A stretch of DNA of 64,000 nt. It comes from Synechococcus sp. NB0720_010. GTDB lineage: Bacteria; Cyanobacteriota; Cyanobacteriia; PCC-6307; Cyanobiaceae. Of this stretch, positions 1 through 64,000 are shown in pieces; positions within the stretch are counted from its first letter, which is position 1; each line of letters begins with the position of its first letter. The stretch lies in assembly GCF_023078835.1 (NCBI RefSeq), contig NZ_CP090898.1, positions 1,800,045 to 1,864,044 on the forward strand, read 5' to 3'. The translations under genes and the position numbers were made by a program. The notes beneath the pieces were generated by a model. That model was not told the origin of the DNA. It saw only the letters and a list, made by a program, of their open reading frames with translations, and did no database searches.

Positions 1-957
1 GAAGGGGAGCTGCTGACGCTCACCTACCCCAAACCTCTGCCGATGCGATTGGACCGCTGGCTCGTGGCCCAACGCCCCGAGCAGAGCCGGGCCCGGATTC
101 AGAAGTTCATCGATGCGGGCTATGTCCGCGTCAACGGAGTCACGGGCCGCGCCAAGACCCCCCTGCGTCTGAACGACACGGTGGAGTTGTGGATGCCGCC
201 GCCGGAGCCCCTTCCCTATCTGATCCCCCAGGACATCCCCCTGGATGTCCTCTACGAGGACGAGCACCTGATCGTGCTCAACAAGCCGGCCGGGCTCACG
301 GTCCATCCCGCCCCTGGGAACAAGGACGGGACCCTGGTCAATGGCCTGCTGCATCACTGCCCCGATCTACCGGGAATCGGCGGCGAGATGCGTCCGGGGA
401 TCGTTCATCGCCTGGATAAGGACACGACGGGCTGCATCGTCGTGGCCAAGAGCCAGGAGGCCCTGGTCAAGCTGCAGGTGCAGATCCAGAAGCGTGTGGC
501 GTCCCGGGAGTACCTGGCGGTGGTCCATGGGGCGCCGGCTGGGGACAACGGAACGATCGTTGGGGCCATCGGCCGCCATCCCGCCGATCGCAAGAAGTAC
601 GCGGTGGTCCATGACGGCTCCGGGCGCCATGCCTGCACCCACTGGACCCTGCTGGAGCGCCTGGGCGATTACGCCCTGATGCGCTTCAAACTCGACACCG
701 GCCGCACCCACCAGATCCGGGTTCACTGCGCCCACATCGGGCATCCCATCGTTGGGGATCCGGTTTATTCCCGCTGCCGCAAGTTGCCGTTGACCCTGCC
801 CGGTCAGGCGCTCCATGCCTTCCAGCTGGGTCTGGATCACCCGATCCGTAAGGACCGAATGCTGTTTGAGGCCCCCCTGCCGGAGGTGATGGAGAAGTTG
901 CTCAAGCTGCTGAGGCGGCGGGCAGGCGTGGACACGCCTCCACCAGAGTCCGAGTGA
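1..957 (+). CDS. rluD: RluD-type 23S rRNA pseudouridine synthase (5' end beyond window)
   Basis: RluA/RluD-family enzyme that isomerises uridines to pseudouridine, by family knowledge in the large-subunit rRNA. An S4 RNA-binding domain (MRLDRWLV, IDAGYVRVNG) is followed by the catalytic domain with HRLDKDTTG, which contains the catalytic Asp, and by the conserved RTHQIRVH and GDPVY motifs. The frame is open from base 1 to the first ATG at 43, and the residues before that ATG (GELLTLTYPKPLP) look coding, so the true start probably lies upstream of the window. Its 3' end overlaps the 3' end of the convergent ABC ATPase gene by 56 bases. The family call is firm; the exact rRNA target is inferred. 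Confidence 0.9.
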   Translation, partial: EGELLTLTYPKPLPMRLDRWLVAQRPEQSRARIQKFIDAGYVRVNGVTGRAKTPLRLNDTVELWMPPPEPLPYLIPQDIPLDVLYEDEHLIVLNKPAGLTVHPAPGNKDGTLVNGLLHHCPDLPGIGGEMRPGIVHRLDKDTTGCIVVAKSQEALVKLQVQIQKRVASREYLAVVHGAPAGDNGTIVGAIGRHPADRKKYAVVHDGSGRHACTHWTLLERLGDYALMRFKLDTGRTHQIRVHCAHIGHPIVGDPVYSRCRKLPLTLPGQALHAFQLGLDHPIRKDRMLFEAPLPEVMEKLLKLLRRRAGVDTPPPESE

Positions 958-2524
958 TGGCGGCCTGGGGCTGGCTGAGCAGCTGATCACCGGGGCCTTC
1001 TTCGACGATCTTGCCGCCATCGAGCACCACGACCCGCTGGCAGAAGCCACTGGCCACCGCCAGGTCGTGGGTGACAAAGATCAGCCCCAGACCGAGGCGG
1101 TCCTGGAGGGAGCGCAGCAGCTGCAGTACCTCGGCCTGGACTTCGGCATCGAGCATGCTCACGCTTTCGTCGCAGAGCAGCACCTGCGGTTCCAGCACCA
1201 GGGCCCGTGCGATGGCGACCCGCTGTTGTTGACCGCCGGACAGCTGGCGGGGCAGGCGCCCCTCAAAGGCTTCGGGCGGCTGCAGGCCAACGGCCTCTAG
1301 CCAGTGCCGGGCTTGTTCACGGGCGGCCGCTGGGCTGGCGAGCCCATGGATCAAGAGTGGATCGGCAATGGCCTCCCCCACGGTCATCGCTGGGTTGAGG
1401 CAGGCCAGCGGGTCTTGAAAGACCATTTGGATGCGCCGCCGGGCCTGGCGCAGGGCCTCACCCCGCAGGCGCATCAGATCAACGCCCTTGAGCTTCACGC
1501 TGCCGCCCCGGACCGGCGTCAGCCCCATCAGGGCGCGGCAGAGGGTGCTCTTGCCGCAACCGGAGGCGCCAACGACGCCCACGGTTTCGCCGTGGCGCAG
1601 TTGCAGGCTGACCCCGTCCACGGCCCGGTACCAGCGGGACTGCCAGGGCAATCCCGGCAGGGGATGCCAGCAGCGCAGTCCCTCCAGCTCCAGCAGGGGA
1701 GAGGCATTGGACGGGGCGGGTGTGACACCGCCTTCCCGGGCCCGCGCGGCCCCCACGAGCCGTTGGGCCAGGGGCGATTGGGGTTGGGTGAGCAGGGTCG
1801 TCGCTGGGGCCTGCTCCACCAGTCGGCCCTGGTCCAGGACGGCGATTTGATCGCACCAGCGCCCGGCCATGGCCAGGTCATGGCTGATCAGCAACAGGGC
1901 GCTGCCGGCCTCCCGGCAGAGGTCGCAGAGCTCCTGCATGACCTGCCCGGCCACGGCCACATCCAGGCTGGTGGTGGGTTCATCGGCAATGACCAGGGCG
2001 GGGCGCAGGGCCATGGCCAGGGCAATGGCGAGACGCTGTCGCATCCCGCCGCTGAACTCGTGGGGATAACTGCTGTAGCGCTCCTTGGTGATGCCGACCC
2101 GCTGGAGTAAGGCCCGAGCCCGTTCACGGATTCGTGCCTGCTGCCAGGCCGGGCGGTGTTCGCTGAGGGTGTCGGCCAGGTGCTCGCCGATCGTCATCAG
2201 GGGGTTCAGCCGGGTCATCGGGTCTTGGAAGACCAGGCCGACCGCCTCGCCCCGCAGCCGCCGCAGTTCGGAGCGCCTGAGGGTCCTTGGATCCCTGCCC
2301 TTGAGCAACAGTCCGCCTTGGCAGCGACTGCCCTGGGGGAGCAGTTGCAGCACGGCTCGGGCCACCGTGCTTTTGCCGCAGCCGCTGGGTCCCACCAGGG
2401 CGAGGCGCTCACCCGCGTTCAACTGGAGATGGAGGCCGTCGAGGGTGTTGCTTTGGCTCCCCGGGTAGCGCACGCGCAGGCCTTGCAGCTCCAGGACCGC
2501 ACCGGGATGGGCTGGGGCGGCCAT
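902..2524 (-). CDS. Fused two-domain peptide/nickel-type ABC transporter ATPase (DppD-DppF-like)
   Basis: A 540-residue protein with two complete ABC ATPase domains in tandem. Domain 1 has Walker A GPSGCGKST (about residues 45-53), signature FSGGMRQR and Walker B LVIADEPT. Domain 2 has Walker A GASGCGKST, signature LSGGQQQR and Walker B VLLCDES. This DppD-DppF fusion is typical of peptide, nickel or glutathione importers, whose permeases and binding protein are usually adjacent but are absent here. The substrate is therefore unknown. The open frame extends 37 codons further upstream, but the ATG at 2524 (MAAPAHPG) directly precedes the first conserved strand and is preferred. Divergent from relA, with a 110-base gap. 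Confidence 0.88.
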   Translation of the reverse strand: MAAPAHPGAVLELQGLRVRYPGSQSNTLDGLHLQLNAGERLALVGPSGCGKSTVARAVLQLLPQGSRCQGGLLLKGRDPRTLRRSELRRLRGEAVGLVFQDPMTRLNPLMTIGEHLADTLSEHRPAWQQARIRERARALLQRVGITKERYSSYPHEFSGGMRQRLAIALAMALRPALVIADEPTTSLDVAVAGQVMQELCDLCREAGSALLLISHDLAMAGRWCDQIAVLDQGRLVEQAPATTLLTQPQSPLAQRLVGAARAREGGVTPAPSNASPLLELEGLRCWHPLPGLPWQSRWYRAVDGVSLQLRHGETVGVVGASGCGKSTLCRALMGLTPVRGGSVKLKGVDLMRLRGEALRQARRRIQMVFQDPLACLNPAMTVGEAIADPLLIHGLASPAAAREQARHWLEAVGLQPPEAFEGRLPRQLSGGQQQRVAIARALVLEPQVLLCDESVSMLDAEVQAEVLQLLRSLQDRLGLGLIFVTHDLAVASGFCQRVVVLDGGKIVEEGPGDQLLSQPQAAITRTLVEACPRLPAASAA

Positions 2525-2573
2525 GGTCAGGCAACAGCACTCCACCCAGGCTGGCAGGTGCGGGAAGGGCAAA

Positions 2574-2600
2574 CCCTCACCTGTGGTCGGTTTGTGAGGG
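2574..2600. promoter_or_regulatory. Inverted repeat in the divergent ABC ATPase/relA promoter region
   Basis: Perfect 7-base arms, CCCTCAC at 2574-2580 and GTGAGGG at 2594-2600, are separated by 13 bases. The pair lies about midway between the two divergent start codons. It could be an operator for a dimeric repressor or a small hairpin in a leader. No consensus for a named regulator is recognised. Confidence 0.3.
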
Positions 2601-2634
2601 CCACTGCATACGATGGTGGAAATCGCAGAGCGCA

Positions 2635-4995
2635 ATGCTCCAGGCGGTGCCCGGTACGGCAGAACGGTCCGCCTCCAGTGGGGCAGCGGCTGCTGCTGAA
2701 CGCCAGGGCCCAGGAGCGGCGCTCGGCAGACGGATCATCAACAGCCCCGCGGACTACGGCATTGAGCTGCCGGCGTGGCTGCACACCTGCATTGAGCACG
2801 TTCCCCCTGGGGTCGGGGAAAGTTGCCCCACCGACACCGAGGCGCTGCTGGCCTCAGCCTTCGACTTCGCGTTTCAGCTCCATGACGGCCAGGTGCGGGC
2901 CAGCGGGGAGCCCTACATCTGCCATCCCGTGGCGGTCGCTGATCTGCTGCGTGACATCGGTGCCAGTGCGGGGGTGATCGCCGCTGGATTCCTCCATGAC
3001 GTTGTCGAGGACACCGAGGTCACGCCAGAGGAGATCGAGCAGCACTTCGGCTCTGAGGTGCGGGGCTTGGTGGAGGGGGTCACCAAGCTGGGGGGCATTC
3101 ACTTCACCAACAAGACCGAGGCCCAGGCCGAAAACCTGCGCCGGATGTTCCTGGCGATGGCCAGTGACATCCGCGTGGTGCTGGTGAAGCTGGCTGATCG
3201 CCTGCACAACATGCGCACCCTCGGTGCACTCAAGCCCGAGAAGCAGCAGCGGATTGCCCGTGAAACGCGTGAGATCTACGGCCCCTTAGCCAACCGCTTG
3301 GGCATTGGTCGCTTCAAGTGGGAGTTGGAGGACCTGGCCTTCAAGATCCTCGAGCCCGAGGCCTTCCGCGACGTGCAGCAGCAGGTCTCCAGCAAGCGCA
3401 GTGACCGCGAGGAGCGCCTGGGGGTCACCGCCGACATCCTCAGTGGCAAGTTGTCATCCGTGGGGTTGGGTGAGTGCGAGGTCAGTGGACGGCCCAAGCA
3501 CCTCTATGGCATCTGGAACAAGATGCAGACCCAAGGCAAGGCTTTCCACGAGATCTACGACGTGGCGGCACTGCGGATCATCTGCCCGAACGTCGAGAGT
3601 TGCTATCGCGCCTTGGCGGTGGTCCATGACACCTTCCGCCCGATTCCTGGTCGCTTCAAGGACTACATCGGGCTGCCGAAGCCCAATGGCTACCAGTCCC
3701 TGCATACGGCGGTCATTGGTCGCCATCGGCCGATTGAAGTCCAGATCCGCACGGCCGAGATGCACCGGGTGGCGGAGTTCGGCATCGCAGCCCACTGGAA
3801 ATACAAAGAGGGCGGATCCCCCGCTGCCACCGGATCGGATGCCGAGCGCTTCAACTGGCTGCGGCAGCTGGTGGATTGGCAAAAAGATGGCGTGGGGGAG
3901 GACAGCGGGGACTTCCTGCGCTCGATCAAAGAGGACCTCTTTGATGAAGAGGTGTTTGTCTTCACTCCCGGTGGAGATGTGGTGGGCCTGCGCAATGGCT
4001 CAACTCCAGTCGACTTTGCTTATCGCATTCACTCCGAGGTGGGGAACCACTGCCAAGGAGCCCGCATCAACGATCGGCTCTGCCCTTTGGCAACGCCGCT
4101 GCAGAACGGCGACTTCGTTCAGATCCTGACTTCCAAGACGGCTCACCCCAGCCTGGATTGGCTCAACTTCGTGGCCACGCCCACGGCGCGTAATCGCATT
4201 CGCCAGTGGTACAAGAAGAGCCATCGTGAGGAGAACATCCAGCGCGGCACCGACATGCTCGAGCGCGAGCTGGGCCGTGATGGTTTTGACGCCCTCCTCA
4301 ATGGCGAGGCGATGGCGAAGGTGGCGCGCCGTTGCAACCTCGTCGGCACCGAGGATCTGCTCGCGGCCATTGGCTTTGGTGGCGTCACCCTCCATCAAGT
4401 CTTGAACCGCCTGCGGGAGGAGCTGCGCCTGGCCACCGAGGCCGAGGCCCCGGTCATCAGCGATGAAGAACTCGCCCGCAACCTCACCCAGCAAGGGGAG
4501 CAGACCTCGGGGCCATCGACTCCCCTGACGGGCCATGGCGATGCCAGCCCGATCCTGGGTCTCGAAGGCCTCGAATATCGCTTGGGCGGCTGTTGCAGTG
4601 CCCTCCCTGGCGAGGCGATTGTCGGCACGGTCGCCCTCGGCAACCACGGCATCACCATTCACCGTCAGGATTGCTCCAACCTCGGTTCAGTGCCGGCTGA
4701 GCGCCGTCTGCCGGTGCAGTGGAATCCCCAGGTCAGTGATTCCCAGCGTCGCCGTTATCCCGTTCAACTGCGGATTGAGGTGCTCGACCGGGTGGGTGTG
4801 CTGAAGGACATCCTCACGCGCCTGTCCGACCACCGCATCAATGTCAGCGATGCCCGGGTTCGCACCAATCCGGGCCGCCCTGCACGCATTGACCTGAAGG
4901 TGGAGCTGGAGAGCGCGAATCAGCTGAGCAACACCATGGATCAGATCCGCTCGATGGCTGATGTGCTCGACATCGCCCGCGCCGGCATCGGCTAA
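2635..4995 (+). CDS. relA: Bifunctional (p)ppGpp synthetase/hydrolase RelA/SpoT
   Basis: Makes and degrades the stringent-response alarmone (p)ppGpp. Domains in order: HD hydrolase with HDVVEDT (about residues 121-127), synthetase with the RFKDYI and PKPNGYQSLHT motifs, TGS domain (VFVFTPGGDVVGL), a conserved Cys-containing helical region (LGGCCSALPGE) and a C-terminal ACT domain (RIEVLDRVGVLKDIL). The RxKD synthetase motif together with an intact HD motif indicates a bifunctional Rel rather than a synthetase-only RelA. At 786 residues it is of normal length. Single gene with its own upstream region, divergent from the ABC ATPase. Confidence 0.95.
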   Translation: MLQAVPGTAERSASSGAAAAAERQGPGAALGRRIINSPADYGIELPAWLHTCIEHVPPGVGESCPTDTEALLASAFDFAFQLHDGQVRASGEPYICHPVAVADLLRDIGASAGVIAAGFLHDVVEDTEVTPEEIEQHFGSEVRGLVEGVTKLGGIHFTNKTEAQAENLRRMFLAMASDIRVVLVKLADRLHNMRTLGALKPEKQQRIARETREIYGPLANRLGIGRFKWELEDLAFKILEPEAFRDVQQQVSSKRSDREERLGVTADILSGKLSSVGLGECEVSGRPKHLYGIWNKMQTQGKAFHEIYDVAALRIICPNVESCYRALAVVHDTFRPIPGRFKDYIGLPKPNGYQSLHTAVIGRHRPIEVQIRTAEMHRVAEFGIAAHWKYKEGGSPAATGSDAERFNWLRQLVDWQKDGVGEDSGDFLRSIKEDLFDEEVFVFTPGGDVVGLRNGSTPVDFAYRIHSEVGNHCQGARINDRLCPLATPLQNGDFVQILTSKTAHPSLDWLNFVATPTARNRIRQWYKKSHREENIQRGTDMLERELGRDGFDALLNGEAMAKVARRCNLVGTEDLLAAIGFGGVTLHQVLNRLREELRLATEAEAPVISDEELARNLTQQGEQTSGPSTPLTGHGDASPILGLEGLEYRLGGCCSALPGEAIVGTVALGNHGITIHRQDCSNLGSVPAERRLPVQWNPQVSDSQRRRYPVQLRIEVLDRVGVLKDILTRLSDHRINVSDARVRTNPGRPARIDLKVELESANQLSNTMDQIRSMADVLDIARAGIG

Positions 4996-5050
4996 TCCGT
5001 GTTGCCTTTTGAGGCGGCGTATCTAACTTTCAAATAGTCGAATCACGCGA

Positions 5051-6166
5051 ATGCGTCGCGTCCTTGGGTTCCTTTTTGCGGCCTTGTTGATAGTGGGCCT
5101 ATGGACGGGAGCAGCCATTTCCGCCCAGGCTGCAGGCCTCCCAGCATTTGCGTTTCCCTTTTCCAAACAGCCTCTGACGCGGTACGACGGGGGGACGACC
5201 AAGCAGGTTGGGACCTATAACTTTCCCGTCAGTGAGGCGATGGCTGGCGTCTATATGACGTTGGAGCCTGGCGCGCTGCGGGAACTGCATTGGCACGCCT
5301 TTGCCGCGGAATGGGCCTATGTGATTGAGGGACGTACCCGGATCACCCTCACGAGTCCTGAAGGTGAAGTGCAGATCGCCGATGTTGATGCCGGTGGACT
5401 GTGGTATTTCCCCAAGGGTTGGGGTCACAGCATTGAGGGACTTGGCCCCGGGGAGGCCAAGTTTCTGTTGGTCTTCAATGATGGCTCGTTCAAGGAGGGA
5501 TCAACCTTCTCGATCACCGGCTGGATAGCCAATACCCCAGTCGCCTGGGTCAGTCAGAACCTTGGGCTGACGCCGAAACAGGTGAAGGAGCTGCCGGACA
5601 GGCAGGTTTACATCACCCGCAAGCCGCCGCGTCCAGGTCCGTTGGCGGAGACCGTCTCCCGCGACCCCAGCTTCAAACGCATGACGGAAAGTCATGTTTT
5701 TGATCTCGGTGGCCAGCCCGAGCAGTCCCGTGAAGATGGGTCTTGGTTGAAGATCGCCAGCGCACAAGAGTTCCCGGCCAGCTTCAACATGACTGGCGCG
5801 ATTGTGCATCTGGAGCCTGGAGCGCTGCGCACGATGCACTGGCACCCGAATGCAGCGGAGTGGCAATACGTTCTGAATGGTTCCTACGACCTCAGTGTTT
5901 TTGCCTCTGAAGGTCAGGCGAGTGTGAGTCGTCTCAAACGCGGTGATGTTGGTTATGTGCCTCGGGGCTATGGCCATGCCTTGATGAACACCTCCAGCGG
6001 AGCGACAGATGTCTTGGTGGTCTTTGACAGCGGTAGTTATGAGGCCATCAATCTCAATGACTGGTTAGCGGCTAACCCGGACAGTGTTGTGGCCAATAAC
6101 TTCGAAATTCCTCGATCGCTCGCCCAGCAGTTGCCCAAACGCAACGCCGATTTCGCTCCGAATTAG
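5051..6166 (+). CDS. Secreted bicupin, oxalate-decarboxylase-like
   Basis: A 371-residue protein with an N-terminal signal peptide (hydrophobic residues about 4-28, ending AQA) followed by two cupin domains. Each has a full metal set: HWH(80-82)/E87/His near 126 in cupin 1 and HWH(263-265)/E270/H309 in cupin 2. This is the Mn-dependent oxalate decarboxylase arrangement. The loop matching the active-site lid of Bacillus OxdC (SENST) reads KEGST here, keeping the catalytic Glu (E149) but changing Ser and Asn. Decarboxylation of oxalate to formate and CO2 outside the cytoplasm is the best guess; another organic-acid substrate is possible. First gene of a same-strand cassette, with the ClC gene starting 6 bases after its stop. 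Confidence 0.82.
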   Translation: MRRVLGFLFAALLIVGLWTGAAISAQAAGLPAFAFPFSKQPLTRYDGGTTKQVGTYNFPVSEAMAGVYMTLEPGALRELHWHAFAAEWAYVIEGRTRITLTSPEGEVQIADVDAGGLWYFPKGWGHSIEGLGPGEAKFLLVFNDGSFKEGSTFSITGWIANTPVAWVSQNLGLTPKQVKELPDRQVYITRKPPRPGPLAETVSRDPSFKRMTESHVFDLGGQPEQSREDGSWLKIASAQEFPASFNMTGAIVHLEPGALRTMHWHPNAAEWQYVLNGSYDLSVFASEGQASVSRLKRGDVGYVPRGYGHALMNTSSGATDVLVVFDSGSYEAINLNDWLAANPDSVVANNFEIPRSLAQQLPKRNADFAPN

Positions 6167-6172
6167 GCGTTG

Positions 6173-7438
6173 ATGTTGGGTCTCTCCCTGGGTGGAGTGT
6201 TGCTGTGGTTAAGCCTGGGCTTTCTCCTGGGGTTCTGGGAGTGGCCCTATCAACTGTTGTCCGAGCTTGGATTCGAGCTGCAGCAGCGGCTTTGGCCTGG
6301 ACCGACCCCGTTGGGAGTGGTGCTGGTCTTTGGCGGCACTGTGGCCCTGGTCGGTTTGGCCTGGGGACCGTTGGCCCGTGGTCGTAGCGGCGGCCTGACC
6401 CCTGTCCTGGCGGCCCAGCAGGACTCTGATCAGCCAGCTCTCCAGCAGGTTCTCTCGCTGAAGACTCAGCTTTATCGCCTGCCGTTGTTGGTGCTGACTC
6501 GCCTCAGTGGCGGAACGGTCGGTGTGGAGTCTCCCTCCGCTTCGCTTGGGGCCTCCTTCCTCCTGGCTTGTCGCAGCCGCTGCTCCCCATTGGCGGCCTT
6601 GCCCTTGCCACTCCTGCTGGCCATTGGCGGCGGCGCAGGTTTGGGTGCGGCCTTTCGTTCGCCGTTGTTGGGTGCCGCCTATGCGATCGAAGAATTAAGC
6701 CGTGAGAAGGGCCTGCGCTTGGTCCTGCCCACCCTTCTCTTGGCGGGTACGGGAGCGCTAGTGAATTCGCAGCTGGGTCAGCCCGCCCGCCTGGATGGGT
6801 TGCGCATGGATGCTCTGCCTTTGAAACTCTGGCCCTGGGTGCTGTTGCTCACCGTGTTGGCGTCGACCCTGGGCGGTTTGTTTGTTCGTTGCTTGATCCC
6901 ACTCTCGGTTTGTTTGACGCCATGGTTCAAGCGCACGCCCTGGCGCTCGTCCCTGGGGATTGCACTGGTCTTGACGCTGGTGGCTTGGCTCAGTGGTGGT
7001 TTAAGCCTCAATGACGGAGGGCTTCTGCTGGGACCAGCGCTGGCGGGCAGCGTGACTGTGCCCTCGGCCACCCTGATTTGGCGTTGGATCGCGTCGTTGT
7101 TGAGCATTGCCGCGGGTGTCCCGGGCGGCTTGATGCACGACACCATGACCCTGGGCTCCCTATTGGTAGGAGTGCTGCAGTCGCTGCCTGGTGTCGCCCC
7201 ACTTCCGGCGACGGCTATTGCTCAGTTGGCGGCCGTTGGTGCGACCGCTCTGTTTGCCGGAGCCAACGGCACGCCATTGTTTTGTGCTCTGTTTGTGTTC
7301 ACCCTGCAGGGGGATTCCGCACTCTTGCCCGTGCTGTTGCTGGTCAGCGCCGTCAGCACCGCTTGGGTGGGGATGTGGCGCGGACCCACCTGGAATGAGG
7401 CGCAGTTAGAGACCGCCATGGCGCACCACACCCGATGA
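6173..7438 (+). CDS. ClC-type anion channel/antiporter
   Basis: A 421-residue membrane protein with about ten hydrophobic segments and the ClC family landmarks. GGTVGVESPSASLGASF matches the selectivity-filter region normally reading GREGP. RSPLLGAAYAIEE matches the region with the internal proton Glu. Both glutamates that define ClC proton/anion antiporters are kept, but the filter is altered (GVESP). The ATG at 6173 is preferred; a TTG directly before it is also in frame. The stop overlaps the next start by 4 bases (ATGA), so translation is probably coupled to the acyltransferase gene. The transported anion is unknown; chloride, or an oxalate or formate-like anion linked to the upstream bicupin, is speculation. 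Confidence 0.8.
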   Translation: MLGLSLGGVLLWLSLGFLLGFWEWPYQLLSELGFELQQRLWPGPTPLGVVLVFGGTVALVGLAWGPLARGRSGGLTPVLAAQQDSDQPALQQVLSLKTQLYRLPLLVLTRLSGGTVGVESPSASLGASFLLACRSRCSPLAALPLPLLLAIGGGAGLGAAFRSPLLGAAYAIEELSREKGLRLVLPTLLLAGTGALVNSQLGQPARLDGLRMDALPLKLWPWVLLLTVLASTLGGLFVRCLIPLSVCLTPWFKRTPWRSSLGIALVLTLVAWLSGGLSLNDGGLLLGPALAGSVTVPSATLIWRWIASLLSIAAGVPGGLMHDTMTLGSLLVGVLQSLPGVAPLPATAIAQLAAVGATALFAGANGTPLFCALFVFTLQGDSALLPVLLLVSAVSTAWVGMWRGPTWNEAQLETAMAHHTR

Positions 7439-8583
7439 GCCTCCAGGTTCTGCTGGCTGATACCCCCGAGCTACGGGAGGCCATCTATGCACTGCGCTAC
7501 GTGATTTATGTGGAGGAGATGGGCAAATCGCCTCCGGCCGCAGATCACCAGCGACGCTGGATTCGCGATGGTCTGGATGCCACCGCCCGTCTCTACGCCG
7601 TTCAGGACGAGGCCGGCACCTTGGTGGGCACGCTGCGCCTCAATCGACTGAGCGATCTGAGTGACCCGACCACAGAGCTGGCGCCCCTCCCGATCGCGAC
7701 GCTGTTGGAGCGTTTCCCTCCCGAGGCGATCTCCCACACCTCACGCCTGATGCTCCTGCCCGCCTGGCGCGGAGGGGCTGCGCTGGGGTTGCTGTTCAAC
7801 CGTTGCTACGGCGATGCAGCTGAAGCCGGAGTCCGCGTCGATCTCTGCCACGCCAAGCCTGGTCTGGTGGAGCTCTATGAGCAGTTGGGTTATCGCCGCT
7901 TCTGTCCAGGCCTCGATCTGAAGGGGGTGGGGTATCAGGTGCCGATGCTGCTGGCCTTGCATGACCGCGCGCATCTGCGTGAGAGCCGTTCACCGCTGCT
8001 CCGTCACCCGGCTAGCCGCCAGGGTGAAGACCCTTGTGGTGATGCCACCTGGATGGCCTCGATCGCGGAGAGCTATCGCGGTCTCAATCACCGCCTGGTG
8101 GAGCCCGATGCGTTCTGGGGTGCCGTGGGTGATGCCCTGCGGGAGGGCGAGCAGGAGATTCCTCTCTTCCGCGGCCTGAGCGAGGAGCAATCGCGAGCCT
8201 TGCTCAAGACGGGGACCGTGCTCAGCTGTCAGCCCGGTGATCCCCTGGTGAGGGAGGGGGAGCCGCAGCAGGAGCTGTTTGTGGTGCTGGAGGGCGTCGC
8301 GGAAGTGTGGCGAGAGCAGGAGGGGCATCGGCTCTCCTTGGCGTTGCTGGAGCGGGGCGCTGTCTTTGGAGAAATGGGCTTCCTCGGACGCTCGCGTCGC
8401 AGTGCCGATGTGATCGCCGTGACGCCGATGCGGGTGCTGGTGCTCACCCAGGCTTTTTTGAATCGTTCCATTCGGCATCAACCGGATGCCGCGGCATTGC
8501 TGCTCCGTAACCTCTCGATGGTGCTGGCGGAGCGGTTGGCTCAGACCACCGATCGCCTCTGGCAGCTGAGCCAATTCACTTGA
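7435..8583 (+). CDS. FeeM-like N-acyltransferase fused to a cyclic-nucleotide-binding domain
   Basis: A 382-residue two-domain protein. Residues about 1-185 resemble FeeM/autoinducer-synthase-type GNAT acyltransferases: YALRYVIYVEEMGK, LRLNRL, SRLMLLPAWRGG, YEQLGYRRFCPG and VPMLLALHDRAHL. This family makes N-acyl amino acids or related signals. Residues about 245-375 form a CNB domain whose phosphate-binding cassette has GEMGFLGRSRRSADV, with the Glu and Arg kept, so cAMP or cGMP binding is plausible. The fusion suggests acyl transfer gated by cyclic nucleotide. It overlaps the ClC gene by 4 bases and is directly followed by a methyltransferase. The acyltransferase subfamily is recognised by pattern only. 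Confidence 0.78.
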   Translation: MSLQVLLADTPELREAIYALRYVIYVEEMGKSPPAADHQRRWIRDGLDATARLYAVQDEAGTLVGTLRLNRLSDLSDPTTELAPLPIATLLERFPPEAISHTSRLMLLPAWRGGAALGLLFNRCYGDAAEAGVRVDLCHAKPGLVELYEQLGYRRFCPGLDLKGVGYQVPMLLALHDRAHLRESRSPLLRHPASRQGEDPCGDATWMASIAESYRGLNHRLVEPDAFWGAVGDALREGEQEIPLFRGLSEEQSRALLKTGTVLSCQPGDPLVREGEPQQELFVVLEGVAEVWREQEGHRLSLALLERGAVFGEMGFLGRSRRSADVIAVTPMRVLVLTQAFLNRSIRHQPDAAALLLRNLSMVLAERLAQTTDRLWQLSQFT

Positions 8584-8597
8584 ACGCCCCAATTCCG

Positions 8598-9410
8598 ATG
8601 GCCGCTGTCTCCTCCGCCGGCTCCTACGACTTCAACGCCCTCGGCAGCGCGAGCGGAGAGTTGGACCGTCTGCAGCTGCAGGCCCGACGCTCCGCGGAAC
8701 TGGAGCGCGGGCTGCTGCTTCAGATGGGCTTGCAGGACGGTCAGGAGGTGCTCGATCTGGCCTGTGGTCCCGGTGTGATCAGCCGCCTGATTGCTGAGAC
8801 CCATCCCGCCAGCCGGGTGACTGCGATGGACCTCAATGGCGAGCTGCTGGATGCCGCGCGTCAGGAAGCTGCGGCCGCCGGCCTGGAGCGGATCACCTTT
8901 GTGCAGGGTGATGTCTACGCACCGCCGCTGGAGCCCGGCCGCTTCGATTTCATCTACGCCCGGCTGCTGTTTCAGCACCTGGAGGATCCGCTGCGGGCGT
9001 TGCAGGCGGTGCGCGCACTGCTCAAGCCCGGCGGCAAGCTCTGCATCATGGACATCGACGATGCCTGGCTGAGCCTGGTGCCTGAACCCGAGGGCTTCCG
9101 GGCTTTCACCGAGGCTGCGGCCCGTGCCCAGGCCAAGCAAGGGGGCAATCGCAACATTGGCCGCGAGCTGGGCGGCCTGCTCGAGGCGGCGGGCTTCAGC
9201 GATGTGAATGTGCACGTCGAAACCGTGAACTCGCGTCAGCTCGGCATGCGCGCATTCCTCGACATCACCCTCGGCTTCAAGCGCCTGTTGCTCAGCGGCG
9301 CCGAGCTCGAGGCTGCGTCCAGCACGCTCGCCGCTGCGGATGCCTTGGTGGATGACCCCCAGGCCTGGGCCTTTGTGGGCGTCTTCCTGGCCAGCGGTTC
9401 TCGTCCCTGA
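8598..9410 (+). CDS. SAM-dependent class I methyltransferase
   Basis: A 270-residue protein with a Rossmann-type methyltransferase fold. Motif I is LDLACGPG, the acidic strand ends in TAMDLNGE, and LLKPGGKLCIMDID is the post-motif strand. This resembles the broad Methyltransf_11/25 group, whose members methylate small molecules. A TTG at 8580 overlapping the previous stop could also start it; the ATG at 8598 is preferred. It is the last gene of the 5051-9410 cassette, so its substrate may be the product of the acyltransferase next door, which is inference only. Confidence 0.82.
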   Translation: MAAVSSAGSYDFNALGSASGELDRLQLQARRSAELERGLLLQMGLQDGQEVLDLACGPGVISRLIAETHPASRVTAMDLNGELLDAARQEAAAAGLERITFVQGDVYAPPLEPGRFDFIYARLLFQHLEDPLRALQAVRALLKPGGKLCIMDIDDAWLSLVPEPEGFRAFTEAAARAQAKQGGNRNIGRELGGLLEAAGFSDVNVHVETVNSRQLGMRAFLDITLGFKRLLLSGAELEAASSTLAAADALVDDPQAWAFVGVFLASGSRP

Positions 9411-9521
9411 GTGTTGGGCGGGTTGGGTTCTGATCCCCCGACACAGGCCAGGCCCTGTGGCGTGCACTACAGCTCGGCCCGGTAGCTGCGCTTACGACTG
9501 AGCCACGCTGCAGCTGATGCC

Positions 9522-9710
9522 ATGACCTCCGAACAGGCCGCTCAACTGATTGATGATGCCCTCGATCTGGTGCATCAGCGGTTGATCTCCCTGGAGCATG
9601 AGGAGCAGAGCCAGGCCCACCAGGCCCTGATGGAGGAGTTCCGCGAGTGGCGTCATCCACCCGGCGGGCAAATCGACTTGATGGTCTGCCCGGGGTTCTC
9701 CGCGAGCTAA
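9522..9710 (+). CDS. Small hypothetical protein (62 aa)
   Basis: A short, mostly helical and acidic protein (EQAAQLIDDALDLVHQRLISLEHEEQSQAHQ), with no cysteine cluster or membrane segment. It begins with an ATG, has GC-rich third positions like its neighbours, and sits immediately before mnmE on the same strand. It looks like a genuine picocyanobacterial small protein, but I do not recognise a function. Confidence 0.55.
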   Translation: MTSEQAAQLIDDALDLVHQRLISLEHEEQSQAHQALMEEFREWRHPPGGQIDLMVCPGFSAS

Positions 9711-9735
9711 GGCAGCGAAACGAGACACTGGAGGC

Positions 9736-11085
9736 ATGTCCTCCGACACGATCGCCGCCGTTGCCACCGCCGTCGCTGCAGGCGAGGGCAGCGTCTCGAT
9801 CGTGCGGATCTCCGGGCCCGAGGCGGAGGCCATCGGTGAACGCTTGTTTGAGGCCCCCGGCCAGCAGGTGTGGGAGAGCCACCGCGTGCTCTACGGCCAT
9901 GTGCGCGACCCCGGCAGCGGCGAGCGGGTGGATGAAGCTCTGCTCCTGCTGATGCGGGCTCCCCGCAGTTTCACCCGCGAGACCGTTGTTGAGCTGCACT
10001 GCCACGGCGGGGTGATCTCCGTGCAGCGCGTGCTGGAGCTGGTGCTGGCCGCCGGCGCTCGGCGCGCCATGCCGGGCGAATTCAGCCAACGGGCCTTCCT
10101 CAACGGCCGGCTGGATCTCACCCGGGCGGAGGCCATCAGTGAGTTGGTCACAGCTCGCAGCCGGCGTGCGGCCCAGTTGGCGATGGCGGGCCTCGATGGG
10201 GGCCTGGAGCGCCAGATCAGTGCCCTGCGGCTGCGCCTGCTCGATCAACTGGCGGAGTTGGAGGCGCGGGTGGATTTTGAGGAGGACCTGCCCCCCCTGG
10301 ATGGTCAGGCGGTGGCTTCGGAACTGCAGGCGGTGCGCAGCGCTCTGCAGGAGCTGGTGGCCGATGGCGAGCGCGGTCAGGTCCTGCGGGAGGGGCTGAA
10401 GGTGGCGATCGTGGGCCGCCCGAACGTTGGCAAGAGCAGCTTGCTGAACCTGCTCAGCCGCAGCGATCGCGCGATTGTGACCGACTTGCCCGGCACCACC
10501 CGCGATCTGGTGGAGAGCGAGCTGGTGCTGAAGGGGGTCCCGCTGACCCTGCTGGACACCGCTGGGATTCGTGACACCGAGGATCGTGTCGAGCAGATCG
10601 GCATCGAACGCAGCCGCGGCGCGCTGCAGGCGGCGGATGTGGTGCTGCTGCTGTTTGACCGGGCTCAGGGTTGGCTGGCGGAAGACCAGGCACTGTTGGA
10701 TTCCCTCCCACAGGGCATCCCCCGTTTGGTGGTGGCCAACAAGGCGGATCAGCCCGCGGCGGAGCCTGCCGCCCATGCCGACGTTTGCATCAGTGCGTTG
10801 ACCGGCGAGGGCCATGAAGCCCTGGTCGATCGCCTGCTGCAGAGCTGCGGCCAGGGCGGTGACCAGGGTCTGCAGGTGGCCCTGAATCGACGCCAGTTGG
10901 ATCTGGCGGTGTCAGCGGCGGCCAGCTTGCAGCGCACCCTCGAGGCGGGTGAGCAGCAGTTGCCTTGGGACTTCTGGACGATCGACCTGCGGGCTGCGGT
11001 GCGCTCCCTCGGGGAAATCACTGGGGCCGAAGTGACCGAGGCGGTCCTCGATCGAATCTTCTCGCGCTTCTGCATTGGCAAATAG
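9736..11085 (+). CDS. mnmE: tRNA modification GTPase MnmE
   Basis: K+-dependent GTPase that acts with MnmG to install the carboxymethylaminomethyl group on wobble uridine 34 of tRNAs. The N-terminal folate-binding domain (TIAAVATA, GSVSIVRISGP) is followed by a helical domain into which the G domain is inserted. G motifs are GRPNVGKSS (about residues 226-234), LPGTTRD, DTAGIR and NKAD. The protein ends in the invariant C-terminal CIGK, whose Cys is catalytically important. Length 449 is normal. It follows the small 9522 gene by 25 bases. Confidence 0.96.
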   Translation: MSSDTIAAVATAVAAGEGSVSIVRISGPEAEAIGERLFEAPGQQVWESHRVLYGHVRDPGSGERVDEALLLLMRAPRSFTRETVVELHCHGGVISVQRVLELVLAAGARRAMPGEFSQRAFLNGRLDLTRAEAISELVTARSRRAAQLAMAGLDGGLERQISALRLRLLDQLAELEARVDFEEDLPPLDGQAVASELQAVRSALQELVADGERGQVLREGLKVAIVGRPNVGKSSLLNLLSRSDRAIVTDLPGTTRDLVESELVLKGVPLTLLDTAGIRDTEDRVEQIGIERSRGALQAADVVLLLFDRAQGWLAEDQALLDSLPQGIPRLVVANKADQPAAEPAAHADVCISALTGEGHEALVDRLLQSCGQGGDQGLQVALNRRQLDLAVSAAASLQRTLEAGEQQLPWDFWTIDLRAAVRSLGEITGAEVTEAVLDRIFSRFCIGK

Positions 11086-11132
11086 GACCAAGAGCTCGGG
11101 CAAGCTGCCCCTGGGTCCATCACGCTGAGTTC

Positions 11133-11990
11133 ATGATGAGCGCCGCACCCCTGACACTGACGCCGGCTCTTCAGCAGCAGCTGCGCGACTGGTTGCAGGA
11201 GGACATCGGCCGCGGCGACCTCAGCGCTGCAGCCCTACGCCCTGGTCGTTGTCGGGCCCATTGGATCAGCAAGGCCCCGGGGGTGTTCTGCGGCGGCCCG
11301 CTCCTGGACTTCGTTTTTCGTGAGCTGGATCCGAAGGCCAGCGTGGAGCTGCTCGTGGCCGATGGAGACGCAGTGACCCCTGGCCAATGCCTGTTGAACG
11401 TGGAGGCCGAGGCGGCGGCCTTGGTGGCGGCAGAGCGCACGGCCCTGAATCTGGCGATGCGCCTCTCGGGGATCGCCACGGCCACTTCCCGGCTGGTGGC
11501 TGAACTGGAGGGAAGTGGCGTCCGGCTGGCTGACACCAGGAAGACCACGCCCGGTTTGCGGGTGCTGGAGAAGTACGCCGTGCGCTGCGGCGGTGGGGTG
11601 AACCATCGCCTCGGCCTGGATGACGCGGCGATGTTGAAGGAGAACCATCTGGCCTGGGCCGGTGGGGTCGCTGCAGCGATCGCCGCTGTTCGCTCAGGGG
11701 CACCTTGGCCGGCGCGCGTCATCGTGGAGGCCGAGACCTCCGCCGAGGCCCAGGCCGCGATTGAGGCCGGAGCCGATGGGGTGTTGCTCGATGAGTTCAG
11801 CCCCGAGGCCCTGCTGGAGCTCGTCCCCCAGCTGCGGGCCCTGACCAGCCGCCCTGTGGTGCTGGAGGCTTCGGGGGTGCAGCCGGAGCAGCTTCGGGCC
11901 TATGCCGCCACAGGACTGGATTTGATTTCAACCAGTGCACCGGTGACCCGCAGCAGCTGGCTGGACCTGAGCATGCGCTTCTCCAGCTGA
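11133..11990 (+). CDS. nadC: Nicotinate-nucleotide pyrophosphorylase (carboxylating)
   Basis: Quinolinate phosphoribosyltransferase, which converts quinolinate and PRPP to nicotinate mononucleotide in de novo NAD synthesis. Family hallmarks are LQEDIGRGDLS near the N-terminus, ADTRKTTPGLR with the substrate-binding RKTTPG, GGGVNHRLGL, KENHL and the phosphate-binding EASGG-like stretch (VVLEASGVQ). The open frame continues upstream, but family length (about 285 residues) and alignment point to the double ATG at 11133/11136. It lies 47 bases after mnmE on the same strand. Confidence 0.95.
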   Translation: MMSAAPLTLTPALQQQLRDWLQEDIGRGDLSAAALRPGRCRAHWISKAPGVFCGGPLLDFVFRELDPKASVELLVADGDAVTPGQCLLNVEAEAAALVAAERTALNLAMRLSGIATATSRLVAELEGSGVRLADTRKTTPGLRVLEKYAVRCGGGVNHRLGLDDAAMLKENHLAWAGGVAAAIAAVRSGAPWPARVIVEAETSAEAQAAIEAGADGVLLDEFSPEALLELVPQLRALTSRPVVLEASGVQPEQLRAYAATGLDLISTSAPVTRSSWLDLSMRFSS

Positions 11991-12038
11991 GTTCATTCCC
12001 GCGGAGAGGGATGATCTGAAGATCTCCCCCGCATCTCC

Positions 12039-13823
12039 ATGCTTTGCATCGCCCAGTCCCTGGAGAACCAGCTGCGCGATGCCATGCAACGGGCATTTCC
12101 TGAGGCGGCGGGGGCGGGCCAGGCCTTCGATCCCCAGCTCGCGCCGGCCAGCAAGCCCGAATTTGGTGATTTTCAGGCCAATGGCGCCTTGCCCCTGGCC
12201 AAGCCCTTAGGCCAGCCCCCCCGCAAGATTGCCGAGGCGGTGGTGGAGCAACTCAAGGCGGACGAGGGCTTCATGGCCCTCTGCCAGGAGCCGCAGATTG
12301 CTGGCCCTGGCTTCATCAACATCACGCTTCAGCCCGAGCGTCTGGCGGCGGAGGTGCAGCAGCGCCTCGGGGATGCCCGCCTTGGCGTGCCGGCTGTGGA
12401 GCAGCCCGCTCCTGTGGTGGTGGACTTCTCCAGCCCCAACATCGCGAAGGAGATGCACGTGGGGCACCTGCGCTCCACGATCATTGGCGACTCCCTGGCC
12501 CGTGTTCTGGAGTTCCGCGGACATCCGGTCCTGCGGCTGAACCACGTCGGCGATTGGGGCACCCAGTTCGGGATGCTGATTACCCACCTCAAGCAGGTGG
12601 CCCCGGAGGCTCTGGAGACCGCCGATGCGGTGGACCTGGGCGACTTGGTGGCCTTCTACCGCGAGGCCAAAAAGCGCTTCGATGAGGACGAGGCCTTCCA
12701 GACCACCTCACGGGAGGAGGTGGTGAAGCTGCAGGGGGGCGATCCGGTCTCCCTAAAGGCCTGGGGGCTGCTCTGTGACCAGAGCCGCCGCGAGTTCCAG
12801 AAGATCTACGACCGCCTGGACATTCGCCTGAGCGAACGGGGGGAGTCCTTCTACAACCCCTATCTCGAGGGAGTGGTTCGCGACCTGGAGGCCACGGGGC
12901 TGTTGGTGGTGGATGACGGAGCGGGTTGCGTCTTCCTCGAGGGGGTGAGCGGTAAGGACGGCAAGCCCCTGCCGGTGATCGTTCAGAAGAGCGATGGCGG
13001 CTTCAACTACGCCACCACCGACCTGGCGGCCATCCGTTATCGCTTCGGCTCAGCCCCGGAGGGTGATGGAGCCCGCCGGGTTGTGTACGTGACCGATGCC
13101 GGTCAGGCCAACCACTTTGCGGGGGTGTTTCAGGTGGCCCGCCGCGCCGGTTGGCTCCCCGAGGGGGCCCGTCTGGAGCATGTGCCCTTCGGTCTGGTGC
13201 AGGGGGAAGACGGCAAGAAGCTGAAAACCCGCGCCGGTGACACGGTGCGCCTGCGGGATCTGTTGGATGAGGCCGTGGAGCGCTCAGAGGCGGACTTGCG
13301 TCGCCGCCTGGAGGAGGAGGGCCGCAGTGAGGACGAGGCCTTCATCGCTCATGTGGCCAACACCGTCGGACTGGCGGCGGTGAAGTACGCCGACCTCAGC
13401 CAGAACCGAATCACCAACTACCAGTTCAGCTTTGATCGGATGCTGGCCCTGCAGGGCAATACGGCTCCCTACCTGCTCTACGCCGTGGTCCGCATTGCCG
13501 GGATCGCCCGCAAGGGCGGCGACCTGGATGCGGCTTCCGCAGGGGGGCTTCAATTCAGTGAACCTCAGGAATGGGCCCTGGTGCGGGAGCTGCTGAAGTT
13601 CGATGCGGTGATCGCCGAGGTGGAGGAGGAGTTGCTGCCCAATCGCCTCTGCACCTATCTCTTTGAACTGAGCCAGGTCTTCAACCGCTTCTACGACCAG
13701 GTGCCTGTGCTCAAGGCTGAGCCAGAGGCCCTGCCGTCTCGCCTGGCCCTTTGCCGTCTGACCGCCGACACCCTCAAACTGGGTTTGGGTCTGTTGGGTA
13801 TCCCAACGCTGGATCGGATGTGA
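12039..13823 (+). CDS. argS: Arginyl-tRNA synthetase
   Basis: Class I aminoacyl-tRNA synthetase charging tRNA-Arg. The N-terminal additional domain is followed by [17 protein letters not shown] with the HIGH-type motif HVGH near residue 140, then [13 protein letters not shown], typical of ArgRS. As in many ArgRS the KMSKS motif is not canonical (EDGKKLKTR region). The C-terminal DALR anticodon-binding domain is present. Length 594 is usual. The stop codon overlaps the next ATG by one base, suggesting coupled translation with the aminotransferase. Confidence 0.96.
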
Positions 13824-14911
13824 TGGAGCAACCGTTGCCATTGGCTCGCCCCGAGGTGGAGAGCCTGCATGCCTACAGCGCCCCCCTGGAGGGACGCCGA
13901 AAGCTCCTGCGGCTGGATTTCAACGAGAACACCGTCGGCCCAAGCCCCCGCGTTGTTGAAGCGCTGCGCTCCATTCCCGCCGATCACATCGGCATCTATC
14001 CGGAGTACGACGGTCTTCGCGAAGCGGTGGTCGCCAACCTTGGGCTCCCGCTGCAGCCCCAGCAGGTCGGTCTATTCAATGGCGTTGATGCGGCGATTCA
14101 TGCCGTCTTCCACGCCTATGGCGACCGCGGTGAGACGTTGCTCTCCACCTCGCCAACCTTTGGTTACTACACCCCCTGCGCTCAGATGCAGGGGATGGTG
14201 ATTGAGGCCGTTCCCTACGTCGGGGAGTCCTTCGCGTTCCCTCTGGAGGCGATTCGCGAGCGCCTGCAGGCCCTGCAGCCTCGTCTGCTTCTGATCTGCA
14301 ACCCCAACAACCCCACGGGAACTCGCTTGGCTCCGGAGCTGATCCTTGAGCTCGCGGCCGCGGCTCCGGCAACCCTGGTGGTGGTGGATGAGCTCTACGA
14401 GGCCTTCACCGGTGACAGCGTGCTGCCCACGGCCGATTTCGCCGCCACTCCGAATCTGCTGGTGCTGCGCTCCTTGGCCAAAACCGCCGGCCTGGCGGGG
14501 CTGCGCATCGGCTTTGCCATCGGACATCCCTCGGTTGTGGATCGCATCAGCCGCGTCACGGGGCCCTATGACATCAACAGCTTTGCGGTCACCGCGGCCT
14601 TCGCGGCCCTGAAGGATCAGGCCTACGTGGATGCCTACGTGCAGGAGGTGTTGCAGGCCCGCACCTGGATGGCCCAGCAGCTCCAAGCAGCTGGAGTGCG
14701 CCACCACATCGATGGCGGGAACTATCTGCTGGTGTGGCCGAAGAACGATCCAGCACGGATCGATCAGGGGTTGCGGGAGGCGGGAATCCTGGTGCGGGCG
14801 ATGACCGGCAAGCCGTTGATTGATGGCTCACTGCGGGTCAGCCTGGGAACCACAGCGCAGATGCAGCAGTTCTGGGCGGCCTATGCCGCCCTGGAAGGAC
14901 TCGCGGCCTAG
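13823..14911 (+). CDS. hisC: PLP-dependent aminotransferase, histidinol-phosphate type
   Basis: A 362-residue fold-type I aminotransferase close to HisC, which forms histidinol phosphate. Seen are RLDFNENTVGPSP near the N-terminus, NPNNPTGT, VVDELYEAF and SLAKTAGLAGLRIGF, where the Lys binds PLP, and RVSLGT near the C-terminus. The frame runs 24 codons further upstream inside argS; the ATG overlapping the argS stop is the sensible start. Cyanobacteria often carry more than one HisC-like aminotransferase, so a role with another substrate such as an aromatic amino acid is possible. It converges on the next minus-strand gene with a 4-base overlap. Confidence 0.85.
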   Translation: MEQPLPLARPEVESLHAYSAPLEGRRKLLRLDFNENTVGPSPRVVEALRSIPADHIGIYPEYDGLREAVVANLGLPLQPQQVGLFNGVDAAIHAVFHAYGDRGETLLSTSPTFGYYTPCAQMQGMVIEAVPYVGESFAFPLEAIRERLQALQPRLLLICNPNNPTGTRLAPELILELAAAAPATLVVVDELYEAFTGDSVLPTADFAATPNLLVLRSLAKTAGLAGLRIGFAIGHPSVVDRISRVTGPYDINSFAVTAAFAALKDQAYVDAYVQEVLQARTWMAQQLQAAGVRHHIDGGNYLLVWPKNDPARIDQGLREAGILVRAMTGKPLIDGSLRVSLGTTAQMQQFWAAYAALEGLAA

Positions 14912-15618
14912 CGCATGACGTCGATCTGGGTGCCCTCGCCGAGCTTGCCCGGCAGGCTCAGCACCCGGCCGACCCGTTTGACGCTGGTGCCCTTCATGGC
15001 CTCCAGGAAGGGCTCGACGCTGCTCTGGTCGCAGTTCGCCGGGGTTTTGCCGCTGACGTACTGCACGGGGATCACCCGCTTGGGAGCTAGCTCACGTACC
15101 ACCGCCGCGGCTTCCGCCCCGTCGTAGACCTTGGCGCCGCCGCCGACACCGATGATCAGCACGTCAGGCTTGCCCAGGAGGACCCGATCCTCAGGACTGA
15201 GCTTGGCGGCCGTGCCACCGAGGTGGGCAAAGCTCAGACCGCCCTGGTTCCAGCGCCAGAGGGTGGCCTGGCCGAAGCGCCGACCGCCAAAACGGTCGTG
15301 GGGTGCGGAGATGCCTTCGATCTTGAGGCCGGCGAGGCGGTAGGAGCCCGGTTGGCTCAGAAACTTTCCTTTCGCCACTGGAGCGCCTTCATCCAGCAGC
15401 AGGCTGCTGGCGAGAATCACATTGGCGCTGACCCGGGGTTCCGCCAGTCCTGAGGCGCAGGCCACGGCCTTGAACGGGTTCACCAGAACCTTGGCGCCAC
15501 CGCCTTGGATCAGCAGGGCGCTGTGGCCGTAGCTGGTGATCGTCACACCGGTGTTGGCACTCGCTGCCAGGGGCAGGGCGACGGCTGCGGCAGCCAGGGT
15601 GCGGATCAGCAGGGCCAT
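14908..15618 (-). CDS. MBL-fold metallo-hydrolase-like protein with signal peptide
   Basis: A 236-residue protein. A short hydrophobic N-terminus (LLIRTLAAAAVALPLAASA) looks like a signal peptide. The body resembles the UlaG-like beta-lactamase fold: TSYGHSALLIQGG, SAPHDRFGG, FAHLGG and PKRVIPVQY. The classical HxHxDH metal motif is only partly kept, with single His residues at these positions, so activity is uncertain. It is the last gene of the minus-strand run from prfB, 25 bases after trpG, and its stop overlaps that of the convergent aminotransferase. Confidence 0.75.
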   Translation of the reverse strand: MALLIRTLAAAAVALPLAASANTGVTITSYGHSALLIQGGGAKVLVNPFKAVACASGLAEPRVSANVILASSLLLDEGAPVAKGKFLSQPGSYRLAGLKIEGISAPHDRFGGRRFGQATLWRWNQGGLSFAHLGGTAAKLSPEDRVLLGKPDVLIIGVGGGAKVYDGAEAAAVVRELAPKRVIPVQYVSGKTPANCDQSSVEPFLEAMKGTSVKRVGRVLSLPGKLGEGTQIDVMR

Positions 15619-15643
15619 GGAGCAGCTGGAGTTGGGCCGAACG

Positions 15644-16240
15644 TTAGCCGGCTGCCGCTTGGGCCAGGAAATTCCCCAGGAGCTGATGACCGCTCTGGGT
15701 GAGGACGCTTTCCGGGTGGAACTGCACCCCCTGCAGATGGGGGTACTCCCTGTGGCGCAGGCCCATGATCGTGCCGTCTTCGAGCCAAGCGGTGATCTCG
15801 AGGCAGTCGGGCAAGGACTCCCGCTCGGCAATCAGGCTGTGGTAGCGGGTGGCCGTTAGGGGGTTGGGCAAGCCGGCGAAGACCCCAGCTCCCTCGTGGA
15901 GCACCGGTGAGGTCTTGCCATGCATCAGCTCCTTGGCTCGGATCACCTTGCCGCCGTAGACCTGGGCAATGGATTGATGGCCCAGGCAAACCCCCAAGGT
16001 GGGGATCCTTGGGCTGAGTTCCCGCAGGACATCGAGGCAGACCCCGGATTGATCCGGGTCGCCGGGGCCCGGCGAAATCAAGATGGCGTCGGGGTTGAGC
16101 TCACGGATCTGCTCCAGGCTCAAGGCGTCGTTGCGCTCGACCCGCAGGTCTTCAGTGATGGGGTGGTCGGCCGCCAGTTCACCCAGGTACTGCACCAGGT
16201 TGAAGGTGAAGCTGTCGTAGTTGTCGAGAACGAGAAGCAT
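15644..16240 (-). CDS. trpG: Anthranilate/aminodeoxychorismate synthase glutaminase subunit
   Basis: A 198-residue class I glutamine amidotransferase that supplies ammonia to TrpE (anthranilate) and often also to PabB (aminodeoxychorismate). It begins with [20 protein letters not shown], has the oxyanion region SPGPGDP, the nucleophile Cys in GVCLGHQ, and the His-Glu pair in FHPESVLT. The open frame extends upstream, but the ATG at 16240 matches the family start exactly. No trpE is adjacent; trpB is elsewhere in the window at 42467. Confidence 0.94.
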
Positions 16241-16263
16241 CAGCCCTCCAGCCAGGGCACCAT

Positions 16264-16740
16264 TCAAACGCCCAGACGGACCAAGAGGGCGGGGAGCACC
16301 AGCAGCGCCGCGATCACCAAGGAACTCAGGGCCGCCACCAAGACCGCTGCGGCGGCGCAATCCTTGGCGATTCGAGCCAGGGGGTGAAATTGCCGGCCGA
16401 TGGCCAGGTCGACCACCGCTTCGGTGGCGGTGTTGATCAGTTCCAGCACCAAGACTGCGGCCACGGTCAACACCAGGACGGCCAGTTGGGGCAGGGGCAG
16501 CTGCAACCAGAGGCCCAGGCCAAAGACACAGGCCCCGGTCACCACATGGATGCGGAAATTCCGCTGGCTGCGGAAGCCGTAGATCAGGCCCTGGGCGGCA
16601 TAGCGAAAGCTGGCCGGCAGATCACTGGCGACCTGCCAGGCTCCGAGCCGCCGCACCTTATTGCCAGCACCAGTTCCCGCCTCGCTCGCCTGATGCAGGC
16701 CTCGCCTGGAGGTTGGTTCCGGGTCCTGGGGTTGAAGCAT
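16264..16740 (-). CDS. dgkA: Diacylglycerol/undecaprenol kinase family membrane protein
   Basis: A 158-residue protein of the small integral-membrane DgkA family. An N-terminal extension of about 45 polar residues precedes [22 protein letters not shown], then three membrane segments with [14 protein letters not shown] and [15 protein letters not shown], the family active-site signatures. Members phosphorylate diacylglycerol or undecaprenol for lipid or cell-wall carrier recycling; which one cannot be told here. The ATG at 16740 is preferred over the in-frame TTG two codons upstream. It lies 36 bases after ybeY, a common neighbour. Confidence 0.9.
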
Positions 16741-16776
16741 GGGCAAAGGCGACTGGTGCAGCCCTTTGGCCGCACC

Positions 16777-17340
16777 CTACCGCTGCTGGGTCCCGGCGAG
16801 AAGCTGCTGCTGCCTCTGCAACATCGCCTCGAGGCTGGCGTCGTCGGGATGGTCCCAGCCCAGTAGGTGCAGCAAGCCATGGGTGGCCAGGAACAGCAGT
16901 TCCTCCCGCAGGCTGTGCCCGTGTTCCGGGGCCTGCCGCGCAGCGGTTTCGACGGAGATGACGATGTCGCCGAGTTCCAGGGCATCGAGCAATCCCTCCT
17001 CCCCGTCGAAGTCGGGCATGGGGATCGCTGGGGCGTCGTCCAGGCCGTCGTCCTGGGCGGCGAAGGCCAGCACGTCCGTCGCCCCTTCCTTGTCACGCCA
17101 ATCGCTGTTGAGGGCAGCGATCTCTTCGTCGTTCACCAGGCTCAGGCCGAGGCTGTAGGCCGGCGCCTGGAGGGACTCTGGGAGTTCGCCCTTGAGCTGG
17201 CTCAGCCAGCCGTTGATCAGTGCATGCCAGGGCTCGATCCCCTGGATCGGATCGCAGAGCTCAGCGGCAGACTCAACCAGGGCTTCCGGTAGATCCTCCG
17301 CGGCCTCAAAGGCCAAATCCAGGTCGGGTTCGGCCGTCAT
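16777..17340 (-). CDS. ybeY: Endoribonuclease YbeY
   Basis: Zinc-dependent RNase involved in 16S rRNA 3'-end maturation and ribosome quality control. The metal motif HGLLHLLGWDH (three His plus Asp) is near the C-terminus, and SLVNDEEIAALNSDWRDKEGATDVLAF is the family core. The frame is open upstream; the ATG at 17340 (MTAEPDLDL) gives 187 residues, the expected size. It sits 4 bases after the DUF3285 gene and before dgkA. Confidence 0.94.
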   Translation of the reverse strand: MTAEPDLDLAFEAAEDLPEALVESAAELCDPIQGIEPWHALINGWLSQLKGELPESLQAPAYSLGLSLVNDEEIAALNSDWRDKEGATDVLAFAAQDDGLDDAPAIPMPDFDGEEGLLDALELGDIVISVETAARQAPEHGHSLREELLFLATHGLLHLLGWDHPDDASLEAMLQRQQQLLAGTQQR

Positions 17341-17344
17341 CGCT

Positions 17345-17536
17345 TCAGGCTCCAGGTACTTGGGGTTTGCCCAGCCAGGCCACCAGGACGATGAAGCCGA
17401 CAAACCCCAGGGCGGTCAGGCCGAAGTGGAACAGGCTCAACTTGCCCTTGCGCACCATGTTGCGCATCGCCAGTTTCGTGAAACTGGGGTTCTCACCGGC
17501 CGCGCCGGAGGTCTCTTGCGTCGTGGCATCAGTCAT
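17345..17536 (-). CDS. DUF3285 small membrane protein
   Basis: A 63-residue cyanobacterial protein with the family core [20 protein letters not shown] followed by a single membrane helix ([17 protein letters not shown]). Function is unknown. The ATG at 17536 overlaps the end of prfB by 8 bases, so the two are probably co-translated; ybeY follows after 4 bases. Confidence 0.82.
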
Positions 17537-18657
17537 CGCTGCTGGCTCCGGCCACTTCAACGCCGGCATGCAGCAGGCTCTGGATGAAGGGATCGAGATC
17601 GCCATCCATCACGCCTTGCACGTCGGTGGTTTCGTGCTGGGTGCGCAGGTCTTTCACCATTTGGTACGGGTGGAAGACGTAGTTGCGGATTTGGTTGCCC
17701 CAAGCCGCTTCGACGATGTCGCCGCGGATGTCGGCGATCTCAGCGGCGCGCTGCTCCTGGGCGATCACCAGCAGCTTGGCCATCAGCAGGGCCATGGCCT
17801 TTTCCTTGTTCTGGAGCTGGGAGCGCTCCTGGGTGCAGCGCACGAACAGACCCGTCGGGATGTGGAGGATGCGCACGGCGGTCTCCACCTTGTTCACGTT
17901 CTGGCCGCCGGCGCCGCCTGAGCGTGAGGTGGTGATCTCCAGGTCCTTTTCGGGAATATCCAGCTTCACCTCCTCCTCGATCTTGGGCATCACCTCCACG
18001 CCCGCGAAGCTGGTTTGGCGCTTGTCGTTGGCGTTGAACGGTGAGATGCGCACCAGCCGGTGGGTGCCCTTCTCGTTGCGCAGATAGCCGTAGGCGTAGC
18101 GGCCCTCGATTTCAATCGTGCAGCTTTTGATCCCCGCCTCTTCCCCGTCGCTGAGTTCGTCCACGGTCACCTTCATGCCGTGGTCTTCGGCCCAGCGGGT
18201 GTACATCCGCATCAGCATCAGCGCCCAGTCCTGGGCGTCGGTGCCGCCGGCGCCGGCATTGATGCTGATCACGGCCCCCTCTTTGTCATAGGTGCCGCTG
18301 AGTAGGCGCTCGAGCTCCCAGCGATCGAGGTCCACCCGCAGCTTCTTCAGCGCTGCGTCCGATTCGCTGAGTAATTCGTCATCGGGCTCGAGCCCATAGA
18401 TCTCAACCGTGGCCTCGGCGTCGGCCACGGCCCCCTGCCACTGGCTCAGCTGCTCGAGCTGGGCTTTCACCTCATCGAGCTGGCGCATCTTGGACTGCGC
18501 CAGCTTTTGGTCATCCCAAAAATCCGGCTGGGAGGCCAGTTGTTCGAGATCCTGTTGCCGTGCTTTCAGTGCAGCGACGTCAAAGACAGTCCTGGGCATT
18601 GCCCAGGCGGTCAGTGAGCTCAGAGAGATCGCGCTTGAAGTCGGTGAGGTCGAGCAC
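17529..18657 (-). CDS. prfB: Peptide chain release factor 2, with programmed +1 frameshift
   Basis: Release factor for UGA and UAA stop codons. The main frame has the domain with [16 protein letters not shown], containing the GGQ peptidyl-hydrolysis tripeptide. A 25-codon first segment begins with GTG at 18657 (reads [24 protein letters not shown]) and meets an in-frame TGA at 18582-18580. Shifting +1 at CTT TGA C joins it to [15 protein letters not shown], giving about 375 residues. This matches the autoregulatory frameshift site of E. coli prfB, including an AGGA just upstream. The coordinates span both frames. A main-frame ATG at 18599 would omit the conserved N-terminus. Confidence 0.93.
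18579..18595 (-). promoter_or_regulatory. prfB programmed +1 frameshift site
   Basis: On the minus strand the sequence reads AGGACTGTCTTTGAC. It combines a short Shine-Dalgarno-like AGGA, the slippery CTT codon, the UGA stop and a following C, the poor-termination context. When RF2 is scarce the ribosome pauses at UGA and slips +1 to make more RF2. The spacing from AGGA to CTT is close to that in E. coli. Confidence 0.9.
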
Positions 18658-18773
18658 CAGGCCGAGAGGAACTTGGTTTGACCGTATCAGCGCAGGCCTT
18701 GGGCGGGTCGGCTTCCCGTCCAAGACCCTCAAATCTCGCTTCTAGGATTTCGAAACGCTTGAGAAGTGGCGCC

Positions 18774-19031
18774 ATGCCGACGGTTGAGATCTACACCTGG
18801 CGCGCCTGTCCGTTTTGCATTCGCGCCAAGGCGCTCCTGGATCGCAAGGGTGTGACCTACACCGAATACGCCATTGACGGCGATCAGGCCGCCCGCCGGG
18901 CCATGTCTGAGAAAGCGGGTGGACGCACCAGTGTTCCCCAGACCTTCATTAACGGTGAACACGTCGGCGGCTGTGATGACCTCTACGCCCTTGAGCGCAG
19001 TGGCCAACTCGATGCCCTGCTGGGAGCCTGA
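18774..19031 (+). CDS. grxC: Glutaredoxin 3-type (GrxC)
   Basis: An 85-residue dithiol glutaredoxin with the active-site CPFC at about residues 13-16, the [10 protein letters not shown] cis-Pro loop and GGCDDL, which binds glutathione. It reduces disulfides and glutathionylated proteins using glutathione. The frame is open further upstream, but the ATG at 18774 (MPTVEIYTW) starts exactly at the first strand. It is followed after 2 bases by glutathione synthetase, a functional pair, and is divergent from prfB. Confidence 0.94.
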
Positions 19032-19033
19032 GC

Positions 19034-20017
19034 TTGAGCGCTCTCACTAGCGGTCTGCCCGCGCAGCTGTTTGTGATCGATCCGATCGCACGGCTGCGTC
19101 CAACCAAAGACTCCAGCGTCGCCCTGATGCAGGCGGCCCAGCGCGCCGGTCAGCAGGTCTGGGTCTGTACGCCAGCCCAGCTTTCCGTTCAAGGCCAGGA
19201 CGCCCTGGTGCAGGCCCAGCCGATTCGCCTGGCTGAGATCAAGCCAACGGCCAGCGGTTGGGACCTCCCGGACCAGTGGTTTGAAGCGGATGAGCCCCGC
19301 TGGCTTCCCCTCAGCAGCTTTCCGCTGGTGTGGATGCGCAAGGACCCACCGGTGGATGAGGCGTACCTCTACGCCACCCACCTGTTGGAGCTGGCGGAGC
19401 GCCAGGGGGTGCGGGTCCTGAATCGCCCCGCTTCGCTACGGGCTTGGAACGAAAAGCTGGGAGCGCTGCGTTGGAGCCATCTGATGGCCCCCAGCCTGGT
19501 CAGCGCTGATGTGGAGCAACTGGCGGCCTTTGCTGCGGACCACGGTGATGTGGTGCTCAAACCCCTCGGCGGGCGAGCCGGTCAAGGGGTCGTGCGCAGC
19601 CATGGAGCAGCGCCGGGTTTAAAGGCCCTGCTTGAGCTGGTCACGGCCCAACAGGCCCTGCCGGTGATGGTCCAGGCCTTTCTCCCAGCGGTGACGGCCG
19701 GTGACAAGCGCATCCTCTTGGTGGATGGTGAGCCCCTGGGGGCGGTGAACCGAAAGCCCGCGGCCGGGGAGTTCCGCAGCAACCTCGCGGTGGGTGGCTC
19801 GCCCCAGGCGACGGAACTGACGGAGCGGGAGCGGGAGATCTGCGCGGAGTTGACCACAAGCCTGCGGGCAGAGGGGCTGTTCTTCGTCGGCATCGACGTC
19901 ATTGATGGACGCCTGAGTGAGATCAATGTCACCAGCCCCACCGGCGTGCGTGAGGTGGAGCGTCTGAGCGGTATCCCCCTGGCCGATCAGACGCTGGAGC
20001 GCCTCCTAGCTGGGTAG
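19034..20017 (+). CDS. gshB: Glutathione synthetase
   Basis: ATP-grasp ligase that joins gamma-glutamylcysteine and glycine. It has [18 protein letters not shown], the ATP-grasp stretch [14 protein letters not shown] and the C-terminal [18 protein letters not shown]. It starts with TTG 2 bases after grxC and is 327 residues long. Its last 37 bases recur at 21810-21846, so the present C-terminal dozen residues ([12 protein letters not shown]) appear to have been supplied by the inserted DNA downstream. The protein is intact. Confidence 0.95.
19981..20017 (+). repeat. Direct repeat copy A (3' end of gshB)
   Basis: A 37-base stretch beginning GGCCGATCAGACGC and ending at the gshB stop codon. 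It matches 21810-21846 at 35 of 37 positions; the two differences are C/A at base 14 and G/C at base 32. Weaker similarity (ATCCCC runs with small indels) continues about 10 bases upstream of both copies. It marks the left edge of the AT-rich insert. Confidence 0.9.
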
Positions 20018-20022
20018 GGGGG

Positions 20023-21681
20023 CTAAAACACCAAAAGTAAGTCGTTGTGTGGGTAATACCCTTGGCGGGTGGAGTTCAGGTTGACTTCATAGAGACGCTT
20101 GATGTCTTCGAGCGAGACTTGTTCAAAGAAATCCTGATGACTGGTGGTTCTCATAAGGAGAACCTTCTCGCACTGATCGATTGCTTCATAAAATAGTTCT
20201 GGGCCTTCCTTGGTTCTTTGCAGCCCGTAAGGCCAGAATTCAACAACTGCGAACCTATGACACTCTTTGTGGAGGGTCTTGGTTCCACCTTTGAGTACAT
20301 GCCCTTCGTGTCCTTGGGTGTCGATCCACGCAAGAGTTTTGTTGGGTGAGAGGGTATGTGCATAGCGATCTGTTAAAGAGTCGAGCTTGAAAACGGTTGT
20401 TCTAGCGGTCCTTCTCTTGGACTCGTTGTCTACTTCTTTCGCATTTTTGGGGATCCTTGGATCTCGCACGCGATGATCGCCGCAATTTCTTGAGCAGAGC
20501 TCAAGTTCAGCGTCCCCGTCAAAATCGCTTACTGCAGCATTGATCGCGCTGAAATAAGGGCTTAAGTTGTTGAGAGAGATGTTTTTCTGTAGAAGTTCAA
20601 AATTGATCGGGCTCGGCTCAATTGCAATGCATGTTTGGTAGAGCTTGCTTTTAAGTGCATAGATTGAATACAGGCCAATGTTGGCGCCGATATTTAAAAA
20701 GTTCTCAGGCGAAAATCCCCACTTTTCCACAAGGTGCTCCGTCGTAAGCCGGATATTGTGCTCGTGATAGTGACGATTTCTCTTTAGTTCGTTTGTTAAG
20801 TAGTCCTCTTTGAGGCAAAATAATTGAAACAGCCGTGTCTTTATAAGTGTATGATTGCTCGTTCCTTGGTCGCGCCTGGCTAGTCGCTGTTTGAGCCACT
20901 TGAGGCTGGCTCTGTGGCCATGATTATTGCCTTCTGCAGTCCAGTATCTTGCAGGCATATAAAGGGACTCGGTGTCGTATATTTCCTCTAGGCAGTGAAG
21001 TAGTTCATTCTTTATGAAAAATGCATTTACACCGCTAATATTGCATGAGACTAGTGTGAATCCGAGATTGCTCATCATCTCGACCCATGACTGCAGGGAT
21101 GAGCCGTAGTAGTCATCTCCACCCCATTGATGATTGTTCTCGGGGGTGAGTTTTAGCGCTATTGGAGGCCTGAACTTTGCATTGTACTCAACGCAGATTA
21201 ATTTTGGATTTAAGGTTTGTATGAACGTTGGGGCTATTTCTTCGTCATAGCCATCGATGTCAATGCTCAGGAAGTCTAGTGAATCTGTTCCAAGGAATCC
21301 CTTGCAGCGTTTCGGCAGTTCGTCTTCACTTGGCGAAATGAGCTGTTCTATGACAAGGAGATCGTCGAAGCTGCGCCCTCCAATATTAGTTGCAATGAAA
21401 TCGATATTGGATTTTGAGCCGTCAATCCATACCCCGCGGTAGCCCTTTAGCAAGAGCAGGTGAGAATTGTTTTCTGTCCCATTGCCGCATCCTATCTCGA
21501 CAAAAGTTTTGCTTTCGGCGGAAACATTTCCTATCCTCTTCAGGCAGTATTCAATAATTCCGTCCTCATCCGTTTGTGAGTAGCTCTTCCATCCGTGCAG
21601 GATGGGATTGTGAGGTGTCCTCTCTCTGATCACCGTTTTTATTTCGGTGATTGCTTGCTCTATCTGTAGCTCTTTGCTCAC
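20023..21681 (-). CDS. Double-domain FkbM-family methyltransferase-like protein
   Basis: A 552-residue protein with two Rossmann methyltransferase-like modules. The first (about residues 55-240) has FVEIGCGNGTENNSHLLLLKGYRGVWIDGS and LDFLSIDIDGYDEEI. The second (about 320-530) is FkbM-like, with FLNIGANIGLYSIYALKSK, AIEPSPINFELLQKN and AWIDTQGHEGHVLKGG. FkbM proteins O-methylate sugars or polyketides and are common in glycan and cell-surface islands. GTG start. Base composition and codon use are unlike the neighbours (many AT-ending codons), supporting horizontal acquisition. No glycosyltransferases are adjacent, so the substrate is unknown. Confidence 0.8.
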   Translation of the reverse strand: MSKELQIEQAITEIKTVIRERTPHNPILHGWKSYSQTDEDGIIEYCLKRIGNVSAESKTFVEIGCGNGTENNSHLLLLKGYRGVWIDGSKSNIDFIATNIGGRSFDDLLVIEQLISPSEDELPKRCKGFLGTDSLDFLSIDIDGYDEEIAPTFIQTLNPKLICVEYNAKFRPPIALKLTPENNHQWGGDDYYGSSLQSWVEMMSNLGFTLVSCNISGVNAFFIKNELLHCLEEIYDTESLYMPARYWTAEGNNHGHRASLKWLKQRLARRDQGTSNHTLIKTRLFQLFCLKEDYLTNELKRNRHYHEHNIRLTTEHLVEKWGFSPENFLNIGANIGLYSIYALKSKLYQTCIAIEPSPINFELLQKNISLNNLSPYFSAINAAVSDFDGDAELELCSRNCGDHRVRDPRIPKNAKEVDNESKRRTARTTVFKLDSLTDRYAHTLSPNKTLAWIDTQGHEGHVLKGGTKTLHKECHRFAVVEFWPYGLQRTKEGPELFYEAIDQCEKVLLMRTTSHQDFFEQVSLEDIKRLYEVNLNSTRQGYYPHNDLLLVF

Positions 21682-21809
21682 GATAAACTTGCTGAGGAGT
21701 GTGGTTGCCTGGGTATAGCTTATCCATTCCTTGGTCTGATGCCTTTGTTTTTGCGAGTCTTGACTTGGGGTATGTTTTTGCGTTCTCTATCCCCACCCCA
21801 TCCCCCCTT

Positions 21810-21846
21810 GGCCGATCAGACGATGGAGCGCCTCCTAGCTCGGTAG
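21810..21846 (+). repeat. Direct repeat copy B (relict gshB 3' end)
   Basis: Second copy of the 37-base gshB terminus (35/37 identical to 19981-20017). Translated in the gshB frame it would read LADQTMERLLAR and a stop. It is detached from any gshB body and overlaps the last codons and stop of the K+ channel gene, so it is likely the ancestral gshB end left behind by the insertion. Confidence 0.88.
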
Positions 21847-22710
21847 GCCTGCTCCGCAGTGATCGCAGAACTGAGCTTCAGCCCTGTGGCTCGTGGTGTG
21901 GCACTGCCCGCAGCTGCGCTGCACCAGGGTCGGTTGCAACCGCTGCATCTGCTGGAATTTGGCTCCGACGATTCCAGTGGGCACGGCAATGATGCTGTAG
22001 CCCAGGAGCATCACCAGTGAGGCCACAAGCCGGCCGAGGGGGGTGACGGGAGCGACATCGCCGTAGCCCACGGTCGTGATGGTCACGACGGCCCAGTAGA
22101 TGCCGATCGGGATGCTGCGGAAACCGCTCTCGGGGCCTTCGATCACGTACATCAAGGTGCCGATTAAGACCACCAGCGCAACGATCGTCAGCAGGAACAC
22201 CGTGATCTTGCGGCGGCTCTGGACGAGGGCCTGACGCAGCTGATCGGCCTCGGTGAGATAGGCCCCCAGCTTGAGGATCCGGAATACCCGCAGCAGGCGC
22301 AGCACCCGGATGATCAGAAAGGCCTGACCGATGGGGATGCCAATGGTCAGGAGGGGCGGAATGCTCGAGACCAAATCCACCACGCCAAAAAAGCTGCGGG
22401 CGTAACGCAGGGGCGTGCGGCTGCAGAGCAGGCGCAGCAGATACTCCAGGCTGAAGAGGGTGGAGAAGACCCACTCGGCGCCGCTGAACCAGGGGCCAAA
22501 CAGGGTGTCCAGCTGGCGATCACTTTCCAGAGCCACCAGCAGCACGCTGGAGCCGATGGCGATCAGCAGAGCGAGGTCGAAGTTTTTCCCGGAGGGGGTG
22601 TCGGATTCAAAGATCACCCGCTCCAGTCGGGTTTTGCCCAGCCCTTGGCGCAGCCCCAGGGCAGCCAGCAGGCAGAGGGCTAAAAGGACCGTGCCCACCC
22701 CCAGCTGCAT
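21835..22710 (-). CDS. Voltage-gated-type potassium channel with C-terminal zinc ribbon
   Basis: A 291-residue six-transmembrane channel. An S4-like helix (RVLRLLRVFRILKL) carries regularly spaced arginines, and the pore has the K+ selectivity filter TVGYGD (about residues 212-217). The C-terminus adds CGQCH and CDHCG, a short zinc-ribbon-like pair of Cys motifs. The ATG at 22710 shares one base with the menF stop, so it may be co-transcribed with menF. Its stop lies inside repeat copy B at the edge of the inserted cassette. Confidence 0.9.
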   Translation of the reverse strand: MQLGVGTVLLALCLLAALGLRQGLGKTRLERVIFESDTPSGKNFDLALLIAIGSSVLLVALESDRQLDTLFGPWFSGAEWVFSTLFSLEYLLRLLCSRTPLRYARSFFGVVDLVSSIPPLLTIGIPIGQAFLIIRVLRLLRVFRILKLGAYLTEADQLRQALVQSRRKITVFLLTIVALVVLIGTLMYVIEGPESGFRSIPIGIYWAVVTITTVGYGDVAPVTPLGRLVASLVMLLGYSIIAVPTGIVGAKFQQMQRLQPTLVQRSCGQCHTTSHRAEAQFCDHCGAGLPS

Positions 22711-24134
22711 CAGCGCAGGCTCTCGCTGTGGGGCAGATCGAGTTGCTGTTGCAGGACCCCCAGCTTCAGGGCGACTTCCGCCAGCTCGCGCTCAACTGCG
22801 GATCCGCGCACCAGGCCAGCGCCGGCGGTGAGCTCGAGCCGGCGGCCCTGGAGGCTGCCGCTGCGGATGGCGACGCGCAGTTCCGTGTCCCCTTCGCTGT
22901 CGATCCAGCCGATCGGTGCGGCGTAATAGCCCCGCTCGAAGGGTTCCAGGCTCCGCAGGGCAGCCATGGCCTCGCGGCGGGGAAGGCCGGCTACCGCTGG
23001 GGTGGGATGCAGGGCGGCCGCCAGGGAGAGCGGTTGTTGGTCCTCGAGCGCCGCACTGATGGGGGTGTGCAGATGCACCAGCTGCCCGTGCCGGGCCAGT
23101 CGCGGGTGACGCGGTCTGCGGGTGGTCAGGCCTGCGGCGCGCAGGACGTCGGTGATCGCTTCGACCACGAGTTCGTGTTCACGCCGGTCCTTGTCGGAGC
23201 GGGTCAGCAGCTCGGCCGTCGGCCCCACCGGCGCCGTGCCGGCCAGGGCGTCGCTGCGCAGTTGTCCCTGGCGCACCGTCAGCAGTCGCTCGGGCGAGGC
23301 GCCCAGCAGGGCTGGACCTCCAGCCTGCTGCCAGAGAAAGCGGCAGCTGCCGGGTTGGCGCAGCCGGAGTTGGGCCAACAGTTGGAGCGGATCGAGCGGT
23401 TGATCCAGCAGCAGCTGTTGGCGCACCGCCAGCACCAACTTGCGCAGGCGACCCTCCTCGACCAGCTCCACGCCCCGCTGCACCACCGAGCGGTAGCCCT
23501 CCTGCCAGGAGGAACGGCTGGCGATGGCCGGACCGGGGGCATGCCCCTGGTCGGCGCTGGGATCGGAGGGCAGGGCACCCAGGCGCTCGGCCTGCTCCCA
23601 GAGTTCTTCGGCGACGCTGCGGGCGCTGATGTCCCCGCCGAGGTTGCGCTGCAGCCGCAGCCAGCAGTGGCGCCCCTGCTTGCTCAGCTGCCAGCGGGGC
23701 AGGACCGCCTGAACGCCAGGGACCCCTTCGCCTTCGTGCAGGGGGCTGTCAAAAAACGAGAACGCCAACAGCACCCTGGGCCGTGCCAGGGGCGGGCAGT
23801 GTTGCGGTGCGGCCAGGCGATTGAGGCTGACGGCACTGAAGCGCTGGGCTAATTCGAAGCGCCGGGGACCGCTGAGTTCCAGGCTGTTGCAGCGTCCGCT
23901 GGCGGCGAGGCACAGCCCGGGGGCGCTGTCCCAGAGGAAGCGAAACCGCTCTCCCTCTTCCAGCTGGCTGAGCAGCGCCATCGGATCCCGGCTGGGGATC
24001 GCCACGGCCAGGCTGAGCACGCCCTCTCCCTCGAGCTGGCGCTCACCCGCCTGGGCGGCGGTCAGCAGATCGCTGAAGCTGGTTGTGACGCTGGTGGGGG
24101 CCTGCAACCGAAACGGGCCGATGCGGCTGCTCAA
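22710..24134 (-). CDS. menF: Isochorismate synthase
   Basis: Chorismate-utilising enzyme that forms isochorismate, the first step towards phylloquinone. The C-terminal chorismate-binding domain shows LLGASPERLLTV, ALAGTAPVGPT, SDKDRREHELVVEAI, HLHTPIS, LHPTPAVAGLPR and the ending AGLVRGS region. There is no ATG at the expected N-terminus; TTG at 24134 is chosen (474 residues), and the frame is open to 24197. It is divergent from menA with a 26-base gap, so both may be read from overlapping promoters. Confidence 0.92.
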   Translation of the reverse strand: MSSRIGPFRLQAPTSVTTSFSDLLTAAQAGERQLEGEGVLSLAVAIPSRDPMALLSQLEEGERFRFLWDSAPGLCLAASGRCNSLELSGPRRFELAQRFSAVSLNRLAAPQHCPPLARPRVLLAFSFFDSPLHEGEGVPGVQAVLPRWQLSKQGRHCWLRLQRNLGGDISARSVAEELWEQAERLGALPSDPSADQGHAPGPAIASRSSWQEGYRSVVQRGVELVEEGRLRKLVLAVRQQLLLDQPLDPLQLLAQLRLRQPGSCRFLWQQAGGPALLGASPERLLTVRQGQLRSDALAGTAPVGPTAELLTRSDKDRREHELVVEAITDVLRAAGLTTRRPRHPRLARHGQLVHLHTPISAALEDQQPLSLAAALHPTPAVAGLPRREAMAALRSLEPFERGYYAAPIGWIDSEGDTELRVAIRSGSLQGRRLELTAGAGLVRGSAVERELAEVALKLGVLQQQLDLPHSESLR

Positions 24135-24160
24135 ATGTATGGGCCTTCCCGCACCTCGAG

Positions 24161-25108
24161 TTGCCCCTGCCCGCTGACGAGCCTCAGGTCGTCGCAAGCC
24201 TTCATGCCCCTGCCGCCGAGCGCAGGCGCCTGTGGAAGGCTGCGATCAAGTGGCCGATGTATGCCGTGGCCGTGATGCCAGTCCTGCTGGCCGCCGGTTG
24301 GCGCGTGCAGCAGGAGCTCCCGGTGCGGCTGGATCAGCTGCTGTTGTTTCTGCTCGCGGCCGTGCTGCTGCTGGCTTGGGAGAACCTGGCCAATGACGTC
24401 TTTGATGCGGACACGGGCGTCGATGCCCACGGGAAGCCCCATTCCTTGGTGAATCTCACGGGCCGGCGGGATCGGGTGTCGCTTCTGGCCAATGGAGCTC
24501 TGTTGCTCGGCCTGCTGTTGATGGCCCTGGTGGCTGCGCGCAGCCATGGCGCCGTGCTGGCCCTGGTGCTGGCCTGCTGCGGTCTGGGCTACCTCTACCA
24601 AGGCCCCCCGTTCCGCCTGGGCTATCGCGGTCTGGGAGAGCCCCTTTGCTGGTTGGCCTTCGGTCCCTTGGCGACGGCCGCCGGCTTGATGGCCGTCGCC
24701 CCAGCGGGCGCAGCGGCGGTGCCATGGCGGGCAGCCCTGGAGGTGGGCAGTGGTCCGGCCTTGGCGACGACCTTGGTGCTGTTCTGCTCCCACTTCCATC
24801 AGGTGGAGGAGGACGCCGCCCATGGCAAACGCTCTCCTGTGGTGCGCCTGGGCACGGGACGGGCGGCGGCCCTGGTGCCCTGGTTTGTGGCGGGTTGCCT
24901 GGCGTTTGAGTGGGCGCCGGTTCTGGTGAACCATTGGCCCTTGACCGCTCTGCTGGGGGCGGCGGGCTTGCCTCCAGCCCAGGCCCTGATTCGCCTGCTG
25001 CGGGAGCACCACCGCGAACCCGAGCGCATCAGTGGCAGCAAGTTTTTGGCCCTGCGTTTCCAGGCCCTCAACGGCTTGGGTCTGGCCCTGGGCTTGGCCT
25101 TGGGCTGA
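24161..25108 (+). CDS. menA: 1,4-dihydroxy-2-naphthoate phytyltransferase
   Basis: UbiA-family membrane prenyltransferase that attaches the phytyl (or other prenyl) chain to DHNA in phylloquinone synthesis. The Asp-rich motif NLANDVFDADTGVD and the second acidic region (FCSHFHQVEEDAAHGKRS) bind the prenyl diphosphate. About eight membrane segments are visible in 315 residues. TTG at 24161 is the only reasonable start. Its stop overlaps the menC ATG by one base, so menA-menC-menE form an operon. Confidence 0.93.
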   Translation: MPLPADEPQVVASLHAPAAERRRLWKAAIKWPMYAVAVMPVLLAAGWRVQQELPVRLDQLLLFLLAAVLLLAWENLANDVFDADTGVDAHGKPHSLVNLTGRRDRVSLLANGALLLGLLLMALVAARSHGAVLALVLACCGLGYLYQGPPFRLGYRGLGEPLCWLAFGPLATAAGLMAVAPAGAAAVPWRAALEVGSGPALATTLVLFCSHFHQVEEDAAHGKRSPVVRLGTGRAAALVPWFVAGCLAFEWAPVLVNHWPLTALLGAAGLPPAQALIRLLREHHREPERISGSKFLALRFQALNGLGLALGLALG

Positions 25109-26079
25109 TGCAACTGCAGTGGCGGCCCTATCGCTTCCAGCTGCCCAGTGCCTTGGTCAGTGCCCAAGGACGCTGGCTCGAACGACGGGGTTGGCTGCTT
25201 CGTTTGCAGGGACCGGGCGGCTGCTTGGGATGGGGGGAGGTGCCCGAGCTGCCCGCCGCCTGGATCAAACCTGAGCCAGGGCGGCTTCCGCTGCAGCAGG
25301 CCCTCGAGCAATTCCCGCTGGAGCAGGAGCGCAGCGGACTCGAGGCGCAGCTGCCCGAGCTGCCCAGTGCCCTGGCCTTGGGCTTGGGGATGGCCCTGGC
25401 TGAGCTGGATGGCCTGGGCGAGGACTGCTGGCTCCAGGCGCCCACCTCCGCCGAGCTGCTGCCAGCTGGTTCGGAGGTTCTCCCGGCCATGGCGGCCCTG
25501 CTGGAGCGTTCATCCGCGGCTCCCCGGACTGTGAAGTGGAAGGTGGCGGTCGGCGCTGATGCCCAGGAGCGCACGCTGTTGGATCGGTTGCTGCAGCAAC
25601 TCCCACTGAATTGGCACCTGCGCCTGGATGCCAACGGCGCCTGGGATCGTCAGACGGCCCAGGACTGGGTGGAGCGCCTGCACGGCGAGTCGCGCTTGCA
25701 GTGGCTGGAGCAGCCGCTGGCTCCCGCTGATGTCCAGGGGCTGAGGGCCCTGGCGGAGCGCGTTCCAGTGGCCCTCGATGAAGCCCTGCGGCAGTGCCCG
25801 GAGCTCTATGGCGCCGACTGGACGGGCTGGCGCGTGCACCGGCCCCTGGCGGAGGGCGATCCGCGTCCTCTGCTTCAGCAGTTGCAGCGGGGCCTGCCCC
25901 GCCTGGTGGTCAGCACGGCCTTCGAGACAGGGATTGGCCGGCGCTTTCTGCATCACCTGGCTGGTCTCCAGGCCCTCGGCCCCACTCCGGTGGCCCCGGG
26001 CCTGGCGCCCGCCTGGCAGCCAGAGGGCCCCCTGTTCAGCGCCGATCCCCAGCAGGTTTGGGAGGCGGCAGCCCCATGA
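25108..26079 (+). CDS. menC: o-Succinylbenzoate synthase
   Basis: Enolase-superfamily dehydratase forming o-succinylbenzoate. Visible are VKWKVAVG with the catalytic Lys pair, RLDANGAWD with a metal Asp, QWLEQPLAP with a metal Glu, ALDEAL with the third metal ligand, and VVSTAFETGIG near the C-terminus. Length is 323 residues. The frame is open upstream inside menA; the start overlapping the menA stop is chosen. Its own stop overlaps the menE ATG by 4 bases. Confidence 0.93.
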   Translation: MQLQWRPYRFQLPSALVSAQGRWLERRGWLLRLQGPGGCLGWGEVPELPAAWIKPEPGRLPLQQALEQFPLEQERSGLEAQLPELPSALALGLGMALAELDGLGEDCWLQAPTSAELLPAGSEVLPAMAALLERSSAAPRTVKWKVAVGADAQERTLLDRLLQQLPLNWHLRLDANGAWDRQTAQDWVERLHGESRLQWLEQPLAPADVQGLRALAERVPVALDEALRQCPELYGADWTGWRVHRPLAEGDPRPLLQQLQRGLPRLVVSTAFETGIGRRFLHHLAGLQALGPTPVAPGLAPAWQPEGPLFSADPQQVWEAAAP

Positions 26080-27290
26080 GCCCTTTGCAGTTGCTGCTGG
26101 ATCAGGGGGACCGTGCGGCCTTGGCCGAGCAGCTGCGGTTGAGTTGGCGCGATGGACTGACCACGGCGGTGGTGGCGCCCCAGGAACAGGAGATGGTGGC
26201 GCCCCTGTTGGAGGCAGCCCTGCCGGCCGACCTGGGCCCGGGAGTCGTGCTGGGCACCGGCGGCAGTGCCGGCGCGCGCCGCTGGTGCCTGCAGCCCTTG
26301 GCTGGCCTGCAGCGCGCGGCCACAGCCACGGCCGAATGGCTCCTGGGCGTCGGCCTCGATCCGGGGGACTGTGAGCTGCTCAACCCCCTGCCGCTGCACC
26401 ACATCAGCGGCCTGATGCCCCTGGTGCGGGCCCAGCAGTGGCGGGTGCCGATGCGTTGTTTGCCGCCGCAGTGGTTGCGGGACCCGGCGCTGCTTGTTGA
26501 AAACGCCCCCCTCGATCGCAAGCGGCCGGCGCTGGTCTCGCTGGTGCCGACGCAGCTGCAGCGGCTGCTGGAGGATCCCCGCGCTCTGGCCTGGTTGCGC
26601 GGCTGTGCCGTGATCTGGGTGGGTGGAGCGGCCTTGCCAGAGGCGCTGGCGGAGGCCTGCCGGTGCGAGGGCCTGTCCTTGGCCCCCTGCTACGGCAGTA
26701 CGGAGACGGGGGCGATGGTGGCGGCTCAGTTGCCGCAGGCCTTTTTGGCGGGTCAAAGCGGATGCGGCCAGCCGCTGTCCCATGCCGAGCTGCAGGTTGA
26801 CCCCTGCACTGGCGCCCTGCAGATCCGCGGCGAGAGCCTGGCGGCGGCCCTCTGGTCTGGGGAGGCCTGGGAGCCCCTGCCGTTGCAGCAGGGCTGGTGG
26901 AGCAGTGGCGACCGCGCCCGCCTTGATGCGGGTGGTCTTCAGCTGCTGGGCCGGTTGGATGGTGCGATCCAAAGCGGTGGGGAAACGGTGTTCCCTGAGC
27001 AGGTGGAGCTGGTGCTGCTGCAACGGCTGAAGGACGCGGGTTTGCCGATCGAGTCGCTGCTGCTGCTTCCGGTAGAGGACCCCCTGTGGGGCGCCCGCTT
27101 GCTGGCCCTGGTGCGGCCGGCCGGACCGCAGGACTGGCCAGCGCTGGAGCGCGCTCTGCAGCGCTTGGCTGAGCTGTTGCCTCCGGCCCAGCGGCCCCGT
27201 CAGTGGCTCTGCTGTGAGGCCTTGGAGCGCAATGCCATGGGCAAGTGGGAGCGCCAGCGCTGGCGCCATTGGCTCCAGTCCCTGCCGTGA
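26076..27290 (+). CDS. menE: o-Succinylbenzoate-CoA ligase
   Basis: A 404-residue adenylate-forming enzyme that activates o-succinylbenzoate to its CoA ester. The phosphate loop reads GTGGSAGARR, an unusual version of the family's TSGTTG motif. PCYGSTETGAM is a normal A5 motif, SSGDRARLD the A7 motif, and NAMGKWERQ contains the C-terminal catalytic Lys. It is shorter than typical AMP-binding ligases, as usual for cyanobacterial MenE. Coupled to menC by a 4-base overlap; last gene of the men operon. Confidence 0.92.
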   Translation: MSPLQLLLDQGDRAALAEQLRLSWRDGLTTAVVAPQEQEMVAPLLEAALPADLGPGVVLGTGGSAGARRWCLQPLAGLQRAATATAEWLLGVGLDPGDCELLNPLPLHHISGLMPLVRAQQWRVPMRCLPPQWLRDPALLVENAPLDRKRPALVSLVPTQLQRLLEDPRALAWLRGCAVIWVGGAALPEALAEACRCEGLSLAPCYGSTETGAMVAAQLPQAFLAGQSGCGQPLSHAELQVDPCTGALQIRGESLAAALWSGEAWEPLPLQQGWWSSGDRARLDAGGLQLLGRLDGAIQSGGETVFPEQVELVLLQRLKDAGLPIESLLLLPVEDPLWGARLLALVRPAGPQDWPALERALQRLAELLPPAQRPRQWLCCEALERNAMGKWERQRWRHWLQSLP

Positions 27291-27336
27291 CAGATCCAGC
27301 GGCCTTTGCTAGAAGCGGCCTGTGGCGGGAGGACCG

Positions 27337-27603
27337 ATGGTCGAGAGCAACCTCACCGAAGCCAGCAATAAAAAGCTCGCGGCTGGCTTGCTGGCGATCT
27401 TTTTGGGCTCATTCGGTGTGCACAAATTCGTGCTGGGTTACAACACCGCTGGGCTGATCATGTTGCTGGTCACGGTGTTGACCTGTGGCATCGCTGGTTT
27501 TGTGATGGGCGTGATTGGAATCATTGAGGGAATCATCTACCTCACGAAGACCCCAGAAGAATTTGAGTCGATCTACATCCAGAACAGCAAAGAGTGGTTC
27601 TGA
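27337..27603 (+). CDS. TM2-domain membrane protein
   Basis: An 88-residue protein with a TM2 domain: a short first helix (LAAGLLAIFLGSFGVHKFVLGY) and a second long hydrophobic segment (LIMLLVTVLTCGIAGFVMGVIGIIEGIIYL). TM2 proteins are widespread small two-helix membrane proteins of unknown function. A strong ribosome-binding site (GGGAGGA) just upstream of the ATG at 27337 fixes the start. Confidence 0.88.
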   Translation: MVESNLTEASNKKLAAGLLAIFLGSFGVHKFVLGYNTAGLIMLLVTVLTCGIAGFVMGVIGIIEGIIYLTKTPEEFESIYIQNSKEWF

Positions 27604-27606
27604 GGT

Positions 27607-27822
27607 GTGGCCTTGAAGTCGGCCCATCGCTGGATCCTGCCGCTCTCCGCTCTGGTCAGTGTGGGCTTGTTCTCAACGGTTCCTGCCCAGGGATTCCACC
27701 CCTTTGCCTTGCTGGCGAGTTTGCTGCCGCTGCAACTGGCTGCGCTGTTCTGGTGTCTCGGCGTTATCTCTAAAGGGGCTGAATCCCGCCTTGTAGGGCA
27801 GAGGCTTCCAGCCAACGATTGA
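27607..27822 (+). CDS. Small hypothetical membrane protein (71 aa)
   Basis: GTG-initiated frame starting 3 bases after the TM2 gene. It encodes two hydrophobic stretches (ILPLSALVSVGLFSTV and FALLASLLPLQLAALFWCLGVI), so probably two membrane helices. No family is recognised. The last 50 bases overlap the 3' end of the convergent thioesterase gene. The tight spacing and hydrophobic pattern argue that it is real. Confidence 0.5.
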   Translation: MALKSAHRWILPLSALVSVGLFSTVPAQGFHPFALLASLLPLQLAALFWCLGVISKGAESRLVGQRLPAND

Positions 27823-28219
27823 TCCCTGGCGGCAATTCACAGCGTTGCCGGCCGTCGCTGCGGATGGCCCGATGGCGTGTGAGCCCCTCAGCGACCAGCT
27901 GGTCGTCGCTGCTGAAGCTGTAGCGCACTTCAAAGCAGCCCGGATCGAGCCGCGTCGGTTTCAGGCTGATGGCCAGCGGGGATCCGCAGACCAAAGGGCG
28001 GCGGAAATCGGCGCTGCAGTGAACGATCGGTAGGCCCACCTCTGGAGTGCACCCAGGGGTCGGGAAAATCTCGGCTGCGTTGAGGCCAAAGCGCTCGAGG
28101 CTTTCTTCATAGGCCTCATGGCACCAGCGCAGGAGCTGTTGAAAGTGCATGACCCCGGCGGCGTCGGTTTCACCGAAACGCACGCTGCGGCAAAGCATCA
28201 ACCAGCTGTTCGGATTCAT
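27770..28219 (-). CDS. Acyl-CoA thioesterase, DHNA-CoA hydrolase type
   Basis: A 149-residue hot-dog-fold thioesterase of the 4-hydroxybenzoyl-CoA group: VRFGETDAAGVMHF with the catalytic Asp, then HEAYEESLERFGL. Cyanobacterial members of this group hydrolyse 1,4-dihydroxy-2-naphthoyl-CoA, the step between MenB and MenA. Position beside the men operon (menE ends at 27290) supports that role. ATG at 28219; divergent from the membrane protein at 28280. Confidence 0.85.
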   Translation of the reverse strand: MNPNSWLMLCRSVRFGETDAAGVMHFQQLLRWCHEAYEESLERFGLNAAEIFPTPGCTPEVGLPIVHCSADFRRPLVCGSPLAISLKPTRLDPGCFEVRYSFSSDDQLVAEGLTRHRAIRSDGRQRCELPPGINRWLEASALQGGIQPL

Positions 28220-28279
28220 TGCAGGCCGAAGTCAAACCCGCGAAGGGCTCTGCACGATGGGTTCAGTTTGAGGGATGAC

Positions 28280-28966
28280 ATGGCCTCGCCGCTGGCTACG
28301 GAATCACCCAGCATTAATCGGGCCTGGGAAGCCTTTGTTGCTCACGTGCCTGCGATTTTGTTGGCCTGGATCGCGGCGATGGGCATCAGCGTGATCGGCA
28401 CGGTGGTCTATTTCGTGATCAGTGCCTTGCTGACGATGCTCAGCGGCGCCGACCCCAATGGCGGTGGAACGGTGTTGGCCATGGTCCTGGGGCAGCTCGG
28501 TCAGTTGCCCTTCATGGTCCTCTCCAGTTTCGTCGGGGTGTTGCTTGCGGCTATTCCCGCTCTCTATTACGAACGCGGTGAGGTGATTACGGTTCAGGCT
28601 GCCTTTGCAGCGCTGTTCGAGAAGCCCTGGCGTTACCTCTGGGCTGGTGTTCTGTTTACGGTCCTGGTTCTGGTGGGCTTCCTCTTTTGCGTGCTTCCAG
28701 GGGTGTTGATTTTGTTCGTCACCCCTCTCTATGTGAATCGCATTTTCAACACTAACTTGAGCGTGACCGATGCTTTTGCCGCGTCGGTCCAGGCCCTCTT
28801 TCGCTCTCCCCAGGGGATCCAGTATTTGGGTCTGGAACTGCTCACGACCCTTCTTGTTCTGGTGGTGTCGATCTGCACCTGTGGTTTCGGCGCGCTTTTG
28901 GCGCTACCGGTGAGCTCTTTTTACCTGCAGAATGCCGCTTACAGCAAGGGTTTAATTAGTTCGTGA
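28280..28966 (+). CDS. Hypothetical multi-pass membrane protein
   Basis: A 228-residue protein with about five to six hydrophobic segments and few charges, e.g. AILLAWIAAMGISVIGTVVY and LFTVLVLVGFLFCVLPGVLI. It resembles the loose group of DUF-type membrane proteins with a glycerophosphoryl-diester-phosphodiesterase-like membrane region, without a catalytic domain. A similar-style protein lies at 33416-34186. The frame continues upstream but the ATG at 28280 precedes the first conserved hydrophobic part. It converges on the patatin gene with an 11-base overlap. Confidence 0.75.
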   Translation: MASPLATESPSINRAWEAFVAHVPAILLAWIAAMGISVIGTVVYFVISALLTMLSGADPNGGGTVLAMVLGQLGQLPFMVLSSFVGVLLAAIPALYYERGEVITVQAAFAALFEKPWRYLWAGVLFTVLVLVGFLFCVLPGVLILFVTPLYVNRIFNTNLSVTDAFAASVQALFRSPQGIQYLGLELLTTLLVLVVSICTCGFGALLALPVSSFYLQNAAYSKGLISS

Positions 28967-30680
28967 TTGGTTGGAGCTCTACGCCTTGTAGCTTGTTCTT
29001 CGCCTCTCTGTAACCGGCTTCGAGCGCTGTGTCGCAGCAGCTCCAGTCGAGGAGCCCTGCTGACATCAGGTCTGGTTTGAGTACACAGTCCGCAAGATGT
29101 TCCGCGTCGTCTGACTTTTGTCGTGCAGCGCCCAGAATGGAATACAAGATTGTGTCGGTTAGTAATGGCATCGATCGCTTGGCCAGGCCGGCCCTGGATA
29201 GCCATTGAATGATGGCGCCTTTGCTATCGGCAAGCGTTGGGATCGTGCGTTGGCCCTCTCCATGGTCGAGAGAGATTGCGATCACGACTCCTGAAGTTGA
29301 GCTCCGCGCTTCGGTAATCGGAAGGTTGTCAATAACGCTGCCGTCAACGTGAAGAGAACCATCCTCCATTTGGACCGGTGGAAGTATGCCTGGAATCGAC
29401 ATGCTCGCGATCACGCGATCCAGTAGGTTCCCAGCCGACCAGGCTGTCAGATGGTTTCTTGAGATATTTGTGGAAAGTGGTCGAAAAGGAATCCAGGTGT
29501 CGTGAATGTCGAAACTGCTGTAATCGGTCTTGAGTTGTTCGAGGCCTGTGCTGTACTGAAGAAGGGAGTGGAATGACGGGGAAAAAGAGTAGGGAGAGCC
29601 ATCGACAAAAATCACTCTCATGTACTTATAAATAGCCTCCCAGGGCATCTCAAAGGAGCAAAGCATGCCAACGAAGGATCCAATACTGACCCCGTAGATC
29701 AAATCAAGTTCTAGTGCTCTTGTCTCTTGAAGAGCCTTGATGGCGCCGACATGTGCGAAGCCCTTGGCTCCTCCGCCCCCAAGTACCAAAGTCGTTGCGA
29801 TTCCAAGGATGCACCGCGCCGCTCTTAAGGCGTCGGTTTGACAATCTTTGCGCACATTGTAGACATGGTGAACTGTTAGGCTGCTTGCCCTTTCTTGTAG
29901 CGGATCGGGTTTTTCCTGCTCCGATGGCCAGAGTCGAATGAGGTCAACCACTTCATCCTTTCTGGTGGATATCTGGGCACTAATCTCATTGCCGCTGATC
30001 AAAAGAAGGTTGGCATCAATGAGCTTTAGGTTGGAAGCCGAGATCAGTGTGTGTTCGTCAATGAGGAATGCGACTGAGCGTTCATTCTCGATCGATCGAG
30101 TGATATCGGCGATTTGTTCCTCGTGTGGCCATGTGCCTCTGCGTTTGTCAATGATGTCGATCTTTTTTGATTGAGAGAGTGCGTCGCAGAGTTGCTCCGC
30201 TCCGCTGGAGTCGGTGCGATTCAGGCTGTCTCTGATCACAATGAGCCTTGCGCCATGGCCCTTGTTCAGTGTTCTTCCTCTCGAGGCCTCGCGTGCGATT
30301 GAGGCCAGCATTCTTTTGCAGAGTCTCGGTGATTGATCCAGTAATTGGTTGAACGCGTCGCTGTCAATGGAAGCAAGAGTGCTCTCCGTTGTGGCGATCG
30401 CGGTTGCTGATCTCGCATTGCCGCAGAGCATTGCGTATGTTCCAAAGAGGCTTCCTTTTGAAGCCCTGTGAAATGGCGTTTTCGTTCGTGAGTTGGATAA
30501 TTCATAAAGGCTGATAATGCCTTCCAGTACGACATAGGCTTTTCCGCCTGTGTCGCCCTGTTGAAAGATCAACTCATCGGGTTCGAAATGCTCGACTTTG
30601 AACAGTTCGCCTTTGATGTCGGACGGATCAATGCAGTCAAAGAACGGTGAGATACTGACCAGCTTCTCGATGATTCTCAT
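28956..30680 (-). CDS. Patatin-like phospholipase with N-terminal CNB domain
   Basis: A 574-residue NTE-like protein. Residues about 1-125 form a CNB domain whose phosphate-binding cassette reads FGTYAMLCGNARSATAIA: the Arg is kept but the usual Glu is Thr, so ligand binding is doubtful. The C-terminal patatin domain has the oxyanion loop GGGGAKG (about 301-307), nucleophile Ser in GVSIGS (about 329-334) and catalytic Asp in DGSVIDNLP (near 445). Members hydrolyse phospholipids or lysophospholipids at membranes. The ATG at 30680 is preferred to a TTG 18 codons upstream. Composition is clearly AT-richer than the neighbours, suggesting transfer. Confidence 0.87.
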   Translation of the reverse strand: MRIIEKLVSISPFFDCIDPSDIKGELFKVEHFEPDELIFQQGDTGGKAYVVLEGIISLYELSNSRTKTPFHRASKGSLFGTYAMLCGNARSATAIATTESTLASIDSDAFNQLLDQSPRLCKRMLASIAREASRGRTLNKGHGARLIVIRDSLNRTDSSGAEQLCDALSQSKKIDIIDKRRGTWPHEEQIADITRSIENERSVAFLIDEHTLISASNLKLIDANLLLISGNEISAQISTRKDEVVDLIRLWPSEQEKPDPLQERASSLTVHHVYNVRKDCQTDALRAARCILGIATTLVLGGGGAKGFAHVGAIKALQETRALELDLIYGVSIGSFVGMLCSFEMPWEAIYKYMRVIFVDGSPYSFSPSFHSLLQYSTGLEQLKTDYSSFDIHDTWIPFRPLSTNISRNHLTAWSAGNLLDRVIASMSIPGILPPVQMEDGSLHVDGSVIDNLPITEARSSTSGVVIAISLDHGEGQRTIPTLADSKGAIIQWLSRAGLAKRSMPLLTDTILYSILGAARQKSDDAEHLADCVLKPDLMSAGLLDWSCCDTALEAGYREAKNKLQGVELQPITN

Positions 30681-30853
30681 GCGGGTCAGGCTTGGCCTTC
30701 TGCCTACCGTATGAAGGCAGTCGTGGCTCGTCAAGGAGAGCGCCTTACAGTCTGCTGGTCCTCGCGAAAGATTCCGTTTAGAGATTGTGTGAGGTTGGTG
30801 AGTCTATGCGCTCTATCTGTGTCGGCCTCACCTCTGATTGCTGTTAATAGCAA
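30681..30853. other. Non-coding gap between ndhH/DUF2752 and the patatin gene
   Basis: The longest stretch without a gene in the window (about 170 bases). It must hold the patatin promoter on the minus strand. A small hairpin-capable TTGCT/AGCAA pair lies just before the DUF2752 stop. No tRNA-like or riboswitch-like fold is recognised. Confidence 0.4.
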
Positions 30854-31276
30854 CTAACTCAAGAGCGGGAAGTGAAGCCATGCGGGTGCTGCCATGTCTC
30901 CAATGTTGACGACAATGCGCATGAGCCAGTAGGCAAGCAAACCGACGGCGAAGCTCCCCAGGGGCCAGGCCGGGATCCCCCGCGGCAGCAGGCGCCTTTG
31001 GCGGATCGAGAACACGGACCAAGCCAGTAGGGCCCCCGCCACCACTGGGCCAAAAGCATGGAGCTGCAGGGCCCCATCAAGATTGCCGGTCAAGCTGGCG
31101 GCGGTGGCGCGGGTCAGATAGCAGGTCGGGCAGGGAACGCCCGTGAGTGCCCGCAGCGGACAGCTCCAGCCGGGCAGGCCCGGGTGCAGGCCCTTCAGCC
31201 AGAGCGCGCCGGTGAGTCCGGCAGGCAGCAGATAGCCGCTGAGTTGAATCCGTTGAAGAAACCGATTAGCGGTCAA
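30854..31276 (-). CDS. DUF2752 membrane protein
   Basis: A 140-residue protein with three to four hydrophobic segments and the DUF2752 signature, a Cys-containing stretch [19 protein letters not shown] (normally CPxxGxTRA). Function unknown. It starts with TTG inside the last codons of ndhH (11-base overlap), so it is probably translated from the ndhH message. Confidence 0.8.
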
Positions 31277-32450
31277 CCGAGCCCATGATCACGTCGATCG
31301 AGCCCAGGATCGCCATGATGTCTGCCACTTTGGCCCCCTTGAGGATGTGGGGAAGGATCTGCAGGTTGGTGAAGTCGGCCGCGCGGATCTTGAAGCGCCA
31401 GGGGGTCACATCGTTGTTGCCCTGCAGGAAAACACCGATCTCTCCCTTGCCTGATTCCAGACGGGTGTAGAGCTCGCCGTTGGGGATTTTGAAGGTGGGC
31501 GCCACTTTCTTGGCCACGATCTGATAGTCGAAGCCAGCGAATTCACTGCCCTTGCCCTCGGCCATGCGGCGGGCTTCCAGGTTTTCGGTCGGGCCGCCCG
31601 GGATCATTTCGCAGGCCTGCCTCAGGATCTTGAGGGACTGGCGCATCTCCTCGATGCGCACGCGGTAGCGGGCGAAGCAGTCGCCTTCCTTCTCCCAGGC
31701 CACGTTCCAGTCGAAGTCGTCGTAGCACTCGTAGTGGTCGACCTTGCGCAGGTCCCAGGGCACCCCGGAGGCGCGCAGCATTGGGCCCGACAGGCTCCAG
31801 TTGATCGCCTGCTCGCGGGTGATCGTGCCGAGACCCTCAATCCGCTTGCGGAAGATCGGGTTGTTGGTGATCAGCTTTTCGTATTCATCAATCTTGGGGC
31901 CGAACCAGTCGCAGAAGTCCAGGCACTTGTCCAGCCAGCCGTAGGGCAGGTCTGCGGCTACACCACCAATACGGAAGTAGTTGTTGTTGATCAGACGCTG
32001 ACCGGTGGCTGCTTCCCAGAGGTCGTAGATCATCTCCCGCTCGCGGAAGATGTAGAAGAACGGCGTCTGGGCGCCCACGTCCGCAAGAAAGGGGCCAAGC
32101 CAGAGCAGGTGGTTGGCGATGCGGTTGAGCTCAAGCATCAACACGCGGATGTAGCTGGCCCGCTTGGGCACCGGCACGTCGGCCAGGCGCTCCGGGGCGT
32201 TGACCACGATCGCCTCGTAGAACATTCCGGCCGCATAGTCCATGCGGCTGACGTAGGGCACGAACATCACGTTCGTGCGGTTCTCGGCAATCTTTTCCAT
32301 GCCGCGGTGGAGGTAGCCGATGACCGGCTCGCAATCCACCACGTCCTCCCCATCGAGGGTCACCACAAGCCGCAACACCCCGTGCATCGAGGGGTGGTGG
32401 GGCCCGAAGTTGACCACCATCGGCTCCGTGCGCGTTTCCAGCTGCGTCAT
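31266..32450 (-). CDS. ndhH: NAD(P)H-quinone oxidoreductase subunit H
   Basis: The 49-kDa-type peripheral subunit of cyanobacterial NDH-1, forming part of the plastoquinone site in thylakoid cyclic electron flow, respiration and CO2 uptake. Highly conserved: [32 protein letters not shown], and the C-terminal [18 protein letters not shown] ending typical of NdhH. Length 394 is normal. It is divergent from rsmH (50-base gap) and overlaps the DUF2752 gene downstream. Confidence 0.98.
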
Positions 32451-32500
32451 GGGGCCGAGGAAGAGGGCTCGCTGGCGGGATCTTAGGAAGGAAGGGCCCG

Positions 32501-33415
32501 TTGCTTACACCTCCGCTGGGACAGGCCTTTGATCACGTGCCTGTGCTGGCCGCGCAGGTCTTGGCCAGTTTCACTGCGCTGGAACCCCTTTTGCAGGAGC
32601 GCGGTGGTGGCCTGCTGATCGATTGCACCCTCGGCGGGGGCGGCCACAGCGCCCTGTTGCTCGAGGCGCACCCCAGCTTGAGGCTCGTGGGCTTGGACCA
32701 GGACCCCACGGCTCGCCAGGCTGCGGCGGAGCGCCTGGAGCCCTTTGGAGACCGGGTCAGCATCGTCGCGACCAACTTTGCGGACTACCAGCCCCAGGAG
32801 CCGGCCCTGGTGGTCATGGCGGACCTGGGGGTGAGCAGCCCCCAGTTGGATGTGGCGGAGCGGGGCTTCAGCTTTCGCCAGGACGGTCCCCTGGACATGC
32901 GCATGAACCCGCAGGCCGGTGAGACCGCGGCGGAGCTCATCGAGCGCCTAGAGGAGACGGAACTGGCGGATTTGATCTACGCCTATGGAGAGGAGCGGCT
33001 CTCCCGCCGCATCGCCCGCAAGATCAAGCAGCACCTCGCTGAACAGGGGCCCTTCGCCGGCACCGATGCCCTGGCCTACCTGGTGGCGGGTTGCTACGCC
33101 CCCAAGGCGCGCCGCGGACGGATCCATCCCGCGACCCGCAGCTTCCAGGCCCTGCGCATCGCCGTCAACGACGAACTGGGGGCCCTGGATCGCCTGCTCC
33201 AGCAAGCCCCCGACTGGTTAGAGCCCGGCGGCCTGATGGGGGTGATCAGTTTTCACTCCCTTGAGGATCGCCGCGTCAAAACCGCCTTCAGCAGCGACGA
33301 GCGGCTGCAACGGGTGACCCGAAAACCAGAAACGGCTGGAGAGGAGGAGCAGAGCTCCAACCCTCGCAGCCGTTCCGCAAAATGGCGCGTCGCTAGGCGG
33401 CGCGATCTGAGCTGA
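32501..33415 (+). CDS. rsmH: 16S rRNA (cytosine-1402-N4)-methyltransferase
   Basis: RsmH (MraW) methylates C1402 in the decoding centre. Motifs: [20 protein letters not shown] (SAM-binding), [32 protein letters not shown] and [12 protein letters not shown] near the C-terminus. TTG start at 32501, preceded by a strong GGAAGGAAGG Shine-Dalgarno stretch. 304 residues. Not in a division/cell-wall cluster here, as usual for picocyanobacteria. Confidence 0.96.
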
Positions 33416-34186
33416 TCAGTTGTTGTTCATGATCCCGGTGTGGTCCTGGCTGCCGAACAGCTGGCGGTAGGCCGCGGTGCTTACGCAGATCAGCACCGGA
33501 GCCAGCACCAGCAGGCCACCGGCGTTGAACAGGTAGGCGACGCCAGCGACGACGCTCTCGACGATCACGAACCAGAGCACGGTCCACCAGCTGGGGTTGA
33601 CCCCGTCGATGCCGGCCTGCAGGGTTTCGACCGGGCGCTTAGTGCCATAAAGCGACATCGGCACCAGGAACTGCTGGGTCACGACCAGCCAGATCTTGAA
33701 GATCGCAAAGGCGATCACGGGGATCCAGAACAGCACGGTGTTGACCTTGCCGAGGCCGAAGCCGATGCCCCAGGCGACGGCGCCCACGACCGCCAGCACG
33801 ATCACCAGCAGCAGGCTGGAGCCGAAGAGGCGGCCGCTGGCATCGCTATCCCAGCGGGTGAAGCTGCTGAAGCTGGGTTTCTGGCCTTCGAGGCTGGTCC
33901 AGGCACCGCGGGTCAGCCCCACGGCGGCCCAGAGGGCCACGATGATGTAGCCGATGATTCCGACCACCAGGCCGATCTTGGTGGCGACGGGATGAAGCAG
34001 GGCCGGAGCGCCAAGGGCCAGGTGCAGCAGGCCGCTGGTGATCAGGCCGATGAAGGGGGCCATGATCACGAGCACCAGCACCTGGAACAGCACGAAGGGC
34101 CAGGGGGCGCGGCAGAAGGCCTGCCAGCCATCCTCAATCGCTCGCAGGATCGAGAGCTTGTTGGTGCCTGGGGTGGGCAATCCCAT
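33416..34186 (-). CDS. Hypothetical multi-pass membrane protein
   Basis: A 256-residue protein with about six hydrophobic helices (FVLFQVLVLVIMAPFIGLI, LVVGIIGYIIVALWAAVGL, LLLVIVLAVVGAVAWGIGF) and short polar ends; it terminates in an Asn run. It looks like a BPSS1780/DUF975-style membrane protein of unknown role. The stop directly abuts the rsmH stop (convergent). Similar in type to the protein at 28280. Confidence 0.75.
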   Translation of the reverse strand: MGLPTPGTNKLSILRAIEDGWQAFCRAPWPFVLFQVLVLVIMAPFIGLITSGLLHLALGAPALLHPVATKIGLVVGIIGYIIVALWAAVGLTRGAWTSLEGQKPSFSSFTRWDSDASGRLFGSSLLLVIVLAVVGAVAWGIGFGLGKVNTVLFWIPVIAFAIFKIWLVVTQQFLVPMSLYGTKRPVETLQAGIDGVNPSWWTVLWFVIVESVVAGVAYLFNAGGLLVLAPVLICVSTAAYRQLFGSQDHTGIMNNN

Positions 34187-34260
34187 CGAAAAAGCAGGTG
34201 TTTGGCCGGAAAGTAGCGACCGCGACAGCGCCTGCCTACCAATGTTGAGCTTTTGAAGCG

Positions 34261-35409
34261 CTAGGCCCGGCGAAGGGTCTTGAGCGTTTCCTCCAGGACG
34301 TCCCCCGCCCGCTCCACATCGGCGCCGCTACTCGAGCGCCCCAGGCTGAAGCGCACCGAGGCGGCGGCCTCCAGGCGGCTGCGGCCCAGGGCTTGGAGCA
34401 CGTGGGAGGGTTCGCCCGCGGCGCAGGCGGAGCCGCTGCTGACCGCCAGGCTGCGGCGCAGGGCCTGATGCAGAGCGTTGCCCTCGACGCCCTCGATGCT
34501 GATGTTGAGGTTGTGGGGCAGGCAGGGGGCTCCGGCGCCGTTGCGTTGGATGCCGCCCAGGGCCTGGCAGCGCTCCCAGAGGGCATCCCGCAGCCCGGCG
34601 AGCCGCAGCCCCCGCGCCTCGCGATCCGCCTCGGCCAGCTGCACGGCCTTGGCGAGGCCGACGATCAAGGGCACCGGCAGGGTGCCCGCCCGCAGGCCGC
34701 GCTCTTGGCTGCCCCCGTGCTGTTGCGGCGCGAGATCGACCCCAGGGGCGATGGCCAGGGCGCCGATGCCTTTGGGGCCATAGAGCTTGTGACCGCTGAA
34801 GCTGAGCAGGTCGATGCCGAGCGCGCGCGGCTGCAGGGGCAGATGGCCGACTGCCTGGGCGCCATCGCAGTGGAACAGCACCTGCTGCTGGCGGCAGAGC
34901 TGGCCGATGGCCTCGAGCGGCTGGAGAACGCCGATCTCGTTATTGGCGGCCATGACGCTGACGAGCAGTGTCTCCGGGCTCAGGGCGGCCTCGAGCTGCT
35001 GCAGGTCGATCAGTCCATTGGCCTGGGGGGCCAGGCAGACCAGCTCAAAGCCATGCCCCGCCAGATAACGCATCGGATCGAGCACGGCCCGGTGTTCGGT
35101 CGCCAGGCAGATCAGGCGCCGGCGGGTGCCGCCGCGACGCAACTCCGCCTCCGCCACCCCCTTGATCGCCAGGTTGTTGGCTTCGCTGGCACCGCTGCAG
35201 AAGATCAGCTCTTCAGCCGTCAGACCCAGGGCGCCGGCGATGGCGGTCCTGGACTGCTGGACCACCGCAGCAGCGGTCAGCCCGGGTCGATGCAGGCGAC
35301 TGGCGGGGTTGGCGAACGCGTCGCTCCACCAGGGCGCCATCGCTTCCACCACCGCCGGATCGCAGGGGGTGGTGGATTGATAGTCGAGATAGGTGACGCC
35401 GGAGGCCAT
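34261..35409 (-). CDS. Cysteine desulfurase, NifS/IscS-like
   Basis: A 382-residue PLP enzyme that removes sulfur from cysteine for Fe-S clusters or thiolation. YLDYQSTTPCDP at the start, SGASEANNLAIKG, TEHRAVLDP, FHCDGAQAVGHLPL, SFSGHKLYGPKG (PLP Lys), and the loop SSGSACAAGEPSHVL carrying the catalytic Cys. This is the group I IscS/NifS type rather than SufS. The ATG at 35409 is chosen although the frame is open 20 codons further. Divergent from the secreted protein at 35451. Confidence 0.92.
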   Translation of the reverse strand: MASGVTYLDYQSTTPCDPAVVEAMAPWWSDAFANPASRLHRPGLTAAAVVQQSRTAIAGALGLTAEELIFCSGASEANNLAIKGVAEAELRRGGTRRRLICLATEHRAVLDPMRYLAGHGFELVCLAPQANGLIDLQQLEAALSPETLLVSVMAANNEIGVLQPLEAIGQLCRQQQVLFHCDGAQAVGHLPLQPRALGIDLLSFSGHKLYGPKGIGALAIAPGVDLAPQQHGGSQERGLRAGTLPVPLIVGLAKAVQLAEADREARGLRLAGLRDALWERCQALGGIQRNGAGAPCLPHNLNISIEGVEGNALHQALRRSLAVSSGSACAAGEPSHVLQALGRSRLEAAASVRFSLGRSSSGADVERAGDVLEETLKTLRRA

Positions 35410-35450
35410 GGACGCCCATGCTGGCAACCATGCTGCCGAACTCGGGCGCC

Positions 35451-35969
35451 ATGGGCCGTCGCATTCCACTGCTGTCGTTGCTGCTGGGCGCCGCCGCCGC
35501 TGCAGGGCTGGGCGCCCAGGCCCAGGAGGTGCGCGATGGCGTTTTCTTCAAGCCCTCGGAGCAGCGCCCGGCCGATCTGGTGGTGCTGCGGGAATGGGGA
35601 ACGATCGAAGGGGGGCACCTGATTGGGGTGCACGGCGTGAAGCCCGATCCCAATGACCCCACGGCGCGAACCATCGTCGTCTGGGTGGAATCCCCGACCG
35701 GGGTGGAGCTGGCCGTGGACAACCTGCGCTGCAGTGCCAGTGCGCCCATGCGCCTGACCAAGCGCCGCAACGAACTCTTGATCAAGGAGCTCAACCCCGG
35801 CGGCCAGGTCACCGAGGCCAACCGCTTGGATCACAAGATCTGGTGGGCCGCCTGTTTCCCCGAGCAGGCCGGTAAGGATCCCGCCACCCTCGCGGCCCTG
35901 GCTAAGCATTTGGGCTACTCCGGCCAGCTGATCGAGCAGCAGCAGGTCCTGCCTGGAAACCCTCGATAG
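35451..35969 (+). CDS. Secreted hypothetical protein
   Basis: A 172-residue protein with a clear signal peptide (GRRIPLLSLLLGAAAAAGLGAQAQ) and a soluble remainder with two cysteines. No family is recognised. The frame could start at the ATG at 35418, but the one at 35451 puts the Arg-Arg and hydrophobic core in the right place. It lies 9 bases before the response regulator gene rre1 on the same strand. Confidence 0.7.
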   Translation: MGRRIPLLSLLLGAAAAAGLGAQAQEVRDGVFFKPSEQRPADLVVLREWGTIEGGHLIGVHGVKPDPNDPTARTIVVWVESPTGVELAVDNLRCSASAPMRLTKRRNELLIKELNPGGQVTEANRLDHKIWWAACFPEQAGKDPATLAALAKHLGYSGQLIEQQQVLPGNPR

Positions 35970-35978
35970 ATTGCGGCG

Positions 35979-36710
35979 ATGAGCCTCGAACCTGATACCC
36001 AACAAGACGTCACGCCAGCGGCACCAGCCCGTTTGCTGTTGGTGGATGACGAACCGGGGTTGCGCACGGCCGTGCAGGCCTACCTCGAAGACGAGGGTTT
36101 TGTCGTCACGACAGCCGTCGATGGAGAGGACGGTTGGGCTAAGGCCCAGGAGCTGCTGCCCGATGTGGTGATCAGCGACGTGATGATGCCCCGCCTGGAT
36201 GGCTACGGCCTGCTGCGCAAGCTGCGGGAGGACGAGCGCCTGGGCGGCACCCCCGTCATTTTCTTGACGGCCAAGGGCATGACGGCCGATCGCATCGAGG
36301 GCTTCCAGGCCGGCTGCGACGACTACATCCCCAAGCCGTTTGACCCCGACGAGCTGGTGGCCCGGGTGCACAACGTGGTCAAGCGTCAGGAGCGCCTGTT
36401 GACCGAGGCCGCCCGCTTCGCCGATGCGGACATCGGGCAGATGGCCAAGCAGATCACCGAGATCCGCTCCCTGCTGGCCACCGGTGGCAGCAAGCAGCCC
36501 ACTGCGGCGGTGAAGCATGAGTTCACCCCCCGGGAGGCCTCGGTGCTGCAGCTGGTGGCGGAGGGAATGATGAACAAGGAGATCGCCCGGCGTCTGGAGA
36601 CCTCGATCCGTAACGTCGAGAAGTACGTCAGCCGGCTGTTCACCAAGACCGGCACCGCCAGCCGCACGGAGCTGGTGCGCTACGCCCTCGAAAACGGCCT
36701 GGTTGAGTAG
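35979..36710 (+). CDS. rre1: Response regulator, Rre1/Ycf29 type
   Basis: A 243-residue NarL/LuxR-class regulator. The receiver domain has LLLVDDEPGLRTAVQAYLE, the phosphoacceptor Asp in VVISDVMMPRLDGYG and the conserved Lys in YIPKPFDPDEL. The C-terminal HTH has FTPREASVLQLVAEGMMNKEIARRLETS and RNVEKYVSRLFTKTG. This matches the cyanobacterial and plastid Ycf29/Rre1 regulators, which act with Hik2 in stress responses (established for model strains). No kinase gene is adjacent. The orthology is by pattern recognition. Confidence 0.85.
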   Translation: MSLEPDTQQDVTPAAPARLLLVDDEPGLRTAVQAYLEDEGFVVTTAVDGEDGWAKAQELLPDVVISDVMMPRLDGYGLLRKLREDERLGGTPVIFLTAKGMTADRIEGFQAGCDDYIPKPFDPDELVARVHNVVKRQERLLTEAARFADADIGQMAKQITEIRSLLATGGSKQPTAAVKHEFTPREASVLQLVAEGMMNKEIARRLETSIRNVEKYVSRLFTKTGTASRTELVRYALENGLVE

Positions 36711-37648
36711 GGCCTGGCTGCCGGCGGCCCTCAACCGCGGTCACCGCTACCGGGACCGGGTCCAGGCGGCCGCCCAGAGCACGGTTGGCTATTACGCCGA
36801 GCGCTATGGCCATTCCGATCCGTCGGTGTGGAGGGAGCGCCTGGCCGCCGGTGAGATCTGGTGCAACGGCCAGCAGCTCCGGGCCGATGCAGCGTTGGCA
36901 GCCGGGGATCAGTTGATCTGGCATCGGCCCCCCTGGGAGGAGGCCGCCGTGCCGGTGCTGAGTCAGCGCGCGGTCGTCTTCGATGACGGTGATCTGCTGG
37001 TGCTGAACAAACCCAGTGGCCTGCCGGTGTTGCCCGCCGGTGGATTCCTGGAGCACACCCTGCTGACGCAGCTCCAGGCCTGGGCGCCCGAGGCTCGGCC
37101 CGTGCATCGCCTGGGGCGATTCACTTCGGGCCTGCTGGTCTGCGCGCGGCAGCGCGAGACCCGGGCGCAGCTCAGTGCCCAGCTGCGGGAGCGCACCGCA
37201 GCATCAGCCGTCGTCTCGTGGGGTCGGTGTTGTGTATATGAGACAGGCGGCCGACTGGCGCTGCGGCGAGAGCCGAGCGATCACGGTTCCCATTGGCCGG
37301 CGGCCCCATGTGCTGCTGGGGCAGTTGTGGTGCGCGGCCCTCCCGGGCGATCCCTCAGCCCTGGAGTCCCGTAGTGCCTTGACCCTGCTCGAGCGCCGGC
37401 CGGTGGGCTGTTTGGTGGAGGTGGAGATTGCGACGGGACGGCCCCACCAGATCCGGATTCACACCGCCGCCTTGGGCGCTCCACTGCTGGGGGATCCCCT
37501 GTATCTGCCGGGCGGAGCGGCGCGCCCTGAGGTGCTGCCCGGAGCCGGTGGCTACCAGCTCCATGCCCATCGCCTGCTTTTGGAGCCGAGGGGTTTGGCG
37601 CTGGAGGCGCCCCTGCCCTCAGGCCTTCTCGAAGGCCAGCAGCCGTGA
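36703..37648 (+). pseudogene. RluA-family pseudouridine synthase, frame-broken (probable assembly artefact)
   Basis: Two frames together encode one RluA-like protein. Frame 1 (from TTG at 36703, overlapping the rre1 stop) carries the N-terminal part to LSAQLRERTAAS (about 37209). Frame 2 resumes after about 37246 with WRCGESRAITVPIGRRPH, then GRPHQIRIHTAALG and LLGDPLY. The break region 37213-37246 is nearly identical to an Illumina Nextera adapter, so the native gene is probably intact and the assembly wrong there. The catalytic-motif region reads HRLGRFTSG, with Gly where RluA enzymes have Asp. The 3' end overlaps the chlM 3' end by 30 bases. Confidence 0.8.
37213..37246 (+). other. Nextera Read-2 transposase adapter-like sequence
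   Basis: Compared from memory with the 34-base Nextera Read-2 adapter, 30 of 34 bases match in register without gaps. The last 19 bases cover the Tn5 mosaic end (16/19). The mismatches are at 37223, 37228, 37230 and 37239. The match coincides with the frame break in a conserved gene and with loss of recognisable protein similarity. Confidence 0.85.
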
Positions 37649-38344
37649 GAAATAGAAGGGGGCTTTGTTCAGGCTGCGGCGCTTGAGCACGAAGCCCGCC
37701 GCTTCAGCGGCCTGGACAATTCCCTTCTCGCGCAGGGTGTAGGCGCGGGTGGTTTTGCTGGGTCCAGGGAAGAGCTGGCCGATCTTCTTGAGCACCGCCA
37801 ACACCGGTGTGTAGGGGGCAAAGCTGACGATCAGGTGCTTCTCGGCCATGGAGGCGAGGTGGCGCACCATGTCCTCGGCGGGTTCCTGGGGGTAGTGGAT
37901 GAAGACATCCAGGCAGACCACGGTGTCGTAGCTGCCGCTCAGGCTCTCCAGGTCGGAGGCCAGGTAGCTGACGCGCCCTGGGGCGATGCCGGCTTCATTG
38001 GCCCGGCGCTCGGCTTCCTGGACCATGGCCCCCGAGAGGTCGGAGGCGGCAATTGAGCCGGCGCCCAGCTGCGCCAGCGGCAAGGTCAGGCTGCCGACGC
38101 CACAGCCGGCATCACAGAAGCTGCGGCCGCCCAGGTTCCCCTGCTCTTGGAGCCAGGCCAGCACGTTGTCGACGGTCTTTTGGTGGCCGATGCGGATGTT
38201 CCGCTGCACCTTGTTGACGTCACTGGACTCGCTGTAGATGCGGTTCCAGCGATCGAAACCGGTGGTTTCGAAGTAGCCCTTCACCTCTTGCTTCTCGGCC
38301 TGCTTCTCGGCGGCCTTGTCGTTGAGGAGCTGATCGGCGGGCAT
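37619..38344 (-). CDS. chlM: Mg-protoporphyrin IX O-methyltransferase
   Basis: SAM-dependent enzyme methylating Mg-protoporphyrin IX in chlorophyll synthesis. Length 241. It has VKGYFETTGFDRWNRIYSE near the start (family signature), the SAM motif FCDAGCGVGSLTLPLA (near residue 78), DLSGAMVQEAERRA, YDTVVCLDVFIHYP and a C-terminal FYFSRLLAFEK. Single gene on the minus strand; convergent with the broken pseudouridine synthase. Confidence 0.96.
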   Translation of the reverse strand: MPADQLLNDKAAEKQAEKQEVKGYFETTGFDRWNRIYSESSDVNKVQRNIRIGHQKTVDNVLAWLQEQGNLGGRSFCDAGCGVGSLTLPLAQLGAGSIAASDLSGAMVQEAERRANEAGIAPGRVSYLASDLESLSGSYDTVVCLDVFIHYPQEPAEDMVRHLASMAEKHLIVSFAPYTPVLAVLKKIGQLFPGPSKTTRAYTLREKGIVQAAEAAGFVLKRRSLNKAPFYFSRLLAFEKA

Positions 38345-38376
38345 TCGGCGCAGGGGGGAGGTGGGGCGGATCCTAT

Positions 38377-39528
38377 TCAGGCGGCCCGGCTCCAGCGCAG
38401 CTCAGCACTGGTCCCGCTCCAGCGCAGGGTTTCGCCGAGGGGCAGGGCCTGCAGTTGCTCCCGCACGCGGGTTGGCGCACCCAGCAGGCGCCGGGGCAGG
38501 ACGGTGGCCGCGGCGATGGCGCGATCGGCATCGCCACTCCAACGGGCCAGGCGCCTGACCGCCTCGAGCAGGGGCAGGGTGACCCCGGCCAAGGTGCCGT
38601 CTTCGAGTCGGCAGCTCCCCTGTTCGACGATCAGGGTGCGCTCATCCCAGCGGTGCAGCCCGTCGGCCAGGCCATAGGGAGCGAGGGCATCGCTCACCAG
38701 CACGACCTGCTCGGGTGCCAGCCGCTGCAGCAGGACCGCCATGGTCGGATCCACATGGACGCCATCGGCGATCAAGCCCAGGGCCACGTCCCCGCGTCGG
38801 ACGGCGGCGCCAATCGGTCCAGGACTGCGGTGCTGCAGTCCTGCCATCGCATTGAAGCTGTGGGTGAGCATCCCCACCCCCTGATCGAAGGCATGGGAGG
38901 CCTGCTCCGCCGTGGCCTCGCTGTGCCCGAGGCTGACCACAATCCCTCGGCTGCGCAGGGCGGCAATCACCGCATCGGAACCCGGTAATTCCGGCGCCAG
39001 GGTCACCAGGGCGATGTCCTCTTCGAAGCCGCCGATGCGGGCATCGAGGGCCTCCAGGCTGGGGGTTGCGAGGTGCTCGGCCGGGTGGGCTCCGCGTTTG
39101 CCATGGGCGAGAAACGGGCCCTCCAGGTGCGCCCCCAGCAGCCGGCAGCGGCCGCGTTGGTGCTCTGCGCGCGCGTCCCTCAGCACCCCCAGGGCTTGGC
39201 GCAGGGGGGCGACCCCGCAGGTGACCAGCGTGGGACTGATGGCTTCAACCCCATCGCGCCAGAGCAGCTCGAGCAGCTCCAGCAATTTGGGCAGATCGCT
39301 GGGTTGCAATTCGGGGAAGGCCAGTCCCAGGCCACCGTTGATTTGCAGATCGATGCCGGCGGGACTGAGCCAGTCGCCAGACCAGTTCTCACCAGCGGCG
39401 GCGCTTCCCTGGGGCAGCGGCTGGATGGCGGCGATCTGCTCCTGGGCGAGGCCAATGCGCCAGAGCCCCGGCTCTCCAGGCAGGCGAACGTGGCTCAGCC
39501 AGCGCATTCGATGCGAGAACGGAACCAT
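38377..39528 (-). CDS. nagA: N-acetylglucosamine-6-phosphate deacetylase
   Basis: Amidohydrolase-family enzyme deacetylating GlcNAc-6-phosphate in amino-sugar recycling. Motifs: SPAGIDLQINGG, HLEGPFLA (metal Glu), VSLGHSEAT (metal His), THSFNAMAGL (metal His), LIADGVHVDP, and LVSDAL with the catalytic Asp. 383 residues. The ATG at 39528 has a GAGGA Shine-Dalgarno at good spacing; an ATG at 39507 is possible. Divergent from purE with a 32-base gap. No nagB is adjacent. Confidence 0.92.
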   Translation of the reverse strand: MVPFSHRMRWLSHVRLPGEPGLWRIGLAQEQIAAIQPLPQGSAAAGENWSGDWLSPAGIDLQINGGLGLAFPELQPSDLPKLLELLELLWRDGVEAISPTLVTCGVAPLRQALGVLRDARAEHQRGRCRLLGAHLEGPFLAHGKRGAHPAEHLATPSLEALDARIGGFEEDIALVTLAPELPGSDAVIAALRSRGIVVSLGHSEATAEQASHAFDQGVGMLTHSFNAMAGLQHRSPGPIGAAVRRGDVALGLIADGVHVDPTMAVLLQRLAPEQVVLVSDALAPYGLADGLHRWDERTLIVEQGSCRLEDGTLAGVTLPLLEAVRRLARWSGDADRAIAAATVLPRRLLGAPTRVREQLQALPLGETLRWSGTSAELRWSRAA

Positions 39529-39560
39529 GTCATCCTCGCTGCGAATGCTGAAACGTGCCG

Positions 39561-40082
39561 ATGTCTGACGCTGCGCTGGTGGCCGTGGTGATGGGGAGCG
39601 ACTCTGATCTGCCCACCATGCAGCCCGCCGTGGAGATGCTCAACCGCCTCGGGGTGCCCGTGGAGGTCCGCGTGCTCTCGGCGCACCGCACGCCCATGGA
39701 GATGGTGGAGTTCGCCCAAGCCGCCGCCGGCCGCGGTTTCAAGGTGATCATCGCCGGGGCCGGCGGGGCGGCTCACCTGCCCGGGATGGTGGCGTCCCTG
39801 ACGGTCTTGCCGGTGATCGGCGTTCCGGTCCAGACCCGGGCCCTCTCCGGGGTGGATTCCCTGCATTCGATCGTGCAGATGCCCGCTGGTATTCCCGTGG
39901 CCACCGTGGCGATCGGCAACGGGGCGAACGCTGGCCTGCTCGCCGCGCAAATTTTGGCGACGGCCGATGGGGCCCTCTCCGCTCGCCTGGCGGAGTACCG
40001 CCAGTCCCTCCACGATCAGGTGGTGGCCAAGGACGCCCGCTTGCTGGAGCTGGGCAGTGCCGCTTACTTGGCACAGATGTGA
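39561..40082 (+). CDS. purE: N5-carboxyaminoimidazole ribonucleotide mutase
   Basis: Purine-synthesis enzyme converting N5-CAIR to CAIR. It has [49 protein letters not shown] and [18 protein letters not shown]-type core (here [16 protein letters not shown]). 173 residues from the ATG at 39561; a GTG two codons earlier is also in frame. Followed 30 bases later by the permease gene. Confidence 0.96.
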
Positions 40083-40112
40083 TCGGTTGGGGCGGTGTTG
40101 TTGGGGTGACCC

Positions 40113-41186
40113 ATGCTTGAACGTCTGGTTCTGCCGCCCTGGTTGCGCCTGAGCCTGGCGCTGCCGCTGTTGGCCTTGAACCTGTGGGTTCTGCGGCAAC
40201 TGCTTCTGCCGCTGGCCCCCTTCCCCGCCCTGTTCGTCGGGGCTGCGCTGATTGCGTTCCTGCTGGATCTCCCCACCCGTTGGTTGGCTCGCCGTGGCCT
40301 CCCCCGCGGGTTGGCGGTGTTGCTGGTGGTCGGCCTGTCCCTGACCCTGTTGGTCTTGGCTGCCCTCTGGTTGGTGCCCCGCCTGATTGAGCAGCTGGGT
40401 GAGCTGATCAATTCCCTGCCCTCTTGGTTGGTTGAGGCGGAGGGCGTGCTGGATCGCCTGGAGGTCTGGGCTGCCGATCGGGGATTGCCGACGGAATTCA
40501 CGGACCTCAGCAGCACCCTGTTCGCCCGGGCCAGTCAGCTGGCCAGCCAGCTCAGCCAACGGGCCCTCGGGATCCTGGGGGCCACCGTCGGTTTGACGGT
40601 CAATGTGGTGATCGTGGCGGTCCTGGCCCTGTTCCTGTTGCTGGGCGGCGACCCGATCGTGGCGGGCTTGGCCCGCTGGCTTCCCGAGGGAACGCGGGCG
40701 TTGGTCACCGGCACCTTGAACCGCACCTTCCGGGGGTACTTCGCCGGGCAGGTGCTGCTGGCCTTGATCCTCAGCGCCCTGCAGATCGTGGTGTTCACCC
40801 TGCTGGGGATTCCCTATGGGGTGCTGTTCGCGGTGGCGATCGGCTTCACCACCCTGGTGCCCTATGCCAGCGCCCTGACAATTGTCTTGGTGAGTGTGTT
40901 GCTGGCCTTGGATGACCCCCGCACCGGCATCGAGGTGCTGGTGGCGGCCATCAGCGTCGGTCAGGTGGTGGATCAGGTGATCCAGCCCCGCTTGATGGGC
41001 AGCATCGTTGGTCTGCAGCCCGCTTGGCTCCTGGTCTCCCTGCCCGTTGGCGCCCGCGTGGGCAGCTTGATGGGCTTCGGCGACCTGCTGGGCCTGTTGC
41101 TGGCGGTTCCGGTCGCCAGCTGCTTGAAAACCTTTTTGGATGCCTGGGGGCAGCAGCCTGCCCCCGACGTGATCACTGGGGAATGA
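40113..41186 (+). CDS. AI-2E/PerM-family permease
   Basis: A 357-residue membrane protein of the AI-2E (YdiK/PerM/TqsA) superfamily. It has paired N-terminal helices, a central amphipathic section (about residues 85-150), and a conserved C-terminal set of helices with LIQPRLMG-like DQVIQPRLMGSIVGLQP and MGFGDLLGLLLAVP. Members export small molecules or ions; some are Na+/H+ antiporters. The substrate here is unknown. Convergent with cysC, with a 14-base overlap. Confidence 0.87.
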   Translation: MLERLVLPPWLRLSLALPLLALNLWVLRQLLLPLAPFPALFVGAALIAFLLDLPTRWLARRGLPRGLAVLLVVGLSLTLLVLAALWLVPRLIEQLGELINSLPSWLVEAEGVLDRLEVWAADRGLPTEFTDLSSTLFARASQLASQLSQRALGILGATVGLTVNVVIVAVLALFLLLGGDPIVAGLARWLPEGTRALVTGTLNRTFRGYFAGQVLLALILSALQIVVFTLLGIPYGVLFAVAIGFTTLVPYASALTIVLVSVLLALDDPRTGIEVLVAAISVGQVVDQVIQPRLMGSIVGLQPAWLLVSLPVGARVGSLMGFGDLLGLLLAVPVASCLKTFLDAWGQQPAPDVITGE

Positions 41187-41814
41187 CGCCCGCTTCCCGC
41201 AGGTGGTTGATCACCAGCTCCACGCAGGCCTCGAGGCTCTGGCTACCGGTGTCCACCCGCAGTTCGGGCTTTTCAGGGGCCTCGTAGGGGCTGGAGATGC
41301 CGGTGAATTCCTTGATTTCACCCGCGCGGGCTTTGGCGTAGAGCCCCTTGGTGTCGCGCTCTTCGCAAACGCTCAGATCCGCGGCGCAGTGGATCTCGAC
41401 AAAGTCGCCGTTCTCCACCAGGGAGCGGGCGCGGTCCCTGTCCGCCTTGAAGGGGGAGACAAAGGCCGTCAGCACCACCACGCCGGCGTCCAGGAACAGC
41501 TTGCTGACCTCGCCAATCCGGCGAATGTTCTCCTCGCGATCGGCATCGGAGAAGCCCAGGTCCTTGCAGAGCCCATGGCGGATGTTGTCGCCGTCCAGCA
41601 CGTAGCAGGCCAGGCCGCGCTCAAACAGCGCCTGGTTGACCGCGTTGGCGAGGGTGCTCTTGCCGGAACCACTCAGGCCGGTGAACCAGAGGATGGCGCT
41701 GCGATGGCCGCGCTGCTCAGCCCGGGCGGCGCGATCCACCGATGCGTGGTGCCAGGCGATGTTGGTGGAGGCGCCCTTGTTGGTGAGCTCTCCGTAGGTG
41801 GGAGATGCGGTCAT
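41173..41814 (-). CDS. cysC: Adenylylsulfate kinase
   Basis: Phosphorylates APS to PAPS in sulfate assimilation. Walker A GLSGSGKST (about residues 46-54), YVLDGDNIRHGLCKDLGFS, REENIRRIGEV, FVSPFKADRD and GLYAKARAGEIKEFTGISSPYE, all family hallmarks. 213 residues. Single minus-strand gene. Confidence 0.96.
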   Translation of the reverse strand: MTASPTYGELTNKGASTNIAWHHASVDRAARAEQRGHRSAILWFTGLSGSGKSTLANAVNQALFERGLACYVLDGDNIRHGLCKDLGFSDADREENIRRIGEVSKLFLDAGVVVLTAFVSPFKADRDRARSLVENGDFVEIHCAADLSVCEERDTKGLYAKARAGEIKEFTGISSPYEAPEKPELRVDTGSQSLEACVELVINHLREAGVIPQ

Positions 41815-41864
41815 GGCGGGCCTTGGAGCAATGTCGGGCCATTGTCGCCGCCGACCGCTCCGGC

Positions 41865-42191
41865 TCAGCCGCCCGCTTGCTTGGGCCGGTAGCCCGCTTT
41901 CTCTAGGGCCGCCAGGGCGGCGCTCACCTGGTCTCCCTGTAGTTCGATCACTCCATCCTTCACCGTCCCGCCTGTTCCGGCGGCGGCCTTGAGCTGTTTC
42001 AGCAGGGCCTTGAGATCGCTTTCGGCGGCCTCCAGCCCCGTGATGGCCGTCACCATCTTTCCGCCCTTGCCGGCCTTTGTGCGCTGCACTCGCACGCGCT
42101 GTTGGGCCTTGGCCGTCGATTCCGCAGGGGCACTGCTGGCCCGTTGCAGGCTTTCAGGCCGTGTGAATTCTTGCCAGCCTCCCTTCGGCAT
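41865..42191 (-). CDS. SUI1/eIF1-like translation factor
   Basis: A 108-residue protein whose C-terminal two-thirds is the SUI1 fold: VQRTKAGKGGKMVTAITGLE, then LKALLKQLKAAAGTGGTVKDGVIELQGDQ and ALEKAGYRPK. Bacterial YciH-type homologues affect translation start-site fidelity or stress translation; the cyanobacterial role is not established. The frame is open upstream, but the ATG at 42191 (MPKGGWQEF) is the family-like start. Divergent from the small gene at 42239. Confidence 0.88.
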   Translation of the reverse strand: MPKGGWQEFTRPESLQRASSAPAESTAKAQQRVRVQRTKAGKGGKMVTAITGLEAAESDLKALLKQLKAAAGTGGTVKDGVIELQGDQVSAALAALEKAGYRPKQAGG

Positions 42192-42238
42192 CGCTTTGGA
42201 TGTGTCTTGGTTCCAGTTCAGCGCAACGGAGGTCCGCG

Positions 42239-42451
42239 ATGGATTTGCCGGCCGTTCAGGTGGAGGTCTGGCGCCTGGGTCTCCAGGGGCAACCCGCCCA
42301 GGAGGTCTGCCGTCCTGGCCCAAGTGGCGCTGCCTTGTCCACCTCCGTGAGCGGCAGTGATCCCTGCACTGCAGGCGGTCAGCGCATCCGCATCGATCAG
42401 CCCGCCGGCTGGCCAGTCCTGCCGCCCCCGCCAGTTCCTAACCTTGACTGA
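42239..42451 (+). CDS. Small hypothetical protein (70 aa)
   Basis: ATG preceded by a strong GGAGGT ribosome-binding site. The soluble product has one tryptophan-rich start (VQVEVWRLGL) and a proline-rich tail ending PPPPVPNLD. No family is recognised. The good ribosome-binding site and the position 15 bases before trpB support a real gene. Confidence 0.5.
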   Translation: MDLPAVQVEVWRLGLQGQPAQEVCRPGPSGAALSTSVSGSDPCTAGGQRIRIDQPAGWPVLPPPPVPNLD

Positions 42452-42466
42452 CTCCGCGCGCACCTG

Positions 42467-43714
42467 GTGACCAGCACCGTTCCTTCGATGACGTCGGCAT
42501 TGGCGCTGGAGTCACGGCCCAACAGCCTGGGTCGCTACGGCCAATTTGGCGGTCAGTACGTTCCCGAGACCCTGATCCCTGCCCTGGCGGAACTGGAGCG
42601 GGCCGCTGCAGAAGCCTGGCAGGATCCCGCGTTCACGGAGCGGCTCAATCACCTGCTGCGCAACTACGTCGGCCGGCCGAACCCCCTCTACGAAGCGGAA
42701 CGGCTGAGCGAGCACTACCGCCGCGCCGAGGGCGGCCCGCGCATTTGGTTGAAGCGCGAAGACCTCAATCACACCGGCGCCCACAAGATCAACAACGCCC
42801 TGGGCCAGGCACTCCTGGCCCTGCGGATGGGCAAAAAGCGGATCATTGCCGAAACCGGTGCGGGCCAGCACGGTGTGGCCACCGCCACGGTCTGTGCGCG
42901 CTTTGGCCTCGAGTGCGTCGTCTACATGGGCGCCGAGGACATGCGCCGTCAGGCCCTGAACGTCTTCCGGATGCGTCTGCTGGGGGCAACGGTTCAGCCC
43001 GTCACCGCTGGCACCGCCACCTTGAAGGACGCCACCAGTGAGGCGATCCGCGATTGGGTCACCAACGTCGAGACGACCCACTACATCCTGGGTTCCGTCG
43101 CAGGCCCCCATCCCTTCCCGATGCTGGTGCGCGATTTCCATGCCGTGATCGGCGAGGAGACCAAGCGCCAGTGCCATGAAGCCTTTGGCCGTAACCCCGA
43201 TGTCCTGGTGGCCTGCGTTGGTGGGGGCTCCAATGCCATGGGTCTGTTCCACCCCTTTGTCCAGGACACCGACGTCCGCTTGATCGGCGTGGAAGCGGCC
43301 GGCGATGGCGTTCCCACCGGTCGCCATGCCGCCACCATTACCGAGGGTCGCGTCGGTGTGTTGCACGGGGCGATGAGCCTGCTGCTCCAGGACGAGGAGG
43401 GGCAGGTGCAGGAGGCGCACTCCATCAGTGCCGGCTTGGATTACCCCGGTGTGGGCCCTGAGCACAGCTATCTCAAGACCATCGGCCGGGCTGAGTACGG
43501 CGCCGTTACGGATGCGGAGGCCCTCGATGCCCTGCAGCTGCTCTGCCAGCTGGAGGGCATCATCCCGGCCTTGGAGACCGCCCACGCCTTTGCCTGGCTC
43601 GACAAGCTCTGCCCCACCCTGGCCCCAGGGACCGAGGTGGTGCTCAACCTCTCCGGCCGCGGCGACAAGGACGTCAACACGGTTGCCGACCGCCTGGGCA
43701 GCGCCCTCAGCTGA
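42467..43714 (+). CDS. trpB: Tryptophan synthase beta subunit
   Basis: PLP enzyme condensing indole and serine to tryptophan. [36 protein letters not shown] (PLP Lys), [24 protein letters not shown] (phosphate site) and [10 protein letters not shown] at the C-terminus. 415 residues from a GTG at 42467; an ATG seven codons later could also be used. No trpA adjacent, which is common in cyanobacteria. Confidence 0.97.
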
Positions 43715-44693
43715 GCAGCCGATCGAGGTAGCCCGCGACGCTCTCCACCGCTGAACGAGCGGTGGAGTAGGCCATGCGCATCGGGCCGATCAGGGCGACG
43801 TGGCCGTCGTTGCCGTAGCTGGCTTGCACCACTGCGCAGTCCTGCAGGGCGGGATGGGGGTGCTCTGAGCCAATCCAGACCCCGCCCCTGCCGCTGGCGG
43901 CCTTGCTGCGCAGAACCTGTTGGGGCTCCAGCTCCACAAGTTGCAGCAGCGGTTTCAGGCTGGAGCTGCGTTGGAATTCCGGTTGGCCAAGCAGTCCCGC
44001 CACCCCGAGGCTGACGGCGCCTTCGCTGCTGTTGCCCCGGGCCAGGTTGTGGCTGCTGAGGCCCTGCCGCAGCAATTCGCCGCTGCTTCCCAGTTGGCTG
44101 GGGAGTGCCTTCCAGTTCAGGCGACCAGTACCCCCCTGGAGTTGATCGCTGGCCCAGCGCTCCAGGGCTGGCACCTGGGCACCCAGTTCCTCGGGCATCC
44201 GCAGGTTGAGACAACTGGCGGCGGCCCCCTTTTCCACGAGCAGCACCAGTAACCGGTCGTCGCTTGGGACCAGCCGGACCGTCTCGAGGCGTCCCCCCAT
44301 CTCCTGGGGCCGGGTGATCAGGCTCATCAGGCCCGTGAGGTCGGCCAGGCGGCGGGCGAGCTGCAGCAGCAGGTCATCCAAGGCGGCCCATTGCAGGCTC
44401 AACCCCGTGAGCTCACGGTTGAGTTGATTGGCGGCGGCACCGGGGGCGGGCAGGAGGCAGTCCACGTAGTGGCGATACCCCAGTTGGCTCGGAACGCGGC
44501 CGGCGGAGGTGTGCGGTTGGGTGAGCAGGCCCCGCTGCTCCAGGGCTCCCATGGCGGAGCGCACCGTGGCGGGGCTGGCCTGGAGGTCAAAGCGCCGCAC
44601 CAGGGTTTGGCTGCCCACGGGCTCCGTGGTGTCGACGTAGTGCTGCACCGTCGCCTGAAGCACCTGCTGTTGCCGTCGGGGCAGGGGCTGCAA
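43707..44693 (-). CDS. hrcA: Heat-inducible transcription repressor HrcA
   Basis: A 328-residue repressor of groESL/dnaK-type heat-shock genes. Winged-helix N-terminus ([32 protein letters not shown]) and [14 protein letters not shown] are family hallmarks, and the C-terminus has [17 protein letters not shown]. The frame runs far upstream inside the ABC exporter gene on the same strand without an ATG; TTG at 44693 fits the family start. No CIRCE operator was seen near it. Convergent with trpB, overlapping by 8 bases. Confidence 0.92.
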
Positions 44694-44731
44694 AACGGTG
44701 CACTGATGCCGCTTTGCGGATGCTACGGGGC

Positions 44732-46915
44732 CTAAACGCTGGCGCGGGCTGAATGCAGGAAAAAGCGGCGGTAGTCCGGGTCCTGATCGAGCAAATCCAG
44801 GAAGCGATCCCGGTCGAGCCGCAGCAGCAGTCCGTCTCCCCGCGCCCGCACGGTGACGGCCCGGGGGTGGTCCTCGATCAGGCCTGCGTCGCCGAAGAAG
44901 TCCCCCTCCTCCACCAGCCCCTGTTTGATCGGAGTCCCGCCCCAGAGATCGTTCTGCAGCACCTCCAAGGTGCCGGCCACCACCACATAGAAGGCGTCCG
45001 GGGCGTCCCCTTCGCGGAAGACCTCCTCGCCATGGCGGATCCGATCGCTGACGAATTCCGAGGCCAGCCAACGCAGCAGCTTGGGATCGACGCCGTGGAA
45101 CAGGGGGATGGTGGCCAGGCGCTCGGGCGTGATCCGGACCCGTTGCCCCAGCTCCAGGTTGAAGCCGCTCATCTGCCGGTGCCAGAAGGAGGCATAGAGC
45201 CCGCCAGCGGCCAACAGATCGTTGTGGTGGCCGAGCTCCACCACTTGGCCTTGATCGATCACGGCGATCTGGTCCATGGCCGCAGCGGCCCGCAGCCTGT
45301 GCAGCACGGAGACCACCGTGCGGCCCTCGCTCAAGCGACGCAGGGTGGTGTTGATTGCTTCTTCGGTGCTGGGGTCGAGGGCGCTGGTGGCTTCATCCAG
45401 CAGCAAGAGCTGGGGGTTGCGAACGATCGCCCGGGCAATGGCAATCCGTTGCTTCTGGCCACCGGAGAGGCGACCGCCACCGGAACCGACCGCGGTCTGG
45501 AGGCCGTTGGGTAGGGACTGAATCAGTTCCCCGAGCTCGGCGGCTAGGGCTGCATCGAGGACCTCCTGATCGGACGCATCGAGCCGGCCTAGGCGGATGT
45601 TGTCCGCGATCGAGAGATCGAACAGGACGGTCTCCTGGGGGACCAACGCCACCTGCTCAAGCCAGGCGCCCCGGTCGGTGGTGCTCAGGGGCACGCCATC
45701 GACCCGCAGGCCACCGCGCTGGGGCTCGATTTGCCGCAGGAGCAGTCGAAGCACGGTGCTTTTCCCGCCGCCGCTGGGGCCAACCAGGGCGAGGGAGCTG
45801 TTGGCGGGGATCGTCAGGTTGAGTCCGTCCAGGCCGCCACCACCCGGGTAGCGGAACTGCACCTGCTCGATCCTCAGCTCCTGCCGCAAGGCCGGGGGGC
45901 TGGGTTCAATCCCTCGGGCCAGCGCCGGCCGTTGCTCGGAGCGCTTGGCGGCGGGCAGCTGCTGCTCCAGCAGGTTCAGGGCCGTCGTGGCGGCCTGGAG
46001 TGGCAGCAGGGAGGCGCCCAGCTGCCACATGCCGCTGACCATGGCCGTGGCGATCCCCAGGGCGGAGACCAGCTGGCCCACCGTGAGTTGCCCCTGCAGC
46101 ACCAACCAGGTGCCCAGGGCAAAGACGCTCACCAGCGTGAGCATGGCGGAAGCGGTCAGGGCGGCCTGTTGCAGGCCCGACATCGCTCCGACCCGCTGGG
46201 CCCAGCGCATCAGGTCCCGGTTGCGACGGTTGAATTCCGAGCGGGTGGTGCTGCGCAAACCGAACAGGTCCACCAACTCCCGGCTGCGCAGCCGTTCGCC
46301 GGCGTAGCTCAGCAGCCGTCCGGCCTGCTCGACCCGAGCCTCTTCCCGCCTGGCCAGGGCCGGGGTGAAGGCCACCTGGCTCACGAGCAGCAGCGGCGTG
46401 AGCACCACGGCGACCAGGGCGAGCCGCCAATCGCTGGTGAACAGCAGCAGCACCCCCAGCAAGAGCTGCGCCACCGTCCAGGTGAAGAGGGGGAGCTGGC
46501 TGACGACCGCGTTTTCCAGGGTGGGAATCTGCAGCGCCAGCAAGCCCTGTTCCCCTCCCTCGGCGCGGCCATCGGTGGGGTTCGGTTGCTCCAGTAGATG
46601 ACCGAAGAGCCGCTGGCGAAAGCTCGTGCCCAGTTGGCTACCGAGGGCGGCAAACAACTTGATCGAGAAGCCGTTGCAGACCACCGCCAGCAGGAGCCAG
46701 GCGCAGGGCAGCAGCACCAGCACCGCCACCGGTGGCCCGCCGCTGGGGTTGCCAATCACCTGGTCGATCACCAGCTGCAGCAGCACAGGGATGCCCACCA
46801 TCAGCAGCGGATCGGGCAACACCGTGAGGATCGCCAGGACCGCCTTCAGCCGTTGATTGCCGAAGTAGCGCCACAGTCGTAGGGGCAGCAGCAGCGGAAA
46901 CATCGGCCGGCTCAT
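44732..46915 (-). CDS. ABC exporter (fused membrane + ATPase) with C-terminal CNB domain
   Basis: A 727-residue half-transporter in three parts. Residues about 1-300 are six membrane helices. Residues about 345-570 are the ATPase: Walker A GPSGGGKST, signature LSGGQKQR, Walker B LLLLDEATS. Residues about 590-720 are a CNB-like domain (IPLFHGVDPKLLRWLASEF, GEEVFREGDAPDAFYVVVAG, FFGDAGLIEDHPRAVTVRA). The CNB cassette has Asp instead of the usual Glu, so nucleotide binding is uncertain. ATG at 46915 is preferred to the in-frame TTG six codons upstream. The exported substrate is unknown. Confidence 0.88.
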   Translation of the reverse strand: MSRPMFPLLLPLRLWRYFGNQRLKAVLAILTVLPDPLLMVGIPVLLQLVIDQVIGNPSGGPPVAVLVLLPCAWLLLAVVCNGFSIKLFAALGSQLGTSFRQRLFGHLLEQPNPTDGRAEGGEQGLLALQIPTLENAVVSQLPLFTWTVAQLLLGVLLLFTSDWRLALVAVVLTPLLLVSQVAFTPALARREEARVEQAGRLLSYAGERLRSRELVDLFGLRSTTRSEFNRRNRDLMRWAQRVGAMSGLQQAALTASAMLTLVSVFALGTWLVLQGQLTVGQLVSALGIATAMVSGMWQLGASLLPLQAATTALNLLEQQLPAAKRSEQRPALARGIEPSPPALRQELRIEQVQFRYPGGGGLDGLNLTIPANSSLALVGPSGGGKSTVLRLLLRQIEPQRGGLRVDGVPLSTTDRGAWLEQVALVPQETVLFDLSIADNIRLGRLDASDQEVLDAALAAELGELIQSLPNGLQTAVGSGGGRLSGGQKQRIAIARAIVRNPQLLLLDEATSALDPSTEEAINTTLRRLSEGRTVVSVLHRLRAAAAMDQIAVIDQGQVVELGHHNDLLAAGGLYASFWHRQMSGFNLELGQRVRITPERLATIPLFHGVDPKLLRWLASEFVSDRIRHGEEVFREGDAPDAFYVVVAGTLEVLQNDLWGGTPIKQGLVEEGDFFGDAGLIEDHPRAVTVRARGDGLLLRLDRDRFLDLLDQDPDYRRFFLHSARASV

Positions 46916-46962
46916 CCAGCCAACCGATAGCAATCACAGCGGCGTTTGACCGCCTGGTCGCC

Positions 46963-47307
46963 TCAGTACCGCGGCACCATTGGGTCGGCTGAGACGCTCC
47001 AGGCATCGATTCCGCCCTGCAGGTTCAGCACCTGTTCGTAGCCCTGGGCTTCCATCAGCCAACAGGCGAATTGCCAGCTGCGGATCCCGGCGTGACAGAG
47101 CACAACCACGGGTTGATCCCGGTTGATCAAGCTCGAGATCTGCTCAATCCAGGTCTCCGATTGACTCAGGGGGAGATGGATCACCGGTTGCTGCAGTCGA
47201 GCCAGGTCCAATTCCAGGGCCTCGCGCACATCCACCAGCTGCAACGCCTCACCGGCGTCGAGCCGATGCTTCAGTTCTGTGGCGCTGATGCTTGCGGGAT
47301 TGGGCAT
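46963..47307 (-). CDS. Rhodanese-like domain protein
   Basis: A single-domain 114-residue rhodanese: LVDVREALELDLARL, then the active-site loop VVLCHAGIRSWQFACWL with the persulfide-forming Cys, and GIDAW near the end. Such proteins carry sulfane sulfur for thiolation or cyanide detoxification. GTG and ATG are adjacent at the start; ATG at 47307 is given. It lies 47 bases upstream of the ABC exporter on the same strand. Confidence 0.9.
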   Translation of the reverse strand: MPNPASISATELKHRLDAGEALQLVDVREALELDLARLQQPVIHLPLSQSETWIEQISSLINRDQPVVVLCHAGIRSWQFACWLMEAQGYEQVLNLQGGIDAWSVSADPMVPRY

Positions 47308-47387
47308 CACGGAACCCTACCGGCGGTCACGGGGGTGCCAAAGATCGCCTTGATGCATAAAGATGAGGCCAATCCTGTAAGCGACGC

Positions 47388-48977
47388 ATGAAGGCCCGCC
47401 CCTTCTTGGCGGCACTGCTGGCGGTGGCGTTGGCGATGCTGAGCTTTGGCTTGGCGGGTTGGTGGCTCCTCCTGCAGCGCAGTCCCCTTGCGTTGCAACA
47501 CCAGGCCCTCTCCATGCCGCTGGCGGCGCGGTTTGTTCCGCGGACGGCGCCCCTGAGCCTGCACTGGTTGGTGGGCCCGGATGAGCCGGCTGCCTACGCC
47601 CGGGCCGTTGCTCCCCCCCGTCAGCGCCGTCAGGCCGCGGCGGCCGCTGATCGCCTGCGGGACGGGGCCTTTGCCGCTGCGGGCCTGGACTACGCCTCGG
47701 AGCTCTCCCCCTGGCTGGGGGATGAAAGCAGCTTTGCCCTCTTGACCCCCCCTGGAAGTGGGGAGGCACCCGGTTGGGTGCTGGCGCTGCGCAGCCGTGA
47801 CAACGAAGGGGCCCGCCGTTTCCTGCAGCGCTTCTGGCAGACCCGAAGCCTTGCTGGGACCGATCTGCAGATCACCAGTTATCGCGGCATGGGGCTGATC
47901 AGCGGTCGCGGCGCCCTCTTGGGCCAGGACCCGCAACCCCTGGCGACGGCCCTGATCAACGACGATTTGGTGCTGATTGCCTCGGGTCGGGGCGTGCTCG
48001 AACAGGCGCTCGATGTCTCCCAAATCGATGAACTGAACCAAGCGGCCAGTGCGCCCCTGCAAAAGGCCCTGCAGCGACTTGGAGAGGGGGTGGCGCTGCT
48101 GACGGCCCGCCCCGAGGCCATGGAGCAGTGGCTCGGCTTGCCCGTTGGGGATGAGTCGGCGGCGGTGGAATTGGTGCTGGCCTTGGCCCCCCAAGGGTCG
48201 GGGCTTCAGGTGGATGGCCTGGCCCAGTTGCGTGATGCGCTCCCCAGCCTGGGTCCGGTCAACACGGAGCTGTTGCGCCAGGTGCAGGTCGCTGCCGACA
48301 GCCTTGCCTTCTTGACCAATCCCGCTGAGCTCCTCGCCGCCGAGGACGCCAATGTTTGGAGCAACCTGCTTGGCCCGTCCCTGACCCAGGCCCTCAAGCG
48401 GGATCAAGGTCCCCTGCCGGCCCTGGTGGCCGCGGCGGATTCGGGGCCCTTGCTTTGGGCCCATCAGAGCGAAGGCTGGTTGCTGGGCACCCGCGGGGAT
48501 CGTCCGTCGGCCGAGACCCTGCAGCCGGCCCTTGAGGCCGATGGATACAGCGCCTCCCCGCTGGAGAGCCGCGGGCAAACCCTTCAGGCCTGGACGCGCC
48601 TCGAGTCCAAGCCGGTCAAGGGCAATCCCGACCAGCTCCAGGCCCAGCTCGCAGGTGCCCGCTCCAGCCAAGGTGGTTTCGCCTGGTGGGGCCAAGGCCT
48701 GGCGATCCTCAACCAGCAGTACGAAGGCCGTCGTGCACCCCAGGAGCGCCTCGATCAGCTGGAGCTCTTGGGCTCACCCCAGGCCCCCTTTCAGTGGTCG
48801 ATGGACGCCCAGGCTGCCCAGGGTCTGCTCAGTCGCTGGAAGCTCTGGCGCTTGGTGGGCACGCTCTCCAGCTCCTCCCTGACCCCCAGGGTGGACGGGG
48901 TGGCCTTGAGCCTGGAGCCTGATGCCCCCGACCAACGCAGCTTGAGGCTGCGGGGGCTGCTGCAACTGCACGCCTGA
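47388..48977 (+). CDS. DUF3352 membrane-anchored protein
   Basis: A 529-residue protein with one N-terminal membrane helix (FLAALLAVALAMLSFGLAGWWLLL) and a long soluble domain of the cyanobacterial DUF3352 type: LDYASELSPWLGDESSFALLTP, WVLALRSRDNEGARRFLQRFW and LVLIASGRGVLEQALD. Function is unknown; it is probably periplasmic or lumenal. The sixA gene begins 2 bases after its stop. Confidence 0.85.
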   Translation: MKARPFLAALLAVALAMLSFGLAGWWLLLQRSPLALQHQALSMPLAARFVPRTAPLSLHWLVGPDEPAAYARAVAPPRQRRQAAAAADRLRDGAFAAAGLDYASELSPWLGDESSFALLTPPGSGEAPGWVLALRSRDNEGARRFLQRFWQTRSLAGTDLQITSYRGMGLISGRGALLGQDPQPLATALINDDLVLIASGRGVLEQALDVSQIDELNQAASAPLQKALQRLGEGVALLTARPEAMEQWLGLPVGDESAAVELVLALAPQGSGLQVDGLAQLRDALPSLGPVNTELLRQVQVAADSLAFLTNPAELLAAEDANVWSNLLGPSLTQALKRDQGPLPALVAAADSGPLLWAHQSEGWLLGTRGDRPSAETLQPALEADGYSASPLESRGQTLQAWTRLESKPVKGNPDQLQAQLAGARSSQGGFAWWGQGLAILNQQYEGRRAPQERLDQLELLGSPQAPFQWSMDAQAAQGLLSRWKLWRLVGTLSSSSLTPRVDGVALSLEPDAPDQRSLRLRGLLQLHA

Positions 48978-48979
48978 CC

Positions 48980-49540
48980 ATGGCCAGCCGCAAGCTTGAG
49001 TTGCTGTTGGTGCGCCACGGCATCGCTGAAGAGCGCAGTGAGGGCGTCGATGACGCCCAGCGCAGCCTCACGCCGGAGGGGCGTGAGCGCACCACTCAGC
49101 AGCTGGAGCGCCTGCTGGAGTTGGAGTTGGACTGTGATCTGGTGCTCAGCAGTCCGCTGGTGCGGGCCCGCCAGACAGCTGAATTGATCGTGAGCGCAGG
49201 GCTGGCGCCAGAACTGGAGTTGGCGGCGGCCTTGGCTCCCCTGGCGGACCCCCTGCCCCTGCTCGAGCGCTGGCTCGGCCCCCTCTCCCCGCGGCCCGGT
49301 TGGAAGCGCCTGGCCTTGGTGGGCCATGAGCCGGACCTGAGCACCTTGGCGGCGCTGTTTATTGGAGTGCCGATGGCCCGAGCCCCCCAGGCGATCCGGC
49401 TCAAGAAAGCCGGTGCCTTGCTGCTGCAGTGGCCGATCGCCCCAGGCGCTGACTTGCTCGGATCGGCCCGCTTGGAGATGGTCCTGCCGCCTCGGGTACT
49501 GCTCGGTCGGCGACAGTCGCGCAGCGAGGGCGGGCCTTAG
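48980..49540 (+). CDS. sixA: Phosphohistidine phosphatase SixA-like
   Basis: A 186-residue histidine-phosphatase-superfamily enzyme: LLLVRHGIAEER (catalytic RHG), SSPLVRARQTAELI and LVGHEPDLSTL with the second catalytic His. SixA removes phosphate from histidine in phosphorelay proteins; a general phosphatase role cannot be excluded. Directly downstream of the DUF3352 gene and 26 bases before gltA. Confidence 0.88.
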   Translation: MASRKLELLLVRHGIAEERSEGVDDAQRSLTPEGRERTTQQLERLLELELDCDLVLSSPLVRARQTAELIVSAGLAPELELAAALAPLADPLPLLERWLGPLSPRPGWKRLALVGHEPDLSTLAALFIGVPMARAPQAIRLKKAGALLLQWPIAPGADLLGSARLEMVLPPRVLLGRRQSRSEGGP

Positions 49541-49566
49541 GTTGCGGTTGACGCAACCCCGATTCC

Positions 49567-50727
49567 ATGGCTGAGGAGGCAACCCCAACGGCAGCGACTC
49601 CGGCGTATCGCCCGGGTCTGGAAGGGGTGCCGGCCACGCAGTCGGCGGTGTGCGACATCGATGGACAAAAGGGGCTGCTGACTTACCGCGGCTACCGGGT
49701 GGATCAGCTGGCCCAGCAGAGCACCTTCCTGGAGACCGCCTATCTGCTGATCTGGGGTGAGCTCCCCGACGCTGAGCAGCTGGCGGCGTTTGAGCAGGAG
49801 GTTCAGATGCACCGCCGGGTGAGCTTCCGCATCCGGGACATGATGAAGTGCTTCCCGGCCAGCGGCCATCCGATGGACGCACTGCAGAGCAGTGCGGCCT
49901 CTCTGGGTCTCTTTTATTCCCGCCGCGCCCTCGACAACCCTGAATACATCTATTCAGCGGTGGTGCGCCTGATCGCCAAGATCCCGACGATGGTGGCGGC
50001 GTTTCAGCTGATTCGCAAAGGGCAGGACCCGATTCAGCCCAGGGATGACCTGCCCTATGCGGCCAACTTCCTGTACATGCTCACTGAGCGTGAACCGGAT
50101 CCCCTGGCGGCGCGCATCTTTGATGCCTGCTTGATCCTGCATGCCGAGCACAGCCTGAACGCCAGCACCTTCAGCGCGCGGGTGACGGCCAGCACCTTGA
50201 CCGATCCCTACGCCGTGGTGGCCTCGGCTGTGGGGACCCTGGCGGGTCCCCTCCATGGCGGCGCGAATGAAGACGTCTTGGCGATGCTTGAAACCATCGG
50301 CTCCGCCGATCAGGTCAGGCCCTGGCTGGATCAGGCGATTGCCGAGAAGCGCAAGATCATGGGCTTCGGCCACCGCGAGTACAAGGTCAAGGACCCCCGG
50401 GCGGTGATCCTGCAGAAACTGGCGGAAGAGCTCTTCGATCAGTTCGGCCACGACCCCCTCTACGACCTGGCCCGCGAATTGGAAGCCGCGGCAGCCGAGC
50501 GCCTGGGCCCGAAGGGGATCTATCCGAACGTCGACTTCTATTCCGGCTTGGTCTACCGAAAACTGGGCATTCCCCAGGACCTATTCACCCCGATCTTTGC
50601 GATCGCGCGCACCGCAGGCTGGCTGGCCCACTGGAAAGAACAGCTCGGTGCCAACCGCATCTACCGGCCCACGCAGATCTACACCGGCTCCAGCGGCCGC
50701 GATTGGCAGCCGATCGAAGGCCGTTAA
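49567..50727 (+). CDS. gltA: Citrate synthase
   Basis: Condenses oxaloacetate and acetyl-CoA. LYMLTEREPD, LHAEHSLNASTFSARV with a catalytic His, GPLHGGANEDVL, MGFGHREYKVKDPRA with a further catalytic His, and NVDFYSGLVYRKLGIPQDLFTPIFAIART. 386 residues, the normal short-type length. Followed by the ndh operon on the same strand after 41 bases. Confidence 0.96.
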   Translation: MAEEATPTAATPAYRPGLEGVPATQSAVCDIDGQKGLLTYRGYRVDQLAQQSTFLETAYLLIWGELPDAEQLAAFEQEVQMHRRVSFRIRDMMKCFPASGHPMDALQSSAASLGLFYSRRALDNPEYIYSAVVRLIAKIPTMVAAFQLIRKGQDPIQPRDDLPYAANFLYMLTEREPDPLAARIFDACLILHAEHSLNASTFSARVTASTLTDPYAVVASAVGTLAGPLHGGANEDVLAMLETIGSADQVRPWLDQAIAEKRKIMGFGHREYKVKDPRAVILQKLAEELFDQFGHDPLYDLARELEAAAAERLGPKGIYPNVDFYSGLVYRKLGIPQDLFTPIFAIARTAGWLAHWKEQLGANRIYRPTQIYTGSSGRDWQPIEGR

Positions 50728-50768
50728 GGGCTGCGCCGGCCTAAGTTGCCCCCATCAACAGACCACCC

Positions 50769-51911
50769 ATGGTGATCGCCAATCCCGCTGTCGTGAGTGC
50801 CGGGCTCGACCTTGAGGCCAGCTTCACGGACGTGCTGCAGGGCTTCGGCTTGTCGCCGGGGATGGCCCACCTGCTCTGGCTGCCGCTGCCGATGCTGGTG
50901 GTCCTGGTGGCTGCCGTCGTTGGCGTGTTGGTCAACGTCTGGCTCGAGCGGAAGATCTCGGCGGCCGTTCAGCAGCGGATCGGCCCCGAATACGCCGGTG
51001 CCCTGGGCATCCTTCAGCCCCTCGCGGACGGCCTGAAGCTGCTGTTCAAAGAGGACATCATTCCGGCCCGAGCCGACGGCCTGCTCTTCACCCTGGGCCC
51101 GGTGCTGGTGCTGGTGCCGGTGATCCTGAGCTGGTTGGTCGTGCCCTTCGGCCAGCACCTGCTGATCAGCAACGTCGGCGTCGGCATCTTTCTCTGGATT
51201 TCCCTGAGCAGCATCCAGCCCATTGGCTTGCTGATGGCTGGCTACGCCTCCAATAACAAGTACTCCCTGCTCGGTGGCTTGCGGGCCGCCGCCCAGTCGA
51301 TCTCCTACGAGATTCCCCTCGCCTTGGCGGTGCTGGCCGTGGTGATGATGAGCAACTCCCTCAGCACGGTTGACATCGTCAACCAGCAAACCGGCGCCGG
51401 GATCCTCAGCTGGAACATCTGGCGCCAGCCCGTCGGTTTCGTGATCTTCTGGATCTGCGCCCTGGCCGAATGTGAGCGCCTTCCCTTCGACTTGCCGGAG
51501 GCTGAAGAGGAGTTGGTGGCTGGCTACCAGACCGAATACGCCGGCATGAAGTTCGCCCTCTTTTATCTGGGCAGCTACATCAACCTGGTGCTCTCCGCCC
51601 TGCTGGTGGCGGTGCTCTACCTGGGTGGCTGGGGCTTCCCGCTTCCCGTCGAGTGGGTGGTGAACCTGACGGGTCAGCCGATCGACGCTCCCCTGGTGCA
51701 GGTGATCACCGCCACCACCGGAATCGTGATGACGGTCCTGAAGGCCTACCTGCTGGTGTTCTTCGCGATCTTGCTGCGCTGGACCGTTCCCCGGGTGCGC
51801 ATTGACCAGTTGCTGGACCTGGGTTGGAAGTTCCTGTTGCCGGTCGCCCTGGTCAACCTGCTGGTGACCGCTGGTCTGAAGCTCGCGTTCCCGGCCTTCT
51901 TCGGCGGTTAA
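50769..51911 (+). CDS. ndhA: NAD(P)H-quinone oxidoreductase subunit 1
   Basis: Membrane subunit A of NDH-1, forming the quinone chamber with NdhH and NdhI. About eight hydrophobic helices in 380 residues. It has the conserved [22 protein letters not shown] and the [27 protein letters not shown] loop. First gene of the ndhA-ndhI-ndhG-ndhE operon. Confidence 0.98.
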
Positions 51912-51987
51912 TTCCCCACCGCCACCCCCCTTTGCCAGGTCGCCAGGCCATCATGGTGCCGGCGCCACCGCCCCTTCCCACCACTCC

Positions 51988-52584
51988 ATGTTCGGGTTCC
52001 TCAAGAAAGTCGGTGACTACACCCGCGATGCGGTGGGTGCGGCCAACTACCTCGCCCAGGGGCTTTCGGTCACCTTTGACCACCTTCAGCGCAGGCCGAT
52101 CACGGTTCAGTACCCCTACGAAAAACTGATTCCGTCGGAGCGCTACCGAGGCCGAATCCACTACGAGTTCGACAAGTGCATCGCCTGTGAGGTGTGTGTG
52201 CGCGTCTGCCCGATCAACCTGCCGGTGGTGGATTGGGTGATGAATAAAGCCACCAAGAAAAAGGAACTGCGCAACTACTCCATCGACTTCGGGGTGTGCA
52301 TCTTCTGCGGCAACTGCGTCGAGTACTGCCCGACCAACTGCCTCTCGATGACCGAGGAGTACGAGCTGGCGGCCTTCGATCGCCACAGCCTGAACTACGA
52401 CAACGTCGCCCTCGGCCGTCTCCCCACCAGCGTCACCAGCGACCCAGCGGTCTTGCCCCTGCGGGAGCTGGCCTATCTGCCGAAAGGGGAGATGGATCCC
52501 CATGGCGTGGATTCCAATCGTCCGCGGGCCGGCAAACTGCCCGCTGACGTCCTCAAGACCCTGCCGAAGGAGGAGAACGCCTGA
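51988..52584 (+). CDS. ndhI: NAD(P)H-quinone oxidoreductase subunit I
   Basis: A 198-residue 8-Fe ferredoxin-like subunit passing electrons to NDH-1. Two 4Fe-4S motifs are visible: [16 protein letters not shown] and [48 protein letters not shown] precedes them (here GLSVTFDHL). The 76-base gap after ndhA contains no gene. Its stop overlaps the ndhG start by one base. Confidence 0.98.
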
Positions 52585-53183
52585 TGACCATTGCTTCCTC
52601 CACGCAGTTCATCTGCTTTGTCTTCCTCTCAGCAGCGGTCGCCATTGGCGCCCTTGGCGTGGTCCTGCTGCCGAGCATCGTCTATTCCGCCTTTCTGCTG
52701 GGCGGCGTGTTCCTCTCGGTTGCCGGTCTCTATCTGCTGCTGAATGCCAGTTTCGTGGCGGCCGCCCAGGTGCTCGTCTACGTCGGTGCGGTCAACGTCC
52801 TGATCCTGTTCGCGATCATGCTCGTGAACAAGAAGGAAGACCTGGCGGCGATCCCTGGCCTGGCCGTGCGTCGCTTCCTCTCTGGTGCAGTGTGCGCTGG
52901 TTTGTTTGCCCTGCTGCTGCGGGTGGCCTTCACGACCCCCTGGGCCCTGCCCGGCCCGACCCCCATTGGCGAAGAGGCCACCATTCGCATCGGTGAGCAC
53001 CTCTTCAGCGACTACCTGCTGCCATTCGAGCTGGCGTCAGTCCTGCTGTTGATGGCGATGATTGGCGCGATCGTCCTGGCCCGCCGCGATGTCTTCAGCA
53101 CCGATGTGGTCACCGGCGAACCCGCTGATCAGGGTTTGATCGAGAAATCCCGCACGCCCCTGCTCCTGGAGAAAACCAACTGA
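52584..53183 (+). CDS. ndhG: NAD(P)H-quinone oxidoreductase subunit 6
   Basis: A 199-residue membrane subunit with five hydrophobic helices and the conserved [31 protein letters not shown] region. Starts on the ndhI stop codon and ends on the ndhE start codon, so the three genes are translationally coupled. Confidence 0.97.
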
Positions 53184-53512
53184 TGTCCATCGAGCTGCCC
53201 ACCACCGTTCCTCTCCAGGGCTATCTCGCCTTGGCCGCCATCCTGTTTTGCACGGGTGTCTGGGGACTGATCAACAGCCGCAACGCCGTGCGGGTGCTGA
53301 TGAGCATCGAGCTGATGCTTAATGCGGTGAATATCAACCTGATGGCCTTCTCCAGCTACCTCGATGGCCAGCTGATTCGCGGACAGGTCTTTGCGATTTT
53401 CGTCATCACCGTGGCGGCTGCTGAGGCTGCCGTTGGCCTTGCGATCCTTCTCTCTCTGTATCGGAACCGTGAAACGGTGGATATGGAGCGTTTCAACTTG
53501 CTGCGTTGGTAG
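53183..53512 (+). CDS. ndhE: NAD(P)H-quinone oxidoreductase subunit 4L
   Basis: A 109-residue, three-helix NuoK-type subunit. [33 protein letters not shown] contains the conserved membrane Glu, and [22 protein letters not shown] the second. Last gene of the ndh operon; NAD kinase starts 30 bases later. Confidence 0.97.
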
Positions 53513-53542
53513 CCAGGCTGGGCGCGAGCTCAGCTCTGGCTT

Positions 53543-54454
53543 ATGCGCCTTGAGACCGTTTGGTTGATCCATCGAGCGGCCAGCCAGGCTGCCCTGCGCC
53601 AAGCCCGGCGTTGTGCCCAGATCTTGCGCGATCAAGGCGTCAAGGTCGCCGTGGCCATGAGTGGGGCCAGTGCGAACCCCTTCCCCGGACTCTTGGCGGA
53701 TGAGGGGAGTCCGCCCGATTTGGCCGTGGTGCTGGGCGGAGACGGAACGGTCCTTGGGGCTGCGCGGCACCTGGCGTCCCTGGATGTGCCGATCCTCTCG
53801 TTCAACGTCGGCGGTCATTTCGGCTTTTTGACCCAGGAGCGCAAGCTGCTGGGCCATGGCCATGAAGCCGAGGGTTCCTTCGATCTCTGGCAGCGACTTC
53901 GGGACGATCGCTTTGCCCTCGAGCGGCGCATGATGCTCGAGGCGCGCACCGACAGCAGCGACACGGTGCATACGGCCCTCAATGACCTCTACCTGAGGCC
54001 CGGGATCGATGAGGTCACCCCCACCTGTGTCCTGGAGTTGGAGATTGATGGGGAGGTGGTCGATCAGTTCCGGGGGGATGGCTTGATCATGTCGACCGCG
54101 ACTGGCTCAACGGGGTATTCGATGGCTGCCGGCGGCCCGATCTTGCATCCCGGTGTTGAGGCGATTGTGGTGAACCCGATCTGTCCGATGAGCCTCTCCA
54201 GCCGTCCGTTGGTGGTTCCCCCCCGGGCGCAGTTGGCGGTCTGGCCGCTGGGTCCCTCCAACAGTCGGGTGCGCCTCTGGAAGGACGGGGCCTTCGCGGC
54301 GGTGCTGGAGCCCGGGGATCGCTGTGATGTGCGCCGCTCCCCCCATCACGCCTTGATGGTGTTGCTGGAGCAGAGCCCCTCCTACTACCGCACCTTGACC
54401 CATAAGTTGCATTGGGCCGGCAGTTTGACGGCCGCCGAGCCGTCTCCCAACTAG
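53543..54454 (+). CDS. nadK: NAD kinase
   Basis: Makes NADP from NAD and [16 protein letters not shown] is the family's GGDG motif, followed by [34 protein letters not shown] and [16 protein letters not shown]. 303 residues. Cyanobacteria carry two NAD kinase types; which this is cannot be told from the sequence alone. The CYTH gene follows after 9 bases. Confidence 0.95.
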
Positions 54455-54463
54455 AGCAAGCCC

Positions 54464-54967
54464 ATGGCCCTCGAGATTGAACGCCGCTTTCTGGTCGCCG
54501 GTCAGCAGTGGCGCTCCGTGGTGTCTTGGCAGCGGGACTTCGCCCAGGGGTACCTGCCGAACTCCTCCCAGGCGATGACCTCGCGGGTCCGCCTGGCTGG
54601 CGTCGATGAGGCCTGGCTGACGCTCAAATTTCCCGCCGGCGGAATCGCCCGGCAAGAGTTTGAGTACGCGATTCCGGCGGCCGATGCTTCGGCGTTGCTC
54701 GAGCGCTGCGAAGCCCAGCTGATCAAGCGTCGCTTCGGCTTGGATTTACCGGGTGGGGACTGGGTTCTGGATGTCTTTGCAGGGGAGAACGCCCCCTTGG
54801 TGCTGGCCGAAGTGGAACTTGAGCGGGCCGATCAGGCCGTGGAGATCCCGGATTGGTGCGTGCGGGAGATCACCGGGCTGGGCCAATTCAGCAATGCGGC
54901 CTTGGCAAGCCATCCCTGGGCCCGCTGGAGCGAGGCGGAGCGGACCCCCTGGCTGGAGCACAGCTGA
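54464..54967 (+). CDS. CYTH-domain phosphatase-like protein
   Basis: A 167-residue CYTH (triphosphate tunnel) protein. It starts with the hallmark ALEIERRFLV and has SRVRLAGVDEAWLTLKFP, KRRFGLDLPGGDWVLDVF and VLAEVELERADQAVEIP. Bacterial members are usually inorganic tripolyphosphatases; adenylate-cyclase activity is possible but less likely. Placed directly after NAD kinase. Confidence 0.88.
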   Translation: MALEIERRFLVAGQQWRSVVSWQRDFAQGYLPNSSQAMTSRVRLAGVDEAWLTLKFPAGGIARQEFEYAIPAADASALLERCEAQLIKRRFGLDLPGGDWVLDVFAGENAPLVLAEVELERADQAVEIPDWCVREITGLGQFSNAALASHPWARWSEAERTPWLEHS

Positions 54968-55007
54968 GCTGCCTTAGGATTTGCTTAAGGATTGACCAGG
55001 TTGTTCG

Positions 55008-55184
55008 TTGCTCGGCCTTTACGACCAAGACGGAGTGCTCCGCTGCTGTGGGCTGGATCAGGCCGAGTGCCTCGCCTACGCCGAGCTCTTTGCCCTGGGC
55101 GAGGGTGCCTTCAGTATTGAGCCGCTGTTCGCGGCGGGGGAGTCGGGAGCTAGTCCTCGTCCCCAGGCAGGTTGCAGCAATTGA
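55008..55184 (+). CDS. Small hypothetical protein (58 aa)
   Basis: TTG-initiated frame reading LGLYDQDGVLRCCGLDQAEC then LAYAELFALGEG and a poor C-terminal tail. An in-frame stop lies just upstream at 54993. The first 45 residues look like a compact, structured small cyanobacterial protein, and the frame uses the same codon style as its neighbours. The 3' end overlaps the end of the convergent pedR gene by 35 bases. Function unknown. Confidence 0.5.
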   Translation: MLGLYDQDGVLRCCGLDQAECLAYAELFALGEGAFSIEPLFAAGESGASPRPQAGCSN

Positions 55185-55419
55185 AGCCGTCGCGGCAGAT
55201 CTTGCCGTGATCCATCGCCCAATTCAGTAGCGCCACGCGGTTCTTGGCGCCCGTTTTGGTGAAGACGTTGCTGACGTGGTTGTCCACGGTGCGTTTGCTG
55301 ATCATCAGGTTCTCGCCAATCTCCTGATTGGTGAGGCCTTGGGCGACGAGTTGGATGATCTCCAGTTCGCGCTCGGAGAGGTCCATGGGGGAATGGCCGA
55401 GGCTGCTTCGATCAGTCAT
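55150..55419 (-). CDS. pedR: Small LuxR-type regulator, PedR type
   Basis: An 89-residue protein made of little more than a LuxR helix-turn-helix: LSERELEIIQLVAQGLTNQEIGENLMISKRTVDNHVSNVFTKTG, followed by CRDGFNCCNLPGDED. There is no receiver domain. Size, HTH and the C-terminal cysteines match cyanobacterial PedR, whose Cys senses photosynthetic electron flow through thioredoxin. ATG at 55419 is chosen; the frame opens 17 codons earlier. Confidence 0.82.
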   Translation of the reverse strand: MTDRSSLGHSPMDLSERELEIIQLVAQGLTNQEIGENLMISKRTVDNHVSNVFTKTGAKNRVALLNWAMDHGKICRDGFNCCNLPGDED

Positions 55420-55512
55420 CCATGCCCCGAGACGCCTTGTCACTGTAGGCAGCCGATCCCATCTGGGCATGGCAGCGATGGTTAATGATGGGCCCTGTTA
55501 AGCAAGGTTGTT

Positions 55513-56397
55513 TTGCGGCTACAGCAGGCGCTTGAGGCGGGCCAGTTTGCCCTGACGGCAGAGGTGATGCCCCCCCGTGGCGGGGAGATCAAGCGGACCC
55601 TTGAGCACGCCGCGTTGCTGAAGGACTGGGTGCACGCCGTGAACGTCACCGATGGCAGCCGCGCCGTCATGCGGATGAGCAGCCTGGCGGTCTGTCGGCT
55701 GTTGCTAGACGCCGGTGTCGAGCCGGTCTGGCAGCAGGCCTGCCGGGACCGCAATCGCATTGGTCTGCAGGCCGATCTGCTGGGGGCCCATGCCCTGGGG
55801 ATCAGAAATATCCTCTGTCTGACGGGGGACCCGGTTCGGGCGGGAGATCAACCGCAGGCCCGGCCGGTCAACGAGTTGGAGTCGGTGCGCTTGCTCAAAC
55901 AGGTGGCGGCCTTTAACCGCGGTGAGGATCCGGTGGATGGCCCCCTGCCGGATGGTCCAACGGACCTGTTCGCCGGTGCAGCGGCCGATCCGCAAAGCCC
56001 CAGTTGGAGTGGCCTGAGCAGCCGAATCCGCCGGAAGCAGCAGGCGGGGGCTCGATTCGTGCAGACCCAGATGGTGATGGATGAGGACTGCCTGAAGCGT
56101 TTCGTCGATGAGATCACCGCACCCTTAGGACTGCCGGTACTGGCGGGGGTGTTTCTCCTGAAATCGGCGAAAAACGCCGCCTTCATTAACCGCGTCGTTC
56201 CCGGAGCCTGTATTCCTCAAGCGATCATTGATCGACTGGCCGCCGCGAGCAATCCAGCGGACGAGGGAATCACCATCGCCGCGGAACAGGTCCGTCGCTA
56301 CGCCCAAACCTGTCAGGGGGTTCACCTGATGGCCGTGAAGGCCGAGGAGCGCATTCCCCTGGTCCTGGAGAGGGCGGGATTCAGCTCGCGCTGCTGA
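55513..56397 (+). CDS. metF: Methylenetetrahydrofolate reductase
   Basis: FAD-linked TIM-barrel enzyme making 5-methyl-THF for methionine synthesis. AEVMPPRGGEIKRTLEHAALLKDWVHAVNVTDGSRAV, then CRDRNRIGLQADLLGAHALGIRNILCLTGDP, ARFVQTQMVMDED and VLAGVFLLKS. No ATG is available at the N-terminus; TTG at 55513 is the start given (294 residues). The 3' end overlaps the convergent cugP gene by 17 bases. Confidence 0.93.
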   Translation: MRLQQALEAGQFALTAEVMPPRGGEIKRTLEHAALLKDWVHAVNVTDGSRAVMRMSSLAVCRLLLDAGVEPVWQQACRDRNRIGLQADLLGAHALGIRNILCLTGDPVRAGDQPQARPVNELESVRLLKQVAAFNRGEDPVDGPLPDGPTDLFAGAAADPQSPSWSGLSSRIRRKQQAGARFVQTQMVMDEDCLKRFVDEITAPLGLPVLAGVFLLKSAKNAAFINRVVPGACIPQAIIDRLAAASNPADEGITIAAEQVRRYAQTCQGVHLMAVKAEERIPLVLERAGFSSRC

Positions 56398-57562
56398 TCG
56401 CTAGATCGGTGCCGAGCAGGTCGGCCATGGCCTTCTGTTGCGCAGAGGGCTTGGCGTAGTCCTGGCGACGGGCGTCGGTGATCAGCCAGTCCAGGGCTGC
56501 TTCTTGGAGATCGAAGTGGTCGCCATTGCGGTCTACGCAGTAACGACCAAAGACCAACTTCTCGACCAAACGAACGCCGGGTCCGATGCGGGAGTAGTCA
56601 AAGATGATCGAGTTATCGATCGTGGCGCCTTCGCAGATGTGGCAGCTCGGTCCGATCATCGCGGGGCCAATGATTGTGGCGCCGTCTTCGATCTTGGTCA
56701 TGCCGCCGACGTAAATCGGTCCCTCGACATGGATCTTGTCCCAGTTGGCTGCCACGTTGAGGCCGGCATAGATGCCCGGACGGATTTCCTTGCCGGGGAT
56801 TTGAACCTGGCGCACTTCGCCCTGCAGAACACTGCGGATGGCCTGCCAGTAGTCGGGGACTTTGCCGATATCGACCCACTCGAAGTCCATCGGCAGGGCG
56901 TAGAACGGTGCGCCGTTGGCTACCAGCTGGGGGAAGAGGTCAGAGCCGATGTCGAAGGGAACACCCTCGGGGACAAAATCGAGAACTTCCGGCTCGAAGA
57001 TGTAGATGCCGGTGTTGATCATGTCGCTGGCGGCTTCTTCCACAGAGGGCTTCTCTTGGAAGGAACGCACCCGGCCGTCGTCATCGGTCACCACGACGCC
57101 GTAGCTGCTGACCTGGTCCCGGGGAACGCGCTTGGTGATCAAGCTCGCCATCGCCCCTTTGGCCTTGTGGCGCTTCACGGCTTCGCTGAGATCGAGGTCG
57201 ATCAGCGCATCTCCGCAGAGCACCACGAAGGTGTCATCAAAGAAGTGTTGGAAGGTCTGAATTTTTTTGAGGCCACCGGCGGAGCCAACAGCATCACCAA
57301 TGAGCTCGCCGTCTTCAATCCGTCCTTCAAAGCTGTAGGCGATTTCAACGCCAAAGCGTTGACCATCGCGGAAATAGTTCTCGATCTCCTCAGCCAGGTG
57401 GGAGACATTCACCATGATTTCGGTGAACCCGTGCTCCCGCAAAAGCTCCAGCAGAAACTCCATCACGGGTTTCTGAAGGATGGGGATCATCGGCTTCGGG
57501 ATCGTGTGAGTAATGGGTCTCACACGGGTTCCCTTGCCCGCGGCCAGGATCATCGCCTTCAT
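56381..57562 (-). CDS. cugP: Nucleotidyltransferase, CugP-type UDP-glucose pyrophosphorylase
   Basis: A 393-residue sugar-nucleotide pyrophosphorylase: MKAMILAAGKGTRVRPITH (nucleotide loop), then KPMIPILQKPVMEFLLELL, VLCGDALIDLD (metal Asp) and DFEWVDIGKVPDYW. The C-terminal part has left-handed beta-helix repeats (IEDGATIIGPAMIGPSCHI, GATIDNSIIFDYSRIGPGV). This is the architecture of cyanobacterial CugP (UDP-glucose) and of mannose-1-phosphate guanylyltransferases; CugP is favoured but not proven. Confidence 0.87.
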   Translation of the reverse strand: MKAMILAAGKGTRVRPITHTIPKPMIPILQKPVMEFLLELLREHGFTEIMVNVSHLAEEIENYFRDGQRFGVEIAYSFEGRIEDGELIGDAVGSAGGLKKIQTFQHFFDDTFVVLCGDALIDLDLSEAVKRHKAKGAMASLITKRVPRDQVSSYGVVVTDDDGRVRSFQEKPSVEEAASDMINTGIYIFEPEVLDFVPEGVPFDIGSDLFPQLVANGAPFYALPMDFEWVDIGKVPDYWQAIRSVLQGEVRQVQIPGKEIRPGIYAGLNVAANWDKIHVEGPIYVGGMTKIEDGATIIGPAMIGPSCHICEGATIDNSIIFDYSRIGPGVRLVEKLVFGRYCVDRNGDHFDLQEAALDWLITDARRQDYAKPSAQQKAMADLLGTDLAISSAS

Positions 57563-57584
57563 CGCGCCACCCTACGCAAAAGAC

Positions 57585-58472
57585 TTAGGCCGCAATGGGT
57601 TCACGAGCCGGCCCCCGAGCTGACCCCAGTTCAGAGGGCAGCGGTAGTTGCACCGATTCCCGCTCATCGAGCAGCCGCTTGAGTTGCAGGGGCCCGAACA
57701 AGCCGCCCTGCTGCTCCAACTCCACTTTTCCTTGGGAGCAGAGGAACAGCAGCGCCCAAAACACCCCCACCCGATCGCTGTCCAGATCCTCTGGTGCGAC
57801 GGCAGCCCAGGCCTCCACGAGACCCTCAAAACCCGTCCACTCCAGGGATTGGGGCCACTGCAGCAGGAATTGACTCAGGGCGGCAGTGGTTTCCGGCAGT
57901 TTCTCGCGGTGTGCGAGGGCGGCGACCTGCTCGATCGCGGCCCGGTCGCTGTAGCGGCGGCTGCGTTGGCGGTTGCGGACTTGTCCCTCTTCCTGCTCGA
58001 GGCGCTCGGCGATGTCCTCGAGTTGCCGGATCAGTTCGCCCAGGGTCACCGGGCGCTGCAGCGGTGGCGGGGCTACGGGGCGCCGCAGCAGATGGCGCTC
58101 CGGTTTGCGGGGGAGCTCCAGCCCAGGGGTGAGGAGCCAACCCTGCCCCTCGGCATCGAAGTCAAAGTCATACCCCTCGTCTAGGTCGGGTTCAGGGGGG
58201 AAGGTCTGGGCCTCGAGGACTTCCGCCTTCAGGCTGACCAGCACGGAGGCGGCGAGGAAGGCTTCGCTGGTTTCGGCGAGGTCCTGTTCGTAGCTGCCGC
58301 CGCGTCCCTTGTTGAGGGCCGCCACGAGCTTGGGCACTTCAATGCGCTGCCGCAGCTGATCGAGAAAGCCGTCCACGACAGCGATGACATCGACGTCCCA
58401 GGGGTCGAGATCACCCCGCTCAGCGGCGTCCTGCAACAGCCGGATCGCAAGCCTGGCGCCACCTTCGGCCAC
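57585..58472 (-). CDS. scpA: Segregation and condensation protein A
   Basis: Kleisin subunit bridging SMC heads in chromosome condensation. A 295-residue ScpA: ARLAIRLLQDAAERGDLDPWDVDVIAVVDGFLDQL, SEAFLAASVLVSLKAEVL (N-terminal kleisin domain), a variable linker, then the C-terminal winged helix VGVFWALLFLCSQGKVELEQQGGLFGPL. GTG start at 58472; an in-frame stop not far upstream excludes a long extension. No scpB adjacent. Confidence 0.92.
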   Translation of the reverse strand: MAEGGARLAIRLLQDAAERGDLDPWDVDVIAVVDGFLDQLRQRIEVPKLVAALNKGRGGSYEQDLAETSEAFLAASVLVSLKAEVLEAQTFPPEPDLDEGYDFDFDAEGQGWLLTPGLELPRKPERHLLRRPVAPPPLQRPVTLGELIRQLEDIAERLEQEEGQVRNRQRSRRYSDRAAIEQVAALAHREKLPETTAALSQFLLQWPQSLEWTGFEGLVEAWAAVAPEDLDSDRVGVFWALLFLCSQGKVELEQQGGLFGPLQLKRLLDERESVQLPLPSELGSARGPAREPIAA

Positions 58473-58593
58473 GGTTTCTTGCGGACTGGACTGAAGGTAC
58501 CGGCTTGAAGCGGGTTAAGCCAGTGCCCAAGAGCGATCTGAGCCCATTCTTTTCATGGGCTTCTTGGCCAATCTTGCGCCCCTAGGCGTGCAA

Positions 58594-58953
58594 TTAAGCG
58601 GCCTCGCCCTGGGCGGAGCTTTCGCCAGCGGCTGGGAGCAGGCCCAGCTGGGCATCCACAGTGGCGCGGTAGCGCTGCACGTCTTCCTCAAGCTCGCGAA
58701 TGCGCACCTGTTGTGCTTCGTACTCGCCTGGATCGGTCTGGCTTTCAACCCGCTTGACCACACCGGTCCAGACGGCAAAGACCCAGGCGGCGGTTGCGCC
58801 GACACCGCCCACCACCAGCAGCAGTGCGGCCAGGGGCATGGTGGTGGTCAGCCCGGGCAGAAAGCGCACGGTGGTGGGCGCGGTGTTCTCCAGGGTGAAC
58901 ATCACAGTGGCCAGACCAAAACTGAAGATCAGCAGGAAGTTCAGCTGCTTCAT
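58594..58953 (-). CDS. LapA-domain (DUF1049) membrane protein
   Basis: A 119-residue protein with two hydrophobic helices (LNFLLIFSFGLATVMFTLENT and MPLAALLLVVGGVGATAAWVFAVWT) typical of LapA/DUF1049. A C-terminal coiled-coil-prone tail follows (EYEAQQVRIRELEEDVQRYRATVDAQLG). Function not established in cyanobacteria. Downstream of ndhD1 across the inverted repeat at 58988-59036. Confidence 0.85.
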   Translation of the reverse strand: MKQLNFLLIFSFGLATVMFTLENTAPTTVRFLPGLTTTMPLAALLLVVGGVGATAAWVFAVWTGVVKRVESQTDPGEYEAQQVRIRELEEDVQRYRATVDAQLGLLPAAGESSAQGEAA

Positions 58954-58987
58954 GGCTGCGAGGGGCCGCTGTTGAGCTGTTTTTGAG

Positions 58988-59036
58988 ATTACGAAGATCT
59001 TGCACGCGCAGCCGCTGAGAGGCTGCGCTTCGTAAT
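58988..59036. repeat. Two-part inverted repeat between ndhD1 and the lapA-like gene
   Basis: Outer arms ATTACGAA (58988-58995) and TTCGTAAT (59029-59036), inner arms GCGCAGCC (59006-59013) and GGCTGCGC (59021-59028), all perfect. The loop is GCTGAGA and there is a 10-base bulge on the left side. RNA from either strand could fold this way. There is no T-run on the minus strand, so it does not look like a simple terminator; an mRNA-stability or attenuation element is possible. Confidence 0.6.
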
Positions 59037-59040
59037 GGTC

Positions 59041-60669
59041 CTAGGTCAGGGCTGGTGCCTGCAAGGGTGCCTGGCGAATCAGACCGGCTCCGGCAGGAGC
59101 GGTCAGGGCCTTCATCGCACTCTCGTTTCGGGCCACCAACTGCTCCATCGACGCCTTGTAGCTGTCGGTCATCAGGCGTGGGTAGAGGCCAATGCCGATG
59201 ATCGGAACCAGCAGGCAACCGATGATGTAGATCTCCCGCGGCTCGGCATCCACCAGGTTGGTGTGGTCGACGAGCTCGGCCTTCTCCTTCCCGTAGAAGA
59301 TCTCCCGCAACATCGAGAGCAGGTAGATCGGAGTCAGGATCACGCCAATGGCCGCCAGGCCATCGATGGCCACCCGGAAGGGAAGGGTGTAGGCGTCGTC
59401 GGTGGCGAAGCCGACGAAGACCATCAGCTCGCTGACGAAGCCGCTCATCCCCGGAAGGGCCAAGGAAGCGAGGGAGCAGACCGTCCAGAGCGCAAACATC
59501 TTGCGCATCTTCTGGCCAACACCACCCATCTCGTCGAGCTGGAGGGTGTGGGTTCGGTCGTAGGTGGCACCCACCAGGAAGAACAGGGAGGCGCCGATCA
59601 GGCCGTGGCTGATCATCTGCAGCATCGCCCCGCTGGAGCCCAGCGCACTGAAACTGCCGATGCCGATCAGCACAAAGCCCATGTGGCTGATCGAGCTGTA
59701 GGCGATTTTGCGTTTGAGGTTGCGTTGGGCGAAGGAGGTCAGGGCGGCGTAAATGATGTTCACCACGCCCAGAACGACCAGCAGTGGCGCGAAGACCGCA
59801 TGCCCATCCGGAAGGATCTGGCAGTTGAAACGCAGCAGGGCGTAGCCGCCCATCTTCAGCAAAATCCCGGCCAGCAGCATGTGGACCGGGGCCGTCGCTT
59901 CGCCGTGGGCATCCGGGAGCCAGGTATGCAGCGGAACGATGGGGAGCTTGACGCCAAAGGCGATCAGTAGGCCCGCATAGGCCAGGAGTTGGAACTTCAA
60001 GGAGAAGCCCTTGGCCATCAAGTCGCTGTACTCAAAGCTGGTGGTCCCGCCGTAGAAGGCCATGGCCAGGCCCGCCAGGAGGATGAACAGCGAACTGCCA
60101 GCGGTGTAGAGGATGAACTTGGTGGCGGCGTACTGGCGTTTTTTCCCGCCCCAGATCGCCAAGAGCAGATAGACCGGCAGCAGCTCCAGCTCCCAGGCCA
60201 GGAAGAACAGCAGCATGTCCTGGACAGCGAAGACGGCGATCTGGCCGCCATCCATCGCCAGCAGCAGGAAATAGAAAAGGCGGGGCTTGAAGCTCACGGG
60301 CCAGGCCGCCAGCACGGCCAGGGCCGTAATGAAGCTGGTCAGCAGGATCAGCGGCATGGAGATCCCGTCGGCTCCAACCGACCAGGACAGCCCCACTTGC
60401 GGGAGCCAGCTGACCCGCTCCACCAATTGCAGATTCGGGTCGCTGGGGTCGTACCCGGTCAGATACGCCCCAACGGTGATCAAAAAGGTGATCAGGGCCA
60501 CGCCCAGGGCAAACCAGCGGACCTGTTTGCCATCCCCCTTGTCAGGGATAAACGGAATGCAGAGGGCCGCTGCAATCGGGAACAGGATCGAGGCGCTGAG
60601 CCACGGGAATGCCGAGCTGCTCGCCTGTTCCGTCGCTACGGCCAGGGTTGAGACGAAGTCCAGGATCAC
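59041..60669 (-). CDS. ndhD1: NAD(P)H-quinone oxidoreductase subunit 4 (NdhD1 type)
   Basis: A 542-residue Mrp-antiporter-type proton-pumping subunit with about fourteen helices. Conserved [21 protein letters not shown] (membrane Glu), [36 protein letters not shown] and [17 protein letters not shown]. Placement next to ndhF1 is the usual ndhF1/ndhD1 pair that serves respiration and cyclic flow rather than the CO2-uptake forms. Confidence 0.95.
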
Positions 60670-60762
60670 CGAAAGCGAATCGCTTTAGGCGGAGTGTAGA
60701 AATGCTCACCGTGACGCGCCCCTGGGAGTGGGCGATGTCACACAGAGCGTTGTGCGAGGGCC

Positions 60763-62781
60763 TCAGCCCAGGGCTCCGAAGAGCACCACCAGGGCGATCA
60801 CCCCTCCGAAAACGATCAGCGCATAGAACTGCGCACGGCCGGTCTCGAAGTATTTGAGGCCCTCTCCACTGCCCAGGGTGACCAGGCCGGTGAGGTTCAC
60901 GACCCCATCAACCACCTTGGAGTCCACCTCCAGCACCGAGCGCGCCAGTTTGCGGCTGCCCTGAACGAAGAGCTTGTCGTTGATGTCGTCCAGGTACCAC
61001 TTGTTCGCCAGGAAGGCATTGATGCTGGGGAAACGACCCGCCACTGCAGTCGCAAGGTCCAGCTTGCGCAGGGCGTAGGCCAGGACGGCCACGCTGATGC
61101 CGATCACCGAGATCGTCACGGAGGCTCCGGCTAAGGGCAGGAATTCAGACCAGCTGAAGTGTTCTGCCACCTCGGCGGCTTCCTGGGGATCGAGGAGGGT
61201 GCCGAACCGGCTGTTCCAGGGCACACCCAAGAGACCCACCAAGACCGAGGGGACCGCCAGGACGGCTAAGGGCATGGCCATCTGCCAGCCGGATTCATGG
61301 GGATGATCGGCGTGGGCATGGTGTTCGCCATGCTCCTCACCGTGCTCGTCCGCGCCTTTGCCGGCAGCGGCCATCAGCTGGGCTTGCATCGCCTTGTCGT
61401 TGCCGCGGAACTCCCCTTCAAAGGTCAGGAAGTAGAGCCGGAACATGTAGAAGGCGGTCATCCCGGCGGTGACAAAGCCCGCGGCCCAGAGGATCGGGAA
61501 GCTGCCAAAGGCTTGGCCGAGGATTTCGTCCTTGCTCCAGAAACCAGCCAGGGGCGGGATACCGCTGATGGCCAGGCAGCCGATAAAGAAGGTGCTGCTG
61601 GTGACGGGCATGTACTTGCGCAGCCCGCCCATCAAACGCATGTCCTGGGCCAGGACTGCCTCGTGGCCGACCACCTCTTCCATGGCGTGGATCACTGAGC
61701 CAGAGCCCAGGAAAAGCATGGCCTTAAAGAAGGCGTGAGTCACCAGGTGGAACATGCCCGCCACCGGGGCGCCACAACCCATGGCCAGCATCATGTAGCC
61801 CAGTTGGCTGACGGTGCTGTAGGCCAGGCCCTTCTTCAGATCCATCTGGGTGAGGGCGATCGAGGCCCCCAGGAAGAGCGTGATTGTGCCGATCACGGCC
61901 ACCACGACCTGCACCTCTGGGAAGGGCACGTAGACCGGTTGCAGGCGCGCCACCAGGAAGACACCCGCCGCCACCATCGTTGCGGCATGGATCAGGGCTG
62001 AGATGGGGGTTGGGCCCTCCATCGCGTCCGGCAGCCAAACGTGCAGCGGGAACTGGGCCGACTTGGCCATCGGACCCATGAAGACCAGTAGGCAGAGCAG
62101 GATCGCGATGCCGTTGGAGACGCTGCCGGCGCTGATGGCCTCTTGCAGGCGCACCCCGATCTCTTCAAAGCCGAAGCTGCCGGTGGCCCAGAACAGGCCG
62201 AGGATGCCCAGCAGCAGGCCGAAGTCACCGACGCGGTTCACCACAAAGGCTTTCTGGGCGGCATTGGCGGCGCCATCGCGGTCGTACCAGAAGCCCACCA
62301 GCAGGTAGGAGCACATGCCCACCAGCTCCCAGAAGACATAGATCTGGAGCAGGTTGGGGCTGATCACCAGGCCCAGCATCGAGCTGCTGAAGAGGGCGAG
62401 GTAGGTGAAAAAGCGGACATAGCCCTTGTCGTGGGCCATGTAGCCATCGGAGTAGATCATCACCAGCACGGCGATGGTCGTCACCAGCGAGAGCATGACG
62501 GCGCCGAGCGCGTCGACGCGGAAGCCCATCTCCAAGGTGAAGGCCCCGGCGCTGGCCCAGTCGAAGAGCACCTCTGTGGCCCCGGCGCCCGCCAGCTGCT
62601 GGGCGAGAACGGCGTAACTCAAGACCGCCGCGGCTCCGACACAGCTGATCAACAGCAGTGCAACCGGTTTGCGCAGGCGGTTGACCGTGCGGTTAAAGCT
62701 GATCAGCCCCAGGCCAACGATCGCGGCCCCGATCAGCGGGAGCACCGGGATGAGCCAGGCGAGTTCGGCGGGCGACGGCAT
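60763..62781 (-). CDS. ndhF1: NAD(P)H-quinone oxidoreductase subunit 5 (NdhF1 type)
   Basis: A 672-residue antiporter-like subunit. WLIPVLPLIGAAIVGLGLISF at the start, YDRDGAANAAQKAFVVNRVGD, FPLHVWLPDAMEGPTPISALIHAATMVAAGVF and AYSTVSQLGYMMLAMG are all characteristic. It has a His-rich cytoplasmic loop (HGEEHGEHHAHADHPH, about residues 487-502). The long C-terminal lateral helix is present. Transcribed before ndhD1 with a 93-base gap. Confidence 0.96.
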   Translation of the reverse strand: MPSPAELAWLIPVLPLIGAAIVGLGLISFNRTVNRLRKPVALLLISCVGAAAVLSYAVLAQQLAGAGATEVLFDWASAGAFTLEMGFRVDALGAVMLSLVTTIAVLVMIYSDGYMAHDKGYVRFFTYLALFSSSMLGLVISPNLLQIYVFWELVGMCSYLLVGFWYDRDGAANAAQKAFVVNRVGDFGLLLGILGLFWATGSFGFEEIGVRLQEAISAGSVSNGIAILLCLLVFMGPMAKSAQFPLHVWLPDAMEGPTPISALIHAATMVAAGVFLVARLQPVYVPFPEVQVVVAVIGTITLFLGASIALTQMDLKKGLAYSTVSQLGYMMLAMGCGAPVAGMFHLVTHAFFKAMLFLGSGSVIHAMEEVVGHEAVLAQDMRLMGGLRKYMPVTSSTFFIGCLAISGIPPLAGFWSKDEILGQAFGSFPILWAAGFVTAGMTAFYMFRLYFLTFEGEFRGNDKAMQAQLMAAAGKGADEHGEEHGEHHAHADHPHESGWQMAMPLAVLAVPSVLVGLLGVPWNSRFGTLLDPQEAAEVAEHFSWSEFLPLAGASVTISVIGISVAVLAYALRKLDLATAVAGRFPSINAFLANKWYLDDINDKLFVQGSRKLARSVLEVDSKVVDGVVNLTGLVTLGSGEGLKYFETGRAQFYALIVFGGVIALVVLFGALG

Positions 62782-62827
62782 CCGGCACTCAGGGAATCAG
62801 GGCGAGTGTAGGCAGCCCCGTGGGCGC

Positions 62828-63568
62828 TTATCCCAGCCAGTGCGCGAGCCCTAATCGACTGAAGCCTGTCGCGGCAAGCCCGATGTAGCGGTGGGCCCAC
62901 CAGAAGACGCCAACGGCGATGGCGATGCCCAGTTGGGCGGGCCTGAGGAATTCAGAGGCCACCAGCTGTTGACGTCCATCCAGCACCGCGCGGAAGGGAA
63001 CGATGGAGGTGCTGGCCCTGAGCTCCTCAAAGGCTTCGCCAAAACGGTTGCTGAGACGGCGATCACCGTTCCAAACGGCAAAGAGATGGTGGGCAATCAA
63101 GCCAAGGCAGGTCGCGACCATGAAGCTGCTGCCAATCCAGAGCAGATGGGTGCAGCACCAGAGGATCTGGCCAATGGCCTGGGGGTGGCGGCTGATGCGA
63201 ATGATGCCGGTGGCGTACATGCGCACCTGGGGCTTGAGGACCGCCGGGATCTCCAGCAGGTTGTAGGTCGCTGGGTAGAGGAAGAGAAAGGAGATGGCTG
63301 TTCCGACCCAGACCAGGGGCACGATCCAGGCCTGGTCCTGGAGATTCCAGAGCCGGATCCCGTCGTAGCGGTGGGCGAGGAAGTAACCGATCACCACCAC
63401 GGCAGAGGGAATGCTGACGGCGGCAAACAACAGCCGCCAGGCCCGCTCACCAATGCGCTCAGCCCCCCAGTACCGCAGAGAGGCCCCGCCGCTGTGGATG
63501 ACGGCGAAGACCAGGAGTAGAGCCAGCATCACCAGGCTGCTGTGGTGGAGGTGGCTGGCGCTGCTCAA
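62828..63568 (-). CDS. NnrU/Z-ISO-family membrane protein
   Basis: A 246-residue membrane protein of the NnrU family, to which plant 15-cis-zeta-carotene isomerase belongs. About six helices; LVFAVIHSGGASLRYW, RISRHPQAIGQILWCCTHLLW and HHLFAVWNGDRRL carry conserved His residues that could bind haem. A carotenoid-isomerase role is possible but unproven. Upstream of ndhF1 on the same strand. Confidence 0.85.
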   Translation of the reverse strand: MSSASHLHHSSLVMLALLLVFAVIHSGGASLRYWGAERIGERAWRLLFAAVSIPSAVVVIGYFLAHRYDGIRLWNLQDQAWIVPLVWVGTAISFLFLYPATYNLLEIPAVLKPQVRMYATGIIRISRHPQAIGQILWCCTHLLWIGSSFMVATCLGLIAHHLFAVWNGDRRLSNRFGEAFEELRASTSIVPFRAVLDGRQQLVASEFLRPAQLGIAIAVGVFWWAHRYIGLAATGFSRLGLAHWLG

Positions 63569-63671
63569 GGCTCAGGGTTGCTTCAGATCCAGTGGATTCT
63601 GGCCAAGCGCATGAACCCGCTGTTCGATCGACCTAGAGTTTTGATCCCCCCGCTGAACCGCAGCGCCCTGC

Positions 63672-64000
63672 ATGGCTGATCTGCCGTTCACTCTTGATCA
63701 GCTGCGCATCCTGCGGGCGATCGCCAGCGAGGGCAGCTTTAAAAAGGCCGCCGACAGCCTCTACGTCACCCAGCCGGCGGTCTCCCTGCAGATCCAAAAC
63801 CTGGAGAAGCAGCTCAATGTCTCCCTGTTTGACCGGGGGGGACGCAAGGCCCAGTTGACCGAGGCCGGTCACCTGCTGCTGAGCTACTGCGACCGGATCC
63901 TGAGTCAGTGCCAAGAGGCCTGTCGCGCCCTGGATGACCTTCACAACCTCAAAGGCGGCTCCTTGATTGTTGGTGCGAGCCAGACCACCGGCACCTATTT
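63672..64000 (+). CDS. rbcR: LysR-family regulator, RbcR type (3' end beyond window)
   Basis: The first 109 residues of a LysR regulator. The winged-helix is [35 protein letters not shown], followed by [19 protein letters not shown], and the start of the effector domain ([12 protein letters not shown]). Plastid and cyanobacterial RbcR/Ycf30 regulators have this same start and control rbcLS or inorganic-carbon genes. Its place beside ndhF1/ndhD1 fits that group. The gene is cut by the window end. Confidence 0.88.

Follow-up and report, generated by a model that had tools for sequence, protein, structure and literature searches.

Synechococcus sp. NB0720_010 carries an RluA-family gene that appears to be broken, and the question raised by this locus is whether the break belongs to the living organism or to the assembly. 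We addressed this question in a 64,000-nucleotide stretch of the genome (hereafter, the window), with G023 and G013, the two closest complete relatives, used for comparison. Our analysis indicates that the 34 bases at the break are almost certainly a degraded Nextera Read 2 (Tn5ME-B) adapter that escaped trimming and became part of the assembly, which would make the break an artifact and not biology. The features of the locus are as follows.

36703 to 37212, + strand: 5' native part of the RluA-family gene, 88% protein identity to G023
37213 to 37246, + strand: putative degraded Nextera Read 2 (Tn5ME-B) adapter copy, 30/34 positions identical
37213 to 37227, + strand: adapter primer part, 14/15
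37228 to 37246, + strand: adapter Tn5 mosaic end part, 16/19
37247 to 37648, + strand: 3' native part of the RluA-family gene in another frame, including the stop, 83% protein identity to G023

The sequence of the Tn5ME-B oligo is printed in an excerpt of PMC10849192. Positions 37213 to 37246 align to this 34-nt adapter without gaps and are identical to it at 30 positions, and the counts in the earlier note, including 16 of 19 for the mosaic end, were obtained again. The 15-nt primer part is followed directly and without a gap by the 19-nt mosaic end, which is the layout of the adapter, although the copy departs from the exact synthetic sequence by four substitutions (C>G at adapter position 11 and A>T at positions 16, 18, and 27). 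The runner-up site for the adapter in the whole window reaches only 20 identities of 34. Under an independent-base model with the base composition of the window, the expected count of matches with at least 30 identities is 9.7e-10 per window and 3.7e-8 per genome, in line with the earlier statement that a chance match is very unlikely. The mosaic end, with up to three mismatches allowed, is matched once in the window (0.00 expected) and once in the whole 2,410,448-base genome. The primer part with up to two mismatches gave 9 matches in the genome compared to 19 for a reversed control pattern; it is uninformative alone, and it is the combination of primer part and mosaic end that is meaningful.

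The adapter had also been placed exactly where the gene changes frame and loses similarity, and the comparison with close relatives that had been proposed bears this out. The ortholog is intact in both G023 and G013, each being 318 codons long when counted from the start aligned with 36703. When the G023 ortholog is aligned to the window by tblastn, similarity in frame 1 extends as far as 37212 and is picked up again in frame 2 at 37250, and in the DNA alignment the codon at 37247 to 37249 pairs with native sequence as well. Both edges of the adapter are thus both breaks in homology, with similarity ending at 37212 and returning at 37247. Between the breaks, the window has the 34 adapter nucleotides where G023 and G013 each have 45 nucleotides (15 codons), a segment that encodes a K-V-Y-R-A-L motif. 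Given that the window is 11 bases shorter than the relatives here, the frame changes, and the frame of the 5' part stays open across the adapter until it meets a stop at 37374. The suspicion that native sequence is missing is therefore upheld; the loss would amount to 45 bases if the gene had the same length as in G023 and G013, and the linker ahead of K-V-Y-R-A-L varies in length among other relatives.

This interruption stands alone among the genes that we compared. A survey of 56 nonoverlapping G023 frames conserved in G013, 53 of which have a counterpart in the window, found only the RluA-family gene to be interrupted within the gene (1 of 53). Three other G023 frames gave extra matches in the window. 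A frame change at 53.4 to 53.5 kb was considered as a second broken gene and rejected, as it falls in the spacer before the likely start of that gene. The extra matches of the second frame were attributed to the tail of a stop-to-stop open reading frame (the main match covers 0.90, and G013 behaves in the same way) and to a paralog at 23%, and that of the third frame to a paralog at 24%.

Each of the four mismatches exchanges A with T or C with G, as had been noted from the sequence, and this pattern was counted against the artifact. Complementary swaps made up only 6 of the 22 mismatches in nine degenerate copies elsewhere, and at that rate the probability of four out of four is near 0.006 to 0.012. 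Two further properties of the copy were counted against the artifact: the 5' frame through the adapter reads Val-Tyr, as in the K-V-Y-R-A-L of the relatives, and one of the four changes removes a stop that the exact adapter would bring. Both would be accommodated if the adapter had come in but was blended, with an assembler or polisher keeping some native bases and so producing the four differences, and adapter position 11 is indeed G in both relatives when they are aligned from the left break. However, a comparison by hand found the other three changed bases in neither relative, whichever of the two breaks the alignment was started from. We consider blending of this kind rather unlikely. A mixture of the Read 1 and Read 2 adapters and the IS50 outer end were each tried as a source of the changes, and either would explain at most one of the four when compared by hand.

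In two-color Illumina chemistry, A and T differ in one channel, as do C and G, and one-channel flips would give complementary swaps. The 70 bases from 37247 contain 6 complementary differences to the relatives compared to a mean of 1.4, a level reached by 1.2% of 55,205 stretches. Differences of every kind are raised in this 70-base stretch, though, and another place reaches 10 complementary differences, so clustering in the native flank did not make a convincing case for the color-channel idea. The excerpt of PMC6791352 contains nothing bearing on two-channel error spectra.

We then considered that the gene could be a genuine pseudogene in the organism, with the adapter merely covering the broken spot. 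The sequence is compatible with this, given that the native stretch is missing, but both halves are otherwise open and 83 to 88% identical to the intact G023 protein, and we regard this explanation as very improbable. The halves match consecutive parts of TIGR00005 (8 to 155 and 196 to 271 of 298) and the two ends of PF00849. For PF00849, the 5' part scores 44.3 bits (cutoff, 26.8) and the 3' part 20.2 bits, which alone is below the cutoff, compared to 62.2 bits for the intact G023 ortholog; for TIGR00005, the scores are 91.1, 50.2, and 138.9 bits, respectively, all below the cutoff of 192.7. The gene therefore resembles RluA-family pseudouridine synthases in the profiles that it matches but differs from them in being interrupted here. 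The claim that the apparent pseudogene is artifactual is strongly supported on sequence grounds, and the RluA-family gene is most likely intact in the living organism.

That the 34 bases are truly chromosomal, either as a pseudogene segment resembling the synthetic adapter or as a laboratory-made tag of the strain, is likewise very improbable. The earlier note had named relatives carrying the same 34 bases as an observation that would overturn its view. We searched 386 genomes of the phylum with the 34-mer, leaving the four differing positions free and allowing up to three further mismatches, and found the stretch in one genome only, that of the window itself, which leaves the view of the note standing. 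The orthologous stretches of G023 and G013 share 15 to 16 of 34 positions with the adapter, no better than random DNA nearby, and the best adapter site in each of six 20-kb stretches from relatives reaches 19 to 21 of 34. The mosaic end alone, with up to three mismatches, occurs in 2 of 25 genomes of the genus, the window's own and G010. In the latter the mosaic end is present in three exact copies, of which two sit at base 1 of their contigs and are plain adapter leftovers.

Within its own genome, which is a single contig rated 99.99% complete, the window copy has no companion. P7 and P5, with up to three mismatches, had no match each in the whole genome, and a TruSeq 13-mer with up to one mismatch had three matches, none exact, compared to five for the control. 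Neither P7 nor an index sequence lies upstream of the window copy, where the best P7 site nearby reaches 12 of 24. With no other adapter trace in the genome, the window copy represents a single event, and this lack, like that of P7 or an index upstream, was counted against the artifact. The idea that a real gene was recently broken and that the 34 bases are its native DNA, resembling the adapter by chance, would suit an inexact match in a single contig of such completeness with no other adapter piece found. It is hardly credible, however: the match alone is expected 3.7e-8 times per genome, it would need to fall by chance on both breaks of the only interrupted gene as well, and it is approached in none of the 386 phylum genomes but its own.

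We return to the adapter that was left in the assembly. The mosaic end faces genuine sequence, with homology resuming at 37247, the base right after the adapter. Given that the last base of the adapter abuts this resumption, a Tn5 transposome cut would have placed the adapter directly to the left of the base now numbered 37247. A read or contig with the adapter at its head may then have been attached to the left flank, whose last base is 37212, with native sequence lost at the joint, a loss that is seen in the comparison with the relatives. The four mismatches are probably base errors made where coverage was thin, and they may be the reason that the copy escaped adapter screening at submission.

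Leftover adapters in public assemblies allow this arrangement to be compared. Two public contig collections were searched with the 30 matching letters fixed and the four differing positions free, a design in which errors elsewhere in the adapter are undetectable. Among the matches listed, which came from at least 120 stretches per collection, there were 253 copies, of which 251 were exact and 2 had one difference. In 249 of these 253 listed copies, the adapter lies no more than 100 bases from the end of the stretch on the adapter's 5' side, and the mosaic end thus faces the DNA that was kept, as in the window. Of the other four listed copies, two are preceded by P7-like sequence, a third is found 8 bases past a run of N, and the fourth is in the middle of a contig. 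Exact adapters near contig ends are common in public assemblies, among the matches listed. These leftovers share their sequence, the order of their parts, and the orientation of the mosaic end with the window copy, which differs from them in being internal to a single-contig genome, away from a contig end, and in having four mismatches. The contrast between 251 exact copies among the 253 listed and four mismatches in the window was counted against the artifact. The exact 34-mer of the window had no match in the viral_contigs collection, and its variant of the primer part was found in none of the papers searched.

Finished records were searched by blastn at an E value of 0.01, and adapter matches were found in 4 of 5426 complete E. 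coli genomes, 17 of 72,556 plasmids, and 76 of 50,697 phage records. Few finished E. coli genomes contain an internal copy (4 of 5426 at the E-value limit used). The best copy was inspected in 13 of the 97 records, namely the complete set of four E. coli genomes plus four plasmids and five phages, picked for mismatches or for position in annotated genes. Of the first eight copies inspected, six have poly-T, P7-like, and index-like sequence upstream as judged by eye, and two do not. The four E. coli chromosomes with inexact internal Nextera copies (L293 to L296) are the following.

NZ_CP054388.1 (L293, E. coli 1517k)
NZ_CP071328.1 (L294)
NZ_AP024114.1 (L295)
NZ_CP069692.1 (L296)

The best copy in each is internal and differs from the adapter at 2 to 4 of the 34 positions, and none is exact. 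Two of the four lie within annotated genes, a glycosyltransferase gene and ybjT. The glycosyltransferase copy, in E. coli 1517k, has replaced native bases; clear identity to another strain is back right after the last base of the adapter, and 62 other genomes match the region at 95 to 99%. Like the window copy, it is internal and inexact, replaces native bases of a gene, and lacks P7 upstream; unlike the window copy, it has two mismatches, neither of them complementary, and a less sharp left edge. E. coli 1517k presents the situation of the window in a species with many relatives. In the case of ybjT, the gene is annotated as frameshifted with an internal stop, and the comparison strain is annotated as frameshifted too. 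The L294 copy is intergenic, upstream of acrE, and the L295 region has no match in any other of the 5426 E. coli genomes.

Among the phage records, MK327945.1 and MK327946.1 (L305 and L306), both titled complete genome, contain exact adapters preceded by poly-T, P7-like, and index-like sequence. The copy in MK327946.1 lies at the junction of two genes that share the annotation baseplate hub subunit and tail lysozyme.

Through an artifact of this kind, a genome rated 99.99% complete comes to include a pseudogene and a protein that are not real and to lack a piece of its native sequence. Best copies that are only inexact are what would be expected if screening at submission removes the exact ones, and the inexact copies that survive may be mistaken for gene losses in comparative work. 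The use of the finding lies in the correction of the record and in an example of inexact adapters surviving in finished genomes; its biological interest is low.

The RluA-family gene has a further property of its own. Positions 37105 to 37131 of the window encode HRLGRFTSG, with Gly in the place of the Asp in the HRLD of two solved relatives. We take this Asp to be the catalytic residue of RluA-family pseudouridine synthases, and the window gene does not have it. HRLGR is found in the window and in 24 relative loci (L002 to L024 and L026) of the 25 retrieved that extend as far as the motif; the exception, L029, has HRLD, is 41% identical to the query, and is probably another paralog. The motif raises the possibility that the ortholog group is a conserved pseudouridine synthase that is inactive or altered.

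Elsewhere in the window, a low-GC gene on the - strand at 20023 to 21681 encodes an FkbM methyltransferase domain (PF05050) in a 20- to 22-kb block of 48% GC. The G023 counterparts leave a gap at 20014 to 21803 around this gene, and the region at 20023 to 21681 is probably an island. At 28956 to 30734, also on the - strand, a protein with cyclic nucleotide-binding and patatin-like phospholipase domains is encoded in a block of 55 to 58% GC, and the G023 counterparts flank this gene, ending at 28960 and starting at 30863. A run of four genes on the + strand at 5051 to 9410 encodes a two-cupin protein, a member of the CLC chloride channel family, a protein with GNAT/FeeM-like and cyclic nucleotide-binding domains, and a methyltransferase; the G023 counterparts on either side end at 4992 and restart at 9682, and the run is probably an insertion relative to G023.
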